Below are positions 1-64,000 of a stretch of 64,000 nucleotides of DNA, piece after piece; positions within the stretch are counted from its first letter, which is position 1; the number at the start of each line of letters is the position of its first letter. The translations under genes and the position numbers were made by a program. The notes beneath the pieces are model-generated. The model was given only the letters and a program-made list of their open reading frames with translations, ran no database searches and had not been told where the DNA came from. Where the stretch lies: positions 1,344,686-1,408,685 of the forward strand of contig NZ_CP015249.1 in assembly GCF_001632775.1 (NCBI RefSeq), in the 5' to 3' direction. The stretch is from Dokdonella koreensis DS-123 (GTDB taxonomy: Bacteria; Pseudomonadota; Gammaproteobacteria; Xanthomonadales; Rhodanobacteraceae).

Positions 1-600
1 CAGCAGGATCAGCTCGTTGTCCAGGCCGCACCAGCGACCGTCGGCGCGCGAGTTGTCCAGGCTCCAGTTGCCGTGGATGAAGCCGAACATCAGCTCGCCG
101 GTCTGCGGATGGCGCGACAGCGCGCCGTGCTTCTCGTGCAGCAGCGTGCAGAAGCGCTGCATGACCGTGCGGAAGTTGTCCTCGGTGTCGTTGTCGTGGT
201 GCAGGTGGATCTCGATCTCGCCGTAGCCGTCGGCGCACAGCGCCTCGATCTTGGCCAGGTGTTCCTCGAGGTATTCCTCTTCCGGGTAGAAGAAGCCGTG
301 CTGCGGCGGGCGGCCGTCGGCATCGCGGTGGCGCGACGCCAGTGCGCGGTAGTCGCGGCACCAGCGGTCCACGCGCGCGCGCTGGGTCGGCAGGTCGGCC
401 TGCTTCCACATCGGCTCGAAATGGTCGACGAAGCAGAACATCACATGGGTCGGCCCGGCCACCACCGGCCGGGGGCGCCGGCGCAGGTAGCTGCCGATCC
501 AGATCTGCATGTTGCGCGAGCGCAGCAGCCGGCGCAGCGCCCAGGCGGCCAGCCCGGCGAGCAGCAGCAGCGAAACGAGCGTGGCGGCAAGGACGTTCAT
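1..600 (-). CDS. Putative NodB-like/carbohydrate-active protein (C-terminus beyond window)
   Basis: The gene reads leftward from ATG at 600 and is still open at the window edge, so about 200 residues are seen. An N-terminal hydrophobic stretch (about residues 4-20) is followed by a basic region, which suggests a membrane anchor. Conserved-looking blocks are MFCFVDHFEP (about 49-58), HGFFYPEEEY, EIEIHLHHDNDT and FGFIHGNWSLDNS. The His-rich strand and the setting next to NodB-type deacetylases suggest a glycoside hydrolase/deacetylase barrel, but I do not see the classic TFDDG motif, so the function is not assigned. It is the last visible gene of the leftward EPS operon. Its own ribosome site is weak, and the stop of a small upstream ORF (603-749) lies 2 bases before its ATG. 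Confidence 0.7.
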   Translation of the reverse strand, partial: MNVLAATLVSLLLLAGLAAWALRRLLRSRNMQIWIGSYLRRRPRPVVAGPTHVMFCFVDHFEPMWKQADLPTQRARVDRWCRDYRALASRHRDADGRPPQHGFFYPEEEYLEEHLAKIEALCADGYGEIEIHLHHDNDTEDNFRTVMQRFCTLLHEKHGALSRHPQTGELMFGFIHGNWSLDNSRADGRWCGLDNELILL

Positions 601-602
601 CG

Positions 603-749
603 TCAGGGGGATCCAGAGCAGGCGCCGCGGCTCGCGGCCGGGGCAGCCGATGCGGGCGCGGGCGGTATCGGCGCATTTTCCCAGGTCCGCAGGGGTGGTG
701 CATACCCGTGCAGCACCGAGCGGAACAATGGTTTACAACGAGGTTTCAT
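603..749 (-). CDS. Possible small ORF (48 aa) upstream of the preceding gene
   Basis: A 48-codon reading frame starts MKPRCKPLF and is preceded by a good Shine-Dalgarno (GCAGGAG, about 8 bases before ATG at 749). Its TGA ends 2 bases before the ATG of the gene at 600, whose own ribosome site is poor, so translational coupling is possible. The peptide is Pro/Ala-rich with no membrane segment and no family I recognise. Composition gives little support for coding; it may only be a spacer between 781 and 600. Confidence 0.25.
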   Translation of the reverse strand: MKPRCKPLFRSVLHGYAPPLRTWENAPIPPAPASAAPAASRGACSGSP

Positions 750-780
750 CGGGCGCTCCTGCGTCGATGCCGTGGCCGCT

Positions 781-1422
781 CTAGCCCGGCTCTTCGGGCA
801 GGGCGTGCAGCGCGATGCCCTGGTCGCGCCAGCGCGGCAGCATCTGCTCGAGGATGCCCTGCGCGCGCGCGCTGTCGTCGTGCATCAGGACGATCTCGCC
901 GTTGCGCAGGCCATGGCGCTGCAGGGCCTCGCAGAGCATCGGGACCGGATGGTCGTCGTAGTCGAGGCTGTCGTAGGACCAGTAGGTGATGCCGCGGCGC
1001 GCCTTCGCCAGGTGCAGCAGCAGCCGCGCCGGGGCCACGCCGCGCGGCGTGCGGAAGCGGTGCCGCGCACGGCCGTCGAAGCGTTCCAGCAGGCGGTCGG
1101 TGCGTTCGATCTCGGCGAGCTGCCCGGCCAGCGGCAGGCGGTCGAACTGCGGGTGGCTGTAGGAATGGTTCCCGATCAGGTGGCCCTCGGCCACGATCCG
1201 CTCGACGATCGCCGGGTAGCGCTCGATCTGGTCGCCGATCAGGAAGAAGCTGCCGTGCGCGCCGTAGCGCGCGAGCAGGTCCAGCAGCGGCGGCGTGAAC
1301 TGCGGGTTGGGACCGTCGTCGAAGGTCAGGTAGGCGCAACGCGCGTGCGTCGGCCCGCGGGTCAGCGCCAGGGAATCGGGCAGCAGCCGCAGCAGGGTCT
1401 GTTTGTTCGGCAGCCAGTTCAT
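781..1422 (-). CDS. Polysaccharide deacetylase (NodB homology domain)
   Basis: A 213-residue NodB-fold deacetylase, expected to remove N- or O-acetyl groups from a sugar polymer. The metal and catalytic motifs are visible: TFDDGPN with D35/D36, NHSYSH with H86 and H90, then RFRTPRG and a late LMHDD motif. There is no signal peptide, so a cytoplasmic or membrane-peripheral location is likely. The start at MNWLPNK (ATG 1422) is preferred because the upstream extension of the frame is low-complexity Arg/Pro sequence. It lies downstream of a GT4 glycosyltransferase in the leftward EPS operon, with a gap of about 100 bases. Confidence 0.88.
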   Translation of the reverse strand: MNWLPNKQTLLRLLPDSLALTRGPTHARCAYLTFDDGPNPQFTPPLLDLLARYGAHGSFFLIGDQIERYPAIVERIVAEGHLIGNHSYSHPQFDRLPLAGQLAEIERTDRLLERFDGRARHRFRTPRGVAPARLLLHLAKARRGITYWSYDSLDYDDHPVPMLCEALQRHGLRNGEIVLMHDDSARAQGILEQMLPRWRDQGIALHALPEEPG

Positions 1423-1522
1423 CGGGGTGCGGCGTCGTGCGGTGGCCGGGTGGTGACCGGTGGCGTGGATCGGTTCGCCGGGCCCGGCGCGGTGCGCAAG
1501 TATCCCATCCCGGCAAGACAGG

Positions 1523-2650
1523 TCAACGCGAGGTGCCGTCGGCGGCCGCCGGCTGTCCGCGATAGACCGCCTCGTAGCGCCTGGCCATGGCGTCGATCGA
1601 GCCGTTGGCGAGCGCCCAGCGGCGGGCGGCATCGCTCATCGCCTGGCGCCGGGCCTCGTCGCCGAGCAGGGCGGCCAGCGCATCGGCCAGCGCGGCCGGA
1701 TCGGCCGGCGGCACGACCAAGCCGTTGACGCCGTCGCCGACGATCTCCGGGTTGCCACCCACGGCGGTCGCGACGACCGGCAGGCCGGCCGCGCAGGCCT
1801 CGACCAGGGCGATCGAATAGCCTTCGGTGCTGGAGGACATCACGAACAGGTCGAAGCCGCACAGCAGCTGCTTGACGTCGCTGCGGTCGCCGAGGAAATG
1901 CACCTGGCCGGCGATGCCCGTGTCGCGGGCCTGGCGTTCCAGGTCGGTGCGCAGGCTGCCGTCGCCGACGATGACCAGCGCGCTGCGCGGCCGCTCGCCG
2001 AGCAGCCGCGCGAAGGCACGCAGCAGCATCGCGTGGTCCTTGGCCGGATGCAGCCGCCCGACCGTGCCGAGGATGTGCGTGTCCGGCGCGATCTGCAGCG
2101 CCTGGCTCAGGTGGGCGTGCGCCGCGGCCGAGCGCGGCTGGAAATCGCCGATCGGGATGCCGTTCGGAATCGCGATCGACTTGGCGGCCGGCACCAGGCC
2201 CTGCGCGATGGCCGCTTCGCAGGAAGCCCGCGACACCGAGATCACCGTATCGGTCAGCCGCACCGCGCCGCGGTACAGCCAGTCGCGGCGCCGGTGGTTG
2301 GGTGTCACGCCCATGCTGTGGCGCGTGTTGACCCGGCGCAGCCGCAGGCCCAGCGAGGCCAGCGTCGCGTAGTAGTGCGCCATCGCGTTGTGCGTGTTGA
2401 GCACCTCGGTACCGTGGCCGCGGATCAGCGCGCGCGCGCGGCGGACCGTGCCGAGGTCGAAGCCGGGCTGCTTGCCGCAGGCGGTGACGGGGACGTCGAG
2501 CGTCGCCAGCTCCTCGGCGAGGGCGCCTTCCTCGAACAGGCACACGACCTGGCAGCGATGGCCCGCCGCGCGCTGGACGCGCACCAGGTCGATGACCACG
2601 CGTTCCAGGCCGCCGCGATTGAGGTTCTCGACGACGTGGGTGATGTTCAT
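1523..2650 (-). CDS. Glycosyltransferase family 4 (GT-B)
   Basis: A 375-residue GT-B glycosyltransferase, likely adding a sugar to the lipid-linked EPS repeat unit at the cytoplasmic face. The N-terminal acceptor domain starts MNITHVVENLNRGGLERV. The C-terminal donor domain shows GTVGRLHPAKDH and the EX7E region in STEGYSIALVEACAAGLPVV. The ATG at 2650 overlaps the upstream CapK-like gene by 4 bases (ATGA), which indicates translational coupling. Donor and acceptor cannot be predicted from sequence alone. Confidence 0.9.
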   Translation of the reverse strand: MNITHVVENLNRGGLERVVIDLVRVQRAAGHRCQVVCLFEEGALAEELATLDVPVTACGKQPGFDLGTVRRARALIRGHGTEVLNTHNAMAHYYATLASLGLRLRRVNTRHSMGVTPNHRRRDWLYRGAVRLTDTVISVSRASCEAAIAQGLVPAAKSIAIPNGIPIGDFQPRSAAAHAHLSQALQIAPDTHILGTVGRLHPAKDHAMLLRAFARLLGERPRSALVIVGDGSLRTDLERQARDTGIAGQVHFLGDRSDVKQLLCGFDLFVMSSSTEGYSIALVEACAAGLPVVATAVGGNPEIVGDGVNGLVVPPADPAALADALAALLGDEARRQAMSDAARRWALANGSIDAMARRYEAVYRGQPAAADGTSR

Positions 2651-4005
2651 GGTTCTGAAAGCTCGGAAATGGTCACGCGGAACTTGCCGTTGGCGGCAAC
2701 CGGGATGTCGTCGACGACCTGGATGCGGATGTCGATGCCGTCGCCGAGCGTGCGCGCGACCAGCGCGCGGACGGCGTCCAGCCGGGCGGCATCGGCCTGG
2801 CCGTCGACGACCAGCAGCAGATCGACCGCCTGCAGGCTGCGCTGCACGATCCGGAACCGCTTGACCCATTTCATGTCGTTGAAGATGTAGGGGAAGTACT
2901 CGCCGGGCAGGATGCGGCCGTCGCGCGTGCGGATGGCGTCGAGCTTGCGGCCTTCGACCTTGCCGACCAGCGGCAGGCCGCGGCCGCAGCTGCACGGCGC
3001 GGTCGCCGGCGTGGCGAGGTCGCCGGTGGCGTAGCGGATGAACGGCATGCCGTAGTTGTGCAGGTCGGTGACGATGATCTCGCCGGTGCCGGCATCGGTC
3101 GCGCTCGGCAGCGGCGAGCCGATCTCGACGTAGAGGTGGTCGGCATTGACGTGCAGGCCGGTGCGCTGCTCGCACTCGCTGGCGATCAGCATGAACTCGC
3201 GGCAGCCATAGGTGTTGAACGCCGGGCAGCCGAACGCGCGCTCGATCACCTCGCGCTGGAAGTCGTGCAGCGACTCGGCCGCGCCGAGGATCGCCGCCGG
3301 CGCGTGGATGCGGCGGCCCTGGGCGAGCAGCCACTGGGCCAGCCGGACCAGTGGGCCGACGTAGCCGACGATGATCTCCGGCCGCCACGCGTCGATCGCC
3401 GCGGCGTACTCGGCCATCGTGTCCTCGCGCATCGTGAAGCTGTCGAGCATCAGCCGGTTGTAGGCCCGGTTGTAGAGACGCTGCTTGAGCGCCTGCAGCG
3501 GCCGCAAGCCGGACGGCACCGCCCACAGGTACAGCGTGCGCCGGCCGGGCCGCGAGCCGGCCCAGCCGTAGCTGCGCCACATCACCGCCGAGCGGCGGTC
3601 GTTGCTCTCGCGCGTGTAGCCGAAGCGAAAGGGTTCTCCGGTCGAGCCGCTGGTCGACTTGTAGAGCAGCTTGTCGCGCCAGGAGTCGGCCTTGAGCGCC
3701 TCGAAATGCGTGCGGATGTCGTGCTTGGTCAGGACCGGCAGGCGGGCGAAATCGGCCGGCGTGGCGATCGCGTCGGGCGTGATGCCCAGTTCGGACCAGC
3801 GCTGCCGGTAGTAGGGCACCTCGCGCCAGCAGTGCTCGAGCAGCCGCTTGAGCTTGTCCCAGCGCAGCGCTTCGAGGCGCTCGGGCGGCAGCCACTGGCT
3901 GTGCTCGTATTCGGCGAGGAAGCCGAGCGTGCCGCGGCCGGCCAGTACCTGGTCGTACAGCGGAAACAACACGCGGCGGAACAGTTTTTCGTACCCGATG
4001 CCCAT
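2647..4005 (-). CDS. PaaK/CapK-like adenylate-forming enzyme
   Basis: A 452-residue member of the phenylacetate-CoA ligase-like (PaaK/CapK) branch of the ANL superfamily, which activates a carboxylic acid as acyl-AMP. The phosphate-binding loop is STSGSTGEPF (about residues 118-127). The NTYGCREF and ATGDLA blocks are the later A-motifs. CapK-type proteins are recurrent in capsule and EPS loci, where the true acyl substrate is usually unknown. It sits between the flippase gene (gap of 16 bases) and the GT4 gene (4-base overlap). It may supply an acyl group for decoration, possibly together with the ligase/ACP pair at 17.3-19.0 kb; that link is inference. Confidence 0.85.
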   Translation of the reverse strand: MGIGYEKLFRRVLFPLYDQVLAGRGTLGFLAEYEHSQWLPPERLEALRWDKLKRLLEHCWREVPYYRQRWSELGITPDAIATPADFARLPVLTKHDIRTHFEALKADSWRDKLLYKSTSGSTGEPFRFGYTRESNDRRSAVMWRSYGWAGSRPGRRTLYLWAVPSGLRPLQALKQRLYNRAYNRLMLDSFTMREDTMAEYAAAIDAWRPEIIVGYVGPLVRLAQWLLAQGRRIHAPAAILGAAESLHDFQREVIERAFGCPAFNTYGCREFMLIASECEQRTGLHVNADHLYVEIGSPLPSATDAGTGEIIVTDLHNYGMPFIRYATGDLATPATAPCSCGRGLPLVGKVEGRKLDAIRTRDGRILPGEYFPYIFNDMKWVKRFRIVQRSLQAVDLLLVVDGQADAARLDAVRALVARTLGDGIDIRIQVVDDIPVAANGKFRVTISELSEP

Positions 4006-4021
4006 CTGCCGTTCTCCCCCT

Positions 4022-5557
4022 TCAGCGGCGTTCGGCCCAGGCCAGGAGCTGCGCCAGCACGCGCGGCCGCCCCTTGGCGAAGCGTGCGTGCAGCAGGCGC
4101 AGATGGCCGATGTCGGCCTCGCTCCAGCAGCGTAGCAGCAGCGTGGCCAGCGCGTAGACCGGCGCCAGCACGAGGCCGCCGACCAGCAGCGTCGGCAGCG
4201 GCGGCCACTGCCCGCGCAGCGGCCAGGCGGCAGCGGCGGCCAGCGCGGCGGCCAATGCGATGCGCGCCAGCCGGCCGACGTCCAGGCCGACGCCGCTGGT
4301 GCGGATGCCCATGCCGATCATCGACGCCGAGGACGCCAGCGAGACGATCACATAGGCCGTCGCCGCACCGTCCAGGCCGTAGCGGGCGATCAGCAGCGCA
4401 TCGAGCGCGATCTTGAGCAGGCCGCAGAAGATCACCACCAGCAGCACCACCACCTGCCGGTCGGCGCTCAGCAGCAGGCTCGAACCGCCCTGCGAGACCG
4501 TGACGATCGAGGCGGCGAACAGGCACCAGGCGAAGACCGGGCCGGCCGCCTGGTAGGCGCTGCCGAACAGCAGCGTGATCACCGAGCTGCCGAAGACGAA
4601 GCCGAACGCGATCAGCGGGAACGCCAGCAGCGACAGGTACACCGTGGAGGCGGCGAAGCGCCGGCCGGCGATCTCGCGGCCCTGGCTGAGCGCATGCGCC
4701 ATCATCGGCAGCAGCAGCGCACCGAACACCCCCGGCACCAGCAGGGCGGCGCCCGAAGCCAGCTGATAGGCCACCTTGAACTGGCCGGCGGCGGCGGCCA
4801 GGCCGTAGAGGTTCAGGAACAGCACCTCCACCTCGCTGGCGGCGAAGAAGCCGACGGTGACGATCATCGCCGTCATCCGCATGTGGCGGGCGATCCGCGC
4901 GCGCAGCTCCGGCGGCAGCGCCGGGGCCGGCGGGACGGCCGGCAGCAGCGCGCGCGCCTTGTGGTGCGAGACGGCGAAGAACACCGCGCTCGACACCACG
5001 AACACGGCCAGCAGCGCCTCGACCGGTGCGTCGAACCACCAGCAGGCCACGACCAGGGCCAGGTTGGCCGGCGTGGCCACCAGCGCGACGATGGCGGTCG
5101 AGCGGAAGTCCTCGAAGCCCTTGCAGACGCCGATGTTGAACATGTACTGCGAGCGCAGCGTCACCGCGAGCACCAGGAAGCCGAACAGCACCACGTGGTT
5201 GAACCCGGGCGCCAGCTTGCCGCCGGCGAACGCGAACAGCGCGCCGCCGGCGAGCAGCACCGCCAGCAGGAACAGACGCTGGGCGCGGCGCAGGAACGCC
5301 AGCACCGGCACGATCAGCTCCGGGCGGTCGCTGCCGCGCATCTCGGCGACGAAGCGGATCGCCGCGCTGGCGGTACCGGAGTTGGTGATCGCCACGCCCA
5401 TCGCGACCAGCCACACCACCATGCTGTACGCGCCGAAGTCACCGGGTCCCAGGTAGCGGGCGATGATGATCGAGGTCAGCATGCCGAGCACGTACTCGGT
5501 ATAGATGCCCACCGACGAGAACAGCGTGTTGCGCAGGGTGCCCGATCGCGCGTTCAT
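4022..5557 (-). CDS. Wzx-like lipopolysaccharide/EPS flippase
   Basis: A 511-residue, very hydrophobic polysaccharide-biosynthesis transporter of the MOP/Wzx type, expected to flip undecaprenyl-linked repeat units across the inner membrane. The N-terminal signature is IIIARYLGPGDFGAYS, followed by about 12-14 predicted membrane segments along the whole length. A basic tail closes the protein. The ATG at 5557 overlaps the upstream O-antigen ligase-like gene by 4 bases. Having a flippase and a polymerase-like gene side by side argues for a Wzx/Wzy-dependent pathway rather than an ABC-transporter pathway. Confidence 0.88.
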   Translation of the reverse strand: MNARSGTLRNTLFSSVGIYTEYVLGMLTSIIIARYLGPGDFGAYSMVVWLVAMGVAITNSGTASAAIRFVAEMRGSDRPELIVPVLAFLRRAQRLFLLAVLLAGGALFAFAGGKLAPGFNHVVLFGFLVLAVTLRSQYMFNIGVCKGFEDFRSTAIVALVATPANLALVVACWWFDAPVEALLAVFVVSSAVFFAVSHHKARALLPAVPPAPALPPELRARIARHMRMTAMIVTVGFFAASEVEVLFLNLYGLAAAAGQFKVAYQLASGAALLVPGVFGALLLPMMAHALSQGREIAGRRFAASTVYLSLLAFPLIAFGFVFGSSVITLLFGSAYQAAGPVFAWCLFAASIVTVSQGGSSLLLSADRQVVVLLVVIFCGLLKIALDALLIARYGLDGAATAYVIVSLASSASMIGMGIRTSGVGLDVGRLARIALAAALAAAAAWPLRGQWPPLPTLLVGGLVLAPVYALATLLLRCWSEADIGHLRLLHARFAKGRPRVLAQLLAWAERR

Positions 5558-6825
5558 GCCAGCCCCAGCATCACCTTGACCAGCACGTAGAGGAACACGA
5601 TCGAGGCGACCGAGACCAGCGGCCACAGCACCAGGTCCTTGCCGAGGTCGAACGTCGGCAGATCCGGATAGCGCTGGCGCGCGCCGGCGTAGTAGCCGAC
5701 CACCACGGCGGCCAGCAGGTAGAGCAGGATGATGTAGCTGCGGCTCAGGAAGAAGGCCGCGGCGAAGAAGCCGAACAGGCTCAGCAGCAGCGTCAGGGCC
5801 AGCTTGCGCTCGGCCGCCCAGGCACTGGCCGCCGCCGCGTCGGCCGGCTGGCGCTGCATGCGCAGCACCGCCAGCGGCATGCGGAAGCAGTAGCCGACGA
5901 AGGCCAGCCAGATCGTGTAGCCGATGATGCCGGTCTCGGCCAGCACCAGCACGAACGAGTTGTGCGCGGTCAGGTAGTGCAGGTCCGAGAAGCCGTCGGC
6001 GCCGATGCCGAACAGCGGATCGGCGATGAACATCTGGATGCCCTCGTACCACGAGTCCACGCGGCCCATCGCCGAGGACTCGTCGATGTCCAGCTCCGAC
6101 AGGCGCGAGGGAATCAGCATCAGGCCGACCAGGCCGACGCCGCCGAACACCGCCGCGCTGACCAGGCCGCGCCGCTGCCAGACGTAGGCGCCGACCAGGG
6201 TGACCAGGGCCAGCAGTGCGCCGCGCGAATTGGTCAGGTAGATGCCGTACAGCAGCGTCCCGCCGGCCGCCCACCAGAACAGCCGGCGCAGGCCGAGCAG
6301 GCCGCCGCGGCTGGACAGGTACAGGGCCATCGGCAGGCACATCACGAACAGCAGTCCCAGGTCGTTGGGGTCGTTGAAGATGCCCACGTACTGGATGCGC
6401 GTGCCCTGCGACAACGGCTCGCCGGTCCAGCCGATGCCCGTCTGCACCTGGTCGATGCCGTGGATCGCCAGCACCGTCGAGCACAGCACGAAGACCACCA
6501 TCACCGTGCGGATGCGCGCCGGCGTGGTGACGGCATTGGCGAGGATCACGAAGGCGGCGACGATCGGCCCGAACTTCAGCAACTGCACCAGGGCGCCGCC
6601 GGCCCAGCCGTTGACGACCTTGGAGACCATCAGCACGACCAGGAACAGGCCGATCAGCAGGTACTGCGGGGCGGCGAAGGACTTCGCCCGCGACGCCAGC
6701 CACGCCACCAGCGCCAGCCCCAGGGTCACCTGCAGCACCGGCACGGGCAGGGCCTCGGCCATCGCCGGATAGTCCTGGGGCCGGATCAGCACCAGCACCA
6801 GGTAGAGCAGCATGAAGAAGAACAT
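5554..6825 (-). CDS. O-antigen ligase/polymerase (Wzy-C family) membrane protein
   Basis: A 423-residue polytopic membrane protein of the O-antigen ligase/Wzy family. It would polymerise or ligate polysaccharide repeat units in the periplasm. Diagnostic blocks are FNDPNDLGLLFVMCLPMAL, the SRGALLAL loop, and the periplasmic AHNSFVLVLAETGIIGY motif whose HN-S residues are typical of the family. The start at MFFFMLLY follows the deacetylase stop by 18 bases. Polymerase versus ligase cannot be decided; within an EPS locus a Wzy polymerase role is more likely. Confidence 0.87.
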   Translation of the reverse strand: MFFFMLLYLVLVLIRPQDYPAMAEALPVPVLQVTLGLALVAWLASRAKSFAAPQYLLIGLFLVVLMVSKVVNGWAGGALVQLLKFGPIVAAFVILANAVTTPARIRTVMVVFVLCSTVLAIHGIDQVQTGIGWTGEPLSQGTRIQYVGIFNDPNDLGLLFVMCLPMALYLSSRGGLLGLRRLFWWAAGGTLLYGIYLTNSRGALLALVTLVGAYVWQRRGLVSAAVFGGVGLVGLMLIPSRLSELDIDESSAMGRVDSWYEGIQMFIADPLFGIGADGFSDLHYLTAHNSFVLVLAETGIIGYTIWLAFVGYCFRMPLAVLRMQRQPADAAAASAWAAERKLALTLLLSLFGFFAAAFFLSRSYIILLYLLAAVVVGYYAGARQRYPDLPTFDLGKDLVLWPLVSVASIVFLYVLVKVMLGLA

Positions 6826-6843
6826 GAAGAGGGTGCGTTCCGC

Positions 6844-7923
6844 TCAGCCGAGCCGAAGGCGTGAAGGGTAGCCGAAGACCTCCGGCCAGGTGACCATGGC
6901 CGAGAACCACGGCGCCTGCATCTCGCGCTCGACCGGCAGCCGCCGCAGCGCATGGCGGGGCGGGGCGGCCAGCGGGTTGGTGCCGCTGACGTAGCTGCAG
7001 GCGATCCGGTAGCCGTGCCGCGCCACCGCCGCGATCACGCGCGCGTCGTAGGCGTCCGGCCCGCCGACCGGATAGGACAGGACGTCCACCGGCCGCGGCA
7101 GCTCGCGGTCGAGCCGCTGCTTGGACGCCGCCACCTCCTCCTCCATGGCCGCCTCCGGCAGCTTGGCCAGCATCCGGTGATGGACGCCGTGCGAGCCGAT
7201 CTCCATGCCGGCCTCCTGCATCTGGCGCAGCTGCGGCCAGGTCATCGGCCGGCAGTCGCGCTGCGGCGCGCGCGGCATCTGCCAGGCGCTCTCCAGCGTG
7301 GCGATGAGGTCGGCCTGCACGGCGTCGTCGAAGGCCTTCAGGCGATCGAGCAGCGCCTCCGCGAAGGCGCGCCGCTCCGGCAGCGAGGCCGGCAGCGCAC
7401 GGTCGAGCCCGAGCGGCGCCAGCACGATCCGCTCGGCCGGCGTGAAGCAGACCATGTGCACCAGCCAGTCGTAGGCATAGGGCAGGCCGCTGTCGATGTG
7501 CCCGGTGGAGACGAAGAAGGTCGCCGGCACACCCAGCGCGCGGAGGATCGGGAAGGCCACGTGGTAGTTGTCGTCGTAGCCGTCGTCGAAGGTGACGATG
7601 ACCGGATCGCGCGGCAGCGGCGGCCCGCCGTCGAGCGCCGCGATCAGGTCCTGGAACCGCACCGGATTGAAGCGCCGGCGCAGCAGGTCCATCTGGCGGT
7701 GGAACTGGTCCGGCGAGGCGCTGACCACGGCCAGGTCGAAGCCGAAGCACGCCGGATCCGGCACGTCGACGACGCGGTGGTAGGCGAGGATGCGCAGGTC
7801 GCGCCGCAGCACGCCGCGCAGGCGCTGCAGTCCCGGCAGCAGGCCGCTGGCGTGAAACCAGCGGGCCAGCGTCTGGCGCTTTCCACTGCCGGAGGTGCGG
7901 GACGAGGTCGCTTCCATTTCCAT
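6844..7923 (-). CDS. Polysaccharide deacetylase (NodB domain), first gene of the leftward EPS operon
   Basis: A 359-residue NodB-type deacetylase. Motifs visible are VTFDDGYDDNY (metal-binding Asp), EIGSHGVHHRML (metal-binding His pair) and SYPVGGPDAYD. The N-terminal part, AYHRVVDVPDP, is typical of long deacetylases of EPS loci. The start is chosen at the first Met of MEMEATSS (ATG 7923; a second ATG is at 7917). The further upstream extension of the frame is low complexity. It begins a seven-gene leftward run with mostly 4-20 base spacing and is divergent from the J-domain gene at 8212, so the operon promoter should lie in 7924-8211. No clear promoter hexamers were found there. Confidence 0.88.
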   Translation of the reverse strand: MEMEATSSRTSGSGKRQTLARWFHASGLLPGLQRLRGVLRRDLRILAYHRVVDVPDPACFGFDLAVVSASPDQFHRQMDLLRRRFNPVRFQDLIAALDGGPPLPRDPVIVTFDDGYDDNYHVAFPILRALGVPATFFVSTGHIDSGLPYAYDWLVHMVCFTPAERIVLAPLGLDRALPASLPERRAFAEALLDRLKAFDDAVQADLIATLESAWQMPRAPQRDCRPMTWPQLRQMQEAGMEIGSHGVHHRMLAKLPEAAMEEEVAASKQRLDRELPRPVDVLSYPVGGPDAYDARVIAAVARHGYRIACSYVSGTNPLAAPPRHALRRLPVEREMQAPWFSAMVTWPEVFGYPSRLRLG

Positions 7924-8211
7924 TTCCGTGAGCTGAGCCGTAGCCCGTCGAGAACGGAATACGGTCGGAGCGGGCGCATCCCGCCATTTCGCGATCTCGG
8001 GTATCCCCTGTGTCGGCGAAGCTCTGGCCGGTCCGCTTCGGAACGCCGGATGACCGGGCAAGCATGCACGCGCGTGGATGGACTGTCCACCGCCGGCCGT
8101 CGCGGCACGTGGCGGCAGGTGAACTTCGGTTGCAGGCCGCCGGCGGCGCGCGTTCCAGCGGCGGCCTCGCCTGCCGGTCGGAGTAGAATTGCGCCGGGGG
8201 AAGACAGGACC

Positions 8212-8874
8212 ATGGCGCGCGATACGAATTTCCTAGAGCTCTACCAGGCGCTCGGCCTGGCGCCGGGCTGCTCGCCGGAGGCGTTCCGGCAGGCCTATCG
8301 CCGGCGCGTGGCCGACCTGCATCCGGACCGGCCCGACGGTGCCGCCGATGTCGGCGAACTGCAGCGGCTCAATGCGCTGTACGCCAGCGCGCTGGAATTC
8401 CAGCGCCGGCACGGCCGCCTGCCAGGCGCGCCGCTGCCGTCGCGCCCGGCAGGCGCGGGCGTGACCGGCGAAGCGCCGGCACCGGCCGCCGCTGCCGCCG
8501 CGGCAGAAGCGCCGGCATCGCGCATCGGCGGCTGGCTCGGCACGGTCGGCGTGCTGGTCCTGCTGGTGGCGGTCGGCCTCGGCGTGTTGATTCCGGACCC
8601 GCCGGCGCCGCCGTCCGCGCCGGTCCCGGCGTCCGGTGCATCGGAACCGGCGGTGGCGGCCGAGCGGCGCATCGAGCTGGGTACCTCCAAGAAGGTGGTG
8701 CGCGCGCTGCTCGGCGCACCGCTGCTGGAAACCGACCAGCGCTGGGACTACGGGCCGTCGTGGATCACGTTCCGCTGCGGCACCGTCAATGGCTGGTACA
8801 GTTCGCCCCTGCGGCCGCTGGGGACCCCGAGCGCGCATCCGGGGGCGAACAAGCTTCCGCCTCCGCGCTGCTGA
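8212..8874 (+). CDS. Membrane J-domain protein with C-terminal BamE/SmpA-like region
   Basis: A 220-residue protein. An N-terminal J-domain (residues about 5-65) carries the HPD motif at H37-P38-D39, needed to stimulate DnaK ATPase. An Ala/Pro-rich linker leads to one membrane segment (GTVGVLVLLVAVGLGVLI, about 108-125). After a second Pro-rich linker, the last 70 residues (IELGTSKKVVRALLGAP ... WDYGPSW) resemble the SmpA/OmlA/BamE fold. This would place the J-domain in the cytoplasm and the BamE-like part in the periplasm. The start ATG follows a purine-rich GGGGGAAGACAGG site. It is the first gene of the rightward EPS set; its role there is unknown. Confidence 0.75.
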   Translation: MARDTNFLELYQALGLAPGCSPEAFRQAYRRRVADLHPDRPDGAADVGELQRLNALYASALEFQRRHGRLPGAPLPSRPAGAGVTGEAPAPAAAAAAAEAPASRIGGWLGTVGVLVLLVAVGLGVLIPDPPAPPSAPVPASGASEPAVAAERRIELGTSKKVVRALLGAPLLETDQRWDYGPSWITFRCGTVNGWYSSPLRPLGTPSAHPGANKLPPPRC

Positions 8875-8925
8875 GCGCCCGCACGGGCGTCGGCGCGGCA
8901 AGAGCATGGACCGGAGGATCGAGCG

Positions 8926-9537
8926 ATGATGGGGCGTGCCAAGGCGCTGTTCCAGAAAATCAGTCGGCGTTCGTGGATGAAGTACGCGATGCGCGGCGTC
9001 GGCGGCGCCGACAACTACGCGCGGCTGGACCTCGCCTATACGGTCAGCGATCCGTGGAACCTCGACTCGCCGCTGGAGCAGGCGCGGTTCGTGGGGACCG
9101 GCCGCATCGTCGCGCGCGCGTTCGACCGGCCCGGCTCGCTGCTCGAGCTCGGCTGCGGCGAGGGCCACCAGACCGAGCACTTCGCGCGCCTGGCCGACCA
9201 GGTCTACGGCATCGACGTCAGCGAGAACGCGATCGCGCGCGCGCGGTCGCGGCTGCCGCAGGCCCATTTCGCCGTGGCCGACATCGCCAGCCAGCCCTGG
9301 GGCGACCAGAAGGGCCGGTTCGACCTGGTGACCGCCTGCGAAATGCTCTACTACGTGAAGGACATCGATGCCACGCTGGAGCGAATGAGCCACCTCGGCC
9401 GGCAGTGCCTGGTCACGGTGTTCTCGCCGGCGCTGCGCCGGGTCGGCCCGCACCTGGAGCGGATTCCGGGCCTCACCAAGGACTGGATCTGGCACGGCGG
9501 TACCGTGTGGCTGGTGTGCTGGTGGCGCAATGACTGA
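8926..9537 (+). CDS. SAM-dependent methyltransferase, NodS-like
   Basis: A 203-residue class I methyltransferase. The SAM-binding motif I is LLELGCGEGHQTEHFA (about residues 72-87), followed by VYGIDVSENAIARAR and the post-motif FDLVTACEMLYYV. The segment DPWNLDSPLEQARF before motif I resembles NodS, the N-methyltransferase that acts on deacetylated chitooligosaccharides. A NodS-like enzyme near NodB-type deacetylases is suggestive, but the substrate is not proven. The ribosome site GGAGG lies before ATG 8926 (a second ATG is at 8929). The 3' end overlaps the next gene by 8 bases. Confidence 0.82.
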   Translation: MMGRAKALFQKISRRSWMKYAMRGVGGADNYARLDLAYTVSDPWNLDSPLEQARFVGTGRIVARAFDRPGSLLELGCGEGHQTEHFARLADQVYGIDVSENAIARARSRLPQAHFAVADIASQPWGDQKGRFDLVTACEMLYYVKDIDATLERMSHLGRQCLVTVFSPALRRVGPHLERIPGLTKDWIWHGGTVWLVCWWRND

Positions 9538-10723
9538 TCCGCAGGCGGCGCTGGCCGGCCGCGGTGTCGTCTATTTCGGCAACGACTGGCACGCCGAGAA
9601 CCGCACCAGCAGCCACCATGTCGCCAGCCGCCTGGCCCGGGCGATGCCGGTGCTGTACGTCTCCTCGCCCGGCATGCGTGCGCCGCAGGCCAGCGGCCGC
9701 GACCTGCGCCGCGCCCTGCGCAAGCTGACGGCCGCGCTGCGTCCGCCGACGCGGATCGAGGGGCAGCTGTGGCACTGCACGATCCCGCAGCTGCCGTTCC
9801 GCCGCATCCCCGGCGTGGACGCGTTCAACCGCTGGTTCGGCGGCTGGGCGGTGCGGCGCGCGCTGAAGGCCGCCGGCATCGACCGCCGCATCGCCTGGTT
9901 CGTGGTGCCGCACCCGGGCTTCCTGGCCGGCCGCCTCGGCGAGGACCTGTGCGTCTACTACTGCATCGACGACTACGCCGCGCACCCGGGCGTGGACAGC
10001 ACCCGCATCGCCGCCTGCGACCTGGCGCTGACGCGCGCGGCCGATATCGTCTTCGTCGCGCCGCCGGCGCTGGTCGCCGCCAAGACCGCGCAGAACCCGC
10101 ACACGGTGTTCTCGCCGCACGGCGTGGACGTGGACCTGTTCGGCCGCGCTGCCGATCCGGCCACGCCGGTCGCCGAGGCTGCGCGCGGCCTGCCGCATCC
10201 GGTGATCGGCTATTTCGGGTCGATCCACGAATGGATCGACCTGGAGCTGATCGAATGGCTGGCGCGGCAGCGCCCGGCCTGGACCTTCCTGCTGGTCGGC
10301 CATGCGGCGGTCGACGTCGCGCGGCTGGCCGCGCTGCCGAACGTGCGCCTCGCCGGCGCACAGCCCTACGCGACGCTGCCGCAATGGGCCAAGGCGTTCG
10401 ACGCGGCGATCATCCCGTACCGTCTCAACCGGCAGGTCGCCAACGCCAATCCGCTGAAGCTGCGCGAATACCTCGCGACCGGCAAGCCGGTGGTCAGCGT
10501 GCGCAACCCGGAGATCGAGAAGTTCGCCGACGTCGTACGCCTGGCGGACGATCGCGGCGGCTTCCTCGCCGCGCTCGACGCGGCGATCGGCGCCGGCCCC
10601 GAGGCCGGTGCCGCCGAGCGCCGCGCCGCGGTGGCCGACCAGACCTGGGACCGCCGCGTCGAGGCGGTCCTGGCCGAGGTCGCCGGCACACTCGCCGCGC
10701 GCGTTCCCCCTTCTTCCCGCTGA
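9530..10723 (+). CDS. GT-B glycosyltransferase
   Basis: A 397-residue glycosyltransferase of the GT4-like type. The N-terminus (GRGVVYFGNDWHAENRTS) is followed by CIDDYAAHPG, a form common in EPS glycosyltransferases. The C-terminal donor domain shows GYFGSIHEWIDLELIEWLA and PYRLNRQVANANPLKLREY with its conserved Lys-Glu. It overlaps the methyltransferase gene by 8 bases and precedes the Gfo/Idh-SDR fusion gene by 17 bases, so it is part of one operon. Donor sugar is unknown. Confidence 0.87.
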   Translation: MTDPQAALAGRGVVYFGNDWHAENRTSSHHVASRLARAMPVLYVSSPGMRAPQASGRDLRRALRKLTAALRPPTRIEGQLWHCTIPQLPFRRIPGVDAFNRWFGGWAVRRALKAAGIDRRIAWFVVPHPGFLAGRLGEDLCVYYCIDDYAAHPGVDSTRIAACDLALTRAADIVFVAPPALVAAKTAQNPHTVFSPHGVDVDLFGRAADPATPVAEAARGLPHPVIGYFGSIHEWIDLELIEWLARQRPAWTFLLVGHAAVDVARLAALPNVRLAGAQPYATLPQWAKAFDAAIIPYRLNRQVANANPLKLREYLATGKPVVSVRNPEIEKFADVVRLADDRGGFLAALDAAIGAGPEAGAAERRAAVADQTWDRRVEAVLAEVAGTLAARVPPSSR

Positions 10724-10740
10724 TTCCAAGGACACCGCCC

Positions 10741-12810
10741 ATGAGTGCTCCCGCCTCCACGCTGCGCGTCGCCGTCGTCGGCGCCGGCTATGTCGCCAGC
10801 CATCACCTGGCGGCGCTCAAGCGGCTCGACTTCGTCGAGGTCGTCGGCCTGTGCGACACCAACCTCGAGGCGGCCCATGCGCTGGCACAGCGCTTCGGCA
10901 TCGAGCGGGTCGTCGCCGACCTGGACGATCTCGCGCCGGCGCGCCCGAACGCGGTCTACATCCTGACGCCACCGGCCTCGCACGCCGCGCTGGCGATCCG
11001 CGCGATGGACACGTTCGGCTGCGGCGTCCTGGTCGAGAAGCCGATGGCCGACACCGTGGCCGAATGCGAGGCGATGATCGCCAAGGCCGAGGAGAAGGGC
11101 CTGATCCTCGGCGTCAACCATTCGGACCTGCTCGATCCGGTGGTCATCAAGGCGCTCGAGACGGTGCGCGCAGGGCGGATCGGCGAGGTCGTCTCGGTGG
11201 ACGTGCTGCGCAGCTCGGAATATCCGGCGTATGCCGGCGGCCCGCTGCCGGGCCAGGTCGCGCAAGGCTCCTATCCGTTCCGCGACCTCGGCGTGCACGG
11301 CCTCTACACGCTGGAGGCGTTCATCGGGCCGCTGCGCGACCTCGACGTCCGTTTCCAGTCCAGCGGCCGCGACCCGAACCTGCGCTTCGACGAATGGCAG
11401 GTGCGCGCGGCCGGCGAGGGCGCGATCGGCCGGCTGCTGCTGTCGTGGAACGCGCGGCCGATGGAGAGCCGCCTGGTGGTGCGCGGCACGCGCGGGACGA
11501 TCGAGGTGGACCGCTTCCTGCAGACCTGCCGCATCCATCGCGTGCTGCCGGGACCGAAGTTCATCGGCATCGTCATCAATACCTGGCTGAGCGCGGTGGC
11601 CGACGTCGTGCGCGTGCCGTGGAACGTGGTGCGCTTCGCCACCGGCCTGCTGCGGCCTTCGCCGGGCATCCAGAAAGGCGCGGCGGATTTCGCCCACGCC
11701 GCCCGCGACAACGCGCGGCCGCCGTTCACCGGCGAGGACGCGCTGCGCATCGTCCGCCTGCTGGAGGCCGCCTGCGCCGAGCCCGACCGCCTGCGGCGCG
11801 AGGAACTGGACGCGCGCCTGGCGGTGACGCCGGCGCCGGCCGACGCGCTGGTGACGGGCGCCGCCGGCTTTCTCGGCCGGGCGCTGGTCGCGCGGCTGCG
11901 GGCCGACGGCCAGCGCGTGCGTGTGCTGGTGCGGCGCCCGGTCGCCGCCTACGCCGCGGACGCGGGCATCGAGCAGGTCATCGGCGATCTCGGCGATCCG
12001 CGCATCGTCGATCACGCCGTGGCCGGCGTGCCGGTGGTCTATCACGTCGGCGCGGCGATGCGCGGCGGCCTGCGCGACTTCGAGGCCGGCACGACCTGGG
12101 GCACGCGCAACGTCGTCGATGCCTGCCTGCGCCACGGCACTGGCCGCCTGGTCTACGTCAGCTCGCTGAGCGTGCTCGACCACGCCGGCCGCGACCCGGC
12201 CGTGCCGGTGACCGAGACCTCGGTGTTCGAGCCGACGCCGCAGCGCCGCGGCGCCTACACCCAGACCAAGCTGACGGCCGAGCAGTACGTGGCCGATGCG
12301 ATCCGCGGCCGCGGCCTGCCGGCGGTGATCCTGCGGCCGGGCCAGATCTTCGGGCCGGGCGCCGAGAAGGTCACGCCCAACGGCACGGTCGCGCTGGCCG
12401 GGCGCTGGCTGGCGATCGGCGAGGCCGGCCAGACGATCCCGCTGGTCTACGTCGACGACGTCGTCGATGCGCTGCGCCTGGCGGCGAGCGCGCCGGCCGC
12501 GGTCGGCCAGGTGTTCAACATCGTCGACGGCGAGCCGGTCACCCAGCAGGAATACCTCGACCGCGTCCGCGGCAAGCTCGGCGACGAGCTGCGCCTGAGC
12601 CGCGTGTCGGTCGGCGTCTTCTCGACGCTGGCGCACGGCGTGGAACTGCTCGGCAAGGTGCTGCGGCGCGACGTGCCGCTGACGCGCTACCGCGTCGCCT
12701 CGCTGCGCCCGCTGGCCAACTTCGACCTGTCCGCCGCGCGCGACCGCCTCGGCTGGACGCCGCAGGTCGGCGTGCGGCGCGGGCTCGACCGGACCTTCGG
12801 CGCCGGCTGA
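10741..12810 (+). CDS. Fused Gfo/Idh/MocA oxidoreductase and NAD-dependent epimerase/dehydratase (SDR)
   Basis: One uninterrupted 689-residue frame holds two complete sugar-enzyme domains. Residues about 8-360 are a Gfo/Idh/MocA oxidoreductase with the nucleotide motif G14-A-G16 and the EKP motif at E99-K100-P101. Residues about 368-689 are an extended SDR epimerase/dehydratase with VTGAAGFLG at 371-379 and the catalytic Y506-x3-K510 pair. The two are normally separate proteins. The linker is short (TPAPADA), with no internal stop or frameshift. The fusion probably channels a nucleotide-sugar intermediate, for example a keto-sugar made by one half and used by the other. The exact sugar is not predictable here. 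Confidence 0.87.
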   Translation: MSAPASTLRVAVVGAGYVASHHLAALKRLDFVEVVGLCDTNLEAAHALAQRFGIERVVADLDDLAPARPNAVYILTPPASHAALAIRAMDTFGCGVLVEKPMADTVAECEAMIAKAEEKGLILGVNHSDLLDPVVIKALETVRAGRIGEVVSVDVLRSSEYPAYAGGPLPGQVAQGSYPFRDLGVHGLYTLEAFIGPLRDLDVRFQSSGRDPNLRFDEWQVRAAGEGAIGRLLLSWNARPMESRLVVRGTRGTIEVDRFLQTCRIHRVLPGPKFIGIVINTWLSAVADVVRVPWNVVRFATGLLRPSPGIQKGAADFAHAARDNARPPFTGEDALRIVRLLEAACAEPDRLRREELDARLAVTPAPADALVTGAAGFLGRALVARLRADGQRVRVLVRRPVAAYAADAGIEQVIGDLGDPRIVDHAVAGVPVVYHVGAAMRGGLRDFEAGTTWGTRNVVDACLRHGTGRLVYVSSLSVLDHAGRDPAVPVTETSVFEPTPQRRGAYTQTKLTAEQYVADAIRGRGLPAVILRPGQIFGPGAEKVTPNGTVALAGRWLAIGEAGQTIPLVYVDDVVDALRLAASAPAAVGQVFNIVDGEPVTQQEYLDRVRGKLGDELRLSRVSVGVFSTLAHGVELLGKVLRRDVPLTRYRVASLRPLANFDLSAARDRLGWTPQVGVRRGLDRTFGAG

Positions 12811-12818
12811 AGCCGCGG

Positions 12819-12844
12819 GCGCCGGTCGCGTGCGGCACCGGCGC
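12819..12844. terminator. GC-rich hairpin between convergent genes
   Basis: An 8-bp perfect stem (GCGCCGGT / ACCGGCGC) with a 10-base loop lies in the 74-base gap between the fusion gene and the leftward acyltransferase gene. There is no T-run on either side, so it is a weak candidate for a two-way terminator. Confidence 0.35.
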
Positions 12845-12884
12845 ATCCGCGGGGCCGCGCCTGCGGGCTGCCGCCGGGCGCCGG

Positions 12885-13910
12885 CTACGCGGCGATGCTG
12901 CGCCGGCGTTTCCAGGCGTCGCGGATCAGGCGCATCGCCGGCCGCTCGACCGTGAAGGTCAGCGCCGTCGCCAGCGCGGTCACGACGACGGCCGCGCACA
13001 GCCCGGCGGTCCCGCCGCCGAGGCCGGCCTGCTCGAAGTGCCAGATCAGGCTGAAGCCGATCGCCTGGTGCAGCAGGTAGAGCGAGTAGGAGATCGTCCC
13101 GAGGAAGGCGAACGGCGCTGCGCGCAGCCAGCCCAGGCGGCCGGTCACGAACAGGGCGAAGACGCCCGAGCAGACCAGGGCGGCAGCGGTGAAGACCGGC
13201 GGGTAGGCGACCGCGATCGCGACCAGGGTGAGGCCGATCAGCGCCAGGTCGGTGCGCCGTTCCGCCGGATAGGTGCGCAGCCGGTAGAACAGGATGCCCA
13301 GCGCGAAGAACGGGATGTGGCGTGCGATCGACAGCTCGCGCAGCGTGTAGGACAGGTGCACGCCGCGCTGCTCGGCCTGGCCGTAGACCACGGCCAGGAC
13401 CAGCCAGCCGCCGATGATCCAGCGGATCCGCCCGAGCTGGCCGAGCACGAACCACAGCAGCATCTGCGCGTAGAAGAACAGCTCCACCTCCAGCGTCCAG
13501 TACGAGCCGTCCAGATGCTCGGCGCCGAGCAACTGCTGGATCATCGTGAAATCGATGACGACGTCGCTCCACGGCAGGCGCTGCGAGGGCATGCCGATCG
13601 TGTAGACGACCACGGCGCTCAACACGATCGCCGTCCAGTACGCCGGGAACAGCCGCGAGAAGCGGCCGACCACGAAGTCCAGCGCCGTGCGCGTGCGCTC
13701 CAGCGTCATGAAGATCACGAAGCCGCTGATCAGGAAGAACAGGTGCACGCCGTAGTTGCCGAACGCGAAGGAGAGCGGTGCCGGTCCGGCGTGGCCGTAG
13801 AGCTCCCCGTAGAGCGTGGTGTAGTGGTAGGCGACCACCGCGAGCGCGGCCAGGCCGCGCAGCGCATCGAGCTCGACGACGCGGGAGGCGGGTGGCGAAG
13901 CGGTCGGCAC
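12885..13910 (-). CDS. Acyltransferase family 3 membrane protein
   Basis: A 341-residue integral membrane O-acyltransferase (Acyl_transf_3), likely to acetylate or acylate a sugar of the EPS. The N-terminal catalytic signature LDALRGLAALAVVAYHY contains the conserved Arg and His. About ten membrane segments follow, with SYSLYLLHQAIG near the end. I chose the GTG at 13910 because it is preceded by GGAG at a 7-base spacing; the frame extends further upstream to an ATG at 14072, but that part is Arg/Ala-rich and would run across the intergenic region to the divergent gene. It is transcribed opposite to both neighbours. Confidence 0.85.
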   Translation of the reverse strand: MPTASPPASRVVELDALRGLAALAVVAYHYTTLYGELYGHAGPAPLSFAFGNYGVHLFFLISGFVIFMTLERTRTALDFVVGRFSRLFPAYWTAIVLSAVVVYTIGMPSQRLPWSDVVIDFTMIQQLLGAEHLDGSYWTLEVELFFYAQMLLWFVLGQLGRIRWIIGGWLVLAVVYGQAEQRGVHLSYTLRELSIARHIPFFALGILFYRLRTYPAERRTDLALIGLTLVAIAVAYPPVFTAAALVCSGVFALFVTGRLGWLRAAPFAFLGTISYSLYLLHQAIGFSLIWHFEQAGLGGGTAGLCAAVVVTALATALTFTVERPAMRLIRDAWKRRRSIAA

Positions 13911-13949
13911 GGTGCCACTCCGGGCGCCGGGGGGCGCGGCTCGGCGCGC

Positions 13950-14032
13950 ATCATACGCGCGCCGGGCGGCCGTCACACGCCGCGGAGCGGGATGCCCCGG
14001 CCGGCCCGGCGAGGCGGCACACTCGCTACAAT
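13950..14032. promoter_or_regulatory. Divergent promoter region with two -10-like boxes
   Basis: Between the acyltransferase gene (leftward) and the glycosyltransferase gene (rightward) are a rightward TACAAT at 14027-14032 and a leftward TATGAT at 13950-13955. Each is a good match to the -10 consensus, but neither has a convincing -35 box at 17 bp. They are the only such AT-rich hexamers in this very GC-rich gap. Confidence 0.35.
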
Positions 14033-14070
14033 CCCCCGTTCCGCCCTTGCCGCCGCCGACCGCCGACCGC

Positions 14071-15246
14071 ATGCGCCTCCTCGTCGTGACTTCGCAGTTT
14101 CCGCTGGCCGGCGAGCCGACGCGTGGACGCCCGATCCACCAGACCCTGCGCGAACTGGCGCGGCAGGCGACGGTGCGCGTGCTGAGCCCGGTCGCGCGCT
14201 ATCCGCGCTGGGCACAACCCTCGAGCTACCTGTTCCGCGCGCCCGACCCGCACGCCGCCGTCACCGATCTGGACGCCGTCTGGCCCACCTATCCGGCACT
14301 GCCGGCGCTGACGCGTCCGTTCAACGGCTGGCTCTGCGCGCGCGCGATCGCCGCCGAAGCGCGCGCATTCGCGCCCGACGTGATCCTGGCCTACTGGCTC
14401 TATCCCGACGCGTTCGGTGCGCAACGCGTCGCCCGCCGCCTGGACGTACCGTTCGTGGCCGGCGCGCGCGGCTCGGACATCCGCGTGCGCGACGCGATCA
14501 GCCGGCGCCTGACGGTGCCGGTCGTGCGCGGCGCCGACCGCCTGCTGGTGGTCAGCGCCGACCTCGGCCGCCTCGCCGTCGAGGACTACGGCGCCGATCC
14601 GGCGCGCGTGCGCGTAATCGCCAACGGCTGCGATGCGACGATCTTCCACCGCCGAGACCGCGCTGCGGCGCGCGCGGCCCTGGGCGTCGCCGCCGACGCC
14701 GAGCTGGTGCTCTACGTCGGCCGGCTGGTCGCCGAGAAGGGCCTGCGCGAGCTGGTCGAGGCGCTGCGCACGCTGCGCCGCGTGCGACCGCGCGCCGAAT
14801 GCGTCCTGGTCGGCGAGGGCCCGCTGCAGGCCGAGCTGGCGGCCGCCGCCGCCGACCCGGCGAACGGGCTGCGCCTGGCCGGTGCGCAGCCGGCGCCGCA
14901 GGTCGCCGAGTGGATGGCGGCCGCGGACCTGGTCACGCTGCCGAGCTACTCCGAGGGTCATCCGAACGTGCTGGTCGAGGCGCTGGCCTGCGGCCGGCCG
15001 GTGGTGTCCACGCCGGTCGGCGGCGTGCCCGAGGTGGTCGACGCCAGCTGCGCGGTGCTGGTGCCGCCACGCGACGCCCAGGCCCTGGCCGGGGCACTGG
15101 CGGCGGTGCTCGCGCGCGACTGGGACGAGGTGGCGTTGTCGCGGCGCTTCTCGCGCAGCTGGGCCGAGGTCGCCGCCGATACGCTGACCGCCTGTCGCGA
15201 GGCGCTGGCCGCGCGCGGCACCCCGCAACGTCCTGGAACGGAGTGA
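14071..15246 (+). CDS. Glycosyltransferase family 4
   Basis: A 391-residue GT-B enzyme, first gene of the tight operon that runs to 21068. The start MRLLVVTSQFPLAGEPTRG is typical of GT4 acceptor domains. The donor domain shows LYVGRLVAEKGLRELV and the EX7E region within SYSEGHPNVLVEALACG. It is probably a mannosyl-, glucosyl- or galactosyltransferase of the EPS repeat unit; specificity is not visible. The next gene, asnB, begins 7 bases after its stop. The ATG is preferred over an upstream in-frame start at 13912 because the latter overlaps the divergent promoter region. Confidence 0.9.
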   Translation: MRLLVVTSQFPLAGEPTRGRPIHQTLRELARQATVRVLSPVARYPRWAQPSSYLFRAPDPHAAVTDLDAVWPTYPALPALTRPFNGWLCARAIAAEARAFAPDVILAYWLYPDAFGAQRVARRLDVPFVAGARGSDIRVRDAISRRLTVPVVRGADRLLVVSADLGRLAVEDYGADPARVRVIANGCDATIFHRRDRAAARAALGVAADAELVLYVGRLVAEKGLRELVEALRTLRRVRPRAECVLVGEGPLQAELAAAAADPANGLRLAGAQPAPQVAEWMAAADLVTLPSYSEGHPNVLVEALACGRPVVSTPVGGVPEVVDASCAVLVPPRDAQALAGALAAVLARDWDEVALSRRFSRSWAEVAADTLTACREALAARGTPQRPGTE

Positions 15247-15253
15247 CGCGCCC

Positions 15254-17176
15254 GTGTGCGGAATAGCAGGATTCGTGGGTTCCGGCGTGCGCACCGAGGC
15301 GGCCCGGCCGGTGCTGGAGGCGATGATCCACACGCTGCACCATCGCGGCCCGGACGGCTACGGCTTCCATGTCGCCGACGGGGCGGGGCTGGCGCATGCG
15401 CGGCTGTCGATCATCGACCTGGCCACCGGCGACCAGCCGATCCGCAACCCGACCGGCACGGTGTGGACCGTGTTCAACGGCGAGATCTTCAACTACCTGG
15501 AGCTGCGTGCGGACCTGGAGGCGCGCGGCCACCGCTTCTACACGCAATCGGACACCGAAGTGATCGTGCACCTGTACGACCGCTACGGCGACGCCTTCGT
15601 CGAGCATCTCAACGGCCAGTTCGCGATCGCGCTGTGGGACCAGGCCCGCCGCCGGCTGGTGCTGGCGCGCGACCGGGCCGGCATCCGGCCGCTGTTCTAC
15701 ACCCAGGCGCGCGGTGCGCTGTGGTTCGCCTCCGAGGTCAAGGCGCTGTTCGCGGCCGTGCCCGAGCGCCGGCGGCTGGACCCGGCCGGCCTGGTGCAGG
15801 CTTTCAGCTACTGGGCGCCGATCGACCCGGACACCGTCTACACCGACGTCGCCAGCCTGCCGCCGGGCCACGTGCTGGCGGTGGAGGCCGACGGGCGCCA
15901 GGCGCTGACGCGCTACTGGGACTGGACCTTCCCCGATGCCGCCGAAACGCGGCCGGCGCGGTTCGCCGGCATCGAGCAGGCCGCGGCCGAGCTGCGCGAG
16001 CGCCTGGTCGACGCGGTGCGCCTGCAGCTGCGCGCCGACGTGCCGGTCGGCGCCTATCTCAGCGGCGGCCTCGATTCCTCCGGCATCGTCGCGCTGATCC
16101 GCGGCTTCACGGCGACGCCGGTGCGCACGTTCTCGGTCGCGTTCGACGAGCCGGAGTTCGACGAGAGCGCCCACCAGCTGGCGATGGTGCGCCACCTGGG
16201 GACCGATCACACGACGCTCAGGATCGACCGTCGCCGGATCGGCGAAGCGTTCCCGCGGCTGATCCGGCACGCCGAGACCCCGGTGCTGCGCACCGCCGCC
16301 GTGCCGCTGATGCTGCTGGCCGGTGCGGTGCGCGAGGCCGGCTACCGCGTCGTGCTGACCGGCGAGGGCGCCGACGAGGTGTTCGGCGGCTACGACCTGT
16401 TCAAGGAAGCCAAGGTGCGGCGCTTCTGGGCGCGCCAGCCGGACTCGCAGCTGCGGCCCAAGCTGCTCGGCCGCCTGTACGGCTACCTGGAGCATTCGCC
16501 GGTCGGCAACCCGGCCTTCGCCGCCTCGTTCTTCGGCCAGGGGCGCGAGCACATCGACCGGCCGGTGTTCGCCCACCTGCCGCGCTGGACCACCTCGCGG
16601 CGCGCGCTGATGTTCCTGGCGCCGGAGCTGCGCGTCGCGGCCGGCGAGCGCGACCCGCTGGCCTTCGTCGAGTCGCGCCTGCCGGAGGGCATCGCGCGCT
16701 GGTCGCCGCTGGCGCGCGACCAGTACGTGGAGGCCAAGACGCTGCTGGCCGGTTACCTCCTGTCCTCGCAGGGCGATCGCGTCGCGATGGCCGGTTCGAT
16801 CGAGGCGCGCTTCCCGTACCTGGACCACACGCTGATCGAGTTCGCCAACCGGCTGCCGCCCTCGTACAAGATCCAGGGCCTGACCGAGAAGGCGATCCTG
16901 CGCAAGGCGCTGGCCGACCTGCTGCCGGCCGACATCGCCACCCGCACCAAGCAGCCCTACCGCGCGCCGGACAGCGCCAGCTTCTTCGTCGACGGCGAGC
17001 CGCTGGACTACGTCGCCGCGCTGTTCGACCCGCGGAACCTGCGCCGCTGCGGCCTGTTCGACGTGGACGCGGTCGGCCGGCTCTACGCCAAGGCCCGGGC
17101 CGGGCGCGCCAGCGGCTTCGCCGACAACCAGGCCTTCGTCGGCATCCTTTCCACACTGCTGCTCGACCAACGCTAG
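15254..17176 (+). CDS. asnB: Glutamine-hydrolysing asparagine synthase-type amidotransferase
   Basis: A 640-residue two-domain enzyme. The glutaminase domain begins with Cys2 exposed after Met removal (MCGIAGFVG), which fixes the GTG at 15254 as the start. The synthetase domain carries the PP-loop SGGLDSS at 270-276 and the GEGADEVFGGYD block. It transfers glutamine nitrogen to an adenylated carboxylate. In EPS clusters, including exosortase-A loci, such AsnB homologues are thought to make amides on sugar acids or amino-acid substituents rather than free asparagine. Its place directly before the ACP, ligase and NadE-like genes supports a biosynthetic rather than housekeeping role, by inference. 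Confidence 0.9.
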   Translation: MCGIAGFVGSGVRTEAARPVLEAMIHTLHHRGPDGYGFHVADGAGLAHARLSIIDLATGDQPIRNPTGTVWTVFNGEIFNYLELRADLEARGHRFYTQSDTEVIVHLYDRYGDAFVEHLNGQFAIALWDQARRRLVLARDRAGIRPLFYTQARGALWFASEVKALFAAVPERRRLDPAGLVQAFSYWAPIDPDTVYTDVASLPPGHVLAVEADGRQALTRYWDWTFPDAAETRPARFAGIEQAAAELRERLVDAVRLQLRADVPVGAYLSGGLDSSGIVALIRGFTATPVRTFSVAFDEPEFDESAHQLAMVRHLGTDHTTLRIDRRRIGEAFPRLIRHAETPVLRTAAVPLMLLAGAVREAGYRVVLTGEGADEVFGGYDLFKEAKVRRFWARQPDSQLRPKLLGRLYGYLEHSPVGNPAFAASFFGQGREHIDRPVFAHLPRWTTSRRALMFLAPELRVAAGERDPLAFVESRLPEGIARWSPLARDQYVEAKTLLAGYLLSSQGDRVAMAGSIEARFPYLDHTLIEFANRLPPSYKIQGLTEKAILRKALADLLPADIATRTKQPYRAPDSASFFVDGEPLDYVAALFDPRNLRRCGLFDVDAVGRLYAKARAGRASGFADNQAFVGILSTLLLDQR

Positions 17177-17259
17177 CCGGGCCTCCCCGGCCGGCGGGTC
17201 GCCCCCCGTGCGTATCAGGCATAATCGCGCCCGATCGTTCAACGACGCGTGGGGAAGGC

Positions 17260-17508
17260 ATGGATCACCGGCAGCAGGTCAGGCAGTTTGTGCTGAAGAA
17301 CTTCCTGTTCACGGACGACGAAACGGCGCTGGCCGATGCCGATTCGCTGATCGGCAACGGCATCGTCGATTCGACCGGCATCCTCGAACTGATCGGCTTC
17401 ATCGAGGAGACGCACGGCTTGCGCATCGTCCCGGAGGAGATGGTGCCGGCCAATTTCGACTCGATCGATACGATCAGCGCGTTCCTCGCGCGCAGGCTCG
17501 CCGCCTGA
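17260..17508 (+). CDS. Acyl carrier protein
   Basis: An 82-residue phosphopantetheine-binding protein. The attachment site is S38 in GIVDSTGILEL, a DS[LT]-type motif, within a four-helix carrier fold. It is acidic and lacks a fused enzyme domain. It would hold the acyl group activated by the AMP ligase encoded 10 bases downstream. The start ATG follows GGGGAAGG. A CATAAT hexamer at 17220-17225 could be an internal -10 box, but no -35 is evident. Stand-alone ACP plus ligase pairs are known from exosortase-A-linked EPS loci. Confidence 0.9.
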   Translation: MDHRQQVRQFVLKNFLFTDDETALADADSLIGNGIVDSTGILELIGFIEETHGLRIVPEEMVPANFDSIDTISAFLARRLAA

Positions 17509-17518
17509 GCCGACGCCG

Positions 17519-19039
17519 ATGATCGCTCTGGCCGATCGGGTCGCGGCGATCGCCTTGTCCGAGCCGCGACGTGTCGCCCTGGTCCAGGGCGCGCAGCGCA
17601 TCGACTACGCCGGCTTCGTCGAGGCGGCGCGGCGCTTCGCCGGTTTCCTCCGCGCCAACGGCTGCGTTCCCGGCGATCGCGTCGCGTTGATCCTGCCCAA
17701 CCGCATCGAGGCGGCGATCGCCTGGTACGGCACGTGGATCGCCGGCGCCGTGGTGGTGCCGCTCAATGCGCAGGCGCGTGCGCGCGACTTCGCGCCGTGG
17801 CTGCGCCACGCCGGCGCGCGCATCGTCGTCCACGAGGCCGCCAGCCGTGATGCGGCCGAGGCGGTCGGCGCGCTGGACGCGGCTCCGCTGCGGATCGTGC
17901 TCGACGGCACCGGTGCCGGCGCGGCGGACTGGGCGGCGACGCAGGCGGCCGCGCCGCTCGGCGTCGAGCCCACCGATCCGGCCGCGCTGGCCGCGATCCT
18001 CTACACCTCCGGCACCACCGGCGCGCCCAAGGGCGTGATGCTGACGCAGGCCAACTTCGCCGCGAACGTCGCGGCGATCGTCCAGTACCTGGCGCTGGGG
18101 CCGGGCGACTCGATCGTCTCGATCCTGCCGTTCTACTACTCCTACGGCGCCTCGGTGCTGCACACGCACCTGGCGGCCGGCGCGCGGCTGGTGATCGAGC
18201 CGAACCTGGTGTTCCCGCACCTGATCGTCGAGGCGCTGGCGCGCGAGCGGGCCAGCGGCTTCTCCGGCGTACCCTCGACCTATGCGCTGCTGCTCGACCG
18301 CGTGGCGCTGGCCGACTACGACCTGTCCTGCCTGCGCTACCTGACCCAGGCCGGCGGTGCGATGGCGCCGGCACTGGCCGGGCGGCTGCGCGCGGCGCTG
18401 CCGCAGGCGGCGCTCTACGTGATGTACGGCCAGACCGAGGCCACCGCGCGCCTGACCTACCTGCCGCCCGAGCGCCTGGACGACAAGCCCGGCTCGGCCG
18501 GCATCGCGATTCCCGGCATGCGCATCGCGGTGCACGGCGAGGCCGGCGAGGCGCTGCCGCCCGGCACCGACGGCGAGGTCTGGGCACAGGGGCCGGGCGT
18601 CATGGCCGGCTACTGGAACGACCCGGCGGCCAGCGCCGCGGTGCTGCACGAAGGCTGGCTGCGCACCGGCGACCTCGGCCGGCTCGACGCGGAGGGCTTC
18701 CTGTTCCTCGCCGGCCGGCGCAGCGACATGATCAAGACCGGCGCGCACCGCGTGCACCCGCTCGACGTCGAGGAAGCCATCAGCGAGCTGGCCGAGGTCG
18801 CCGAGGTCGCCGTGGTCGGCATCGACGACGAAACGCTCGGCCAGGCGATCAAGGCGGTCATCGTGCCGGCCGCCGGCGCGACGCCGGACGCCGATCGCAT
18901 CAAGGCGCACTGCCGCGCACGGCTGGCCGCGTACAAGATCCCCAAGCAGGTCCAGTTCGTTGCGGCCCTGCCCAAAACCGCGTCCGGTAAGATCCGGCGC
19001 GCCCTGTTGACCGAATCCGCCGCGCAGGAGGCCTCGTGA
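17519..19039 (+). CDS. Acyl-AMP/acyl-CoA ligase (ANL superfamily)
   Basis: A 506-residue adenylate-forming ligase. The ATP loop YTSGTTGAPKG begins at residue 162. Further core motifs are MYGQTEATAR and the GDLGRLDAEGFLFLAGR hinge. The catalytic Lys is K491 in TASGKIRR. It is most likely to load the neighbouring acyl carrier protein, or to make a CoA ester. It resembles the acyl-CoA ligase family associated with exosortase-A EPS clusters. The start MIALADRV lies 10 bases after the ACP stop, and the stop overlaps the next GTG start (GTGA). The acyl substrate is not predictable. Confidence 0.88.
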   Translation: MIALADRVAAIALSEPRRVALVQGAQRIDYAGFVEAARRFAGFLRANGCVPGDRVALILPNRIEAAIAWYGTWIAGAVVVPLNAQARARDFAPWLRHAGARIVVHEAASRDAAEAVGALDAAPLRIVLDGTGAGAADWAATQAAAPLGVEPTDPAALAAILYTSGTTGAPKGVMLTQANFAANVAAIVQYLALGPGDSIVSILPFYYSYGASVLHTHLAAGARLVIEPNLVFPHLIVEALARERASGFSGVPSTYALLLDRVALADYDLSCLRYLTQAGGAMAPALAGRLRAALPQAALYVMYGQTEATARLTYLPPERLDDKPGSAGIAIPGMRIAVHGEAGEALPPGTDGEVWAQGPGVMAGYWNDPAASAAVLHEGWLRTGDLGRLDAEGFLFLAGRRSDMIKTGAHRVHPLDVEEAISELAEVAEVAVVGIDDETLGQAIKAVIVPAAGATPDADRIKAHCRARLAAYKIPKQVQFVAALPKTASGKIRRALLTESAAQEAS

Positions 19040-20025
19040 GCGCTCTGACTTTCGACGTACTGGACCTGGACTACGCACAGGAGGCCGACCGCATCGCGGC
19101 ACGCCTGCGCGAGGTGACCGCCCGCGTGCTGCACAAGCGCGGCCTGGTGGTGGCGATCTCCGGCGGCATCGACTCGTCGTGCAGCATCGCGCTGGCGGTG
19201 CGCGCGCTCGGTCCCGAGCGCGTGTTCGCGCTGATCCTGCCCGAGCGCGATTCCTCCGACGACAGCGCCGTCCGCGCCGGCATCCTGGCCGAGCACCTGG
19301 GCGTGCGCGTGGAGACGGTGGACATCGCGCCGGCGCTGGCGGCGATCGGTTGCTACGCCGCGCGCGACGCCGCGGTGCGCCGCGCGCTGCCCGAGTACGG
19401 CGAGGGCTGGCGTTTCAAGATCGTCATCGACGGCGGTATCGAGGGGCGCATCAACGTCTTCAAGCTGATCGCCGAAGCGCCGGATGGCACGCCGCACGAG
19501 CGCGTGCTGGGCCTGTCTGAGTACCTGCAGATCGTCGCCGCGACCAACTTCAAGCAGCGTATCCGCAAGACGCTGGAGTACTACCACGCCGACCGCCTCA
19601 ACTACGGCGTGGTCGGCACGCCCAACCGGCTGGAGTACGACCAGGGCTTCTTCGTCAAGAACGGCGACGGCTCCGCCGACGTCAAGCCGATCGCGCACCT
19701 GTACAAGACCCAGGTCTACGCGATGGCGCGCCACCTGGGCCTGCCCGAGCGGGTCTGCGCGGCGGTGCCGACCACCGACACCTACAGCCTCGCGCAGGGC
19801 CAGGACGAGTTCTATTTCGCGCTGCCGTACCGCTCGATGGACCTGGCGCTGTGGGCACTCAACCACGACCGGCCGGCCGCCGAACTGGCTGCTGCGCTGG
19901 GCATCGGCGTCGAGCAGGCCGAAGCGGTCTACGCCGACATCCGCAACAAGCGGCGCACGACCCAGTACCTGCACCGTCCACCGGTGCTGGTCGGCGAGGT
20001 CGCGGAGCTGGACCTGCACGCGTGA
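19036..20025 (+). CDS. nadE: NAD synthase-like amide-forming enzyme (NH3-dependent type)
   Basis: A 329-residue member of the NAD(+) synthase family with the N-type ATP-pyrophosphatase loop SGGIDSS at 42-48 and later blocks YGVVGTPNRLEYDQG and DVKPIAHLYKTQVYAMARHLG. The fold adenylates a carboxylate and adds ammonia. It lacks the nitrilase domain of glutamine-dependent NadE, and at 329 residues it is longer than typical ammonia-dependent NadE (about 275). The GTG start overlaps the ligase stop by 4 bases. Its place in an EPS operon next to AsnB and ACP suggests that it makes an amide on a polysaccharide precursor rather than serving as the only NadE; that is inference. Confidence 0.8.
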   Translation: MSALTFDVLDLDYAQEADRIAARLREVTARVLHKRGLVVAISGGIDSSCSIALAVRALGPERVFALILPERDSSDDSAVRAGILAEHLGVRVETVDIAPALAAIGCYAARDAAVRRALPEYGEGWRFKIVIDGGIEGRINVFKLIAEAPDGTPHERVLGLSEYLQIVAATNFKQRIRKTLEYYHADRLNYGVVGTPNRLEYDQGFFVKNGDGSADVKPIAHLYKTQVYAMARHLGLPERVCAAVPTTDTYSLAQGQDEFYFALPYRSMDLALWALNHDRPAAELAAALGIGVEQAEAVYADIRNKRRTTQYLHRPPVLVGEVAELDLHA

Positions 20026-21068
20026 ACGCGCCGGCCTACGCCGTCGCGCCGGGCGACGTGGCGCGCGACCGCGCCACCGTGCTCGGCATCTGGCGTGGAA
20101 ACCTCGGCCAGGACGCGCGCATGCAGGCCAAGTACGACTGGTTCTATGCGCAGTGCCCGTACGGCGCGCCGCTGCTGCAGCTGCTGCGCCACGGACCCGA
20201 CGGCACGGCCGTCGGCGCGGCCGTCGGCGCGGCGGCAGCCGGGCCGCGCCGCATGCTGCGCGATGGGCAGCCGATCGCCGCGGGTGTGCTGGTGGACCTG
20301 GCCGTGCTGCCCGAGCATCGCTCGCTGGGCCCGGCACTGATGCTGCAGGGCGGGCTGGCGCAGGCCGGCGGCGAGCGCTTCGGCCTGCTCTACGGCTTCC
20401 CCAATCCCAAGGCCGCCGCGGTGTTCAAGCGTGTCGGCTACGATCGCCTCGGCGACATCGTGCGGCGCGCGCGCGTGCTGCGTCACGCCGGCTACCTCGC
20501 ACGGCGCCTGCCGCGGCCGCTGGCGGCCGTCGCCGGCTTCGTGCTCGATCGCGCGCGGGCGCTGGTCGATACGGTGCGCGTGCCACGTGAGCGGCTTGCG
20601 GCAGCCTGGAGCGAGGCCGCCGATGCGCGCTTCGACACCTTGTGGGCAGCCTCGCCCAAGGGCGAGGGCGTGGTCGGCGTGCGCGACGCCGCGTTCGCGC
20701 GCTGGCGCTTCGACGCCTCGCCGCTGGCCCGGACGCGCTACCTGCTGCTGACCGGAGCGGACGGCGCGCTGCGCGCCTGGTTTGCCTGCCAGGTCGAGGA
20801 CGCCGTGCTGCACGTACGTGACTTCTGGTCGGACGACGCGGCAACCGGCATCGGCCATGCACGCGTCGCCGCGCTGTTGCGCGCGGCGCGCAAGGCCGGC
20901 CACGCCGCCGTGTCGGTCGAGTTCGCCGGCGCCGACGCACGTGCTGCCGGTTGGACCGCAGCCGGTTTCGTCGACCGCGGCCGGCGGCCGGTGTTCGGTC
21001 GCTGGTCCGACGGCAGCGCGGCCGCTGCGGTCGCGATTCATCTGACCTCGGCGGACGAGGACGAGTAG
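20022..21068 (+). CDS. GNAT-like acyltransferase, two-part
   Basis: A 348-residue protein starting at a GTG that overlaps the NadE-like stop (GTGA). The N-terminal half resembles GNAT acyltransferases of EPS loci: GVLVDLAVLPEHRSLGPALM contains the acetyl-CoA-binding strand and loop region, followed by YGFPNPKAAAVFKRVGY. The C-terminal half (HVRDFWSDDAATGIGHARV ... SVEFAGADARAAGWTAAGF) looks like a second, degenerate GNAT-like fold. It may transfer the activated acyl or aminoacyl group made by the preceding genes to the glycan. No experimentally known relative comes to mind, so the assignment is at fold level only. It is the last gene of the operon. Confidence 0.65.
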   Translation: MNAPAYAVAPGDVARDRATVLGIWRGNLGQDARMQAKYDWFYAQCPYGAPLLQLLRHGPDGTAVGAAVGAAAAGPRRMLRDGQPIAAGVLVDLAVLPEHRSLGPALMLQGGLAQAGGERFGLLYGFPNPKAAAVFKRVGYDRLGDIVRRARVLRHAGYLARRLPRPLAAVAGFVLDRARALVDTVRVPRERLAAAWSEAADARFDTLWAASPKGEGVVGVRDAAFARWRFDASPLARTRYLLLTGADGALRAWFACQVEDAVLHVRDFWSDDAATGIGHARVAALLRAARKAGHAAVSVEFAGADARAAGWTAAGFVDRGRRPVFGRWSDGSAAAAVAIHLTSADEDE

Positions 21069-21100
21069 CGGTCGGGGAGGGTTTTGCCGGTCTCCAGGTG

Positions 21101-21145
21101 CTCCGGCTCCGGCTCCGGCTTTGGCTTTGGCTTTGGCTTTGGCTG
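21101..21145. repeat. Hexamer microsatellite (GGCTCC)n(GGCTTT)n
   Basis: About eight tandem hexamers: three GGCTCC units, then GGCTTT units, ending in GGCTGTTGG. They abut the left end of the composite repeat at 21148. Related hexamers flank the other two copies. Confidence 0.85.
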
Positions 21146-21147
21146 TT

Positions 21148-21686
21148 GGCGCCTAAAGCGAGCCGAGCATCGCAGGTCGGCCAGGCCGGAGAGCTGCCCC
21201 GTGTCTGAGCGAAGCGAGTTGGGGCAGCGTGCCTGGCCGACCGAGAAGCGCAGGGGACCGGCACGGCGCAGCCGTGCCGGCTCGCGCCGGCGACCACGGT
21301 TTTGGTTACTTTTGCCAAGACAAAAGTGACCCGCGCGCGCAGCGTGCGGAAGCTGTTGCTCTGATCTTCTGCCGTGGTTATCTGGTGAGGATGGCTGGCG
21401 CAGAAAAGAGCAACAGCAACATCAAGAGCTTTCGTCCGCTGCGCGGCCGAGTCCCTTTTGTGGCGGTCCATCCCTGGCCGCCACCCGTGCGGGCCATCGC
21501 TGACGCGATGTCAAAAATGTCTCCCGGACATTTTTTGACGGGCCAAAAGGAACCAAAAGCCCTCTCGTCCGGCGTCCCCTGCGCTTCTCGGACGACGAGG
21601 CACGGCGCCCCAACTCGTTTCGCTCAAACACGGGGCGCCTCTGCGACCTCGTCGCCCTGCGATGCTCGGCTTGCTTTAGGGCGAAA
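21148..21686 (+). repeat. Composite inverted-repeat element, copy 1 (arm A, core, arm B)
   Basis: A 539-bp non-coding element between the convergent genes ending at 21068 and 21736. Both ends begin with an inward-pointing CCTAAAGC[GA]AGCCGAGCATCG. Arm A (left) contains a two-level hairpin: outer stem GGTCGGCCAGGC / GCCTGGCCGACC, inner stem GCTGCCCC / GGGGCAGC. It is followed by a perfect 10-bp stem CCGGCACGGC / GCCGTGCCGG and a near-perfect GGTTACTTTTG / CAAAAGTGACC stem. The core (about 21340-21425) is shared, inverted, with copy 3. Arm B (right, inverted) carries one optional module with a GTCAAAAATGTC hairpin. Short ORFs cross it on both strands; I regard them as spurious. Confidence 0.88.
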
Positions 21687-21735
21687 CATCAAAAGCAGAA
21701 AGCAACGGCAACGGCGAAAAACTACCAACGGCGCA

Positions 21736-22743
21736 TCAGCCTGCCGCGAGCGCGCGAATCGGCCGCCGGAACAGGTGCAGTGCGAGTTTGTCGGGCCGGA
21801 ACCGGCCGGCGCGGTCGACGATGCCGGACTGCTCGAAGCCGAGCCGGCCCAGCAGCCAGCCCGGCCGGTCGCCGGCCGGGTTGATCGTCGGGTCGCTGGT
21901 GAACACCAGCTCGAAGCCGGCGGCGCGCGCGCGTTCGGCGATCGCCGCGTCGTAGCGGCCGTGCGGGAACGACATCGTCGCCGGCGGCCGCCCATCGGCG
22001 AGGTAGGCGGCGACCGCGGTGCGCGCGCCGCCGAGTTCGGCGTCGAGGTCGGCGGCGTGCGGCATCGGCGTATGCGTCTTGCCGTGGGTGCCGATCGCGA
22101 TGCCGCCGTGCTCGAGCGCCTGCAACTCCTCGGGGGTGACCATGTGGCGCAGGCCGTCGTCGAGCGCGTCGGCGAACGGCGCCAGCGCCTGCGTGCGCTC
22201 GGTCTCGTCGAGGCGCTCGATCGCGGCGATCACGCGGCGCAGGCTGGCGATGTCCTCGCCGTCCGCCGTGATGCCGGCGGCGGCGGCCAGGTCCGCTACG
22301 CGCAGCCGGCCGAGCCGCCAGCCGCCGACGATGCGCTCCTGGTAGAACGCCAGCCGGCGGCCGACCACGTCGGCGACCACGAACAGCAGGCCGGGGACGC
22401 CGGCACGGGCGAGCCGCGGCAGCGCGAAGTCGGCGTTGTCGGACCAGCCGTCGTCGAACGTGACCAGCAGCGCGCGCGGCGGCAGCGGCGTGCCCGACCG
22501 TCGCGCGGCCAGCACGTCCTCGACCGAGACGATCCGGTAGTGACGCCGGAAGAACGCCAGGCAGGCCTCCAGCAGGCCTGCCTCCAGCGTGTAGTCCGGG
22601 TCGCACGATCGCCAGCGCGGGTCGGCCGCGTCGAGCACGCGGTGGAACATGATCACCGTCAGCGTGCGCCGGTTGCGCAGGCGATGGTAGAGGCCGAGCA
22701 GGCCGCTACCATAGAGCCACTTCTTGGCGAGATCGGACAGCAT
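21736..22743 (-). CDS. Polysaccharide deacetylase (NodB domain)
   Basis: A 335-residue NodB-type deacetylase. Motifs are IMFHRVLD near the N-terminus, LLVTFDDGWSDNA (metal Asp), AIGTHGKTHTPM (His pair) and TMSFPHGRYD. It belongs to the same broad type as the protein encoded at 6844-7923 but is clearly a separate paralogue. I place the start at MLSDLAKKW (ATG 22743), whose complement shares the CATG at 22741-22744 with the ATG of the divergent GT2 gene; an in-frame ATG further upstream (MMAETTG) would overlap that gene. The C-terminus faces composite repeat copy 1. Confidence 0.87.
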   Translation of the reverse strand: MLSDLAKKWLYGSGLLGLYHRLRNRRTLTVIMFHRVLDAADPRWRSCDPDYTLEAGLLEACLAFFRRHYRIVSVEDVLAARRSGTPLPPRALLVTFDDGWSDNADFALPRLARAGVPGLLFVVADVVGRRLAFYQERIVGGWRLGRLRVADLAAAAGITADGEDIASLRRVIAAIERLDETERTQALAPFADALDDGLRHMVTPEELQALEHGGIAIGTHGKTHTPMPHAADLDAELGGARTAVAAYLADGRPPATMSFPHGRYDAAIAERARAAGFELVFTSDPTINPAGDRPGWLLGRLGFEQSGIVDRAGRFRPDKLALHLFRRPIRALAAG

Positions 22744-23659
22744 GGAAACGAGCCCCGTGGTTTCGGCCATCATACCGACATACAACCGCCGCGAACTCGT
22801 CGTGCATGCCGTGGGCACGGTGCTCGCGCAGACCTTCCCGGTCGATGAAATCATCGTCGTCGACGACGGCTCGACCGACGGCACCGAGGCCGCGCTGCGC
22901 GCCGCGTTCGGCGACCGCATCGTCTACCTGCGGCAGGCCAACGCCGGTGTCTCGGCGGCGCGCAACCGCGGCATGGCGCTGGCGCGCGGCCGCTACCTGG
23001 CCTTGCTCGACAGCGACGACGAGTGGCTGCCCGAGAAGACGGCGCGCCAGGTCGACTGGCTCGAGGCGCACCCGGACTTCGGCATGGTGCTGTGCGACGT
23101 ATCACGGACCGACGCCGAGCGCCGGCCGGTGGACCGGCTCGAACGCCGCCGGCTGACGCCGGAAGACGGCTGGGTGCTCAAGTGGGCGCTGCTGGAGCCG
23201 GCGCTGGCGCCGGTGTCGGCGCTGTTCCGTCGCGAGGTGTTCCAGACCACCGGCGGCTTCGACGAATCGCTGCGTACGGCCGAGGACCTGGACTTCCACC
23301 TGCGCGTCGCGCGGGACTGGAAGATCGGCGTCGTCGACGCCGTGCTGGCAACGGCGATGCGCGGCCACGACGGGCTGTCGGCGCTGGCGCAGACCTACGA
23401 GGACTATGTCCGCGTGATCGAGCGCGCGGCGGCCGGTGCGGACGGCGTCCCGGCCGAGGACCGCGGGCGCGCGCTCGCGGCCGCCTACGTGCGCAGTGCG
23501 CGCGGCATGCTCTATGCGGGGCGCTGGGGAGCCGCGTGGACGTATGCGCGAAGCGCCTGGCACGCGACCGGCGACCGCGCGTTGCGCCGGCAGGCGCTGG
23601 CCCTGTTGCCGCTCGCGGCGCGCCGGCAGGTGGCGCGTCTGCTCGGCCGCGGGCGCTGA
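22742..23659 (+). CDS. Glycosyltransferase family 2 (GT-A)
   Basis: A 305-residue GT-A glycosyltransferase. The N-terminus VSAIIPTYNRRELV leads to VDDGSTDGTEAAL (nucleotide-binding), ANAGVSAARNRGM and LLDSDDEW, which holds the metal-binding DxD-type motif. The later block GGFDESLRTAEDLDFHLRVA contains the usual catalytic-base ED pair. The start at METSPVV (22742) is preferred because GT2 domains begin within a few residues of the protein start; an in-frame ATG at 22724 is also possible. It is divergent from the deacetylase gene with overlapping start codons and ends before a strong hairpin. Confidence 0.9.
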   Translation: METSPVVSAIIPTYNRRELVVHAVGTVLAQTFPVDEIIVVDDGSTDGTEAALRAAFGDRIVYLRQANAGVSAARNRGMALARGRYLALLDSDDEWLPEKTARQVDWLEAHPDFGMVLCDVSRTDAERRPVDRLERRRLTPEDGWVLKWALLEPALAPVSALFRREVFQTTGGFDESLRTAEDLDFHLRVARDWKIGVVDAVLATAMRGHDGLSALAQTYEDYVRVIERAAAGADGVPAEDRGRALAAAYVRSARGMLYAGRWGAAWTYARSAWHATGDRALRRQALALLPLAARRQVARLLGRGR

Positions 23660-23689
23660 AGCGCCGCCGCCGGCATCACCCAGATCGTC

Positions 23690-23718
23690 ACCGCCGGCCC
23701 GTTGGACGGGCCGGCGGT
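23690..23718. terminator. Strong two-way hairpin between convergent genes
   Basis: A 13-bp perfect stem (ACCGCCGGCCCGT / ACGGGCCGGCGGT) with a 3-base loop lies in the 69-base gap between the GT2 gene and the collagen-like gene. No long T-run follows on either strand, so termination efficiency is uncertain. Confidence 0.55.
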
Positions 23719-23728
23719 CCCTCGGTTC

Positions 23729-25234
23729 TCAGTAGCCGTACAGGCCGGCGGCCTTGGCGTGCGCAGCGATGCGGTCCACCGACAGGGCCTGTCCGTAGAA
23801 CAGCGCGACGTGGCCGAGCGTCGAGTAGACGTAGGGCCGGTCCGCGCCCGGCTCGGATGCCACGTAGATGCTGGGTGCCGTCAGCGTGCCGACATAGCCG
23901 AAGAGCGACTGCACCTGCAGCAGGTGGCCGTTGATGTAGATGCGCACCTGGTTGACGGTGGCGTCGAGCACGGCGGCCAGGTGGTAGGTGCGGCCGGCGT
24001 TGAGACCCGAGAGGTCCACGCGCGTGCCGGTACCGACCTGGATGCGCGGCTGCAGGCCGACCACGCCGAAGCTCAGGAACGGATCGACGCCGGTGTCGCC
24101 GATGTAGAGGATCGGCTGGTGGCCCGAGCCCATCGTGTGCGAGCTGTACACCGCTTCGACCGTCAGCGAGCCGCTCGGCGTCGGCGTGCCGGTCGGGTTG
24201 CCGGCCGCGATCGCCTTGCCGTTGCCTTCGCCGAGGCGGACGTGGTTCGCATCGCTGGTCGGCATCAGCCGGCTGAAGCCCGGCGACAGCGTGATCGCCG
24301 CGCCGGAGATCGTCGCGTCGAAATGGCCCGGCCCGAGGTCGGCGAACGCGGTGGCGCCGGCGGCCTCGTCGAGCGGGTAGTAGAGCGTCGGCGCGTCGGC
24401 CATGATCTCGTCGTGCAGGCTGGCGACGCCGTTGGCGTTGATCGCGACCCAGGTGTTGTTGCGGCGCGCGTAGAGCGCGCCATCGGCGGGCGCGTCGGCG
24501 AACGATCCGCCCGCCGGACCTTGCGGTCCGACGGCGCCCTGCGGTCCGACGGGGCCGATCGGGCCTTCCGGCCCGGTGGCACCCGCGGCACCGGCCGGGC
24601 CTTGCGCACCGGCCGGGCCTTGCGGGCCCTCGGCACCGGTCGCGCCCGCGGCACCCGCCTCGCCCGCAGGTCCAGCCGGCCCCTGCGGTCCAGCCGGACC
24701 CTGGGCGCCTGCCGGGCCTTGCGCACCGGTCGCGCCGGTGGCCCCCGCGGTGCCTGCCGGACCTTGCTCGCCGGCCGGCCCCTGCGGTCCCTGGGAGCCG
24801 GTGGCGCCGATCGGGCCTTGCGGACCCTGCGGGCCGATCGGACCCTGCGGACCGATGGGGCCGGCATTGCCGTTCAGCGCGTACTGTGCAACCGGCGTCG
24901 TCGCGACCGCCTGGCGCGGGCTGAGCGGCTGGCCGTTGACGCGCACTTCCAGCCAGAGCTGGTTGCCGGTGAAGGCGCCCGGGAACGACAGGCTCACCGT
25001 GAACACGCCGTCGGCGACCGGGAACTGCGTCTCGGTCTGCGTGCTGCCGACCTGCAGGCCGCCGGTCGGCGCGTCGTAGAGCGCGAAGGCCAGGTCGTAG
25101 TCGCCGTTGGCCGGCTGGCCTTCGCGCGTGAGGAGACCCTGGTAGGTGAAGTCCGGGAGCTGGGCGACCTGCGCCGAGGCGCCGCCGCCGACGATGAGCA
25201 GCAGGCAGGCCAGGAAATGCCAAAGGGTCTTCAT
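23729..25234 (-). CDS. Secreted collagen-like repeat protein with LamG-like domain
   Basis: A 501-residue exported protein. A Sec signal peptide (about residues 1-21, ending GGGASAQ) is followed by a domain seen in many bacterial collagen-like proteins ([20 protein letters not shown]). Then come 40 uninterrupted Gly-X-Y triplets (about residues 122-241, bases 24512-24871), rich in GPQ, GPA and GPI. The C-terminal 220 residues resemble a concanavalin/LamG jelly roll ([17 protein letters not shown] ... [20 protein letters not shown]). It probably trimerises and acts at the cell surface or in the matrix. Its ATG overlaps the stop of the upstream secreted-protein gene. Unlike several other secreted proteins here, it lacks the F-x-x-x-F-E tail. 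Confidence 0.88.
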
Positions 25235-25599
25235 GGGGCGCAGTCCTCGAAACTCGTACGTAGGATGGAATCGTCGGGGCGGACGCCGGTCAGGAAACCG
25301 GTCGTCAGCGTGAAGTCACCGCCGCTGGAGACGCCGGCGACCGGCTGGCCGATCGTGCCGGTGAGGTCGAAGCAGGCATTGCGGGCCTGCCCGGCGCCGC
25401 CGGCGATGCTGTGCGCGGTGACCCGGAAGGTGGCGCCGGCCGGTGCGTCGCCGCCGGCTTCGGCGGCGAACGCGAGCGCGGTGGCCAGTGCCAGGCCGGT
25501 GGCGCCGGCCCAGCGCAGCGTGCGGCGCCGGCCCGGCCGGCCGCGGACGGCCGGCCGCGAAGACTCGCGCGGACGCCCAGCGTTCGGATGCGTTTTCAT
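25231..25599 (-). CDS. Small secreted GTIGQP-repeat-type protein with SFE tail
   Basis: A 122-residue protein with a long basic N-region (many Arg, residues 8-28), a hydrophobic segment WAGATGLALATALAFAAEA (about 30-48) that fits a signal peptide, and a mature part containing LTGTIGQPVAGVSSGGDFTL, a motif found in many secreted bacterial proteins of unknown role. It ends [14 protein letters not shown], a variant of the aromatic/acidic tail seen in other exported proteins of this window. It is co-transcribed with the collagen-like gene (ATGA overlap). The function is unknown. Confidence 0.75.
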   Translation of the reverse strand: MKTHPNAGRPRESSRPAVRGRPGRRRTLRWAGATGLALATALAFAAEAGGDAPAGATFRVTAHSIAGGAGQARNACFDLTGTIGQPVAGVSSGGDFTLTTGFLTGVRPDDSILRTSFEDCAP

Positions 25600-25682
25600 G
25601 AATAGCCCCTTGCGATGGAATCGATCGAGCCGGCCGCCATGGCCGGATGCCGCTTTCGCCCCCGATACGGGCGGCGTGTCCT

Positions 25683-27083
25683 TCAGCGTGCCCCGCGGCC
25701 GAAGAGGACCACTTCCAGTGTCTGCAGCAGGATCGCCGCGTCGAGCACGAGGTTGTGGTTCTTGACGTAGAACAGGTCGTACTTGAGCTTCTCCGCGGCG
25801 TCCTCCTCGGTGGCGCCGTAGGGGAAGTTCAGCTGCGCCCAGCCGGCCAGCCCCGGCTTGACGCAGTGGCGAAGCTGGTAGTAGCGGATCTTCTTGGACA
25901 GGTCCTCGACGAAGGTCGGCCGCTCCGGCCGCGGGCCGATCAGGCTCATGTCGCCGCGCAGGATGTTCCACAGCTGCGGCAGCTCGTCCAGGCGGGTCTT
26001 GCGGATGAAGCGGCCCACGCGCGTCACGCGGTCGTCGTTCTTGGCGGCCCAGCGCGCGACGCCGTCCTTCTCGGCATCCGGGCGCATGCTGCGGAACTTG
26101 GCCAGCGAGAACACCTGGCCGCGCTCGCCGACGCGCTCCTGCCGGTACAGCACCGGCGCGCGCCAGCCCGACTCGAACCGGATCGCCAGCGCGGTCAGCA
26201 GCATGAACGGCGACATCGGCACCAGCACCAGCAGCGCCGCCACGATGTCGAACGCGCGCTTGCTGAAGCGGCGCAGCGGCGAGGCGTTGAAGCCGTCGGA
26301 GAACACCAGCCAGGACGGGTCGATCAGGTCGAGCTGGACCTTGCCCAGCTCGCGCTCGAAGAACGTCGGCAGGTCGGTGATGGTAACGCCGTTCTGCTTG
26401 CATTCGAGCAGCTCGGCCATCGGCAGCGAGCCGCGGCGGTCGTCCGAGCCGACGACGATCTCGGCGATCTGCCGCTGCTGCACGAACGTGGACAGCGGCG
26501 TGCCCAGCCGCAGCAGCGAATCGGCGGGAACGCTCGGCGTCTCGCCGTCCATCGGCAGGAAGCCGACCACCGAGAAGCCGCGACGGTCCACGCGCCGGCG
26601 CATCCGCGAGGAAATCATCGATGCGCGCCGGCCGCTGCCGAGCACCAGCACGCGGCGCTTGAGCGCCTCCACGTCGATCAGCCGCATGAACAGCGTGCGG
26701 AAGCTGGCCACCGCGACGAAGCCGATCAGCATGCCGATGCCGGCCACGCCGCGGCCGATGTACAGGTGCGGCACGACGTAGTACAGCAGCGCCAGGCCGA
26801 TGCCGCCCAGCAGGAAGCCGATCGCCTGCCGCGCCAGCACGCCGAACAGGCGCTCGCGCATGCGCGGCTGGTACAGGCCCAACGCTGCCATCGCGACGAT
26901 GATGATCGCGCCGAACACCAGCGAGCGCAGCACGAAACCGGCCGAGTACTCGCTGAGCCACTCGTGGTCGTACCAGTAGCGGATGCGCACGGCCAGCCAC
27001 AGCGAGGCGGCCAGCAGCAGCCATTCGCAGCTTGCGAGCAGGATCAGCCAGCGGTTGGCCTGGTCACGCAGGAAGCGCAGCAT
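25683..27083 (-). CDS. Priming polyprenyl glycosylphosphotransferase, exosortase-A (XrtA)-associated type
   Basis: A 466-residue sugar transferase that would start EPS synthesis by moving a sugar-1-phosphate to undecaprenyl phosphate. Four to five N-terminal membrane segments precede a CoA-binding-like domain (VLVLGSGRRASM). The C-terminal bacterial sugar-transferase domain shows SLAKFRSMRPDAE, KTRLDELPQLWNILRGDMSL and IGPRPERP. The end, GLAGWAQLNFPYGATEED ... VVLFGRGAR, matches what I know of TIGR03013 (EpsB-type, PEP-CTERM/XrtA system). The start MLRFLRDQ follows AAAGGAA at good spacing; an upstream frame extension is rejected. A sigma-54 promoter lies 130-144 bases upstream. Confidence 0.9.
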   Translation of the reverse strand: MLRFLRDQANRWLILLASCEWLLLAASLWLAVRIRYWYDHEWLSEYSAGFVLRSLVFGAIIIVAMAALGLYQPRMRERLFGVLARQAIGFLLGGIGLALLYYVVPHLYIGRGVAGIGMLIGFVAVASFRTLFMRLIDVEALKRRVLVLGSGRRASMISSRMRRRVDRRGFSVVGFLPMDGETPSVPADSLLRLGTPLSTFVQQRQIAEIVVGSDDRRGSLPMAELLECKQNGVTITDLPTFFERELGKVQLDLIDPSWLVFSDGFNASPLRRFSKRAFDIVAALLVLVPMSPFMLLTALAIRFESGWRAPVLYRQERVGERGQVFSLAKFRSMRPDAEKDGVARWAAKNDDRVTRVGRFIRKTRLDELPQLWNILRGDMSLIGPRPERPTFVEDLSKKIRYYQLRHCVKPGLAGWAQLNFPYGATEEDAAEKLKYDLFYVKNHNLVLDAAILLQTLEVVLFGRGAR

Positions 27084-27212
27084 CCAGGTTCCTTTGCCGG
27101 TGTCTGCGGACAGCGCAGCCAGCCCCGGTGGGAGCACCGGAGAGGGGTGGGGGAGTCTCGGGTTGTCGGTCTGCATCTGCGAGCGCCGGTAGGGGGCCGG
27201 GCCCGGAGCCAA

Positions 27213-27227
27213 GCGAATCTCGTGCCA
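27213..27227 (-). promoter_or_regulatory. Sigma-54 (RpoN) promoter for the priming glycosyltransferase gene
   Basis: On the minus strand the sequence TGGCACGAGATTCGC matches the sigma-54 consensus TGGCACG-N4-TTGC with a single mismatch. The GG (-24) and GC (-12) have exact spacing. Transcription would start near 27201, leaving a leader of about 118 bases before ATG 27083. Sigma-54 control by the PrsK/PrsR pair is known for exosortase-A EPS systems, which fits the gene it precedes. Confidence 0.7.
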
Positions 27228-27371
27228 TCATCGGCGGGATGATACCTTCCCGGCCCGATCCGCGCCCCATCGGGCTGCGGCGGGGTATCACCTCCCTGGG
27301 GGCTCCGACTGTGACGGCGCTCTCATTGTCAGAACATGACAGCGGCGGACACAATCGCGACCGGCGCCGCG

Positions 27372-27647
27372 TCAGGCCTTGGGGGCGGTATCGCGCAGCA
27401 CCCGGAACTCGCCCTCGATCACCCCCGACGTGGCAGGCCGGCGGTCGGCGGCGGCCTGGGGCGCGGGACCGGCGGGCCGGCGCGGCCGGAACGCGTTGAT
27501 CGCCAGCATCAGGGCGGCCCCCAGCGCCAGCACCGCGATCACTGCCAGGCCCAGCGTCAGCAGCGCCGCCATGACGACGAGCCCTGCGGCCATGGCCAGG
27601 ATGCGCAGTACCGGGTTTTGCAGGCGCGGGAGTTTCCAGTAGATCAT
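27372..27647 (-). CDS. Small hypothetical membrane protein
   Basis: A 91-residue protein: a short polar start (MIYWKLPRLQNP), one long or two short hydrophobic segments (about residues 14-50), then a Pro/Arg/Ala-rich tail ending GVIEGEFRVLRDTAPKA. The tail GVIEGEFRVL resembles short cytoplasmic tails of small envelope proteins in this order, but I do not recognise a family. The start ATG 27647 is preferred; the frame extends upstream to 27731. It is divergent from the Rieske gene. Confidence 0.6.
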   Translation of the reverse strand: MIYWKLPRLQNPVLRILAMAAGLVVMAALLTLGLAVIAVLALGAALMLAINAFRPRRPAGPAPQAAADRRPATSGVIEGEFRVLRDTAPKA

Positions 27648-27839
27648 CGGACGGGAAGCCTGTGACAGAATGGGCGCGCCTGCCGCAACAGGCCGTTTGC
27701 CCGATTTTGGGACGTACGGCCGCCGGCGCAAGTGCCGGGAGTCCCGCCCCCCGTTCCGCTGCCGCGCCGCGCTCGCTCCGGGCCGGCATGCGTGCCGGCC
27801 GCGCCCGCGGCCATTCCTCCTTCAAGCCCGTCCGAGCCG

Positions 27840-28190
27840 ATGACCGCAAGCCGCCACCTGTGCACGATCGACCAGATTCCCGACGGCGGCGCGATCGGCG
27901 CGGCCACGCGTCCGGATGCACCGTTCTTCGACCTGATCGTGCTGCGGCGCGGCCGCGAGGTGTTCGCCTACTACAACGAATGCCCGCATGCCGGGCGCAA
28001 CCTCGACTGGTCGCCCGGGCGCTTCCTGGTCAAGGACGGCCTGATCGTCTGCGCCGCCCACGGCGCGAGCTTCGCGGTCGAGAGCGGCCTGTGCCGGGCC
28101 GGCCCCGGTGGCGGCGGGCTGGTGCCCGCGCCGGTGGTGGTGGACGGCGAGGACGTGCTGCTCGCCGTCGGCGCGACCGATCCGGCCTGA
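27840..28190 (+). CDS. Rieske-type [2Fe-2S] ferredoxin-like protein
   Basis: A 116-residue Rieske-fold protein. The cluster ligands are visible as CPHAGRNLDW (Cys and His) and CAAHGASF (Cys and His), separated by about 18 residues. It has no signal peptide, membrane segment or catalytic domain, so it is probably a small cytoplasmic electron carrier or a regulator-like NirD/BphF-type subunit. The start MTASRHLC directly precedes the domain. It stands alone ahead of ppa with no partner oxygenase nearby, so its redox partner cannot be inferred. Confidence 0.85.
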   Translation: MTASRHLCTIDQIPDGGAIGAATRPDAPFFDLIVLRRGREVFAYYNECPHAGRNLDWSPGRFLVKDGLIVCAAHGASFAVESGLCRAGPGGGGLVPAPVVVDGEDVLLAVGATDPA

Positions 28191-28349
28191 GGCCGCGTCA
28201 TCAACGCGGCCATGCCGCGCTGCCGCAGTTTGGACGTCCGTACCAGCAACCGCGCGTGCTGCGACGCAGCAGCGTTTGCCGTATCCTTGCGCGCCGCCGT
28301 CGGTGACGGCGCAGTCCCCCTGAACACAGCAGCACGAGGAGATTCACCC

Positions 28350-28883
28350 ATGGCGCTCGAACGGGTCCCGGCCGGTCGCGACGTACCGAACGAAATCAAC
28401 GTGGTCATCGAGATCCCCAAGGATTCCGAGCCGGTCAAGTACGAAGTGGACAAGGCCACCGGCGCGATCTTCGTCGACCGCGTGCTGTCCACGCCGATGC
28501 GCTACCCGTGCAACTACGGCTACATCCCCGACACGCTGGGCGGCGACGGCGACCCGCTCGACGTCCTGGTGATCCTGCCGCTGCCGCTGGTGCCCGGTTC
28601 GGTCATCCGCTGCAAGCCGGTCGGCATGCTGAAGATGACCGACGAGGCCGGTGGCGACGAGAAACTGGTCGCGGTGCCGGTCTCCAAGGTGTTCGCCGGC
28701 TACGCGCACGTCGATACGATCGACCAGGTCTCGGGCCACTGGCTCGAGCGCATCGGCCACTTCTTCGAGCACTACAAGGACCTAGAGAAGGGCAAGTGGG
28801 TCAAGGTGGACGGCTGGGTCGGTGCCGAGGAGGCGCGCCAGGAGATCCTCGCCGGCGTCGAGCGCGCCCGCGGCGAGGCCTGA
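28350..28883 (+). CDS. ppa: Inorganic pyrophosphatase (family I)
   Basis: A 177-residue cytoplasmic enzyme that hydrolyses pyrophosphate to two phosphates and so drives biosynthetic reactions. The family signature DGDPLDVLV (metal-binding Asp residues) is intact, with [20 protein letters not shown] at the N-terminus and [20 protein letters not shown] near the end. The length is normal for hexameric bacterial PPase. The start MALERVPAG is preceded by CACGAGGAGATT. It stands between the Rieske gene and gor on the same strand, with its own gap of about 160 bases upstream. Confidence 0.96.
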
Positions 28884-28978
28884 GGCCGCCGCCGGCGTCC
28901 GCGACGTCCGCCGCCGCTTGCGCGCAGGCGGGACATCCCCGACCCTGACGGTCCTCCGCAGGCGACCCGGCAGCAGCG

Positions 28979-30319
28979 ATGTCCACCCATGATCTGATCG
29001 TGCTCGGCGGCGGTTCGGGCGGCATCGCCACGGCGATCCGCGCGGCGCGCCATGGGGCCCGCGTGGCCCTGCTGGAGCCGTCCTTGATCGGCGGCACCTG
29101 CGTCAACGTCGGCTGCGTGCCGAAGAAGGCGATGTGGCTGGCCGCCGAGCTGGCCCAGGCCGGCCGGCTCGCCGCCACGCTCGGCTTCGCCGGCAGCCTC
29201 GGCCGGCTCGACTGGCCGGCCTTCATCGCGCGACGCCAGCGCTACATCGAGGCGATCCATGCCGGGTATCGCCAGCGCATCGACGAACTGGGCATCGAGA
29301 TGATCGCAGCGGCCGGCCGGTTCGAGACGGCGCAGCGCATCGTCGCCGACGGGCGCGTGCTGGAGGCGCCGCAGATCGTCGTCGCCACCGGCTCGCGGCC
29401 GTTGCGTCCGCGCTTCGCGGCGAACCTGGGCATCGACTCGGACGGCTTCTTCGCGCTCGACGCCTGCCCGCGTCGCGCCGCCATCGTCGGCAGCGGCTAC
29501 GTCGCGGTGGAACTGGCCGGCCTGCTGCATGCGCTCGGCGCCGAGGTCGACCTGCTGGTCCGCGGCGACCGCCTGCTCGCCCACTTCGACGAGGAGATCG
29601 CGCGCCGCCTGACCGGCCTCTACGACACCGCCGGCCTGCGCGTCCGAGCCGGCTTCGACACGGCCGCGGCCGAGGAAACCGCCGACGGCCTGCGCGTGCG
29701 CGCGGCCGATGGCCGCGAGGTGACCGCCGACACGCTGATCTGGGCGGTCGGGCGCCGGCCCGATACGCGCGCGCTGGATCTGCAGGCCGCCGGCGTCACC
29801 TGCGACGCGCAGGGACACATCGTCGTCGACGCCTGGCAGCGCACCAGCGCGGCCGGCGTGCATGCCGTCGGCGACGTCACCGCGGCGCCGGCGCTGACAC
29901 CGGTCGCGATCGCCGCCGGCCGCGCGCTGGCCGACCGCCTGTTCGGCGGTCAGCCCGAGCGGCGCCTCGACGCGGCCGACGTGCCGACGGTGATCTTCTC
30001 GCATCCGCCGCTCGGCTCGGTGGGCCTGGGCGAGGCCGAGGCGCGTGAGCGTTACGGCGACGCGGCAGTGAAGGTCTACAGCACGGCGTTCCGGCCGATG
30101 CTGACCGCGCTGGCCGACGGTCAGGCGCGCAGCTTCATCAAGCTGGTCTGCGTCGGCGAAGAGGAGCGCATTGCCGGCCTGCATGTACTGGGCCTCGGCG
30201 CCGATGAACTGTTGCAGGGCTTCGCCGTGGCCGTGAAGATGGGCGCGCGCAAGGCTGACTTCGACGCGACGATGGCGATTCATCCGACGTCGGCCGAGGA
30301 AGTCGTGCTGATCGAGTGA
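28979..30319 (+). CDS. gor: Glutathione-disulfide reductase
   Basis: A 446-residue FAD-dependent pyridine nucleotide-disulfide oxidoreductase. The FAD motif is DLIVLGGGSGGIATA. The redox-active pair is GGTCVNVGCVPKK. The NAD(P)H domain shows IVGSGYVAVELAGLLHALG followed by a basic VRGDRLL. The C-terminal active-site His/Glu are in HPTSAEEVV. These features fit glutathione reductase (NADPH + GSSG to 2 GSH) better than lipoamide dehydrogenase or mercuric reductase. The start MSTHDLIV is fixed by the FAD domain. The 3' side faces composite repeat copy 2. Confidence 0.92.
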   Translation: MSTHDLIVLGGGSGGIATAIRAARHGARVALLEPSLIGGTCVNVGCVPKKAMWLAAELAQAGRLAATLGFAGSLGRLDWPAFIARRQRYIEAIHAGYRQRIDELGIEMIAAAGRFETAQRIVADGRVLEAPQIVVATGSRPLRPRFAANLGIDSDGFFALDACPRRAAIVGSGYVAVELAGLLHALGAEVDLLVRGDRLLAHFDEEIARRLTGLYDTAGLRVRAGFDTAAAEETADGLRVRAADGREVTADTLIWAVGRRPDTRALDLQAAGVTCDAQGHIVVDAWQRTSAAGVHAVGDVTAAPALTPVAIAAGRALADRLFGGQPERRLDAADVPTVIFSHPPLGSVGLGEAEARERYGDAAVKVYSTAFRPMLTALADGQARSFIKLVCVGEEERIAGLHVLGLGADELLQGFAVAVKMGARKADFDATMAIHPTSAEEVVLIE

Positions 30320-30346
30320 GGTGGCGCGTCGGCGCGTCACGGTCGT

Positions 30347-30371
30347 TCGCTTTGGCTTTGGCTCTTGGCTT
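30347..30371. repeat. Short GGCTTT-type hexamer tract at the left of copy 2
   Basis: A degenerate run of CTTTGG/GGCTTT/GGCTCTT units immediately outside the B arm of the composite repeat. It matches the hexamer type next to copies 1 and 3. Confidence 0.6.
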
Positions 30372-30373
30372 TT

Positions 30374-30981
30374 TTGCCCTAAAGCAAGCCGGGCATCGGA
30401 GGTCGGCGAGGCCGCAGAGGCGCCCCGTGTCTGAGCGAAGCGAGTTGGGGCGTCGTGCCTCGTCGTCCGAGAAGCGCAGGGGACGCCGGGCGAGAGGGCT
30501 TTTGGTTCCTTTTGGCCCGTCAAAAAATGTCCGGGAGACATTTTTGACATCGCGTCAGCGGTGGCCCGGAGGGCGGCGGCCAGGGATGGCTGCCGCAAAA
30601 GGGACTCGGCCGCGCAGCGGACGAAAGCTCTTGATCGTGCTACTGCTTTGCTCCGTGCCGGCAATCCCTCAAAAGCCACGGCACAAGCTAAGAGCAAGAG
30701 CTTCCGCACGCTGCGCGCGCGGGTCACTTTTGCGGCCCGCCATCCCTGGCGGCCGCCCTTCGGGCCGTCGCTGCGCGACGTCAAGAATTTCTCCAGGAAA
30801 TTCTTTGTCTTGGCAAAAGTAACCAAAACCGTGGTCGCCGGCGCGAGCCGGCACGGCTGCGCCGCGCTGGTCCCCTGCGCTTCTCGGCCAGCCAGGTACG
30901 CTGCCCCAACTCGCTTCGCTCAGACACGGGGCAGCTCTTCGGCCTGGCTGGCCTTCGATGCTCGGCTCGCTTTAGGCGCCA
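30374..30981 (-). repeat. Composite inverted-repeat element, copy 2 (arm B, core, arm A)
   Basis: A 608-bp copy, inverted relative to copy 1, in the gap between convergent gor and the alkaline phosphatase gene. Each arm carries the optional module: about 30520-30590 with hairpin TCAAAAAATGTC / GACATTTTTGA, and about 30735-30812 with hairpin CAAGAATTTC / GAAATTCTTTG. The two module hairpins differ at two positions, with matching changes in the other strand. The A-arm outer stem GGCCAGCCAGG / CCTGGCTGGCC also differs from copy 1 by paired changes. The core (about 30620-30715) is unlike that of copies 1 and 3. Confidence 0.88.
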
Positions 30982-31045
30982 ACAGCCAAAGCCGGAGCCA
31001 AAGCTGAAGCCAAAGCTGAAGCCGGAGCCAAGGCCAAGGCCAAGC
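30982..31045. repeat. Hexamer tract at the right of copy 2
   Basis: A degenerate array of AGCCAA, AGCCGG and AGCTGA-type hexamers, the reverse complement of the GGCTNN units seen beside copy 1, directly outside the A arm. Confidence 0.7.
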
Positions 31046-31072
31046 ACAGTGATCCGCCGATGGGCGAAGAGC

Positions 31073-31107
31073 CAAACAAAAACGCCGGAGCCTGAAGGCT
31101 CCGGCGT
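31073..31107 (-). terminator. Intrinsic terminator of the alkaline phosphatase gene
   Basis: An 11-bp perfect stem (ACGCCGGAGCC / GGCTCCGGCGT) with loop TGAA. Read on the minus strand, the stem is followed directly by TTTTGTTTGG. It lies about 50 bases after the stop of the leftward phosphatase gene and outside the composite repeat. Confidence 0.85.
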
Positions 31108-31158
31108 CGTGCAAAGTGGTGGACGTCCGTGTCCTGCTGCAAGAGGGAAGCGTGCCGA

Positions 31159-33228
31159 TCAGTCGGCGCCGCCGATGGCGATCTGGCCGATCTTGAAGAA
31201 CACGTCGGTGTTGTCGAACACGCCGTTGAAGTGGTGCGAGCCGCGGCCGTAGGCCGACAGCGGGATGTCGGTCGCGGTGTGGGCGGCCTGGTCGCCCGGC
31301 ACCTGGCCGGTGACGAGGTAGCCGGTGCCTTCGTTGCGTACGTTGGGGTTGGCCGGCGACTGCGACGGCGGGAACGGCTGCTGCGTGTCGCGGGTCGGGT
31401 AGCGGCTCGGCAGCCAGGTCTCGTAGCGGTCGGCATTGGCGCCGTAGCCGATCAGCATCTTGCCGTCGATGTGCGTGGTTTCGGGGTAGCCGTCCTCGGC
31501 CATCGTGTACTTCGGGAACTTGGCCGCTTCGTAGATGCCGACCACGCTCTTGCCGGCGTCGGGATCGGCCGCGAGCGTGGCCGCGCTGACCGTGGCGGCA
31601 CCGATGATCGCCGCGCCGGAGCACTCGTGGTCGGCCGTGACCAGCACCAGCGTATCGGGATTGCGCTCGGCGAAGCGCTTGGCCACCGCGATCGCCCGGT
31701 CCAGCTCGATGACTTCCAGCGTCCAGCGGTCGGTATCCATCAGGTGCGCCTGCTTGTCGATCGACGAGCCTTCGATCAGTGCGACGAAGCCGTTCGGGTT
31801 CTTCGACAGCACCTTGAGCGCGGCGTCGGTCATCTCGTCGAGCATCGGCTGGTCCGGGAAGCCGAACGCGTCGACCACCGTGGTGTCGCCGCGGCGGCCG
31901 GCGATCTTGTCGTAGGCGACGTTCATGTTCGAGTACGCGAACAGGCCGAGCAGCTTGTCCGGCGTGCCGGCCGCGAAAGCGGCGTCCAGGCCGCTCTTGT
32001 CCGGCGCGTAGCGGAAGCCGGCGCTGCGGAAATCGGCGATCAGGTCGCGTTCCGGGTCGAGCACGCCGCGCGCCACGCCCCAGCCGTTGACGATGTCGTC
32101 GCCGAGCACGTAGTCGTTGGTCTTGCGGCGCTGCGAGCCGTTGACCGGCTGCGGGCTGACGCTGTCGGACGGGTTGGGCAGGAACCACTTGCGGCCGCCG
32201 CCGAGCAGCACGGCCAGGCCGGTCTGGTCGCGGTCGTCGAAGAACTGGTCGACGATGCCGGTGCCGTTGCCGCGTGCCGAGGTGTGGATCGCCATCGAGG
32301 CCGGCGTCGCGTCGAACACGTCGGCCGTGGTGACCACGCCCAGCGACTTGCCCTGCAGGTTGTGCAGGTACTCGGACAGGTATTCGTAGCGCGGGTTGTC
32401 GAACGCGTCGCGGGTGTCGTCAGGCCAGACGCCTTCCTCGTTGTTGTTGGCCTTGTTGCCGGTGACGTAGTTCTGCATGCCCGGCGCCGAGTCGGTGACG
32501 ATCGAGTTCAGCGAGGCGGTCATGACCATGCCGGTGTGCGGGAACGTGTCCATCGCCAGCAGGCCCTTGGCCTTGCCCTGGGCGTAGCCGCGCGAAATGA
32601 TGCGCGCCGCGGTGCGGTGGGCAGCGCCCATGCCGTCGCCGAGGAAGATCACGATGTTCTTGGCGACCTGGCCCGATTCGGGGTTGATGCCGACGATCTC
32701 GAAGTTGCCGGTGGCGCTGATCGTGGTGCCGTCGTCCTGGCGCGCGGTCACGCGCAGCGTGTGCACGCCCGGCGTGCTCGCCGAGAACGCCCGGCGCGAG
32801 ATCACGGTGGTGTTGGCCGGCAGGCCGGCGACCAGCGCGCAGCCGGAGGCGCCGGTGGTGCGGCCGGTGGTGGCATTGATGCAGGTCGCGGCCGGGCCGG
32901 TCTCGGTGACCGTGCTGGTCAGCCGCTCACGCGGATCGTGGATCAGCTCGCCGTCGACCCAGAACGGTCGCAGCGTGCTCTGGTTGTCGACGAAGAAGTC
33001 GAAGTGGACGATCGTGCGGCCCGCATCGGGCTCGATCGTCGCCTGCAGGTCGAAGCGCTGGCCCGGCAGGAAGCGGGCGATGACGGGGGCTTCCTCGCCG
33101 CTGGCGAACAGCTCGCTCGGCGGCGTGAGGCGCGAGATGCGCGCGGCGAAGGCGTCGCCGGCGAGGACGCCGAGGACGGCGGCCGCCAGCAGCGGCAGAC
33201 CGCGACGGGATCGTGAGGCGAGGGACAT
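31159..33228 (-). CDS. phoA: Secreted alkaline phosphatase (PhoA superfamily) with N-terminal extension
   Basis: A 689-residue exported phosphomonoesterase. A Sec signal peptide (residues about 1-29) is followed by a non-catalytic domain of about 160 residues with Cys116 and Cys130 (possible disulfide). The phosphatase core starts near residue 190: metal-binding LGDGMG (D198), nucleophile Ser247 in VTDSAPGM, SSIDKQAHLMD, and TADHECSG. A long C-terminal section (YGRGSHHFNGVFDNTDVF) carries the last metal His residues. It releases phosphate in the periplasm or outside the cell. It lies 57 bases after the secreted-protein gene at 33286-33891. No clear Pho box was found. Confidence 0.9.
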   Translation of the reverse strand: MSLASRSRRGLPLLAAAVLGVLAGDAFAARISRLTPPSELFASGEEAPVIARFLPGQRFDLQATIEPDAGRTIVHFDFFVDNQSTLRPFWVDGELIHDPRERLTSTVTETGPAATCINATTGRTTGASGCALVAGLPANTTVISRRAFSASTPGVHTLRVTARQDDGTTISATGNFEIVGINPESGQVAKNIVIFLGDGMGAAHRTAARIISRGYAQGKAKGLLAMDTFPHTGMVMTASLNSIVTDSAPGMQNYVTGNKANNNEEGVWPDDTRDAFDNPRYEYLSEYLHNLQGKSLGVVTTADVFDATPASMAIHTSARGNGTGIVDQFFDDRDQTGLAVLLGGGRKWFLPNPSDSVSPQPVNGSQRRKTNDYVLGDDIVNGWGVARGVLDPERDLIADFRSAGFRYAPDKSGLDAAFAAGTPDKLLGLFAYSNMNVAYDKIAGRRGDTTVVDAFGFPDQPMLDEMTDAALKVLSKNPNGFVALIEGSSIDKQAHLMDTDRWTLEVIELDRAIAVAKRFAERNPDTLVLVTADHECSGAAIIGAATVSAATLAADPDAGKSVVGIYEAAKFPKYTMAEDGYPETTHIDGKMLIGYGANADRYETWLPSRYPTRDTQQPFPPSQSPANPNVRNEGTGYLVTGQVPGDQAAHTATDIPLSAYGRGSHHFNGVFDNTDVFFKIGQIAIGGAD

Positions 33229-33285
33229 GGGGCTACTCCTGGGTGGAAAGGGGGGGCAGTGCGCGGCCGTCCCTGGCCGCGGCCG

Positions 33286-33891
33286 TCAATGGCGGTGTCG
33301 GGGCTCGGCGGCCTTGGCCGCGTCGCGGCTGACGCGGCGCAGCGTGCGTGCCGCCGGCGCGTCGAGCGTCAGCTGCACCGGCGAGACACGGCCACTGGCG
33401 GCGTCCTCGCGGCTGCCGACGCTGAGCGTCCCGGTGAGCTGGATCAGGCCGGGGATGCGCGGGATCGTCGCGCCGGCCGCGGTGGGCAGCTGGACCATCA
33501 CGGCCGTCGGCGGGATGTTGTCGGCGAGGCTCTCGTCCTCGTGGCCGATGTCCACCGCCAGCGGCGACAGCAGGAAGCGGTCGTCCGCCGGCGGGTACAG
33601 CGGGACCAGGTAGCCGACCATGCGCACGCGCTTGCCGTCGAGCGAGGCGAGCTTCTCGCTCGGCTCCAGGCCCTGCGGCCCCACCGGCAGGCGGAAGATC
33701 TCGCCGAACTTCAGCTCGGCGACGCCGCGCGGCGGCGCCTTGAGCTCGCCGCGCACGGCCAGCGCGCGCGGGACGTCGCGGGCGGCGACGGCAGGAATCG
33801 AGATCGCTTCGCCATGTGCATGGACGAAGCTGGACAGGGCGGCCAGCAACAGGCCCGGCAACAGGCGGGACGAGACGGACAAGGCGTGCAT
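33286..33891 (-). CDS. Secreted protein, possibly DUF3299-like
   Basis: A 201-residue protein with a Sec signal peptide (about residues 1-26, LLPGLLLAALSSFVHAHG). The mature part contains LKFGEIFRLPVGPQG and LDGKRVRMVGYLVPL, which resemble DUF3299-type periplasmic proteins, and it ends with a His/Arg-rich tail (RHRH). His residues at both ends of the mature protein might bind metal. It is immediately upstream of the alkaline phosphatase gene, likely in the same transcript, which may hint at a role in metal supply or activity at the cell surface; this is speculative. Confidence 0.55.
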   Translation of the reverse strand: MHALSVSSRLLPGLLLAALSSFVHAHGEAISIPAVAARDVPRALAVRGELKAPPRGVAELKFGEIFRLPVGPQGLEPSEKLASLDGKRVRMVGYLVPLYPPADDRFLLSPLAVDIGHEDESLADNIPPTAVMVQLPTAAGATIPRIPGLIQLTGTLSVGSREDAASGRVSPVQLTLDAPAARTLRRVSRDAAKAAEPRHRH

Positions 33892-34086
33892 CCTCGGGCA
33901 GGCGCCGCAACGCGCGCGTGCGTCGCGGTAGCGATGCCCGGCAGCCTAGGCCGCGCAAATGAAGATGCGGTTACATGCCGATGACCGGGAACGGACCGCG
34001 CGCGATCCGGCGCCGCGGCCGTAGCCGTTACGCCGCGACGCGGCGAAGTACCCCGGCCGATTCCCGGCGGCCGCGTACGGCGGCTG

Positions 34087-35694
34087 CTACATCCGGAACA
34101 CGCCGAAGCGGCCGCGCTCGATCGGCGCGTTGAAGGCGGCCGACAGGGCCAGGCCCAGCACGCGGCGCGTATCGGCCGGATCGATGATGCCGTCGTCCCA
34201 CAGCCGTGCGCTGGCGTAGTAGGGATGGCCCTGGCGCTCGTACTGGTCGCGGATCGGCGCCTTGAAGGCGTCCTCTTCTTCCTTCGGCCAGGTCTTGCCG
34301 GTGGCTTCCAGGCCGTCGCGACGGACCGTCGCCAGCACGGAGGCCGCTTGTTCGCCGCCCATGACGCTGATGCGCGCATTGGGCCACATCCACAGGAAGC
34401 GCGCACCGTAGGCGCGGCCGCACATCGCGTAGTTGCCGGCGCCGAAGCTGCCGCCGATGACGACGGTGAACTTGGGCACGTGCGAACAGGCCACGGCGGT
34501 GACCATCTTGGCGCCGTCCTTGGCGATGCCGGCGTTCTCGTACTTCTTGCCGACCATGAAGCCGGTGATGTTCTGGAGGAACACCAGCGGGATGTCGCGC
34601 TGGTTGCACAGCTCGATGAAATGCGCGCCCTTGAGCGCGCATTCGGCGAACAGGATGCCGTTGTTGGCGACGATGCCGACCGGGTAGCCGTGGATCCGCG
34701 CGAAGCCGGTGATCAGGGTCTTGCCGTAGCGGGCCTTGAACTCGTCCAGTTCCGAGCCGTCGACGATGCGGGCGATGATCTCGCGGATGTCGAACGGGAT
34801 GCGCACGTCGCGCGGGACGACGCCGTACAGCTCCTCGGCGGGATAGAGCGGCTCGCGCGGCGGCGCCACCGCCACCGGCAGGCGCTTGCTGCGATTGAGA
34901 TGGCTGAGGATGTCGCGGGTGATCGCCAGCGCGTGCGCGTCGTTCTCGGCGTAGTGGTCGGCCACGCCCGATACCGCGGTGTGCACGTCGGCGCCGCCCA
35001 GCGATTCGGCGTCGACGATCTCGCCGGTGGCGGCCTTCACCAGCGGCGGGCCGCCGAGGAAGATCGTTCCCTGCGCCCGGACGATCACGGTCTCGTCGCT
35101 CATCGCCGGCACGTAGGCGCCGCCGGCCGTGCACGAGCCCATCACCACGGCGATCTGGGCGATGCCCAGGCTGCTCATCCGCGCCTGGTTGTAGAAGATG
35201 CGGCCGAAATGCTCGCGATCCGGGAAGACCTCGTCCTGCAGCGGCAGGAAGGCGCCGCCGGAGTCGACCAGGTAGACGCACGGCAGGCGGTTCTCCAGGG
35301 CGATCTCCTGCGCGCGCAGGTGCTTCTTGACGGTCATCGGGAAATAGGTGCCGCCCTTGACCGTCGCGTCGTTGGCGACGACGAGGACTTCCTGGCCGTG
35401 CACGCGGCCGATGCCGGTGACGAGGCCGGCGCCGGGCGCGGCGTCCTCGTACATGCCGTGGGCGGCCAGCGCGGACAGCTCCAGGAACGGCGAGCCCGGA
35501 TCGAGCAGTGCGCGGATGCGCTCGCGCGGCAGCAGCTTGCCGCGTGCGGTGTGCTTGCTGCGTGCCGCTTCGCCGCCGCCGAGCGCGGCGCGGGCGGCGG
35601 TGGCCTGGAGGTCGTCGACCAGGCCGCGCAGCTGCGCGGCATTGGCGAGGAAGTCCTCGCTGCGGGTATCGATCTGGGTCTTCAGTGCCGGCAT
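34087..35694 (-). CDS. mccB: Methylcrotonyl-CoA carboxylase, carboxyltransferase (beta) subunit
   Basis: A 535-residue biotin-dependent carboxyltransferase of the leucine-degradation branch, transferring CO2 from carboxybiotin to 3-methylcrotonyl-CoA. The length is exactly that expected. Typical blocks are [71 protein letters not shown] and [12 protein letters not shown]. The start MPALKTQID (ATG 35694) is chosen over an upstream frame extension. The biotin-carrying alpha subunit is not adjacent, which is unusual for this pair. An acetyl/propionyl-CoA carboxylase role is less likely given the FPMTVKKH and GFMVGKK blocks. Confidence 0.88.
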
Positions 35695-35770
35695 GGAGGA
35701 TCCCCGTGCGTTGGATGCCGCGCATGAAAGCACGGCGGTACCGTGGCGCCAACGGCGTCGACGCCTGCGC

Positions 35771-35802
35771 CAAAGCAAACGGCCCGGCGGATACCGGGCC
35801 GT
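35771..35802 (-). terminator. Intrinsic terminator after the Ala/Lys-rich lipoprotein gene
   Basis: A 9-bp stem (ACGGCCCGG / CCGGGCCGT, 35779-35802) with a 6-base loop. On the minus strand it is followed by TTGCTTTGG. It lies about 30 bases beyond the lipoprotein stop and ahead of mccB. Confidence 0.6.
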
Positions 35803-35829
35803 CGCTTCGCGATCAGGTGGAAGGCGCGA

Positions 35830-36336
35830 TCAGTCGCCGCCGTCCTTCTTGACGGCATCGGTCGCCGCGTCCTTGGCGTCCTTGGCGGTTTCCTTGATGT
35901 CGTGGCCGACTTCCTTGGCGCCTTCCTTGACTTCGCGGCCGGCGGCCTTGGTGGCCTCCCAGGCATCCTTCGCGCCTTCCTTCACGGCCGAGCCGGTGGC
36001 GGAGGCGGCTTCCTTGGTGGCCTCGGCGGCATGGCCGGCGGCCTCCTTGGTGGCGTCGGCTGCCGCGCCGGCCGCTTCCTTGGTCTTGTCCCAGGCGGTG
36101 CCGGCGGTCTGGCCGGCCTGGCTGGCCGCATCGGACACGGCGGTGCCGGCGGTATCGGCCGCGGCGCGGGTGGCCTCGGCGGCCTTCGCAGCTGCTTCCT
36201 TGGTGGCCTGCGCGGCGTCCTGGGCCGCCTTCTTGGCGTCCTCGGCAGCCTGCTGGGCCTGCTTCTGGGAATCGTCGCTGCACGCGGCGAGCGCCAGCAT
36301 CAGGACTGAAGCGGACAGCATCTTGGTCAACGACAT
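35830..36336 (-). CDS. Ala/Lys-rich repeat lipoprotein (LEA-like, amphipathic helix)
   Basis: A 168-residue putative lipoprotein. The signal ends in the lipobox LALAAC (Cys about 19). The mature chain is almost entirely Ala, Lys, Glu, Asp and Thr, with repeated KEAA, ATKEAA and DAKDAA units about 11 residues apart, which predicts a long amphipathic helix like LEA or apolipoprotein-type proteins. Such proteins are linked to desiccation or envelope stress, but no specific role can be given. The start follows GGGAGGG. It is followed by a terminator and is not obviously in an operon with the thiolase. Confidence 0.75.
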   Translation of the reverse strand: MSLTKMLSASVLMLALAACSDDSQKQAQQAAEDAKKAAQDAAQATKEAAAKAAEATRAAADTAGTAVSDAASQAGQTAGTAWDKTKEAAGAAADATKEAAGHAAEATKEAASATGSAVKEGAKDAWEATKAAGREVKEGAKEVGHDIKETAKDAKDAATDAVKKDGGD

Positions 36337-36422
36337 GATTGAACCCTCCCTTGGATGATGGATGCGGCTGGGTGCTGCGTACCTGGCCCGGTCGCGCCCG
36401 CCGCCCGGCGCGACCTGCGTGT

Positions 36423-37595
36423 TCACGCCAGTTCGATCGCGATCGCGGTCGCCTCGCCGCCGCCGATGCACAGCGCCGCGACACCACGCTTGCCGCCGCG
36501 GGCCTGCAGCGCGTGCAGCAGGGTCACGACGAGGCGCGCGCCGGAGGCGCCGATCGGGTGGCCGAGCGCACAGGCGCCGCCGTTGACGTTGAGCTTCTCG
36601 TGCGCGATGCCCAGATCCTTGATCGGTGCCATCGCGACCACGGCGAACGCCTCGTTGACTTCGAACAGGTCGACGTCGGCGACGTTCCAGCCGGCCTTCT
36701 TCAGGACGTTCTCGATCGCGGTGACCGGTGCGGTCGTGAACCACTGCGGCTCCTGCGAGTGCGTGGCATGCGCGACGATGCGCGCGAGCGGCTTCACGCC
36801 GCGCTTGCTCGCCTCGTCCGCGCTCATCAGCACGGTGGCGGCGGCGCCGTCGGAGATGCTCGAGGAACTGGCCGCGGTGACGGTGCCGTCCTTCTTGAAC
36901 GCACCTTTGAGGGTCGGGATCTTGGCGATGTCGGACTTGCCCGGCTGCTCGTCGGTGGCGACCTCGATCTCGCCCTTGCGCGAGGCGACCTTGACCGGAA
37001 CGATCTCGGCGGCGAACGCGCCGGAGGCGATCGCGGCCTGCGAACGCTTGACCGACTCGATCGTGTAGGCGTCCTGTTGCTCGCGCGTGAAACCGTATTT
37101 CTCGGCGGTGGCCTCGGCGAACACGCCCATCGACTGGCCGTCGTAAGGGTTGGTCAGGCCGTCCCAGGCCATGTGGTCGACCAGCTTGGCATCGCCGTAG
37201 CGCAGGCCCGGGCGCGCGTTGACCATGTGCGGCGCGTTGGTCATCGATTCCATGCCGCCGGCGACGACGACGCTGGCCGAGCCGGCCTTGATCAGGTCGT
37301 TGGCGAGCATGATCGCCTTCATGCCCGAGCCGCAGACCTTGTTGATCGTCGTGCAGCCGGTGGACGTGGGCAGGCCGGCCGCCAGCGCGGCCTGGCGCGC
37401 CGGTGCCTGGCCGAGGTTGGCCGGCAGCACGCAGCCCATGATGACCTCCGATACCTGGTCGGCGGCGACGCCCGATTGCTCCAGCGCAGCGCGGATCGCG
37501 GTGGCGCCGAGGGTCGGCGTCGGCACGCCGGTGAACTGGCCGAGCATGGAACCGATGGCGGTGCGCTTGGCGCCGACGATGACGACATCAGACAT
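36423..37595 (-). CDS. atoB: Acetyl-CoA C-acetyltransferase (thiolase)
   Basis: A 390-residue biosynthetic-type thiolase interconverting two acetyl-CoA and acetoacetyl-CoA. The nucleophilic Cys lies in NKVCGSGMKAIM (about residue 88). The C-terminal His and Cys are in GGACALGHPIGASGAR and LCIGGGEATA. The VNEAFAVVAM loop fits acetyl-CoA acetyltransferase. The gene could finish leucine catabolism (acetoacetate) or feed other pathways. The start MSDVVIVGAKRT is fixed by the domain edge. Its neighbours mccB and ivd also belong to acyl-CoA catabolism, with unrelated genes between. Confidence 0.93.
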   Translation of the reverse strand: MSDVVIVGAKRTAIGSMLGQFTGVPTPTLGATAIRAALEQSGVAADQVSEVIMGCVLPANLGQAPARQAALAAGLPTSTGCTTINKVCGSGMKAIMLANDLIKAGSASVVVAGGMESMTNAPHMVNARPGLRYGDAKLVDHMAWDGLTNPYDGQSMGVFAEATAEKYGFTREQQDAYTIESVKRSQAAIASGAFAAEIVPVKVASRKGEIEVATDEQPGKSDIAKIPTLKGAFKKDGTVTAASSSSISDGAAATVLMSADEASKRGVKPLARIVAHATHSQEPQWFTTAPVTAIENVLKKAGWNVADVDLFEVNEAFAVVAMAPIKDLGIAHEKLNVNGGACALGHPIGASGARLVVTLLHALQARGGKRGVAALCIGGGEATAIAIELA

Positions 37596-37700
37596 GGGAG
37601 TACTCCTGGAAAATGCGGGCGGGCGCGAGGAAGGCCGGCCGGGCGCGCATTATGGCAGCGCACCGGAGTGGCGCAAAGCGCACCGCCGGCGTGCAACGCC

Positions 37701-38301
<601 letters not shown>

Positions 38302-38312
<11 letters not shown>

Positions 38313-38775
38313 GGGAAGGTCCTCCGGGACGGTGGCGAAGAGCGGGCAGGGCGGATGGGCGTGCCGGCGCCGGCCCGGCGGCGGGTGCGCGGTCGAGCAG
38401 GCCGCGCACGCGCGGCGGGTCGCCGTGCCGGCGCGCGAACGCGAGCAGTTCGGCATAGGTGCGGTTGCTGTGGCGCAGGGCCGCCGCGCGCAGCGCCGGC
38501 GGCAGCTGCGGATCGGCCTGGGTGCGCAGCAGGCGCTCGTGGACTGCGCACAGGTAGCCGGCGCTGATCGCCGCCTGGTCCAGGCGCACGTGCAGGTCGG
38601 CCAGGTTGTGGCTGGAGACCACCACGGCGGCCACGGCTTCGTCGGCGTCCGGCCACAGCGTGAACAGCAGCTGCGCCTGGGCCAGCGCGCGCAGGTAGTG
38701 CTCGCGGGCCTCGATCAGGTCGCCGGCGTGGTAGCGGGCGTTGCCGGCTTCGATCGTCTGTTTCCAGTGCTCCAC
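38302..38775 (-). CDS. SOD-operon hypothetical protein (orfX/PA4469-like)
   Basis: A 157-residue soluble protein rich in helices, with a TPR-like look ([38 protein letters not shown]). By position it corresponds to the small orfX gene found before the Mn-SOD gene in the Fur-regulated fumC-orfX-sodA operon of pseudomonads (PA4469). It overlaps sodA by 11 bases and starts 9 bases after the ZIP gene. The biochemical role of this family is not known. The Pro/Arg-rich last 25 residues overlap the SOD start and may be variable. Confidence 0.72.
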
Positions 38776-38784
38776 GACGTTCTC

Positions 38785-39657
38785 CTAGAGGGCCAGCGCC
38801 GTGTCCATGACCATCATCAGGCAGAAGCCCAGGCACAGCCCGGCGCTGGCCGCGGCCACGTGCCCGTTGCGGTAGGACTCCGGCACGATCACCTGGACCA
38901 CCGCGATCAGCATTGCCCCGGCCGCCAGCGCCAGCCCCCAGGGCAGCGCGATCGCGGTCAGCCCGGCCAGCCAGGCCGAGGCGACCGCCGCGATGGGTTC
39001 GACCAGGCCCGATGCCGCGCCGGCCAGCAGCGCCTTGCCGCGCGTCAGGCCGGCACCGGCCAGTACCAGGGCGACCACGAGGCCCTCGGGCATGTCCTGC
39101 AGCGCGATGCCGAGGGTCAGGCCGCGCGCTTCGGGCAGGGCCGCGCCGGCGGCGACGCCGACCGCCATGCCCTCGGGGATGTTGTGCGCGACGATCGCGA
39201 TGACGAACAGGACGATGCGCGCCGGCACCAGCGGGCTCCCCGGCACCGACGGGCCCAGCCGGTCATGCGGCAGCAGGTGCTCGACGGCGACCAGGCCCGA
39301 GGCGCCGAGCAGCAGGCCGGCGCTGACCAGGCCGCCGGCCTGCCACGGCGTCGCGCCGAGGTCCCGTGTCGCGTCCAGGCCCGGCACGATCAGCGAGAAG
39401 GCGGTGGCCGCCAGCATCACGCCGGCACCGAAGCCGAGCAGGCCGTCGGCGACGGCCTGCGGCAGGGTACGCACGACCAGGACCGGCAGTGCGCCCAGGG
39501 CGGTGCCGAGTGCACAAAGGCCGCCGGCCTGCAGGGCGTGCTGCAGCGGTGGGTCGAGGTCGGCCGCCGCGTACCCCAGCAGCACGGCCGCGACGACCAG
39601 GGCGGCGGCGAGCGGGCCGGACAGCGACGAGGGGAAGCGGGACGAGGCGATGCGCAT
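38785..39657 (-). CDS. ZIP family divalent-metal transporter
   Basis: A 290-residue inner-membrane permease with about eight membrane segments. The ZIP binuclear metal site is visible as HNIPEGMAVG and, two helices later, QDMPEG. It would import Mn(II), Zn(II) or Fe(II). As the first gene of an operon with orfX and Mn-SOD, and downstream of a Fur-like box, it probably brings in manganese for SOD under iron shortage, as proposed for the P. aeruginosa PA4467-sodM region. Metal choice cannot be read from the sequence. Confidence 0.88.
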   Translation of the reverse strand: MRIASSRFPSSLSGPLAAALVVAAVLLGYAAADLDPPLQHALQAGGLCALGTALGALPVLVVRTLPQAVADGLLGFGAGVMLAATAFSLIVPGLDATRDLGATPWQAGGLVSAGLLLGASGLVAVEHLLPHDRLGPSVPGSPLVPARIVLFVIAIVAHNIPEGMAVGVAAGAALPEARGLTLGIALQDMPEGLVVALVLAGAGLTRGKALLAGAASGLVEPIAAVASAWLAGLTAIALPWGLALAAGAMLIAVVQVIVPESYRNGHVAAASAGLCLGFCLMMVMDTALAL

Positions 39658-39688
39658 GGCTCGGCAGGCGGTGGGGTGGCCTGACGAT

Positions 39689-39707
39689 AATGCGAATCGT
39701 TCGCATT
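39689..39707. promoter_or_regulatory. Fur-like operator upstream of the ZIP-orfX-sodA operon
   Basis: A perfect palindrome AATGCGAA-TCG-TTCGCATT, 32 bases before the ZIP start codon, within the AT-richer context GATAATGCGAATCG. It matches the Fur-box pattern (inverted AATGAGAA/TTCTCATT-type halves) with two substitutions per half. A Zur or MntR site is an alternative, but the layout resembles the Fur-controlled Mn-SOD operon of pseudomonads. Confidence 0.65.
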
Positions 39708-39862
39708 TAATTCAAGGGCACGATGCCACGTTCATCTTCCGGCCGCGGGCGGACCGGCTGCGGCGGGCACGCTGCGGACAGGCAGGGTCAGGCCGGTTGC
39801 GGCCGTGGCGCGGGGACGCACGATGGTGCCGGTGCCGGTGTTGGCGCTGTAACGGTGCGCCG

Positions 39863-41020
39863 TCAGCTCTTGCCGTGGAACAGCTCGCGGCCGATCAGCA
39901 TGCGGCGGATCTCGTTGGTGCCGGCGCCGATCTCGTAGAGCTTGGCGTCGCGCAGGATGCGCCCGGTCGGGAATTCGTTGATGTAGCCGTTGCCGCCGAG
40001 CGTCTGGATCGCTTCCAGCGCGACCTTGACCGCATTCTGCGAGGCGTTGAGCAGGCAGGCGGCCGGGTCGATCCGCGACTTGATGCCGCGATCGAAGTCC
40101 GCTGCCACCTGGTAGGCGAAGGCGCGCGAGGACTGCAACGCGGTGTACATGTCGGCGATCTTCGCCTGCATCATGCCGAACGTGCCGATCGGTGCGTTGA
40201 ACTGCTTGCGCTCGCGCACGTACGGCAGGGCGATGTCGAGCGCCGCCTGCATCAGCCCGATCGGGCCGCCCGACAGCACCAGGCGCTCGGTGTCCAGGCC
40301 GCTCATCAGCACGCGCACGCCGTCGTTGACTTCGCCGACGCGGTTCTCGTCGGGGATCTCGCAGTCCTCGAACACCAGCTCGCAGGTGTTGGAGCCGCGC
40401 ATGCCGAGCTTGTCGAGCTTCTGGGCGGTGGAAAAGCCCTTCATGCCCTTCTCGACGATGAAGGCGGTCATGCAGCGCGACCCGGCCGGCTTCGGCGCGG
40501 TGCGCATGTAGACCAGCAGCACGTCGGCGTCGGGGCCGTTGGTGATCCACATCTTGCTGCCGTTGGCGATCCAGACCTCGCCCTTCTTCTCGGCGCGGCA
40601 GGTCATCGACCCGACCACGTCCGAGCCCGCGCCCGGCTCGCTCATCGCCAGCGCACCCACCCATTCGCCGCTGCACAGCTTCGGCAGGTACTTGCGCCGC
40701 TGCGCATCGTTGCCGTTGTGGTTGAGGTTCTGCACGCACAGGTTCGAATGCGCGCCGTAGGACAGGCCGACCGAGCCGGACGCGCGCGAGATCTCCTCCA
40801 GCGCGACGACGTGGGCCAGGTAGCCCAGATCCGATCCGCCCAGCTCGCCCGGGACGGTGACGCCGAGCAGGCCCAGCTCGCCGAACTTGCGCCACAGGTC
40901 CGCCGGGAACTGGTTCTCGTGGTCGATGCGGTCCGCGCGCGGCGCGATCTCCTTCTCGGCGAAGGCATGCACGGTCTCGCGCAGCAGGTCCAGGTCTTCA
41001 CCGAGTTGGAAAGGGCGCAT
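39863..41020 (-). CDS. ivd: Isovaleryl-CoA dehydrogenase
   Basis: A 385-residue flavin-dependent acyl-CoA dehydrogenase of leucine catabolism (isovaleryl-CoA to 3-methylcrotonyl-CoA). The IVD-specific catalytic base is E245 in [12 protein letters not shown], and the place of the usual C-terminal Glu is taken by Gly in [12 protein letters not shown], as in known isovaleryl-CoA dehydrogenases. Other blocks are [13 protein letters not shown] and WITNG for FAD/substrate binding. Its product is the substrate of the enzyme of which mccB (34.1 kb) encodes a subunit. It is divergent from ribokinase; a perfect CGTTC-AAAC-GAACG inverted repeat near 41155 in the shared upstream region may be an operator. 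Confidence 0.93.
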
Positions 41021-41228
41021 GGCGGACGGACTCCGTTCTGGTCAGTGGGCAGGCGCTTGCGGGGGGCCGGCGGCGCGTCGCAACCGCAGGCGCACTCTGC
41101 CACACTCGGGGCGGGCGCCACCACGCGCGCGCGGGAATCAATCGCATGCGACCGTTCAAACGAACGACCGGCCGATCGGGCACGATCGACGGCCGGTACC
41201 GATGCCTCCTCGTCCCGGACGGCGGCCG

Positions 41229-42134
41229 ATGACCGCGCGCATCGTGGTCGTCGGCAGCGTCAACATCGACATGGTGGTGCACTGCGACACGCTGCCCGCC
41301 CCCGGCCAGACCGTCATCGGCGGCACGTTCCGCAAGCTGCCCGGCGGCAAGGGGGCCAATCAGGCCGTGGCGGCCGCGCGACTGGGCGCCGCGGTGACGT
41401 TCGTCGGCTGTATCGGCGACGACGACCTCGGTCGCGAGGCGCGCGCCGCGCTCGCGGCCGAAGGCATCGATACCGCACATCTCGCCGTCGTGTCCTCGGC
41501 CAGCACCGGCGTGGCGCTGATCAGCGTCGATGCGGCCGGCCAGAACGCGATCACCGTCGCCTCGGCGGCCAACGCCACCCTGGCGCCTGCCCAGGTCGAC
41601 GCGGCCGGCGCGGCGATCGAGGCGGCCGACCTGCTGGTGTGCCAGCTCGAGTCGCCGCAGCCGGCGGTCGCCCAGGCGATCGTCCGCGCGTGCCGTGCCG
41701 GCGTGCCGGTGCTGCTCAATCCGGCACCGGCACCGCCCGCGCCGCCGGCCTTCCTCGGCGCGGTGGACGTGCTGGTGCCCAACGAGGTCGAGGCGGCGGC
41801 GTTGACCGGCATGCCGGCCACGGCCTTCGATGCCGCCACGGCCGCCGAGCAGTTGCGGGCGGCGGGTGCGGCGGGCGTGATCGTCACGCTCGGTAGCGCG
41901 GGCCTGTGCCTGGCCGACGCGGCCGGCACGCTGCGGCTGCCGGCGCAGCAGGTCGAGGTGGTCGACGCCACCGGTGCCGGCGACGCCTTCGTCGGCGCCC
42001 TGGCGGTGGCGCTGGCCGAAGGCGCGGACCTGCGCGCAGCGGCAGCGTTCGCGCAGCGCGCCGCCGCCGTCAGCGTGACGCGCCCGGGTGCGATGGCGGC
42101 GATGCCGCGGCGTGGCGAACTGGCCGGGTGGTAA
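41229..42134 (+). CDS. rbsK: Ribokinase (PfkB family)
   Basis: A 301-residue sugar kinase that phosphorylates D-ribose at O5. The N-terminal PfkB signature GGKGANQAVAAARLG (about residues 39-53) and the C-terminal VDATGAGDAFVGALAVAL (catalytic Asp in GAGD) are intact. The start MTARIVVVGSVNIDMVV matches the family. There is no ribose transporter or RbsR next to it, so it may serve nucleoside salvage. The 3' side faces composite repeat copy 3. Confidence 0.9.
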   Translation: MTARIVVVGSVNIDMVVHCDTLPAPGQTVIGGTFRKLPGGKGANQAVAAARLGAAVTFVGCIGDDDLGREARAALAAEGIDTAHLAVVSSASTGVALISVDAAGQNAITVASAANATLAPAQVDAAGAAIEAADLLVCQLESPQPAVAQAIVRACRAGVPVLLNPAPAPPAPPAFLGAVDVLVPNEVEAAALTGMPATAFDAATAAEQLRAAGAAGVIVTLGSAGLCLADAAGTLRLPAQQVEVVDATGAGDAFVGALAVALAEGADLRAAAAFAQRAAAVSVTRPGAMAAMPRRGELAGW

Positions 42135-42213
42135 CCCGGTAAAAAGGGGTTTTTCGTCTTTACTGCGGGATCACTCGGCTCCGGCTCCGCTCTGGCTCTG
42201 GCCTTTGACTTTT

Positions 42214-42719
<506 letters not shown>

Positions 42720-42769
42720 GGCGAGAGCGAGGCGAGAGCCGATCGATTCACGCAGCGGGGCAAAGAACC

Positions 42770-42798
42770 AAAAAAAGAACGCGCCATGCGGCGCGTTC
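42770..42798 (-). terminator. Intrinsic terminator of the leucine dehydrogenase gene
   Basis: A 9-bp perfect stem (GAACGCGCC / GGCGCGTTC) with a 4-base loop. On the minus strand it is followed by TTTTTTTGG. It lies about 65 bases after the stop of the leftward gene and is separate from the composite repeat. Confidence 0.88.
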
Positions 42799-42863
42799 CT
42801 GATGCGGCGCGTGCAGACGCGGCCGCTTCTGGTGGGCCGGACGCGTGGTCCGGCCCTGTGGCC

Positions 42864-43967
42864 TTACTGGCCGCGCATGCGGCCTTCGAAGCGCGGCGCA
42901 TGGTTGCCCATGTGCGGCAGGCGCAGCTTGCCGATCGTGGCGATGCGCTCCTCGGCCATGCGGTCGGCCGCCAGGTAGGTGGGGATGCCTTCCTGGCCGG
43001 CGATCTGGAAGATGCGCGTGAGGTTGTGGTAGATCGTGCGCATCATGCGCATCGCGCGCTCGCGGTTGTAGCCGTCGATCTCCAGCGAGATGTTCATGAC
43101 GCCGCCGGCGTTGACCGCGTAGTCCGGCGCGTAGAGGATGCCGCGGCGCTGGACCTCGTCGCCGATCGCGTCGGTGGCGAGCTGGTTGTTGGCGGCGCCG
43201 CAGATCACCTTGCACTTGAGGCGCTCCAGCGTCTGTTCGTTGATCGTGCCGCCGAGCGCGCAGGGGCTGAACACGTCGGCGTCGACGTCGTAGATCTCGT
43301 CGATGCCCACTGCCTCGCAGCCGAACTCGTCGACGCAGCGCTGCACCGCCTCGCGGTTGATGTCGGTGACGAACACCTTGGCGTCGTGCTCGCGCAGCAG
43401 CTTGACGAACTCCAGGCCGACGTGGCCCACGCCCTGCACCGCGTAGGCGTGGCGGCCCACTTCCTCGCTGCCGAACTTGGCGTTGAGCGAGGCCAGCAGG
43501 CCCTGCAGCGTGCCGTAGGCGGTGAACGGCGACGGGTCGCCGGAGCCGCCGTGCACCTGGTGCACGCCGGTCACGAACTGGGTCTCGCGGAACACCCATT
43601 CCATGTCGTTGACGTCGATGCCGACGTCCTCGGCGGTGATGTAGCGGCCGTTGAGCGAGTTGACGAAACGGCCGAAGGCGCGGAACAGGGCCTCGGACTT
43701 GTCCTTGCCGGGGTCGCCGATGATCACGGCCTTGCCGCCGCCGAGGTTGAGGCCGGCGACGGCGTTCTTGTAGGTCATGCCGCGCGACAGGCGCAGCACG
43801 TCGTTGACCGCTTCCTGCTCGCTCTTGTAGGGCCACATGCGCAGTCCGCCGAGCGCCGGGCCGAGCACGGTGTTGTGGACCGCGATGATGGCCTTCAGGC
43901 CGACATCCTGGTTGTGGCAGAACACGACTTCTTCATGGCCGGTGCGGGCGATCGTTTCGAAAATCAT
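42864..43967 (-). CDS. Leucine (branched-chain amino acid) dehydrogenase
   Basis: A 367-residue Glu/Leu/Phe/Val dehydrogenase that deaminates leucine, valine or isoleucine to 2-oxo acids with NAD+. The catalytic Lys79 lies in GLNLGGGKAVIIGDP. The Gly-rich substrate loop is LGPALGGLRMWPY, and the NAD-binding motif is AVQGVGHVGLEFVK. The length fits leucine dehydrogenase. Start ATG 43967 follows CCGGAG. It would supply 2-oxoisocaproate to the pathway in which ivd and mccB act further left. It ends in a clear terminator. Confidence 0.92.
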   Translation of the reverse strand: MIFETIARTGHEEVVFCHNQDVGLKAIIAVHNTVLGPALGGLRMWPYKSEQEAVNDVLRLSRGMTYKNAVAGLNLGGGKAVIIGDPGKDKSEALFRAFGRFVNSLNGRYITAEDVGIDVNDMEWVFRETQFVTGVHQVHGGSGDPSPFTAYGTLQGLLASLNAKFGSEEVGRHAYAVQGVGHVGLEFVKLLREHDAKVFVTDINREAVQRCVDEFGCEAVGIDEIYDVDADVFSPCALGGTINEQTLERLKCKVICGAANNQLATDAIGDEVQRRGILYAPDYAVNAGGVMNISLEIDGYNRERAMRMMRTIYHNLTRIFQIAGQEGIPTYLAADRMAEERIATIGKLRLPHMGNHAPRFEGRMRGQ

Positions 43968-44196
43968 CAAGAGACTCCGGACGGAACGAGGCGGCGCTCG
44001 CGCTGCACCCCGGCAGGGGCGGGGCGGTTCCGGCGAGCGGCGGATGGTAGGTGGCTGGACGCGACGGTGCCGCGGTAGGAAAACGGCGATTGTAGCCTGC
44101 CCCGTGCGGGGCGGGTATCGATCTCCGGGACCGGGTTCCGCGCGGTCGCGGCTGCGCGCACAATCGGCGCCCACCACCGTCCGGGAGCCCGCACCG

Positions 44197-44793
44197 ATGC
44201 CGTCGATCGTCCGTACCGCCCTGGGGGCCGTGTTCGTGCTGGCGGGGCTCGCCACGTCCGTGCCGGCCCGTGCCGATGCGCGCGAGGCGGTGCTGGCGGC
44301 CCACCGCACGTCGATGGAATCGCGTGTGCGCATCGAGATGGACACCGCTGCCAGCGGCCGGGCCGCACGCTCGACCGTGCGCTACGACACCAGCCGGCGC
44401 GTGCACATGAAGACCGACCAGATGGAGCTGATCGTGCTGCCCGAGGGAACCTGGATGCGGACCGGCGGCGAGGCGTGGACCCAGCCGCCGTTCGATGTCG
44501 GCAGCCTGGTGCGCCAGCTGGTGCCGCAGACGGTGGAGCAGGTGCAGAACGGCATTTCCAATGCCGTGGCCGAAGGCGCCGCCGAGTTCGGCGGACAGGC
44601 GGTGCAGGCGTACCGCTTCGACGTCGCGGTGACCGTCATGGGCGTGCCGATGACTTCGCGCAACCGCATCCTGGTCGACGGCGCCGGGCGCATCGTCCAT
44701 TCGGTCAGCGACGGCGAGGCGCTCGGCAGGAAGACCCATGCCGAGCAGACCTATCACTACGACGAGGCGATCCGCATCACCGCCCCGCACTGA
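44197..44793 (+). CDS. Secreted hypothetical protein (LolA/outer-membrane-lipoprotein-carrier-like size)
   Basis: A 198-residue exported protein with a Sec signal peptide (about residues 1-27, ending VPARADA). The mature chain has alternating beta-strand-like segments (SRVRIEMDTAASGRAARSTV, HMKTDQMELIVLPEGTWMRT, YRFDVAVTVMGVPMTSRNRI), a pattern seen in LolA/LppX-like half-barrels. The family is not recognised with confidence. The start follows GGGAGCCC. It is convergent with bamD (25-base gap) and divergent from the leucine dehydrogenase gene. Confidence 0.65.
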   Translation: MPSIVRTALGAVFVLAGLATSVPARADAREAVLAAHRTSMESRVRIEMDTAASGRAARSTVRYDTSRRVHMKTDQMELIVLPEGTWMRTGGEAWTQPPFDVGSLVRQLVPQTVEQVQNGISNAVAEGAAEFGGQAVQAYRFDVAVTVMGVPMTSRNRILVDGAGRIVHSVSDGEALGRKTHAEQTYHYDEAIRITAPH

Positions 44794-44818
44794 ACCGCGC
44801 CGTGGCGCGGGCGTGCGG

Positions 44819-45655
44819 TCAGCCGCGCTTGACCACCGGCAGCAGCTTCCACCAGTTGGAGTGGTACTGGGGCCACTTGCCGGCAAAGGAGGCGTGGTCG
44901 GGGTAGTTGAGCTTCAGGACGCGCTCGGCGTCGTCGGCGAGCTGGGTTTGGCCGAGCGCGCGGTAGGAATCGACCATGATCGCCAGCCCGTCGCCCACCT
45001 GCACGGTCTGCGGATAGGTCTCCACCACGCCCTTGGCGCGGTTGGCGGCGGCCACGTAGGCGCCCTTGCGCAGGTAGAACAGCGCGATGTTGATCTCGGC
45101 CCGGGCCATCGACTCGCGCAGGTAGATCAGGCGCTGGCGGCCGTCCGGCGCGTAGCGGCTCTGCGGGTAGCGCTTGAGCAGCTCGGAGAAGTCCTCGAAG
45201 GACTGGTTGAGGAAGGCCTGGTCGCGGCGCGAGGTGTCCAGGCCGACCATGCGGCTCAGGAAGTCGGCCTGGCGGTCGAAGTTGACCAGGCCGCGCAGGT
45301 AGTAGGCGTAGTCGATGTTCTTGTGCGTGGGATAGGTGCGGATGAAGCGGTTGATCGTGGAGTAGGCGTCGTCGTGCTTGAAGTTCTTGTACTGCGCGTA
45401 GGCCAGGTTGATCTGAGACTGCTCCGAGTACGCACCGAACGGGAAGCGCCCGATCAGTCGCGTGAACACCTCGGTCGCCTGGTTGTAGTTGGCGTTGTCG
45501 ATCGCGGTGACGCCGCGCTGGTACAGCGCCTCGACGGGGAGCGTCTCCAGCTCGTTGCCGCGCTTGCCGAACGTCTTGCAGCCGACCATCGCGACGGCCA
45601 GCATGACCAACAGGAGTACACGCGCGACGGCGCGGGAAGAGGCGAGGATTGGCAT
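44819..45655 (-). CDS. bamD: Outer membrane assembly lipoprotein BamD
   Basis: A 278-residue lipoprotein of the BAM complex, anchored in the outer membrane facing the periplasm, which folds beta-barrel proteins with BamA. The signal ends in the lipobox MVGC (Cys about 26). Five TPR-like repeats follow, with the typical LYQRGVTAIDNANYNQATEVF and YAYYLRGLVNFD blocks. The start at MPILASSRA (ATG 45655) gives a proper lipoprotein signal; an upstream frame extension is rejected. It is divergent from rluD, the usual layout in Gammaproteobacteria. Confidence 0.95.
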   Translation of the reverse strand: MPILASSRAVARVLLLVMLAVAMVGCKTFGKRGNELETLPVEALYQRGVTAIDNANYNQATEVFTRLIGRFPFGAYSEQSQINLAYAQYKNFKHDDAYSTINRFIRTYPTHKNIDYAYYLRGLVNFDRQADFLSRMVGLDTSRRDQAFLNQSFEDFSELLKRYPQSRYAPDGRQRLIYLRESMARAEINIALFYLRKGAYVAAANRAKGVVETYPQTVQVGDGLAIMVDSYRALGQTQLADDAERVLKLNYPDHASFAGKWPQYHSNWWKLLPVVKRG

Positions 45656-45688
45656 GCGCGGGGAAGGGTCTGCGATGATTGACGGCCG

Positions 45689-45694
45689 ATCATA
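45689..45694 (-). promoter_or_regulatory. Putative -10 box of bamD
   Basis: A leftward TATGAT hexamer (TTATGAT with flanking GG) 34 bases before the bamD start, the best -10 match in the 79-base bamD/rluD gap. No good -35 box at 17 bp was found. Confidence 0.35.
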
Positions 45695-45734
45695 ACCCGA
45701 ACGTCCATATGTCCGGAAACTACGCGACCAGAGC

Positions 45735-46703
45735 ATGAACGACACCGAATCGACGCTGAACGTACGGATTCCCGAGCAGCTGGCCGGCCGCCGCCTCGAC
45801 CAGGCCCTGGCCGAGCTGCTACCCGACTACTCGCGCTCCCGGCTGACCGGCTGGATCAAGGAGGGCCACGTCCGCATCGACGGTGCGGAGGCGGTACCGC
45901 GCCAGATCGTCATCGGCGGCGAGGAGGTCGTGCTGGCGGTGCGGCTGGAACGCGAGGTCTTCGCCGAAGCCGAGCCGATCGCGCTGGACATCCGCTACGA
46001 GGACGCCGACGTCATCGTCGTCAACAAGCCGGCGGGTCTGGTCGTCCATCCCGGCGCCGGCAACCCGGCCGGCACGCTGCAGAACGCCCTGCTGCACCAC
46101 GACCCGGCCCTGGCCGGCATCCCGCGCGGCGGCATCGTCCACCGGCTGGACAAGGACACCTCCGGCCTGATGGTGGTCGCGCGCACCTTGCGCGCGCATA
46201 CCGCCCTGGTCGCGCAGCTGTCCGAGCGCGACGTCCACCGCCAGTACGAGGCGATCGTCTACGGCACGATGGTCGCCGGCGGCAAGGTCGACGCGCCGAT
46301 CGACCGCCATCCGCGCGACCGCATCAAGCAGGCGGTGCGCGACGACGGCAAGGAGGCGGTGACCCACTACCGCGTGCGCGAGCGCTACCGCGCGATGACG
46401 CGGATCGAGTGCCGGCTGGAGACCGGCCGCACGCACCAGATCCGCGTCCACATGGCGTACATCCGCCACCCGCTGGTCGGCGACGCGACCTACGGCAACG
46501 GGCTGAAGCTGCCCAAGGGCGCCACGCCGGCGCTGGTCGAGGCCCTGCGCGGGTTCCGCCGCCAGGCGCTGCACGCCGAGCGGCTGGCGTTCGCGCATCC
46601 CGCCGACGGCCGCGCGGTCGAGGTCGAGGCGGAGCGCCCGGCCGACATGGCCGCGCTGGTCGCCGCGCTGCGTGCCGATACCGCCGGGGACGGGCGCGAG
46701 TGA
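45735..46703 (+). CDS. rluD: 23S rRNA pseudouridine synthase RluD
   Basis: A 322-residue enzyme that makes pseudouridines in helix 69 of 23S rRNA. The N-terminal S4 RNA-binding domain (residues about 16-75) contains [19 protein letters not shown]. The catalytic domain shows [18 protein letters not shown] with the catalytic Asp in HRLDKDT. The later RTHQIRVHM block is also conserved. The position divergent from bamD and coupled to pgeF (GTGA overlap) is the classic gammaproteobacterial arrangement, which supports RluD over RluA or RluC. Confidence 0.95.
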
Positions 46704-47473
46704 GCGCAGCCCCGCCGGCGCTGCCCGGCACGCTGGTTCCGGACTGGCCGGCACCGCCGGGCGTCCGCGCCCTCGTCACGACGCGCGGGCTGGATGGGGC
46801 CTCGGCCGCACCGTTCGACCGCTGCAACCTCGGCGACCGCTGCGGCGACGATCCCGCCGCCGTCGCCGCCAACCGTGCCGGCCTGGTCGCGCGCCTCGGG
46901 CTGCCGTCGCCGCCGTGCTGGCTGCGCCAGGTCCACGGCATCGCGGTCGAGGCGTTCGACGCGCCGCCGGGGCCCGCTGCGACGCCCCGCGAGGCCGACG
47001 CGGCATGGACGGTGCGGCCCGGCGTCGTGCTCGCGGTACTGACCGCCGACTGCCTGCCGGTACTGCTGTGCGCCGACGACGGCTCGGCCGTCGCCGCCGT
47101 CCACGCCGGCTGGCGCGGCCTCGCCGCCGGCACCGTCGAGGCGGCGCTGGCACGGCTCGGCGACCCGGCGCGCCTGCTCGCCTGGATCGGTCCGGCGATC
47201 GGCGCGGCGTCCTACGAGGTCGGCGCCGAGGTCCGCGATGCCTTCGTCACCGCCGATGCCGGTGCCGAAGCGGCATTCGCCGCGACGCGGCCCGGTCACT
47301 GGATGTGCGACCTCGCGGCGTTGGCGCGCCGGCGCCTGCACGCCGCCGGCATCCGGCACGTCCACGGTGGCGGTTTCGACACCTTCGCCGATCCGCGCTT
47401 CTACTCGTACCGGCGGCAGGCGCGCACCGGGCGTTTCGCCAGCCTGATCTGGCGCGACCCGTCGATGCGTTGA
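46700..47473 (+). CDS. pgeF: Purine nucleoside phosphorylase-type/peptidoglycan editing factor PgeF
   Basis: A 257-residue YfiH/DUF152 (multicopper polyphenol oxidase-like) protein. The metal-site residues are visible in [18 protein letters not shown] and [14 protein letters not shown], and RFYSYRRQ lies near the end. Members have purine nucleoside phosphorylase/deaminase activity, and E. coli YfiH has also been called PgeF for editing peptidoglycan precursors. The start is a GTG (46700) overlapping the rluD stop. The frame lies directly before a GC-rich hairpin and a convergent L,D-transpeptidase gene. Confidence 0.92.
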
Positions 47474-47480
47474 GCGTCGG

Positions 47481-47528
47481 GCGCAGGTCGTCCAGCGCGG
47501 GCAGGCACGCGCGCGGCGCGACCTGCGC
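47481..47528. terminator. Hairpin between convergent pgeF and L,D-transpeptidase genes
   Basis: A 10-bp perfect stem (GCGCAGGTCG / CGACCTGCGC) closes a 28-base GC-rich loop in the 73-base convergent gap. No T-run is present, so it is only a candidate two-way terminator. Confidence 0.4.
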
Positions 47529-47546
47529 GGGGATCGACGGCGCGCC

Positions 47547-48281
47547 CTAGTTGGCCGCGGCGTGGCGCGCGCCGGTGCCGTGCGCGGCCAGGCGGGCGTC
47601 GGGCTCGCCGCAGTCCGGCGCCAGCAGCGGCGATCCGGCCAGCCAGGCCGGATCGGGGTAGTAGGCGAACAGGAACGCGCCGTCGCGGATCGTGTCGATC
47701 AGCGCGCGCGCGATCGCCGGGCGCACCGCCGGGCAGCCGAGGCTGCGGCCCAGCCGGCCCTGGCTGCGGATCAGGTCCTGGCTGACGTACGGCGCCCCGT
47801 GGATCACGATCGCGCGCTCGCGGGCGCGGTCGTTGAAGCCGGGTTCCAGGCCGCGCAGCCGCAGCGAGTAGCCGTTGTGGCCGACGTACGGCTCCTCGGT
47901 CAGGAAGCCGCCGAGGCTGGACATGTAGCTGCCGTCCTGGTTCGAGAAGCGCGTCGCGCGGTCCTGGCCGGTGTTGCGGCCGTGGGCGACCCATTCCTCG
48001 AACAGCAGCCGCTGCGCGTGGAGGTCGAACACCCACAGGCGCGGCTGCGTCGAGGGCTGCGAGTAGTCGATCACGCCGAGCGTGCGTGGCGCGGTACCGG
48101 CATGGCGCGCGGCACAGGCCAATGCCTGCGTGGCCAGGGCGAGGACCTCGCGGTCGAGCGCGGGCGCGGCGGCGGCCAGCGTATCGGTGAGCGGGTCCGG
48201 GGGTGTGGCGGCTTGCGCCAAGGCCGGCCCTGCGGCGGCACAGAGCACGGCCAGAGCCGTGCGGCGGACACGATGCAACAT
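47547..48281 (-). CDS. Murein L,D-transpeptidase catalytic-domain family protein
   Basis: A 244-residue exported protein of the YkuD_2 (PF13645-like) family. The signal peptide is MLHRVRRTALAVLCAAAGPA (start ATG 48281; an alternative start lies at 48338). The catalytic region shows VGHNGYSLRLRGLEPGFND, AIVIHGAPYVS and GRLGRSLGCPAVR, which supplies the His and Cys of an L,D-transpeptidase-like site. It would act on peptidoglycan cross-links in the periplasm, though biochemical data for this subfamily are sparse. It ends close to pgeF and lies next to a second, classical L,D-transpeptidase gene on the same strand. Confidence 0.85.
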   Translation of the reverse strand: MLHRVRRTALAVLCAAAGPALAQAATPPDPLTDTLAAAAPALDREVLALATQALACAARHAGTAPRTLGVIDYSQPSTQPRLWVFDLHAQRLLFEEWVAHGRNTGQDRATRFSNQDGSYMSSLGGFLTEEPYVGHNGYSLRLRGLEPGFNDRARERAIVIHGAPYVSQDLIRSQGRLGRSLGCPAVRPAIARALIDTIRDGAFLFAYYPDPAWLAGSPLLAPDCGEPDARLAAHGTGARHAAAN

Positions 48282-48388
48282 CAGGACGGCGCCTACGGGA
48301 CGGCTCCGGAGCGGGACGAGGCGCCGATCTATCCACATCGGCGCCGCGAAGTCCAGTTCAAAGCGTGTTAACGCGCGTCAGGTCCGGA

Positions 48389-49642
48389 TCAGGGGGCCGG
48401 CGTGGCCGGCGGGTCGGACTCCAGCACCGGCTGCAGCGCCTGGCCGGTCGGCGTGGCGCGCACCGCCGGCAGGTCGGTCAGCAGCACGGTCGCGCCCGGC
48501 GTCAGCGCGTCGTAGAGGCGCCGTGCGAAGGCCGGCGGCAGGTCCAGCGGCCGCGCCTGCTGCAGCCGCAGCTGCAGCAGCGCCAGCGAGGCGGCGTCGT
48601 TGCCGAGGATCGGATAGGCGGTCCACTGGTGGTGCGGCCGCTCCGGGTCGAGCACGCTCGGCCCGTCCTCGGTGCGCTCGCCCATCACCAGCAGCACCGA
48701 GCCTTGCAGCGCGAAATCCGGGTCGGCGCCGAGCCGGGCCTCGCCGATGCCGATGCCGTTGCGCAGCACGAACACACGCCGCTCGCGCAGGCTGACCAGG
48801 ACGCTGAGCGGGCCGTCCGGCGCGGCGGTATCGTCCCAGGCGTAGCGCGCGCCGCCGGCCGCTTCGGCGGCTTCCTCGCGCGTGGCGGTTTCGGCCGGCC
48901 CGGCCGGCGCACCGCCGACGGCGACCGGCGCCAGCATCGCCGGGTGCACCAGCGCCGCGGCCGAGGCCTTGCCGTCGGCGACCACCACGGTGTCGCCACG
49001 CCGCGTGACCGCGAAGAGTTTCTCGGCAAAAGCCTTCGGCAGGCGCACGCAGCCGTGCGAAGCCGGGTAGCCGGGCAGGGCGCCGCCGTGCAGCGCGATG
49101 CCGTCCCAGGTCAGGCGCTGCATGTACGGCATCGGCGCGGCGTTGTAGAGGTTGGAGCGGTGGTCCTTGCTCTTCTGCAGGATCGTGAAGACGCCGGTCG
49201 GCGTGTCCTTGCCGGGCTTGCCGGAGCTGATCGTCGAGACGCCGATCGCGATGCCGTTGCGGTAGGCATAGGCCCGCTGTTCGTCGAGGCTGACGACCAG
49301 CACCAGCGGCCCGGCCGGCGCGATTTCCGGATGCCACAGGAACTGGCCCGGTTCGAGCGCGGCGGGGTCGGGTTCGGCCGGGCTCGGTTCGATCGCCGCG
49401 GCCGATGCGCGGCCGGCTCCGCCAGCGGCGGAAGCGGCTGCAGCGGGTCCGCTCGAGCCGGTGCCGGTCAGGCCGGCTTTGGCCGGAGCGGCTCCGGCCA
49501 CGCCAAGCCCGACCGGATCGGACCTGATCGAACCCGGACCGGGCGTCGCGGCGGCAGCCGCCGGCTGCGTGAGCGCCCACGCGACGGCGGCGCCGAGGAC
49601 GCCCGGCAGTATGCGTGACGGCAGGCGGAGCAGTCGTGACAT
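48389..49642 (-). CDS. L,D-transpeptidase (YkuD domain) with a second, degenerate half
   Basis: A 417-residue exported protein. A signal peptide (about residues 1-32) and a Pro/Ala/Gly-rich linker precede the YkuD domain, which has VVSLDEQRAYAYRNGIAIGV, STISSGKPGKDTPTGVF and the catalytic HGGALPGYPASHGCVRL (Cys and His). About 50 residues later the start of the fold recurs (SVLVSLRERRVFVLRNGIGI) but without the SHGCVR motif. The second half is therefore probably a non-catalytic duplicate. The enzyme would form 3-3 cross-links or attach proteins to peptidoglycan. Start MSRLLRLPSR is chosen because it gives a proper signal peptide. Confidence 0.88.
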   Translation of the reverse strand: MSRLLRLPSRILPGVLGAAVAWALTQPAAAAATPGPGSIRSDPVGLGVAGAAPAKAGLTGTGSSGPAAAASAAGGAGRASAAAIEPSPAEPDPAALEPGQFLWHPEIAPAGPLVLVVSLDEQRAYAYRNGIAIGVSTISSGKPGKDTPTGVFTILQKSKDHRSNLYNAAPMPYMQRLTWDGIALHGGALPGYPASHGCVRLPKAFAEKLFAVTRRGDTVVVADGKASAAALVHPAMLAPVAVGGAPAGPAETATREEAAEAAGGARYAWDDTAAPDGPLSVLVSLRERRVFVLRNGIGIGEARLGADPDFALQGSVLLVMGERTEDGPSVLDPERPHHQWTAYPILGNDAASLALLQLRLQQARPLDLPPAFARRLYDALTPGATVLLTDLPAVRATPTGQALQPVLESDPPATPAP

Positions 49643-49682
49643 GGCGGCCTCCGGTCGGATCCACGGCCGCCATTGTGCGCGA

Positions 49683-51191
49683 TCAGGGCTCGAAGTCGTC
49701 CTCGAACAGGCGGTCACCCAGGCGCAGGCACGGCGAGTACTCGGAGGTCGGGCCGCTGCCGACGCTCACTTGCAGCGTGGCGGTCGCCGTGGCGAACCCC
49801 TCCTCCGGCAGGTCCGGGAACGAGCCCTGGAAGGTCGCCGTGCCGTCCGGTCCGGTGAAAATCGTCGCGTAGGTGAGATAGCTCGAGCTGCCCGCAGGCG
49901 CGTCCGGGCCGCAGCTGACCATCGTGTAGAAGTCGATGTAGTAGGTCGTGTTCGGCTGTGCGCTGAGCCGCCCGAACAGTCGCCCTTCGGCCGTGTCGAC
50001 GCCGGTCAGCACCGGTGCGTTCTGCAAGCCGTTGGGACCTTCATCGGCGTCGAGCGGATCGTTCGGCGTGGGACCTTCGACGCCGTCGACGGCGAGGTCG
50101 ATAGCCAGGCCCAGGTTGCCGAAGATCGTATTGCCGATGATCGACACGCGCTGCGTCGCGCTGCTGTCGCCCGGGCCGGTGACCAGGATGCCGGGGCCTG
50201 CGTTGCCGACGATTCCGTTGCTGACCGTGCCCGGGATCCCGCTGCCGATCAGGATGCGCTCGCCGCCGCGGACGGCGATGCCCGGTCCGGCATTGGGCAC
50301 GGTCGCGAGCGGAAACGCCGCCAGACCGACCAGATTGCGGGTCAGGCGATGGTCGCTGCCCGAGACGATCTCGATGCCGCAGCGCTCGTTGCCGGACACG
50401 ACGTTGCCGGGCGTGGCGTTCGGCGCGTCGTCGCCGCCGATCAGTGTGTTGAGCGTGGGTTCGGCGCCGGTGCCGGTGGTGCCGATCACGATGCCGCAAC
50501 CGTTGCCGCGCGTCGACGCGCCGGTGCGGTCGGTGCCGACCAGGTTGCCCTGAACGCGGGCATGGCTGCCACCGACGTAGATGCCGGTATGACTGTTTCC
50601 GGAAACCAGGTTGCGCTGCGCGCGCGCCGTGCCGCCGATCTGGGCGAAGTCGCCGATGACGCTGAAGCCCACGCGCGTGCCCGGAGCGCTCGGATAGACG
50701 GTCGTGCCGTCCGGTGCGATGCCGATGAAGTTGCCGGTGACCGTGGCACGATCGGCGAGCAGGTTGATCTGGCTGCCGCCGAAACGGTTGATCGCCAGGC
50801 CGCGGATCGTGCTGTCAGTGGCACCGACCAGCAAGGTCAGTCCGCTCGCACTGAAGTCGCCGGGGCCGCGGATCTCGACGCGGATCTGGGCGTTGGTCCC
50901 GGCGACCAGCGTATTGGTCGCCGCCCCCGGCTGGGTGTAGCCGTCGATGCTGACCGGTCCGGTGATACCGGGCAGGCTGGTGGTGATCGCGATCGTGTGC
51001 GGCCCGGTGCCGGGGATCGCGAACGCGATCGTATCGGCGCCGGCGGCCGCGTTGGCGTCGAGGATCGCCTGGCGCAGCGAACCGGGGCCGGCGTTGAGCG
51101 TAGTGGTGACGGTGAACGTGGCGGCACCGGCGGCGGCCGGCGCCAGGGCGGCGACGGCGGCCAGCCGGTACAAGGAGGTGGGCAGGGGCAT
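49683..51191 (-). CDS. Secreted right-handed beta-helix protein with FEDDFEP tail
   Basis: A 502-residue exported protein. A signal peptide (about residues 1-23) is followed by TLNAGPGSLRQAILDANAAAG, the usual start of choice-of-anchor/parallel beta-helix surface proteins. Repeated coils with Asn ladders (GNLVGTDRTGAS, GNVVSGNERCGIEI, GNTIFGNLGLAIDL) follow. The last 100 residues form a separate beta-domain with two Cys. It ends DRLFEDDFEP, one of several similar tails in this window. It probably binds or modifies carbohydrate outside the cell, but no catalytic residues are evident. Confidence 0.82.
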   Translation of the reverse strand: MPLPTSLYRLAAVAALAPAAAGAATFTVTTTLNAGPGSLRQAILDANAAAGADTIAFAIPGTGPHTIAITTSLPGITGPVSIDGYTQPGAATNTLVAGTNAQIRVEIRGPGDFSASGLTLLVGATDSTIRGLAINRFGGSQINLLADRATVTGNFIGIAPDGTTVYPSAPGTRVGFSVIGDFAQIGGTARAQRNLVSGNSHTGIYVGGSHARVQGNLVGTDRTGASTRGNGCGIVIGTTGTGAEPTLNTLIGGDDAPNATPGNVVSGNERCGIEIVSGSDHRLTRNLVGLAAFPLATVPNAGPGIAVRGGERILIGSGIPGTVSNGIVGNAGPGILVTGPGDSSATQRVSIIGNTIFGNLGLAIDLAVDGVEGPTPNDPLDADEGPNGLQNAPVLTGVDTAEGRLFGRLSAQPNTTYYIDFYTMVSCGPDAPAGSSSYLTYATIFTGPDGTATFQGSFPDLPEEGFATATATLQVSVGSGPTSEYSPCLRLGDRLFEDDFEP

Positions 51192-51304
51192 GGCGCGGCT
51201 CCGGAAGGCAGGGCGCGGCGCGCCCTTTGCCGCTTCAGCGCAGGACGGCCCGCGGCCAGGACATCGCGCCGCGCCGGCGCCGGTCCGGGACCGCCAGGGT
51301 GTCG

Positions 51305-53188
<1,884 letters not shown>

Positions 53189-53210
53189 GGTCGGCAGTTT
53201 AACCGGCGGT

Positions 53211-53239
53211 TTGCCAAGAAACCCGACCGCAGGGACAAT
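53211..53239 (+). promoter_or_regulatory. Sigma-70 promoter of the FKBP isomerase gene
   Basis: TTGCCA at 53211-53216 (5 of 6 to the -35 consensus) and GACAAT at 53234-53239 (4 of 6) with an exact 17-base spacer. Transcription would begin near 53246, leaving a leader of about 86 bases. A good AGGAG ribosome site precedes the ATG. Confidence 0.5.
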
Positions 53240-53331
53240 ACGCGACCCGGCGCTGCGGCCGTAGCGGTCGGCTCGGTGTCCCGAGAGAACTCGAAGGCCG
53301 GCCATTCCCACCTTATTTCCAGGAGCAATCG

Positions 53332-54060
53332 ATGACCCGTTTCACCTGCAAGACCCTGCTCGCGGTCGCCGTGCTGACGGCGTTCGGCGCGGGCTCCGCC
53401 CTCGCCGCCGATGCCTCGCTGAAGACCGAGAAAGACAAGGTCAGCTACATGGTCGGCATGCAGATCGGTCGTAGCCTGGGCCAGATCAAGGACGACATCG
53501 ACCTGGCCACCGTCTACAAGGCGATGCAGGACGCGGTCGGCGGCGGCAAGACCCTGCTGACCGAGGAAGAGGCCAACAAGGTCGGCCAGGACTTCCAGCA
53601 GAAGCTGCAGACCAAGCACCTGGCCGAGCAGAAGGCCGCGGCCGAGAAGAACAAGACCGAAGGCGAGGCGTTCCTGGCCTCCAACAAGTCCAAGTCCGGC
53701 GTCAAGACCACCGCCAGCGGCCTGCAGTACCAGGTGGTCAAGGAAGGCACCGGCAAGAAGCCCAAGGCCACCGACACCGTCAAGGTCGACTACACCGGCA
53801 CCAAGATCGACGGCACCAAGTTCGACAGCTCGGTCGACCGCGGCACCCCGGCGACCTTCCCGCTGAACGGCGTCATCAAGGGCTGGACCGAAGGCCTGCA
53901 GCTGATGACCGAAGGTTCGGAGTACAAGCTGTTCATCCCGGCCGACCTCGCCTACGGCGAGAACGCGCCGCCGAACATCGGCCCGAACGCCACGCTGATC
54001 TTCGACGTCAAGCTGATCTCGATCGAGAACGCAGCCGCCACCGAGCCGGCCAAGAAGTAA
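53332..54060 (+). CDS. fkpA: FKBP-type peptidyl-prolyl isomerase (FkpA/Mip-like), periplasmic
   Basis: A 242-residue exported isomerase/chaperone. A Sec signal peptide (about 1-26, ending GSALAAD) is followed by the FKBP N-terminal dimerisation domain (KDKVSYMVGMQIGRSLGQIK and a long Lys/Ala/Gln-rich helix). The C-terminal FKBP domain shows VKVDYTGTKIDGTKFDSS, PATFPLNGVIKGWTEGLQL and FIPADLAYGENAPP, which hold the usual active-site aromatic residues. There is no lipobox, so it is a soluble periplasmic FkpA rather than a Mip lipoprotein. It is followed by a terminator hairpin. Confidence 0.92.
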   Translation: MTRFTCKTLLAVAVLTAFGAGSALAADASLKTEKDKVSYMVGMQIGRSLGQIKDDIDLATVYKAMQDAVGGGKTLLTEEEANKVGQDFQQKLQTKHLAEQKAAAEKNKTEGEAFLASNKSKSGVKTTASGLQYQVVKEGTGKKPKATDTVKVDYTGTKIDGTKFDSSVDRGTPATFPLNGVIKGWTEGLQLMTEGSEYKLFIPADLAYGENAPPNIGPNATLIFDVKLISIENAAATEPAKK

Positions 54061-54083
54061 GACCGCGCAAGCGGTATCCGCGC

Positions 54084-54120
54084 CGAGGGCGTGCCGCGAA
54101 CCGGCGCGCCCTCGTCGTTT
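54084..54120 (+). terminator. Terminator hairpin after the FKBP isomerase gene
   Basis: A stem CGAGGGCG / CGCCCTCG extended by TGCC / GGCG (one G-T pair), with a 7-base loop, followed by TCGTTT. It sits 24 bases after the stop codon. Confidence 0.55.
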
Positions 54121-54170
54121 GCGGGACGTGATGCGGGTGGCAGGGTTTCCACCGATTCTGGAGTTAGCTC

Positions 54171-55511
54171 ATGCGGGTAACGATCTTCGGCACCGGCTAC
54201 GTGGGACTGGTCACCGGCGCCTGCCTCGCGGAAGTCGGCAACGAGGTGACCTGCGTCGACGTCGACGCGGGCAAGATCGCGCGGCTCGAAGCCGGCGAGG
54301 TGCCGATCTTCGAGCCCGGCCTGGAGGTGCTGGTCCGCGACAACCGCGCGGCCGGCCGCCTGCGCTTCACCACCTCGGCCGCGGCCGGCATCGCCGGTGC
54401 GCAGCTGATCTTCATCGCCGTCGGCACGCCGCCGGACGAGGACGGCAGCGCGGATCTCTCGCACGTGCTGGCCGTCGCCCACACGATCGGCGCGGAGCTG
54501 GCCGAGCCGGTGGTGGTCGTCAACAAGTCCACCGTGCCGGTCGGTACCGCCGACCGGGTCCGCGCGACGATCACCGCGGCCCTGGCCGAGCGCGGCGCGG
54601 CGATCGCGTTCGACGTCGCTTCCAATCCTGAATTCCTCAAGGAAGGCGACGCGGTCAAGGACTGCATGCGGCCGGACCGGATCATCATCGGCTCGGACAG
54701 CGCCCAGGCCGTGGCGCGCCTGCGCGCGCTCTATGCGCCGTTCAACCGCAACCACGATCGCATCGTCGTGATGGACGTGCGCTCGGCCGAGCTGACCAAG
54801 TACGCCGCCAACGCGATGCTGGCGACCAAGATCAGCTTCATGAACGAGATCGCCGCGATCGCCGAGCAGGTCGGTGCCGACGTCGAGCAGGTGCGCCTGG
54901 GCATCGGCTCGGACCCGCGCATCGGCTACCACTTCATCTATCCGGGCGCCGGCTACGGCGGCTCGTGCTTCCCCAAGGACGTCAAGGCGCTGGAGCACAC
55001 GGCACGCAGCCACGGTGCCGAGCCGCGGCTGCTGGCGGCGGTGGAAGCGGTCAATGCCGCGCAGAAGCAGCGGCTGTTCGCGCTGTTGCAGCAGCACCTG
55101 GGCGACCTGGCCGGCCGGACCATCGCGGTCTGGGGCCTGGCGTTCAAGCCGAACACCGACGACATGCGCGAGGCACCCAGCCGCACCCTGCTCGAGCGGC
55201 TCTGGTCGGCCGGTGCCCGCGTCAACGCCTACGACCCGGAGGCCGCGCACGAGGTGCGCCGGCTGTACGGCGAGCGCAGCGACCTGGCGCTGTGCCCGGA
55301 TGCCTACGCGGCCCTCGACGGCGCCGACGCGCTGGTGGTCGTGACCGAATGGAAGGCGTTCCGCAGCCCCGATTTCGAGCGCATCCGCCGCACGCTGCGG
55401 ACCTCGGTCGTCGTCGACGGGCGCAACATCTTCGATCCGGCCGCGGTCGAGGCCGCCGGCCTGGCCTACTACGGCATCGGTCGCGGCCGCAGCGTGCGCC
55501 GGCCCGATTGA
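54171..55511 (+). CDS. ugd: UDP-glucose 6-dehydrogenase
   Basis: A 446-residue enzyme oxidising UDP-glucose to UDP-glucuronate with two NAD+. The N-terminal NAD motif is [20 protein letters not shown]. The central block [20 protein letters not shown] and catalytic Cys266 in [14 protein letters not shown] are intact. The C-terminal domain has [20 protein letters not shown]-glucuronate would feed acidic EPS; the main EPS genes lie about 27 kb to the left. Start ATG 54171 follows TGGAGTT. Confidence 0.95.
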
Positions 55512-55615
55512 AGGAACGCCGCGCGGCGCCGGCGTAAATCAGCGCTTGCCGTCACGTTTTCGACCGATCCGGGCCGTTTAATCTGTCGAGGGTCGGCGTT
55601 GCGGGGGTGGCGAAT

Positions 55616-57424
<1,809 letters not shown>

Positions 57425-57438
57425 AGGAGCCGACGACG

Positions 57439-58782
57439 ATGGGCAACCTGACACGACGCGGCTTCCTCAAGGGTTCGACGCTGTGCCTGACGGCGCTGGG
57501 CGGCCTGCGGCTCGGCCTGCACGCCGATCCGGCACGCGCCGCCTGGAGCGGCGATCGCTTCCTGGTCTACGTCTACCTGCGCGGCGGCATCGACGGGCTC
57601 AACATGGTCTGCCCGATCGCCGGTCCCGACCGTGTGCCGTACGAGCAGCGCCGGCCCAACATCCACCTGCGCACCACCGGCGCGACGGCGGCGCTGCCGC
57701 TCGGCGCCAGCAGCTTCGGCCTCAATTTCGCCGCCACCGGCCTGCACGAGCTGTACGGTCAGGGCAAGCTGGCGATCGTGCACGGCACCGGTTTTCCGCC
57801 GGGCCAGATCACGCGCTCGCATTTCGATGCGCAGGACTACATGGAGCACGGCACGCCGGGGAGTTCCTCGATCGGCACCGGGTGGCTGGCGCGCCATCTG
57901 GCGAGCGCCGGCCAGGTGCCGGACGCGGCGATGATTCCCGCCTTCAGCGCCGGCAGCAATGCGCCGGCCAGCCTGCTCGGCCGGCGCGACGCGATGGTGC
58001 TGGACGATCCCAACAGCTACCACCCCAACGCCAACAACGGCAACGTCGACGGCGTGCCGCGCTACAAGCTCTCGACGTTGATGACGCTGCAGAACCTCTA
58101 CCAGGGCACCGGCGACCTGGATCGCGCCGGTGCCGGTGCGACCGAGACCGTCGAGCTGGTCGACACCCTCAACATCGCCAGCTACACCCCGTCGCCCGGC
58201 GCCAACTACCCCAGCACCGGCGTGGCCGCCACGCTCGGCAATCAGGCCAAGCTGATCGCCAACATCGCCAAGCGCGGCCTGGGCCTGCAGGTCGCCACGC
58301 TCGACTACGGCGGCTGGGACACGCACGAGAACCAGGGCGACGGTACCCAGGCGGACCTCAATCAGAACCAGTACGCCGCGCGCCTGGCCGGCCTGTCGCA
58401 GACGCTGCACGCGCTCTACACGGACCTGGCCGGATCGGGCATGGCCAACCGGATGGTCGTGGTCGTCCACAGCGAGTTCGGCCGGCGCGTACGCGAGAAC
58501 GCCAACCGCGGCACCGACCACGGCAGCGCCAACCCGATGCTGGTGCTCGGCGGGCGCATACGTGGCGGCCAGCTGTACGGCAGCTTCGGTGGCCTGCAGG
58601 ACGGCCAGCTGTTCCAGAACGAGGACGTGGCCACCACCACCGACTTCCGCCGGGTGCTCAGCGAAGTCGTCACCGGCCATCTCGGCAGCACCGCGCTCGG
58701 CAGCGTCTTTCCCGGCTATGCCTACCCGGGGCCGCTCGGCCTGCTGCCCGGCGACCCGATATTCGCCGCCTCGTTCGACTAG
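57439..58782 (+). CDS. DUF1501 protein with Tat signal
   Basis: A 447-residue DUF1501 protein, related in fold to sulfatases/alkaline phosphatases. A proper Tat signal is visible: TRRGFLKG (residues 5-12), a hydrophobic stretch LCLTALGGLRLGL, and cleavage near PARAAW. Core blocks are VYLRGGIDGLNMV, YGGWDTHENQGD, VVVHSEFGRRVREN and GTDHGSANPML, where the Asp/His residues could bind metal. It ends PIFAASFD, a variant of the aromatic/acidic tail seen in other exported proteins here. It is translated with the upstream DUF1800 gene. Confidence 0.87.
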   Translation: MGNLTRRGFLKGSTLCLTALGGLRLGLHADPARAAWSGDRFLVYVYLRGGIDGLNMVCPIAGPDRVPYEQRRPNIHLRTTGATAALPLGASSFGLNFAATGLHELYGQGKLAIVHGTGFPPGQITRSHFDAQDYMEHGTPGSSSIGTGWLARHLASAGQVPDAAMIPAFSAGSNAPASLLGRRDAMVLDDPNSYHPNANNGNVDGVPRYKLSTLMTLQNLYQGTGDLDRAGAGATETVELVDTLNIASYTPSPGANYPSTGVAATLGNQAKLIANIAKRGLGLQVATLDYGGWDTHENQGDGTQADLNQNQYAARLAGLSQTLHALYTDLAGSGMANRMVVVVHSEFGRRVRENANRGTDHGSANPMLVLGGRIRGGQLYGSFGGLQDGQLFQNEDVATTTDFRRVLSEVVTGHLGSTALGSVFPGYAYPGPLGLLPGDPIFAASFD

Positions 58783-59041
58783 GCGGCCGCCGAGCCTGTA
58801 CCTCGGCGCCGTCGCCGTTTACCATCAGCGCCCTTTGATAGCAGGCTGTCGAGAACGGCCTGCTGGCGCGGTCTTGGGACGGATCGCTCCCGGGCCGGCG
58901 GCGCAAGTCGTTGATTGGAGGAACGGGCGGCGCGGTTATGCTGCGCCCGTGTGATTCGAGGAGGGGCAGGAACGCCCGTACTCGACAACCTGATGGGGCC
59001 GCCCGGCGCCGTGCCGCGCCTGGCCGATAGCGTGGGAGCCG

Positions 59042-60178
59042 ATGAAGAAACGAGCGCTGATCACCGGCGTCACCGGCCAGGACGGCGCGTACCTGGCCGA
59101 GCTGCTGCTGGCCAAGGGCTACGAGGTGCACGGCATCAAGCGCCGCGCTTCCTCGTTCAATACCGAGCGCATCGACCACCTCCACCACGAGCTGGACGAG
59201 TCCGGCCCGGCGCTGACGCTGCACTACGGCGACATGACCGACTCGCTGAGTCTGCTGCGGATCGTGCAGCAGGTGGAGCCGGACGAGATCTACAACCTCG
59301 CCGCGCAGAGCCACGTCGCCGTGTCGTTCGAGGAGCCCGAGTACACGGCCAATGCCGACGGCCTGGGCACGCTGCGCCTGCTCGAGGCGATCCGCATCCT
59401 CGGGCTCAAGGACAGCTGCCGGATCTACCAGGCCTCGACCTCCGAGCTGTACGGCCTGGTCCGCGAGACGCCGCAGCGCGAGACCACACCGTTCCATCCG
59501 CGCTCGCCCTACGGCGTCGCCAAGCTCTACGCCTACTGGATCACCGTCAACTACCGCGAGGCCTACGGCATCTACGGCTGCAACGGCATCCTGTTCAACC
59601 ACGAGTCGCCGATCCGCGGCGAGACCTTCGTGACGCGCAAGATCACGCGCGCGCTGGCGCGCATCGTCCACGGCCTGCAGAAGACCTTGCACCTGGGCAA
59701 CCTCGACGCCCGCCGCGACTGGGGCCATGCCCGTGACTACGTCGAGGCGCAATGGCTGATCCTGCAGCAGGATCAACCCTGCGACTACGTGATCGCCACC
59801 GGCATCCAGCATTCGGTGCGCGAGTTCGTCGTGCGCGCTGCACATGCGATGGGCGTGGAGATCGTCTTCCGCGGCAGCGGCGAGGACGAGCAGGGCGTGG
59901 TCGAGGCGGTGACCGCGCCCGATACGCCGCTCAAGCCCGGCCAGGTCGTGGTGCGCATCCATCCGCAGTACCAGCGGCCGTCCGAAGTCGGCACCCTGCT
60001 CGGCGACGCCACACTGGCGCGCGAGCGGCTCGGCTGGACGCCGCGCACCTCGTTCGACGACCTGGTCCGCGAGATGGCGCTGGCCGATCTCGCGCTCGCC
60101 GCCGACGAGGCCCGCGGCGTGGTCGGTGCGCGCCATGGGCGGCACCTGATCGAGACGCTGCCGGAGCGCCGGCGATGA
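59042..60178 (+). CDS. gmd: GDP-mannose 4,6-dehydratase
   Basis: A 378-residue extended SDR making GDP-4-keto-6-deoxymannose, precursor of GDP-fucose, GDP-rhamnose or GDP-perosamine for surface glycans. The NADP motif is [17 protein letters not shown]. The catalytic pair is Y157-x3-K161 in [12 protein letters not shown], with Ser/Thr in [23 protein letters not shown] is diagnostic for Gmd. No GDP-fucose synthase or reductase lies next to it. A weak TTGATT / TATGCT promoter pair (20-base spacer) is present near 58911-58942. It overlaps slyX (ATGA). Confidence 0.95.
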
Positions 60179-60390
60179 TGGCCAGCTTCGAGGAGCGCCT
60201 GACCGAGCTGGAAGTCCGGCTCGCCTTCATCGACGACACCGTGAACGCCCTCAACGGTGTCGTCGCCGACCAGGACCGTCGCGTGCAGCAGCTGTCGGAC
60301 GAGCTCGAACGGCTGCGCGCCGAGCTGCTCGGGGTCCGCTCGGCACTGTCGCACGACATCCGGGACGAACCTCCGCCTCCGCACTACTGA
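60175..60390 (+). CDS. slyX: SlyX family protein
   Basis: A 71-residue coiled-coil protein of the SlyX family (function unknown). The heptad pattern covers residues about 4-55 ([40 protein letters not shown]), and the chain ends with the characteristic PPPPHY. The ATG at 60175 overlaps the gmd stop; a second ATG follows at 60178. The DUF2058 gene follows 6 bases downstream. Confidence 0.92.
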
Positions 60391-60396
60391 GCCGTC

Positions 60397-61002
60397 ATGT
60401 CCGAATCCCTGCGCGATCAGCTGCTGAAAGCCGGCCTGGTCAAGAAGCCCGTCCCCGAGAACAAGCCGCACCCGAAATCCGGCCGGCCGCCGGGCTCCTC
60501 GCAGCGCCCGCCCGGCAAGGGCGGTGCACCGCACGGCAACGCCCCGAAGAGCGGCACGCCGCACGGCCACGGACCGAGGGGCGGCGCCGCCAAGAGTCAG
60601 GGCGAGATCGACCTCGCCAAGGCCTACGCGCTGCGCCAGCGCGAGGAGAACGCCGAGCGCCAGCGCATCGAGCGCGAGGCCGCCGAGCGCAGCCGGCTCA
60701 AGAAGGAGCGCAAGCAGAAGCTCGGCACGCTGTTCGCCGGCAAGGCGCTCAACGTGGCCGACGCCGACGTCGCGCGCCATTTCCCGCACGGCGGCAAGAT
60801 CCGCCGCGTCTACGTCACGGCCGACCAGCTGCCGCGGCTCAACGGCGGCGAGCTGGCGGTGGCGCAGCACGCCGGGCGCTACCTGTTGGTCGAGCGCGCG
60901 ATCGCGCTCGCCGCGCAGGTGATCGACCCCGATGCTCTGGTGCTGCTGTGCGATCCGGACGCGCAGGCAGAGGACGATGTGCCGGCGGACTTGGTCTGGT
61001 AG
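60397..61002 (+). CDS. yaiL: DUF2058 nucleoprotein-like protein (YaiL family)
   Basis: A 201-residue soluble, basic protein of the DUF2058/YaiL family. The N-terminal SLRDQLLKAGLVKK is typical, followed by a low-complexity Pro/Gly/His/Lys linker (about 20-65), a charged coiled-coil region (LRQREENAERQRIEREAAER) and the C-terminal domain (RHFPHGGKIRRVYVTADQ ... ERAIALAAQVIDPDALVLL). It has been annotated as a nucleoprotein/polynucleotide-associated enzyme, but its role is not known. It is the last gene of a gmd-slyX-yaiL run, after which base composition drops. Confidence 0.88.
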   Translation: MSESLRDQLLKAGLVKKPVPENKPHPKSGRPPGSSQRPPGKGGAPHGNAPKSGTPHGHGPRGGAAKSQGEIDLAKAYALRQREENAERQRIEREAAERSRLKKERKQKLGTLFAGKALNVADADVARHFPHGGKIRRVYVTADQLPRLNGGELAVAQHAGRYLLVERAIALAAQVIDPDALVLLCDPDAQAEDDVPADLVW

Positions 61003-61345
61003 TTGGCATATGGGCGCGGCGATTTCCGTCGCTGCGCTCGCTCGTTCGGCGAGCTTCACATCGCTTGGCACCCTGTCAGGGTGTGGCGTGGTCCCCGATG
61101 TAGCTGGCATCGCCAGCGTCGCTTCGCATCGGACGGCGATCCCGATGCCGCCAGGTCGTGGAGAGCTGCCCTCGCAGGTACCGCAGTGGCGCCGGATTCG
61201 CGAGGCTGCCCCGCACGAATGGCAGACCGAGGCCGTAGAGTGTGCTTGGTTCGCGGTTCCGGTCTGACGATAGATTGTCCTGGAGCGGCTTGGTCGACGC
61301 CGTTTCGCGATGCTGCTCGAAAGCAGCAGATGCAATGAGGCGGCC
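61003..61345. other. Gene-free stretch of lower GC
   Basis: I see no convincing gene, terminator or RNA here. Base composition is clearly lower in G+C than the rest of the window. A leftward ORF (61076-61753) covers it but has no family-like features and lies antisense to a better membrane-protein ORF. It may be remnant sequence from an acquired segment. Confidence 0.4.
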
Positions 61346-61792
61346 GTGCAGCGACTGAAGGTGAAAAGCAGTGCGTACTTCGCCATTGCCATGGCGTCTT
61401 CGGTTGCGCTTTTTCTTCTTCGTTCCGAGCTCATCGGACAGCCAATCCTCGTGGCCGGCTTTGTTGCGGTGCTGTTCGCTGCGCTCTTGGGCTACACGCT
61501 GGGTTCCTGGTACTTCCCGGTTGAAGGCGAACGCCCGGGCTTTGAGCCCGTCGCCGCTCCATTGCTCATCCTGTTCTTGGCTGTGTTCGCCGGCGCAGCT
61601 ACTGCGATGTTGTGGGGCGTATTGGACGATCCTTCCGCCGGGCTTGGCGAGATTGTTCTTTGGATCATTCCCGTAAGCTTGCTCGGCGTGATCGCATTCA
61701 TTTCCGTGGCATGGCCAGCAATTCTGGTGTCCTTTCTGGGGCAGGAATCGCACTGGCGAGGCTCAGTCGCGACGACGTACCGGCCGAGCTGA
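61346..61792 (+). CDS. Orphan small membrane protein, lower GC
   Basis: A 148-residue hypothetical protein with four predicted membrane segments (about YFAIAMASSVALFLL, PILVAGFVAVLFAALLGYTL, LLILFLAVFAGAATAML, EIVLWIIPVSLLGVIAFI). I chose GTG 61346, preceded by GAGG at good spacing, over the ATG at 61310. No family is recognised. The gene has noticeably lower G+C and looser codon use than its neighbours, which suggests recent acquisition. It is isolated, with about 340 and 380 bases of empty sequence on its two sides. Confidence 0.6.
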   Translation: MQRLKVKSSAYFAIAMASSVALFLLRSELIGQPILVAGFVAVLFAALLGYTLGSWYFPVEGERPGFEPVAAPLLILFLAVFAGAATAMLWGVLDDPSAGLGEIVLWIIPVSLLGVIAFISVAWPAILVSFLGQESHWRGSVATTYRPS

Positions 61793-62171
61793 CCGGATAG
61801 TCACCCGGCGTCCTGCCATCGGCGCGCCCCCGGCGTCGCTGCACCAGCCTGATTTCCTCCCCGCCGGCGCCGCGCGCCGGCAGGCACCGGCCTGCGCGCG
61901 TGCGGTTTCCGCGGCCGGCCGGCGGCCTGCACGAGGACCTCACGCGGATCTCCCATGATTCTCATGCCGATGGAGCACGGATCGGTGATGCGCGGAGTGA
62001 AAACCGAGCGTGCGGCGAGTTTCGCGGCGGCCGGCAGGATCGATAGTCCGGGACGGCGGACGCGGCTCGCAGGCAGGGGCGTCCGCCATCCCATCCACGC
62101 GGGATGCGGCCGCTCGACGTGCCGGTGCCCGCACTGAACGGACGGCCCGGCCGCCCGCGGAGGACGCCTCG
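61793..62171. other. Long upstream region of the HAF-repeat protein gene
   Basis: About 380 bases without a supported gene. GC returns to the high level of the window. Short inverted repeats (for example CGCCGGCGCC-type runs near 61876) are present, but I see no clear promoter hexamers, terminator or RNA motif. Confidence 0.4.
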
Positions 62172-63878
62172 ATGATGTCCCGTTACTCGTATTTCGCCGC
62201 TGCCGGCGCGCTGCTGCTGGCGCTGCCGGCGTTCGCCCAGACCACCGTGGTGACCTTCGACGAGGGCTGGTCGGGCTGGAACGCCCCGGCCGAGACCGTC
62301 GCCCCCGAAGGCGGCAATCCCGGCGCCAACGCCCACATCGTCTTCGGCGGCTACGGCCTGACGCTCTGGACCGACAGCGATGCCGCTTTCCTCGGCGACT
62401 ACGGCACCGCTACGCCGGTCACCATCGGACTGGACGTCGAGGCGCAGGCGCTCACCTCGGTCGAGGGCGCCCCGATCACCCGGCCGCTGCTGGTGGAGTT
62501 CCGCAACTACGCCTACGCCTCGGACGACGCGCCCTATGCCTCGGTCTGGTACCCGCTGGGCACGCTCGCCTCCGGCCAGGCCTGGACCACCTGGTCGGTG
62601 AGCTTCGATCCCACCGCCGCGGCGCTGCCGGCCGGCTGGGGCGGCACCGGCGCCTTCGATCCGGAAACCGGCGAGCCGGTGCTGCCGGCCGGTGTCGGCT
62701 TCGCCGACGTGCTCGCGCAGGTCGACGAGGTCGCGTTCACGACGGTGACGCCCGGCACGTTCTCGGTCCAGGTCAACTACGACGTGCGCTTCGACAATCT
62801 CAGGATCGCCCGCGGCGAGACGCCGGGGCCGACGGCGCCGCCGCGCTACGCGGTCGTCGACCTCGGCACCTTCGGCGGCGAGCTGGCCAATGCGCACGCG
62901 ATCAACGATCAGGGCCACGTGGTCGGCACCGCCGAACGGCCCGACCAGAACGCGCTGCCGTTCGTGTGGCGCGGCGAGGCGTTGATCAACCTGGGCTCCC
63001 TGATCCCCGGCCAGGCCGAAGGCTTCGGCGTGGCGCATGCGATCAGCGAGAACGGCCTGGTGGCCGGCTATTCGGCCGCGCCGTATCCGCTCGGTCCGGG
63101 TTCGGTCGGCCATGCGTTCTTCTGGTCGCCGGAGGCCGGCATGATCGACCTGACGCCGGACAGCCCGGCACTGAGCATCGCGCGTGCGGTCAACGATGCC
63201 GGCCAGGTAGTCGGTGAGATCGGCGGCAGCGGCGGCGGCGCGTTCATCTGGAGTGCGCAGGCCGGCTTCTCGGTGATCCAGCTGCCGAACATGCTGTTCA
63301 CCAGCAACGCCGCCGAGGACATCAACGCCTCCGGCCAGGTCGTCGGCCATGCGTTCAACACCGACTCGCAGTACGCCGGCTGGGTCTACGACAGCGCCAC
63401 CGGCGAGAGTCGCCAACTGCCGCCGCTGGAGCGCGCGCCGTCCCAGACGCGTGCGATCAACGACACCGGCGACGTGGTCGGCTACAGCGCGCGCAGCAAC
63501 AACCAGCAGCGGCCGGTCCTGTGGCGGCACGACGGCACGGTCGTCGACCTCGGCTTCCTGCCGGTGCCGGGCTTCAGCACCGGCTACGCCACCGACATCA
63601 ACGAGCAGGGCTGGGTGATCGGTGCCGACTACGCCGACGCGCCGGGCATCCCGACCAAGGGCTGGCTGTGGATCGGCGGCGAGAAGCACGAGTTGCGCAC
63701 GCTGCTGGCCGACCCGCAGGCGCAGATCGACTGGAGCGAGTTCAGCACGCCGCTCGGCATCAACAACCGCGGCGAGATCGTCGGCATCGGCATCCGCGAA
63801 GGCTTGCCGGGGCGGGCCTTCCTGTTGCGACCGCTCGGCGACGTGCTGTTCGCCGACGGTTTCGAAGCGGAGGAGTGA
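62172..63878 (+). CDS. Secreted HAF-repeat protein with FADGFE tail
   Basis: A 568-residue exported protein. A signal peptide (MMSRYSYFAAAGALLLALPA) is followed by a beta-rich domain of about 200 residues (TTVVTFDEGWSGWNAP ... SVQVNYDVRFDNLRI) and then by about seven HAF-type extracellular repeats, each with an INDxGxVVG-like core (AINDQGHVVGTAE, AVNDAGQVVGEIG, DINASGQVVGHAF, AINDTGDVVGYSA, GINNRGEIVGIGI). The repeats probably form a beta-propeller. It ends DVLFADGFEAEE, like other exported proteins in this window. The ligand is unknown. The start follows GGAGG. Confidence 0.85.
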   Translation: MMSRYSYFAAAGALLLALPAFAQTTVVTFDEGWSGWNAPAETVAPEGGNPGANAHIVFGGYGLTLWTDSDAAFLGDYGTATPVTIGLDVEAQALTSVEGAPITRPLLVEFRNYAYASDDAPYASVWYPLGTLASGQAWTTWSVSFDPTAAALPAGWGGTGAFDPETGEPVLPAGVGFADVLAQVDEVAFTTVTPGTFSVQVNYDVRFDNLRIARGETPGPTAPPRYAVVDLGTFGGELANAHAINDQGHVVGTAERPDQNALPFVWRGEALINLGSLIPGQAEGFGVAHAISENGLVAGYSAAPYPLGPGSVGHAFFWSPEAGMIDLTPDSPALSIARAVNDAGQVVGEIGGSGGGAFIWSAQAGFSVIQLPNMLFTSNAAEDINASGQVVGHAFNTDSQYAGWVYDSATGESRQLPPLERAPSQTRAINDTGDVVGYSARSNNQQRPVLWRHDGTVVDLGFLPVPGFSTGYATDINEQGWVIGADYADAPGIPTKGWLWIGGEKHELRTLLADPQAQIDWSEFSTPLGINNRGEIVGIGIREGLPGRAFLLRPLGDVLFADGFEAEE

Positions 63879-63920
63879 GGCAGCGGCCGCCACCGGTTTT
63901 CGCATGCGGTGGCGGTGGTC

Positions 63921-63956
63921 AAAACGCATCACGCCCGGCGCAGGCCGGGCGTGATG
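63921..63956 (-). terminator. Strong hairpin terminator, oriented for a leftward gene beyond the window
   Basis: A 13-bp perfect stem (CATCACGCCCGGC / GCCGGGCGTGATG) with a 4-base loop. The T-run (GCGTTTTG) is on the minus strand, so it suits a leftward gene whose end, reading M-G-F-stop at 63987-63998, may just be visible at the edge. It may also serve the HAF gene from the other side. Confidence 0.7.
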
Positions 63957-64000
63957 GGGGGCAGTGCCGACGAACGCTGTCTGCGCTCAGAAGCCCATGA

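Follow-up and report, generated by a model that had tools for sequence, protein, structure and literature searches.

The composite inverted repeats found between convergent genes in a 64,000-nt stretch of the Dokdonella koreensis DS-123 genome (the window) are best read as copies of an orphaned, non-autonomous mobile repeat of the ISL3 type (a MITE), which would have inserted beside terminators and been tolerated at gene tails, with a hairpin, H1, as its probably older cargo. We give this reading, which is drawn from sequence comparison, a probability of about 0.7. An initial annotation of the window had listed a non-autonomous mobile element among the possible roles of the repeats, and this option is supported by short gaps without H1 in a close relative, by terminal inverted repeats with A/T runs, and by the same ends next to an ISL3 transposase gene in related genomes.

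Copies in the window and in the genome

Coordinates of individual features are positions in the window, and numbers such as 1230155 are positions in the organism's own genome (G000), which was searched as one contig of 4,446,619 bp. H1 is the name coined in this analysis for a 95-nt arm hairpin. The three copies lie where the initial annotation had placed them, with matches at 21148-21684, 30376-30980 and 42214-42674. The proposed arrangement of an A arm, a core and an inverted B arm is real, the computed repeat structure giving arms of 107-143 nt that are 80-88% complementary, and the search of the genome with copy 3 confirmed that copy 1 has the opposite orientation to copies 2 and 3. The annotated lack of a target duplication is probably an effect of the chosen coordinates, outside which A/T runs on both sides and inverted ends are found: the copies continue with hexamer runs and then with inverted ends (GGTTCTTCGCCCAT..) that adjoin the A/T runs.

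Copy 1, delimited by sequence reading and the own-genome search, occupies 21148-21686 on the minus strand as a composite. It contains a B-type H1 of 95 nt (21161-21255, plus strand), a short H2 hairpin (GGTTACTTTTG..CAAAAGTGACC; 21304-21331, plus), a long H2 hairpin with a loop insert of about 80 nt (21451-21554, minus), and an A-type H1 (21577-21671, minus). The composite of copy 2 (30374-30981, plus) has an A-type H1 (30387-30481, plus), long H2 hairpins on the A side (30504-30605, plus) and the B side (30722-30824, minus), and a B-type H1 (30873-30967, minus). Its right terminal inverted repeat (GGCTCTTCGCCCATCGGCGGA on the minus strand) lies at 31053-31073 and adjoins the intrinsic terminator (31077-31107, minus) of the facing gene (31159-33228, minus); its left end was not recognised. 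Copy 3 could be followed from end to end over 622 bp (42148-42769, plus), beyond the 42214-42674 annotated initially. From left to right, it comprises a degenerate terminal inverted repeat (42148-42168, plus) with an A run just outside (42141-42145), an A-type H1 (42227-42321, plus), short H2 hairpins on the A side (42344-42371, plus) and the B side (42491-42518, minus), a B-type H1 (42567-42661, minus), an AACAGC hexamer run (42674-42721, plus), and the right terminal inverted repeat (GGTTCTTTGCCCCGCTGCGTG on the minus strand; 42749-42769) with an A run outside (42770-42776), against which the terminator hairpin of the facing gene abuts (42777-42798, minus).

The window has seven convergent gaps, three of which hold a copy (667, 839, and 729 bp) and four of which measure 25-74 bp. 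The claim that the repeats occur only between convergent genes is therefore exact for the window; genome-wide it becomes a strong bias. Searching the own genome with copy 3 yielded 113 matches, merged by hand into 27 stretches that represent 26 places, the stretches 582397 and 583756 being one copy split by an insert. With genes called by a codon model trained on the same genome, 21 places are convergent, 5 tandem, and none divergent, and the equal spread over gap types that would have spoken against the initial observation was not found. The tandem places are 582397, 931841 (a label based on uncertain ORFs), 1230155, 2793015, and 4170664. The split copy 1477403 was counted as convergent, its true right neighbour being a 474-codon minus-strand gene past the right end. 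A null sample of 20 pieces of 20 kb from the same genome contained 47 convergent, 46 divergent, and 198 tandem gaps, so that convergent gaps are expected to make up 16% of gaps and 11% of intergenic bases; the probability of 21 or more convergent places among 26 is 7e-13 by gap count and 2e-16 by bases. Ten of the 26 copies lie within 1230155-1477487, which is 5.6% of the genome (P 7e-7, for an interval picked after looking), and since the window is inside this cluster, the family is over-represented in it.

As initially annotated, the elements have no transposase gene of their own. Called genes fall inside 3 of the 27 stretches, two of them belonging to the same inserted IS and one being a 52-codon call. 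The inserted IS, 1264 nt long and identical (0 differences) in the copies at 1771365-1773194 and 3112882-3114681, carries an rve integrase core, and we take it to be an IS481 element. In both copies it is inserted at one and the same position of H2 and bordered by an identical short duplication, and the surrounding element parts are 94% identical; movement of a whole copy or a target preference of the IS may explain this. Two more copies, at 582397-584283 and 1477318-1481313, are split by inserts that are presumably IS3-like, and of the latter only a piece of the left arm and the right end are left, about 3.8 kb apart.

Anatomy and conservation of the H1 and H2 hairpins

From the outside inwards, a well-preserved copy consists of the end repeat GGTTCTTCGCCCATNNGCGGG, a run of hexamers of the GGCTTT or AACAGC type, H1, a GC-rich stretch, H2, and a short middle, after which the mirror image follows; two units in inverted orientation, each of one H1 and one H2, make up the cargo. 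Copies in the own genome measure about 620-870 bp without later inserts and are devoid of genes. H1 has two stems, of 12 and 8 bp, and a mini-stem of two pairs that closes a loop of three bases. Its loop reads TGTYTGA-GC-GNA-GC-GAGTT, and the near-direct repeats CCGAGCAYCGCAG and CGAGRAGCGCAGGG form its flanks. A pattern search found 40 H1 in the own copies, 39 of equal length and 37 distinct. The stems of the A and B types differ by matched changes, and within a type H1 is nearly identical across copies. The H2 hairpin (GGTTACTTTT..AAAAGTGACC) has loops of either 3-5 or 77-81 nt where these were measurable, which among the 21 stretches examined was the case on both sides in 16 and on one side in 5. 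The variable length of the core is mainly due to an optional insert of about 78 nt in each H2 loop, which explains the initially annotated copy lengths of 461, 539, and 608 bp.

The pairing of H1 is under strong conservation by several measures. In 31 rows of the 36 distinct trimmed arms from the own genome, 96.9% of the cells are paired and 55 are double-change cells; none of 500 shuffles reached as high a value for paired cells, double changes, or covariation score, and two measures gave no clear excess over the shuffles (pairs changed on both sides, 39/500; pair types, 49/500). For 71 distinct H1 from other genomes, in an alignment that was fitted to the covariance model and thus leans towards the structure, 96.8% of the cells are paired and 387 double-change cells compare with 121 in shuffles (0/500). 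Double changes affect 16 of the 22 pairs of this set (3/500 shuffles as high), and the covariation is 0.587, compared with 0.129 in shuffles (0/500) and at most 0.10 in slid controls. Among the 116 distinct H1 from the 80 listed named-genome loci, out of at least 118, 19 of 22 pairs have double changes (0/500 shuffles). We claim conservation of the loop from the 71-sequence set only, the looser named-genome pattern fixing the loop and the 3' flank by construction. In this set, the seven-base mini-hairpin is present in 67 of 71 sequences, and it has the form GC-GNA-GC in 65 of these 67. A K-turn-like fold is one candidate reading of the loop. The sequence d(GCGNAGC) is an extra-stable DNA mini-hairpin. 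Extra-stable hairpins with stems of 2-3 bp are also described in a passage of the literature from which the sequence meant is not evident (PMC10527192).

The initial annotation did not recognise a named family, which agrees with our searches: Rfam 15 gave 0 matches in the window and none above the gathering threshold in five H1 loci (L001, L052-L055), and our search of open-licence papers met no description of the H1 element. H1 was also considered as an intrinsic terminator and rejected, as it is followed by GAGAAGCGCAGGG without a T-run and the true terminators sit outside the element ends.

Ends, insertion sites, and the link to ISL3

Both terminal inverted repeats could be placed by eye in 14 of the 26 copies, some of them weak (the left ends of 1230155, 1771365, and 3112882), and in the other 12 an end is degenerate or missing on one or both sides. 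Ten of the 14 two-ended copies are bordered on both sides by a run of the same base, A or T, and four are not, by thresholds of 5 of 9 and 4 of 9 that we chose ourselves and applied as counts without a shuffled control. ISL3 elements duplicate 8 bp of their target; the runs bordering the copies are homopolymers, so the length of a duplication cannot be fixed here. Searched through the own genome with up to 2 mismatches, the end repeat gave 13 matches, all assigned to known copies, and with 3 mismatches 9 of 13 matches lay elsewhere, compared with 4 for a reversed control.

Copies often adjoin the T-tract of one intrinsic terminator. Of 47 gene ends facing an element, 16 have a terminator with a T-run ahead of it, one of these terminators being weak (2369749, with a 5-bp stem), compared with 5 of 54 convergent and 3 of 109 tandem gene ends elsewhere (Fisher P 0.003 against convergent ends and 8e-7 against both); among 21 copies examined at both flanks, none has a terminator at each. 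Intergenic A/T runs of at least 5 in the control stretches numbered 12 in convergent, 24 in tandem, and 11 in divergent gaps (n=47), and their availability alone would not yield the 21/5/0 distribution (P 6e-9), indicating that selection or further targeting is needed. The control terminators, 5 of 8 convergent and 3 of 8 tandem, would nearly yield the bias (P 0.04, with small counts).

We compared the sites with those of G001, a genome of the same genus whose matched query pieces are 74-98% identical to the own genome. The query consisted of 48 coding ends from 24 places, of which 17 were found with both flanks, 5 with one, and 2 with none; together with copy 2, this gave 18 orthologous gaps, whose ends were set by local alignment to within a few bases, in a comparison of two genomes that is unrooted. 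H1 was not found in G001, either among 150 scored candidates or in the 22 G001 stretches that were read. At 13 of the 18 pairs, the gap is shorter in G001 (6-1534 bp) than in the own genome (549-2434 bp), the individual values being 6 vs 2195, 43 vs 866, 108 vs 674, 126 vs 851, 182 vs 2130, 185 vs 549, 211 vs 843, 213 vs 839 (copy 2), 217 vs 930, 350 vs 948, 527 vs 2434, 594 vs 1150, and 1534 vs 2195 bp. It is longer in G001 at the remaining five (2369749, 1241342, 1248668, 1270111, and 1413221). Only the gaps of 6 and 43 bp are nearly bare, and several of the shorter ones hold other sequence.

For 13 of the 17 sites and for copy 2, the two genomes were also set side by side in sequence. The 43-bp site of G001 joins cleanly at ..CCGTGAT|TTTTTCGG.., and at 4170664 the join leaves no remainder except the T-run. 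The terminators that border the element at 1230155, 1771365, and 1055896 are also found in G001, T-run included, which indicates that the element adjoins an older terminator. The copy-2 site of G001 retains a hexamer-like run and the end-like GGCGAAGAA, so that loss, rather than a site that was never filled, is possible there. A different repeat with H2-like hairpins (GGTTACTTTTC..GAAAAGTGACC) and no H1 occupies a convergent gap of this genome (L058, G001:C1:1223132).

When 1 mismatch was allowed, the end pattern turned up in three of the 146 other family genomes, at 3 places in G139, 4 in G322, and 1 in G329. In two of these loci (L203 and L200), GGTTCTTCACCCATTACCGGG lies beside an ISL3 transposase gene (PF01610, 5e-65 and 2.5e-43) whose frame stops inside the end repeat, one end of that IS having been read; a third locus (L201) holds pieces of the same protein, as judged by eye. 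All 8 loci have an A/T run of at least 7 at the junction (TTTTTTT, AAAAAAA, or longer); for L204 this holds for the right side alone. L204 (G139:C2:447730) is an element of 680 bp with both ISL3-type ends that adjoins a terminator; its two longest frames match no Pfam family and H1 was not found inside it, and by its sequence it looks like a second non-autonomous case with a different gene-less cargo. An intact ISL3 transposase was not found in the own genome, which counts against present mobility. The one ISL3 match there is weak (25.7 bits) and falls in the last part of a fatty-acid desaturase ORF (L207, G000:C1:3934715-3935065).

Copies would thus have been moved in trans by an ISL3 transposase that is now absent from the genome. 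Insertions elsewhere would have been removed by selection, leaving copies at gene tails and above all in convergent gaps, and the terminators would have acted as targets rather than as merely tolerant sites. The convergent bias is likely to reflect both targeting at terminators and the removal of harmful insertions.

Spread of H1, alternative readings, and significance

A covariance model built from the own arms was used to scan 299 genomes of the order, and H1 was found in at least 49 of them, the own genome included (E <= 1e-4). This is a lower bound, since at most 14 candidates were scored per genome and the own genome gave 14, compared with 40 by pattern. When 150 candidates were scored in twelve genomes, one H1 each appeared in two members of the own genus that the shallower scan had missed (G003:C8:217696 and G004:C24:4311) and none in the other ten, G001 among them. 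The order-wide set comprises 92 matches in 73 loci, with 71 distinct sequences. An exact 25-mer of the own loop gave 0 matches in the genome contigs searched, being too specific, and a pattern scan of named genomes returned at least 118 stretches, 80 of which were listed. Among those listed, most belong to Stenotrophomonas, Xanthomonas, Luteimonas, Pseudoxanthomonas, Lysobacter, and other Lysobacteraceae, and others to Silvimonas, Methylotenera, Sedimenticola, Desulfobulbaceae, and an unclassified proteobacterium. All eight outlying loci were confirmed by the covariance model (E <= 1e-7). As judged by eye, seven of them have an H2-like hairpin after H1, the exception being L268, where none lies within 170 nt, and the three Silvimonas loci have GGCTTT or GCCTTT runs in front of H1. 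The Silvimonas records bear strain names; misbinning is conceivable for those of Methylotenera, Sedimenticola, Desulfobulbaceae, and the unclassified proteobacterium, which were assembled from metagenomes. H1 occurs without ISL3-type ends in Stenotrophomonas, Xanthomonas, Luteimonas, Silvimonas, Methylotenera, and Desulfobulbaceae, and since it is present in further genera and other phyla, usually accompanied by an H2-like hairpin, it is probably older than its ISL3-type wrapping.

Across the order, 67 clusters, formed from 82 of the 92 matches (the other 10 being the same places fetched twice), comprise 37 convergent, 25 tandem, and 3 divergent places and 2 contig edges, with none inside called genes; one convergent place is counted twice (L088 and L134), and the labels of L092/L150 and L114 shifted between trainings of the gene caller. 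Collapsed by hand by neighbouring genes, many being orthologous sites in related species, 24 of 49 are convergent, 23 tandem, and 2 divergent. The named set, which used 96 of 124 matches (the rest lying near locus ends) and may share genomes with the order-wide set, forms 55 clusters, of which 32 are convergent, 21 tandem, 1 divergent, and 1 at an edge. The bias of H1 is towards gene tails, and it is strongest in the own genome. Single H1 show no orientation preference, with 13 on the minus and 12 on the plus strand in convergent gaps and 11 sense and 12 antisense in tandem gaps.

Several loci illustrate rearrangement. Two orthologous convergent gaps of the genus g38 (276/289-aa and 291/301-aa neighbours) contain the paired composite in opposite orientations in different species, as judged by eye, and the comparisons of L097/L127 with L118 and of L108 with L121 hint at recombination between the arms. 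At a third site of this genus (201/179 neighbours), the types stand in opposite order and one arm is eroded, again by eye. In L108 and L121, the gap ends outside H2 form a locus-specific inverted repeat whose two sides co-vary between species. Two genomes (G044 and G243; L053, L110, and L111) share a divergent-gap site at which H1 has its flank motifs swapped (CGAGAAGCGCAG first).

The other two roles put forward initially assign a function to the hairpins themselves. As a selected insulator or roadblock, facing H1 and H2 hairpins would stop or process read-through from both convergent genes and be kept for that, as the 21 of 26 convergent places, the compensatory changes that preserve the hairpins, and the retention of several orthologous sites across species of one genus would suggest. 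We consider this unlikely: no T-run follows H1, which lies sense to the genes about as often as antisense (11 and 12, respectively), an ordinary intrinsic terminator already stands ahead of the element at 16 of 47 gene ends facing it, G001 manages without H1 at the same gene pairs, and of the 299 genomes of the order only 49, a lower bound, were found to have H1. A structured RNA (3'-UTR regulator or sRNA) whose TGTYTGA/GAGTT internal loop would be read by a partner protein seems to us quite improbable, for H1 is placed without preference for the strand of the flanking genes, which argues against a strand-specific RNA role; it also forms inverted pairs on both strands and is absent from Rfam. 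What does stand of this proposal, and very strongly, is the structure, with covariation in 19 of 22 pairs at the 80 listed loci, near-invariant loop and flanks, and an occurrence across phyla.

That the stems only appear to covary, H1 being functionless and template switching correcting its quasi-palindromes in the course of inverted-repeat decay and repair, is a very doubtful reading. Homogenisation within the own genome is evident from the near identity of same-type arms across copies, but template switching does not explain an unpaired loop and two flank motifs that are near-invariant across genera and present in other phyla. We regard as least probable a REPIN- or BIME-like element mobilised by a RAYT, to which the two unlike hairpin types in inverted pairs, the gene-tail location, and the two Y1_Tnp genes of the own genome would point. 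The hairpin has 95 nt rather than 20-40, the ends are of the ISL3 type instead, and no H1 was found in the stretches around the two Y1 genes, which are RAYT-like neighbours (L085 and L086, G000:C1:1426018-1428470) about 12 kb from the nearest copy. Across the order, H1 presence is independent of Y1_Tnp, which occurs in 33 of the 49 H1 genomes and 158 of the 250 others (Fisher P 0.63, with the H1 list as a lower bound), and the RAYT link was rejected.

The element can be compared with several known kinds of repeat. Like a MITE, the element is gene-less, dispersed in many copies, inserted at A/T-run targets, matched by short orthologous gaps, and equipped with terminal inverted repeats that it has in common with an autonomous IS in relatives; it differs in a conserved paired-hairpin cargo that is found elsewhere without these ends and in an autonomous partner that is missing from its own genome. 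The R0, R2, and related repeats of Pseudomonas fluorescens are likewise stem-loop-forming, with two inverted repeats around a variable core, and show an excess of Tail-repeat-Tail (convergent) positions that was read as a 'least worst' location, the removal of harmful insertions being proposed (PMC2718517). The repeats tabulated there are set apart by their length of 50-352 bp and inverted repeats of 11-43 bp (PMC2718517). REP, BIME, and REPIN sequences with RAYT also have non-coding hairpin units in inverted pairs at gene tails, REPs being described as lying mostly between unidirectional and convergent genes (PMC3733652, PMC3116915, PMC2817692). REPs are 20-40 bp long with GTAG/CGTC tags (PMC3733652, PMC3116915, PMC2817692), whereas H1 has 95 nt, its own loop, and the flanks CCGAGCAYCGCAG and CGAGRAGCGCAGGG, and did not track Y1_Tnp genes. 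The subterminal hairpins of IS200/IS605 share the idea of a folded single-strand signal (PMC6006769), but no such transposase was linked to H1 here.

These findings offer a testable case for the old question of why intergenic repeats of bacteria gather between convergent genes, in that placement beside terminators can here be compared with short orthologous gaps. H1 combines exceptional covariation with a near-invariant loop in distant bacteria and is missing from the RNA-family library, and the former two suggest that some protein probably reads it. Such a putative protein, spreading or maintaining H1, might recognise it as a folded single strand, of DNA more likely than of RNA, in the manner of the hairpins of REP or IS200/IS605 elements. 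We tentatively raise the possibility that the H1-H2 module is a new class of structured element in Pseudomonadota and Desulfobacterota, whose hairpin may be the substrate of a putative single-strand (DNA or RNA) copying or recombination enzyme, and which may move by itself, form inverted pairs able to flip where they stand, or be enclosed in IS ends, as here. The identity of the putative H1-reading protein would be new biology.
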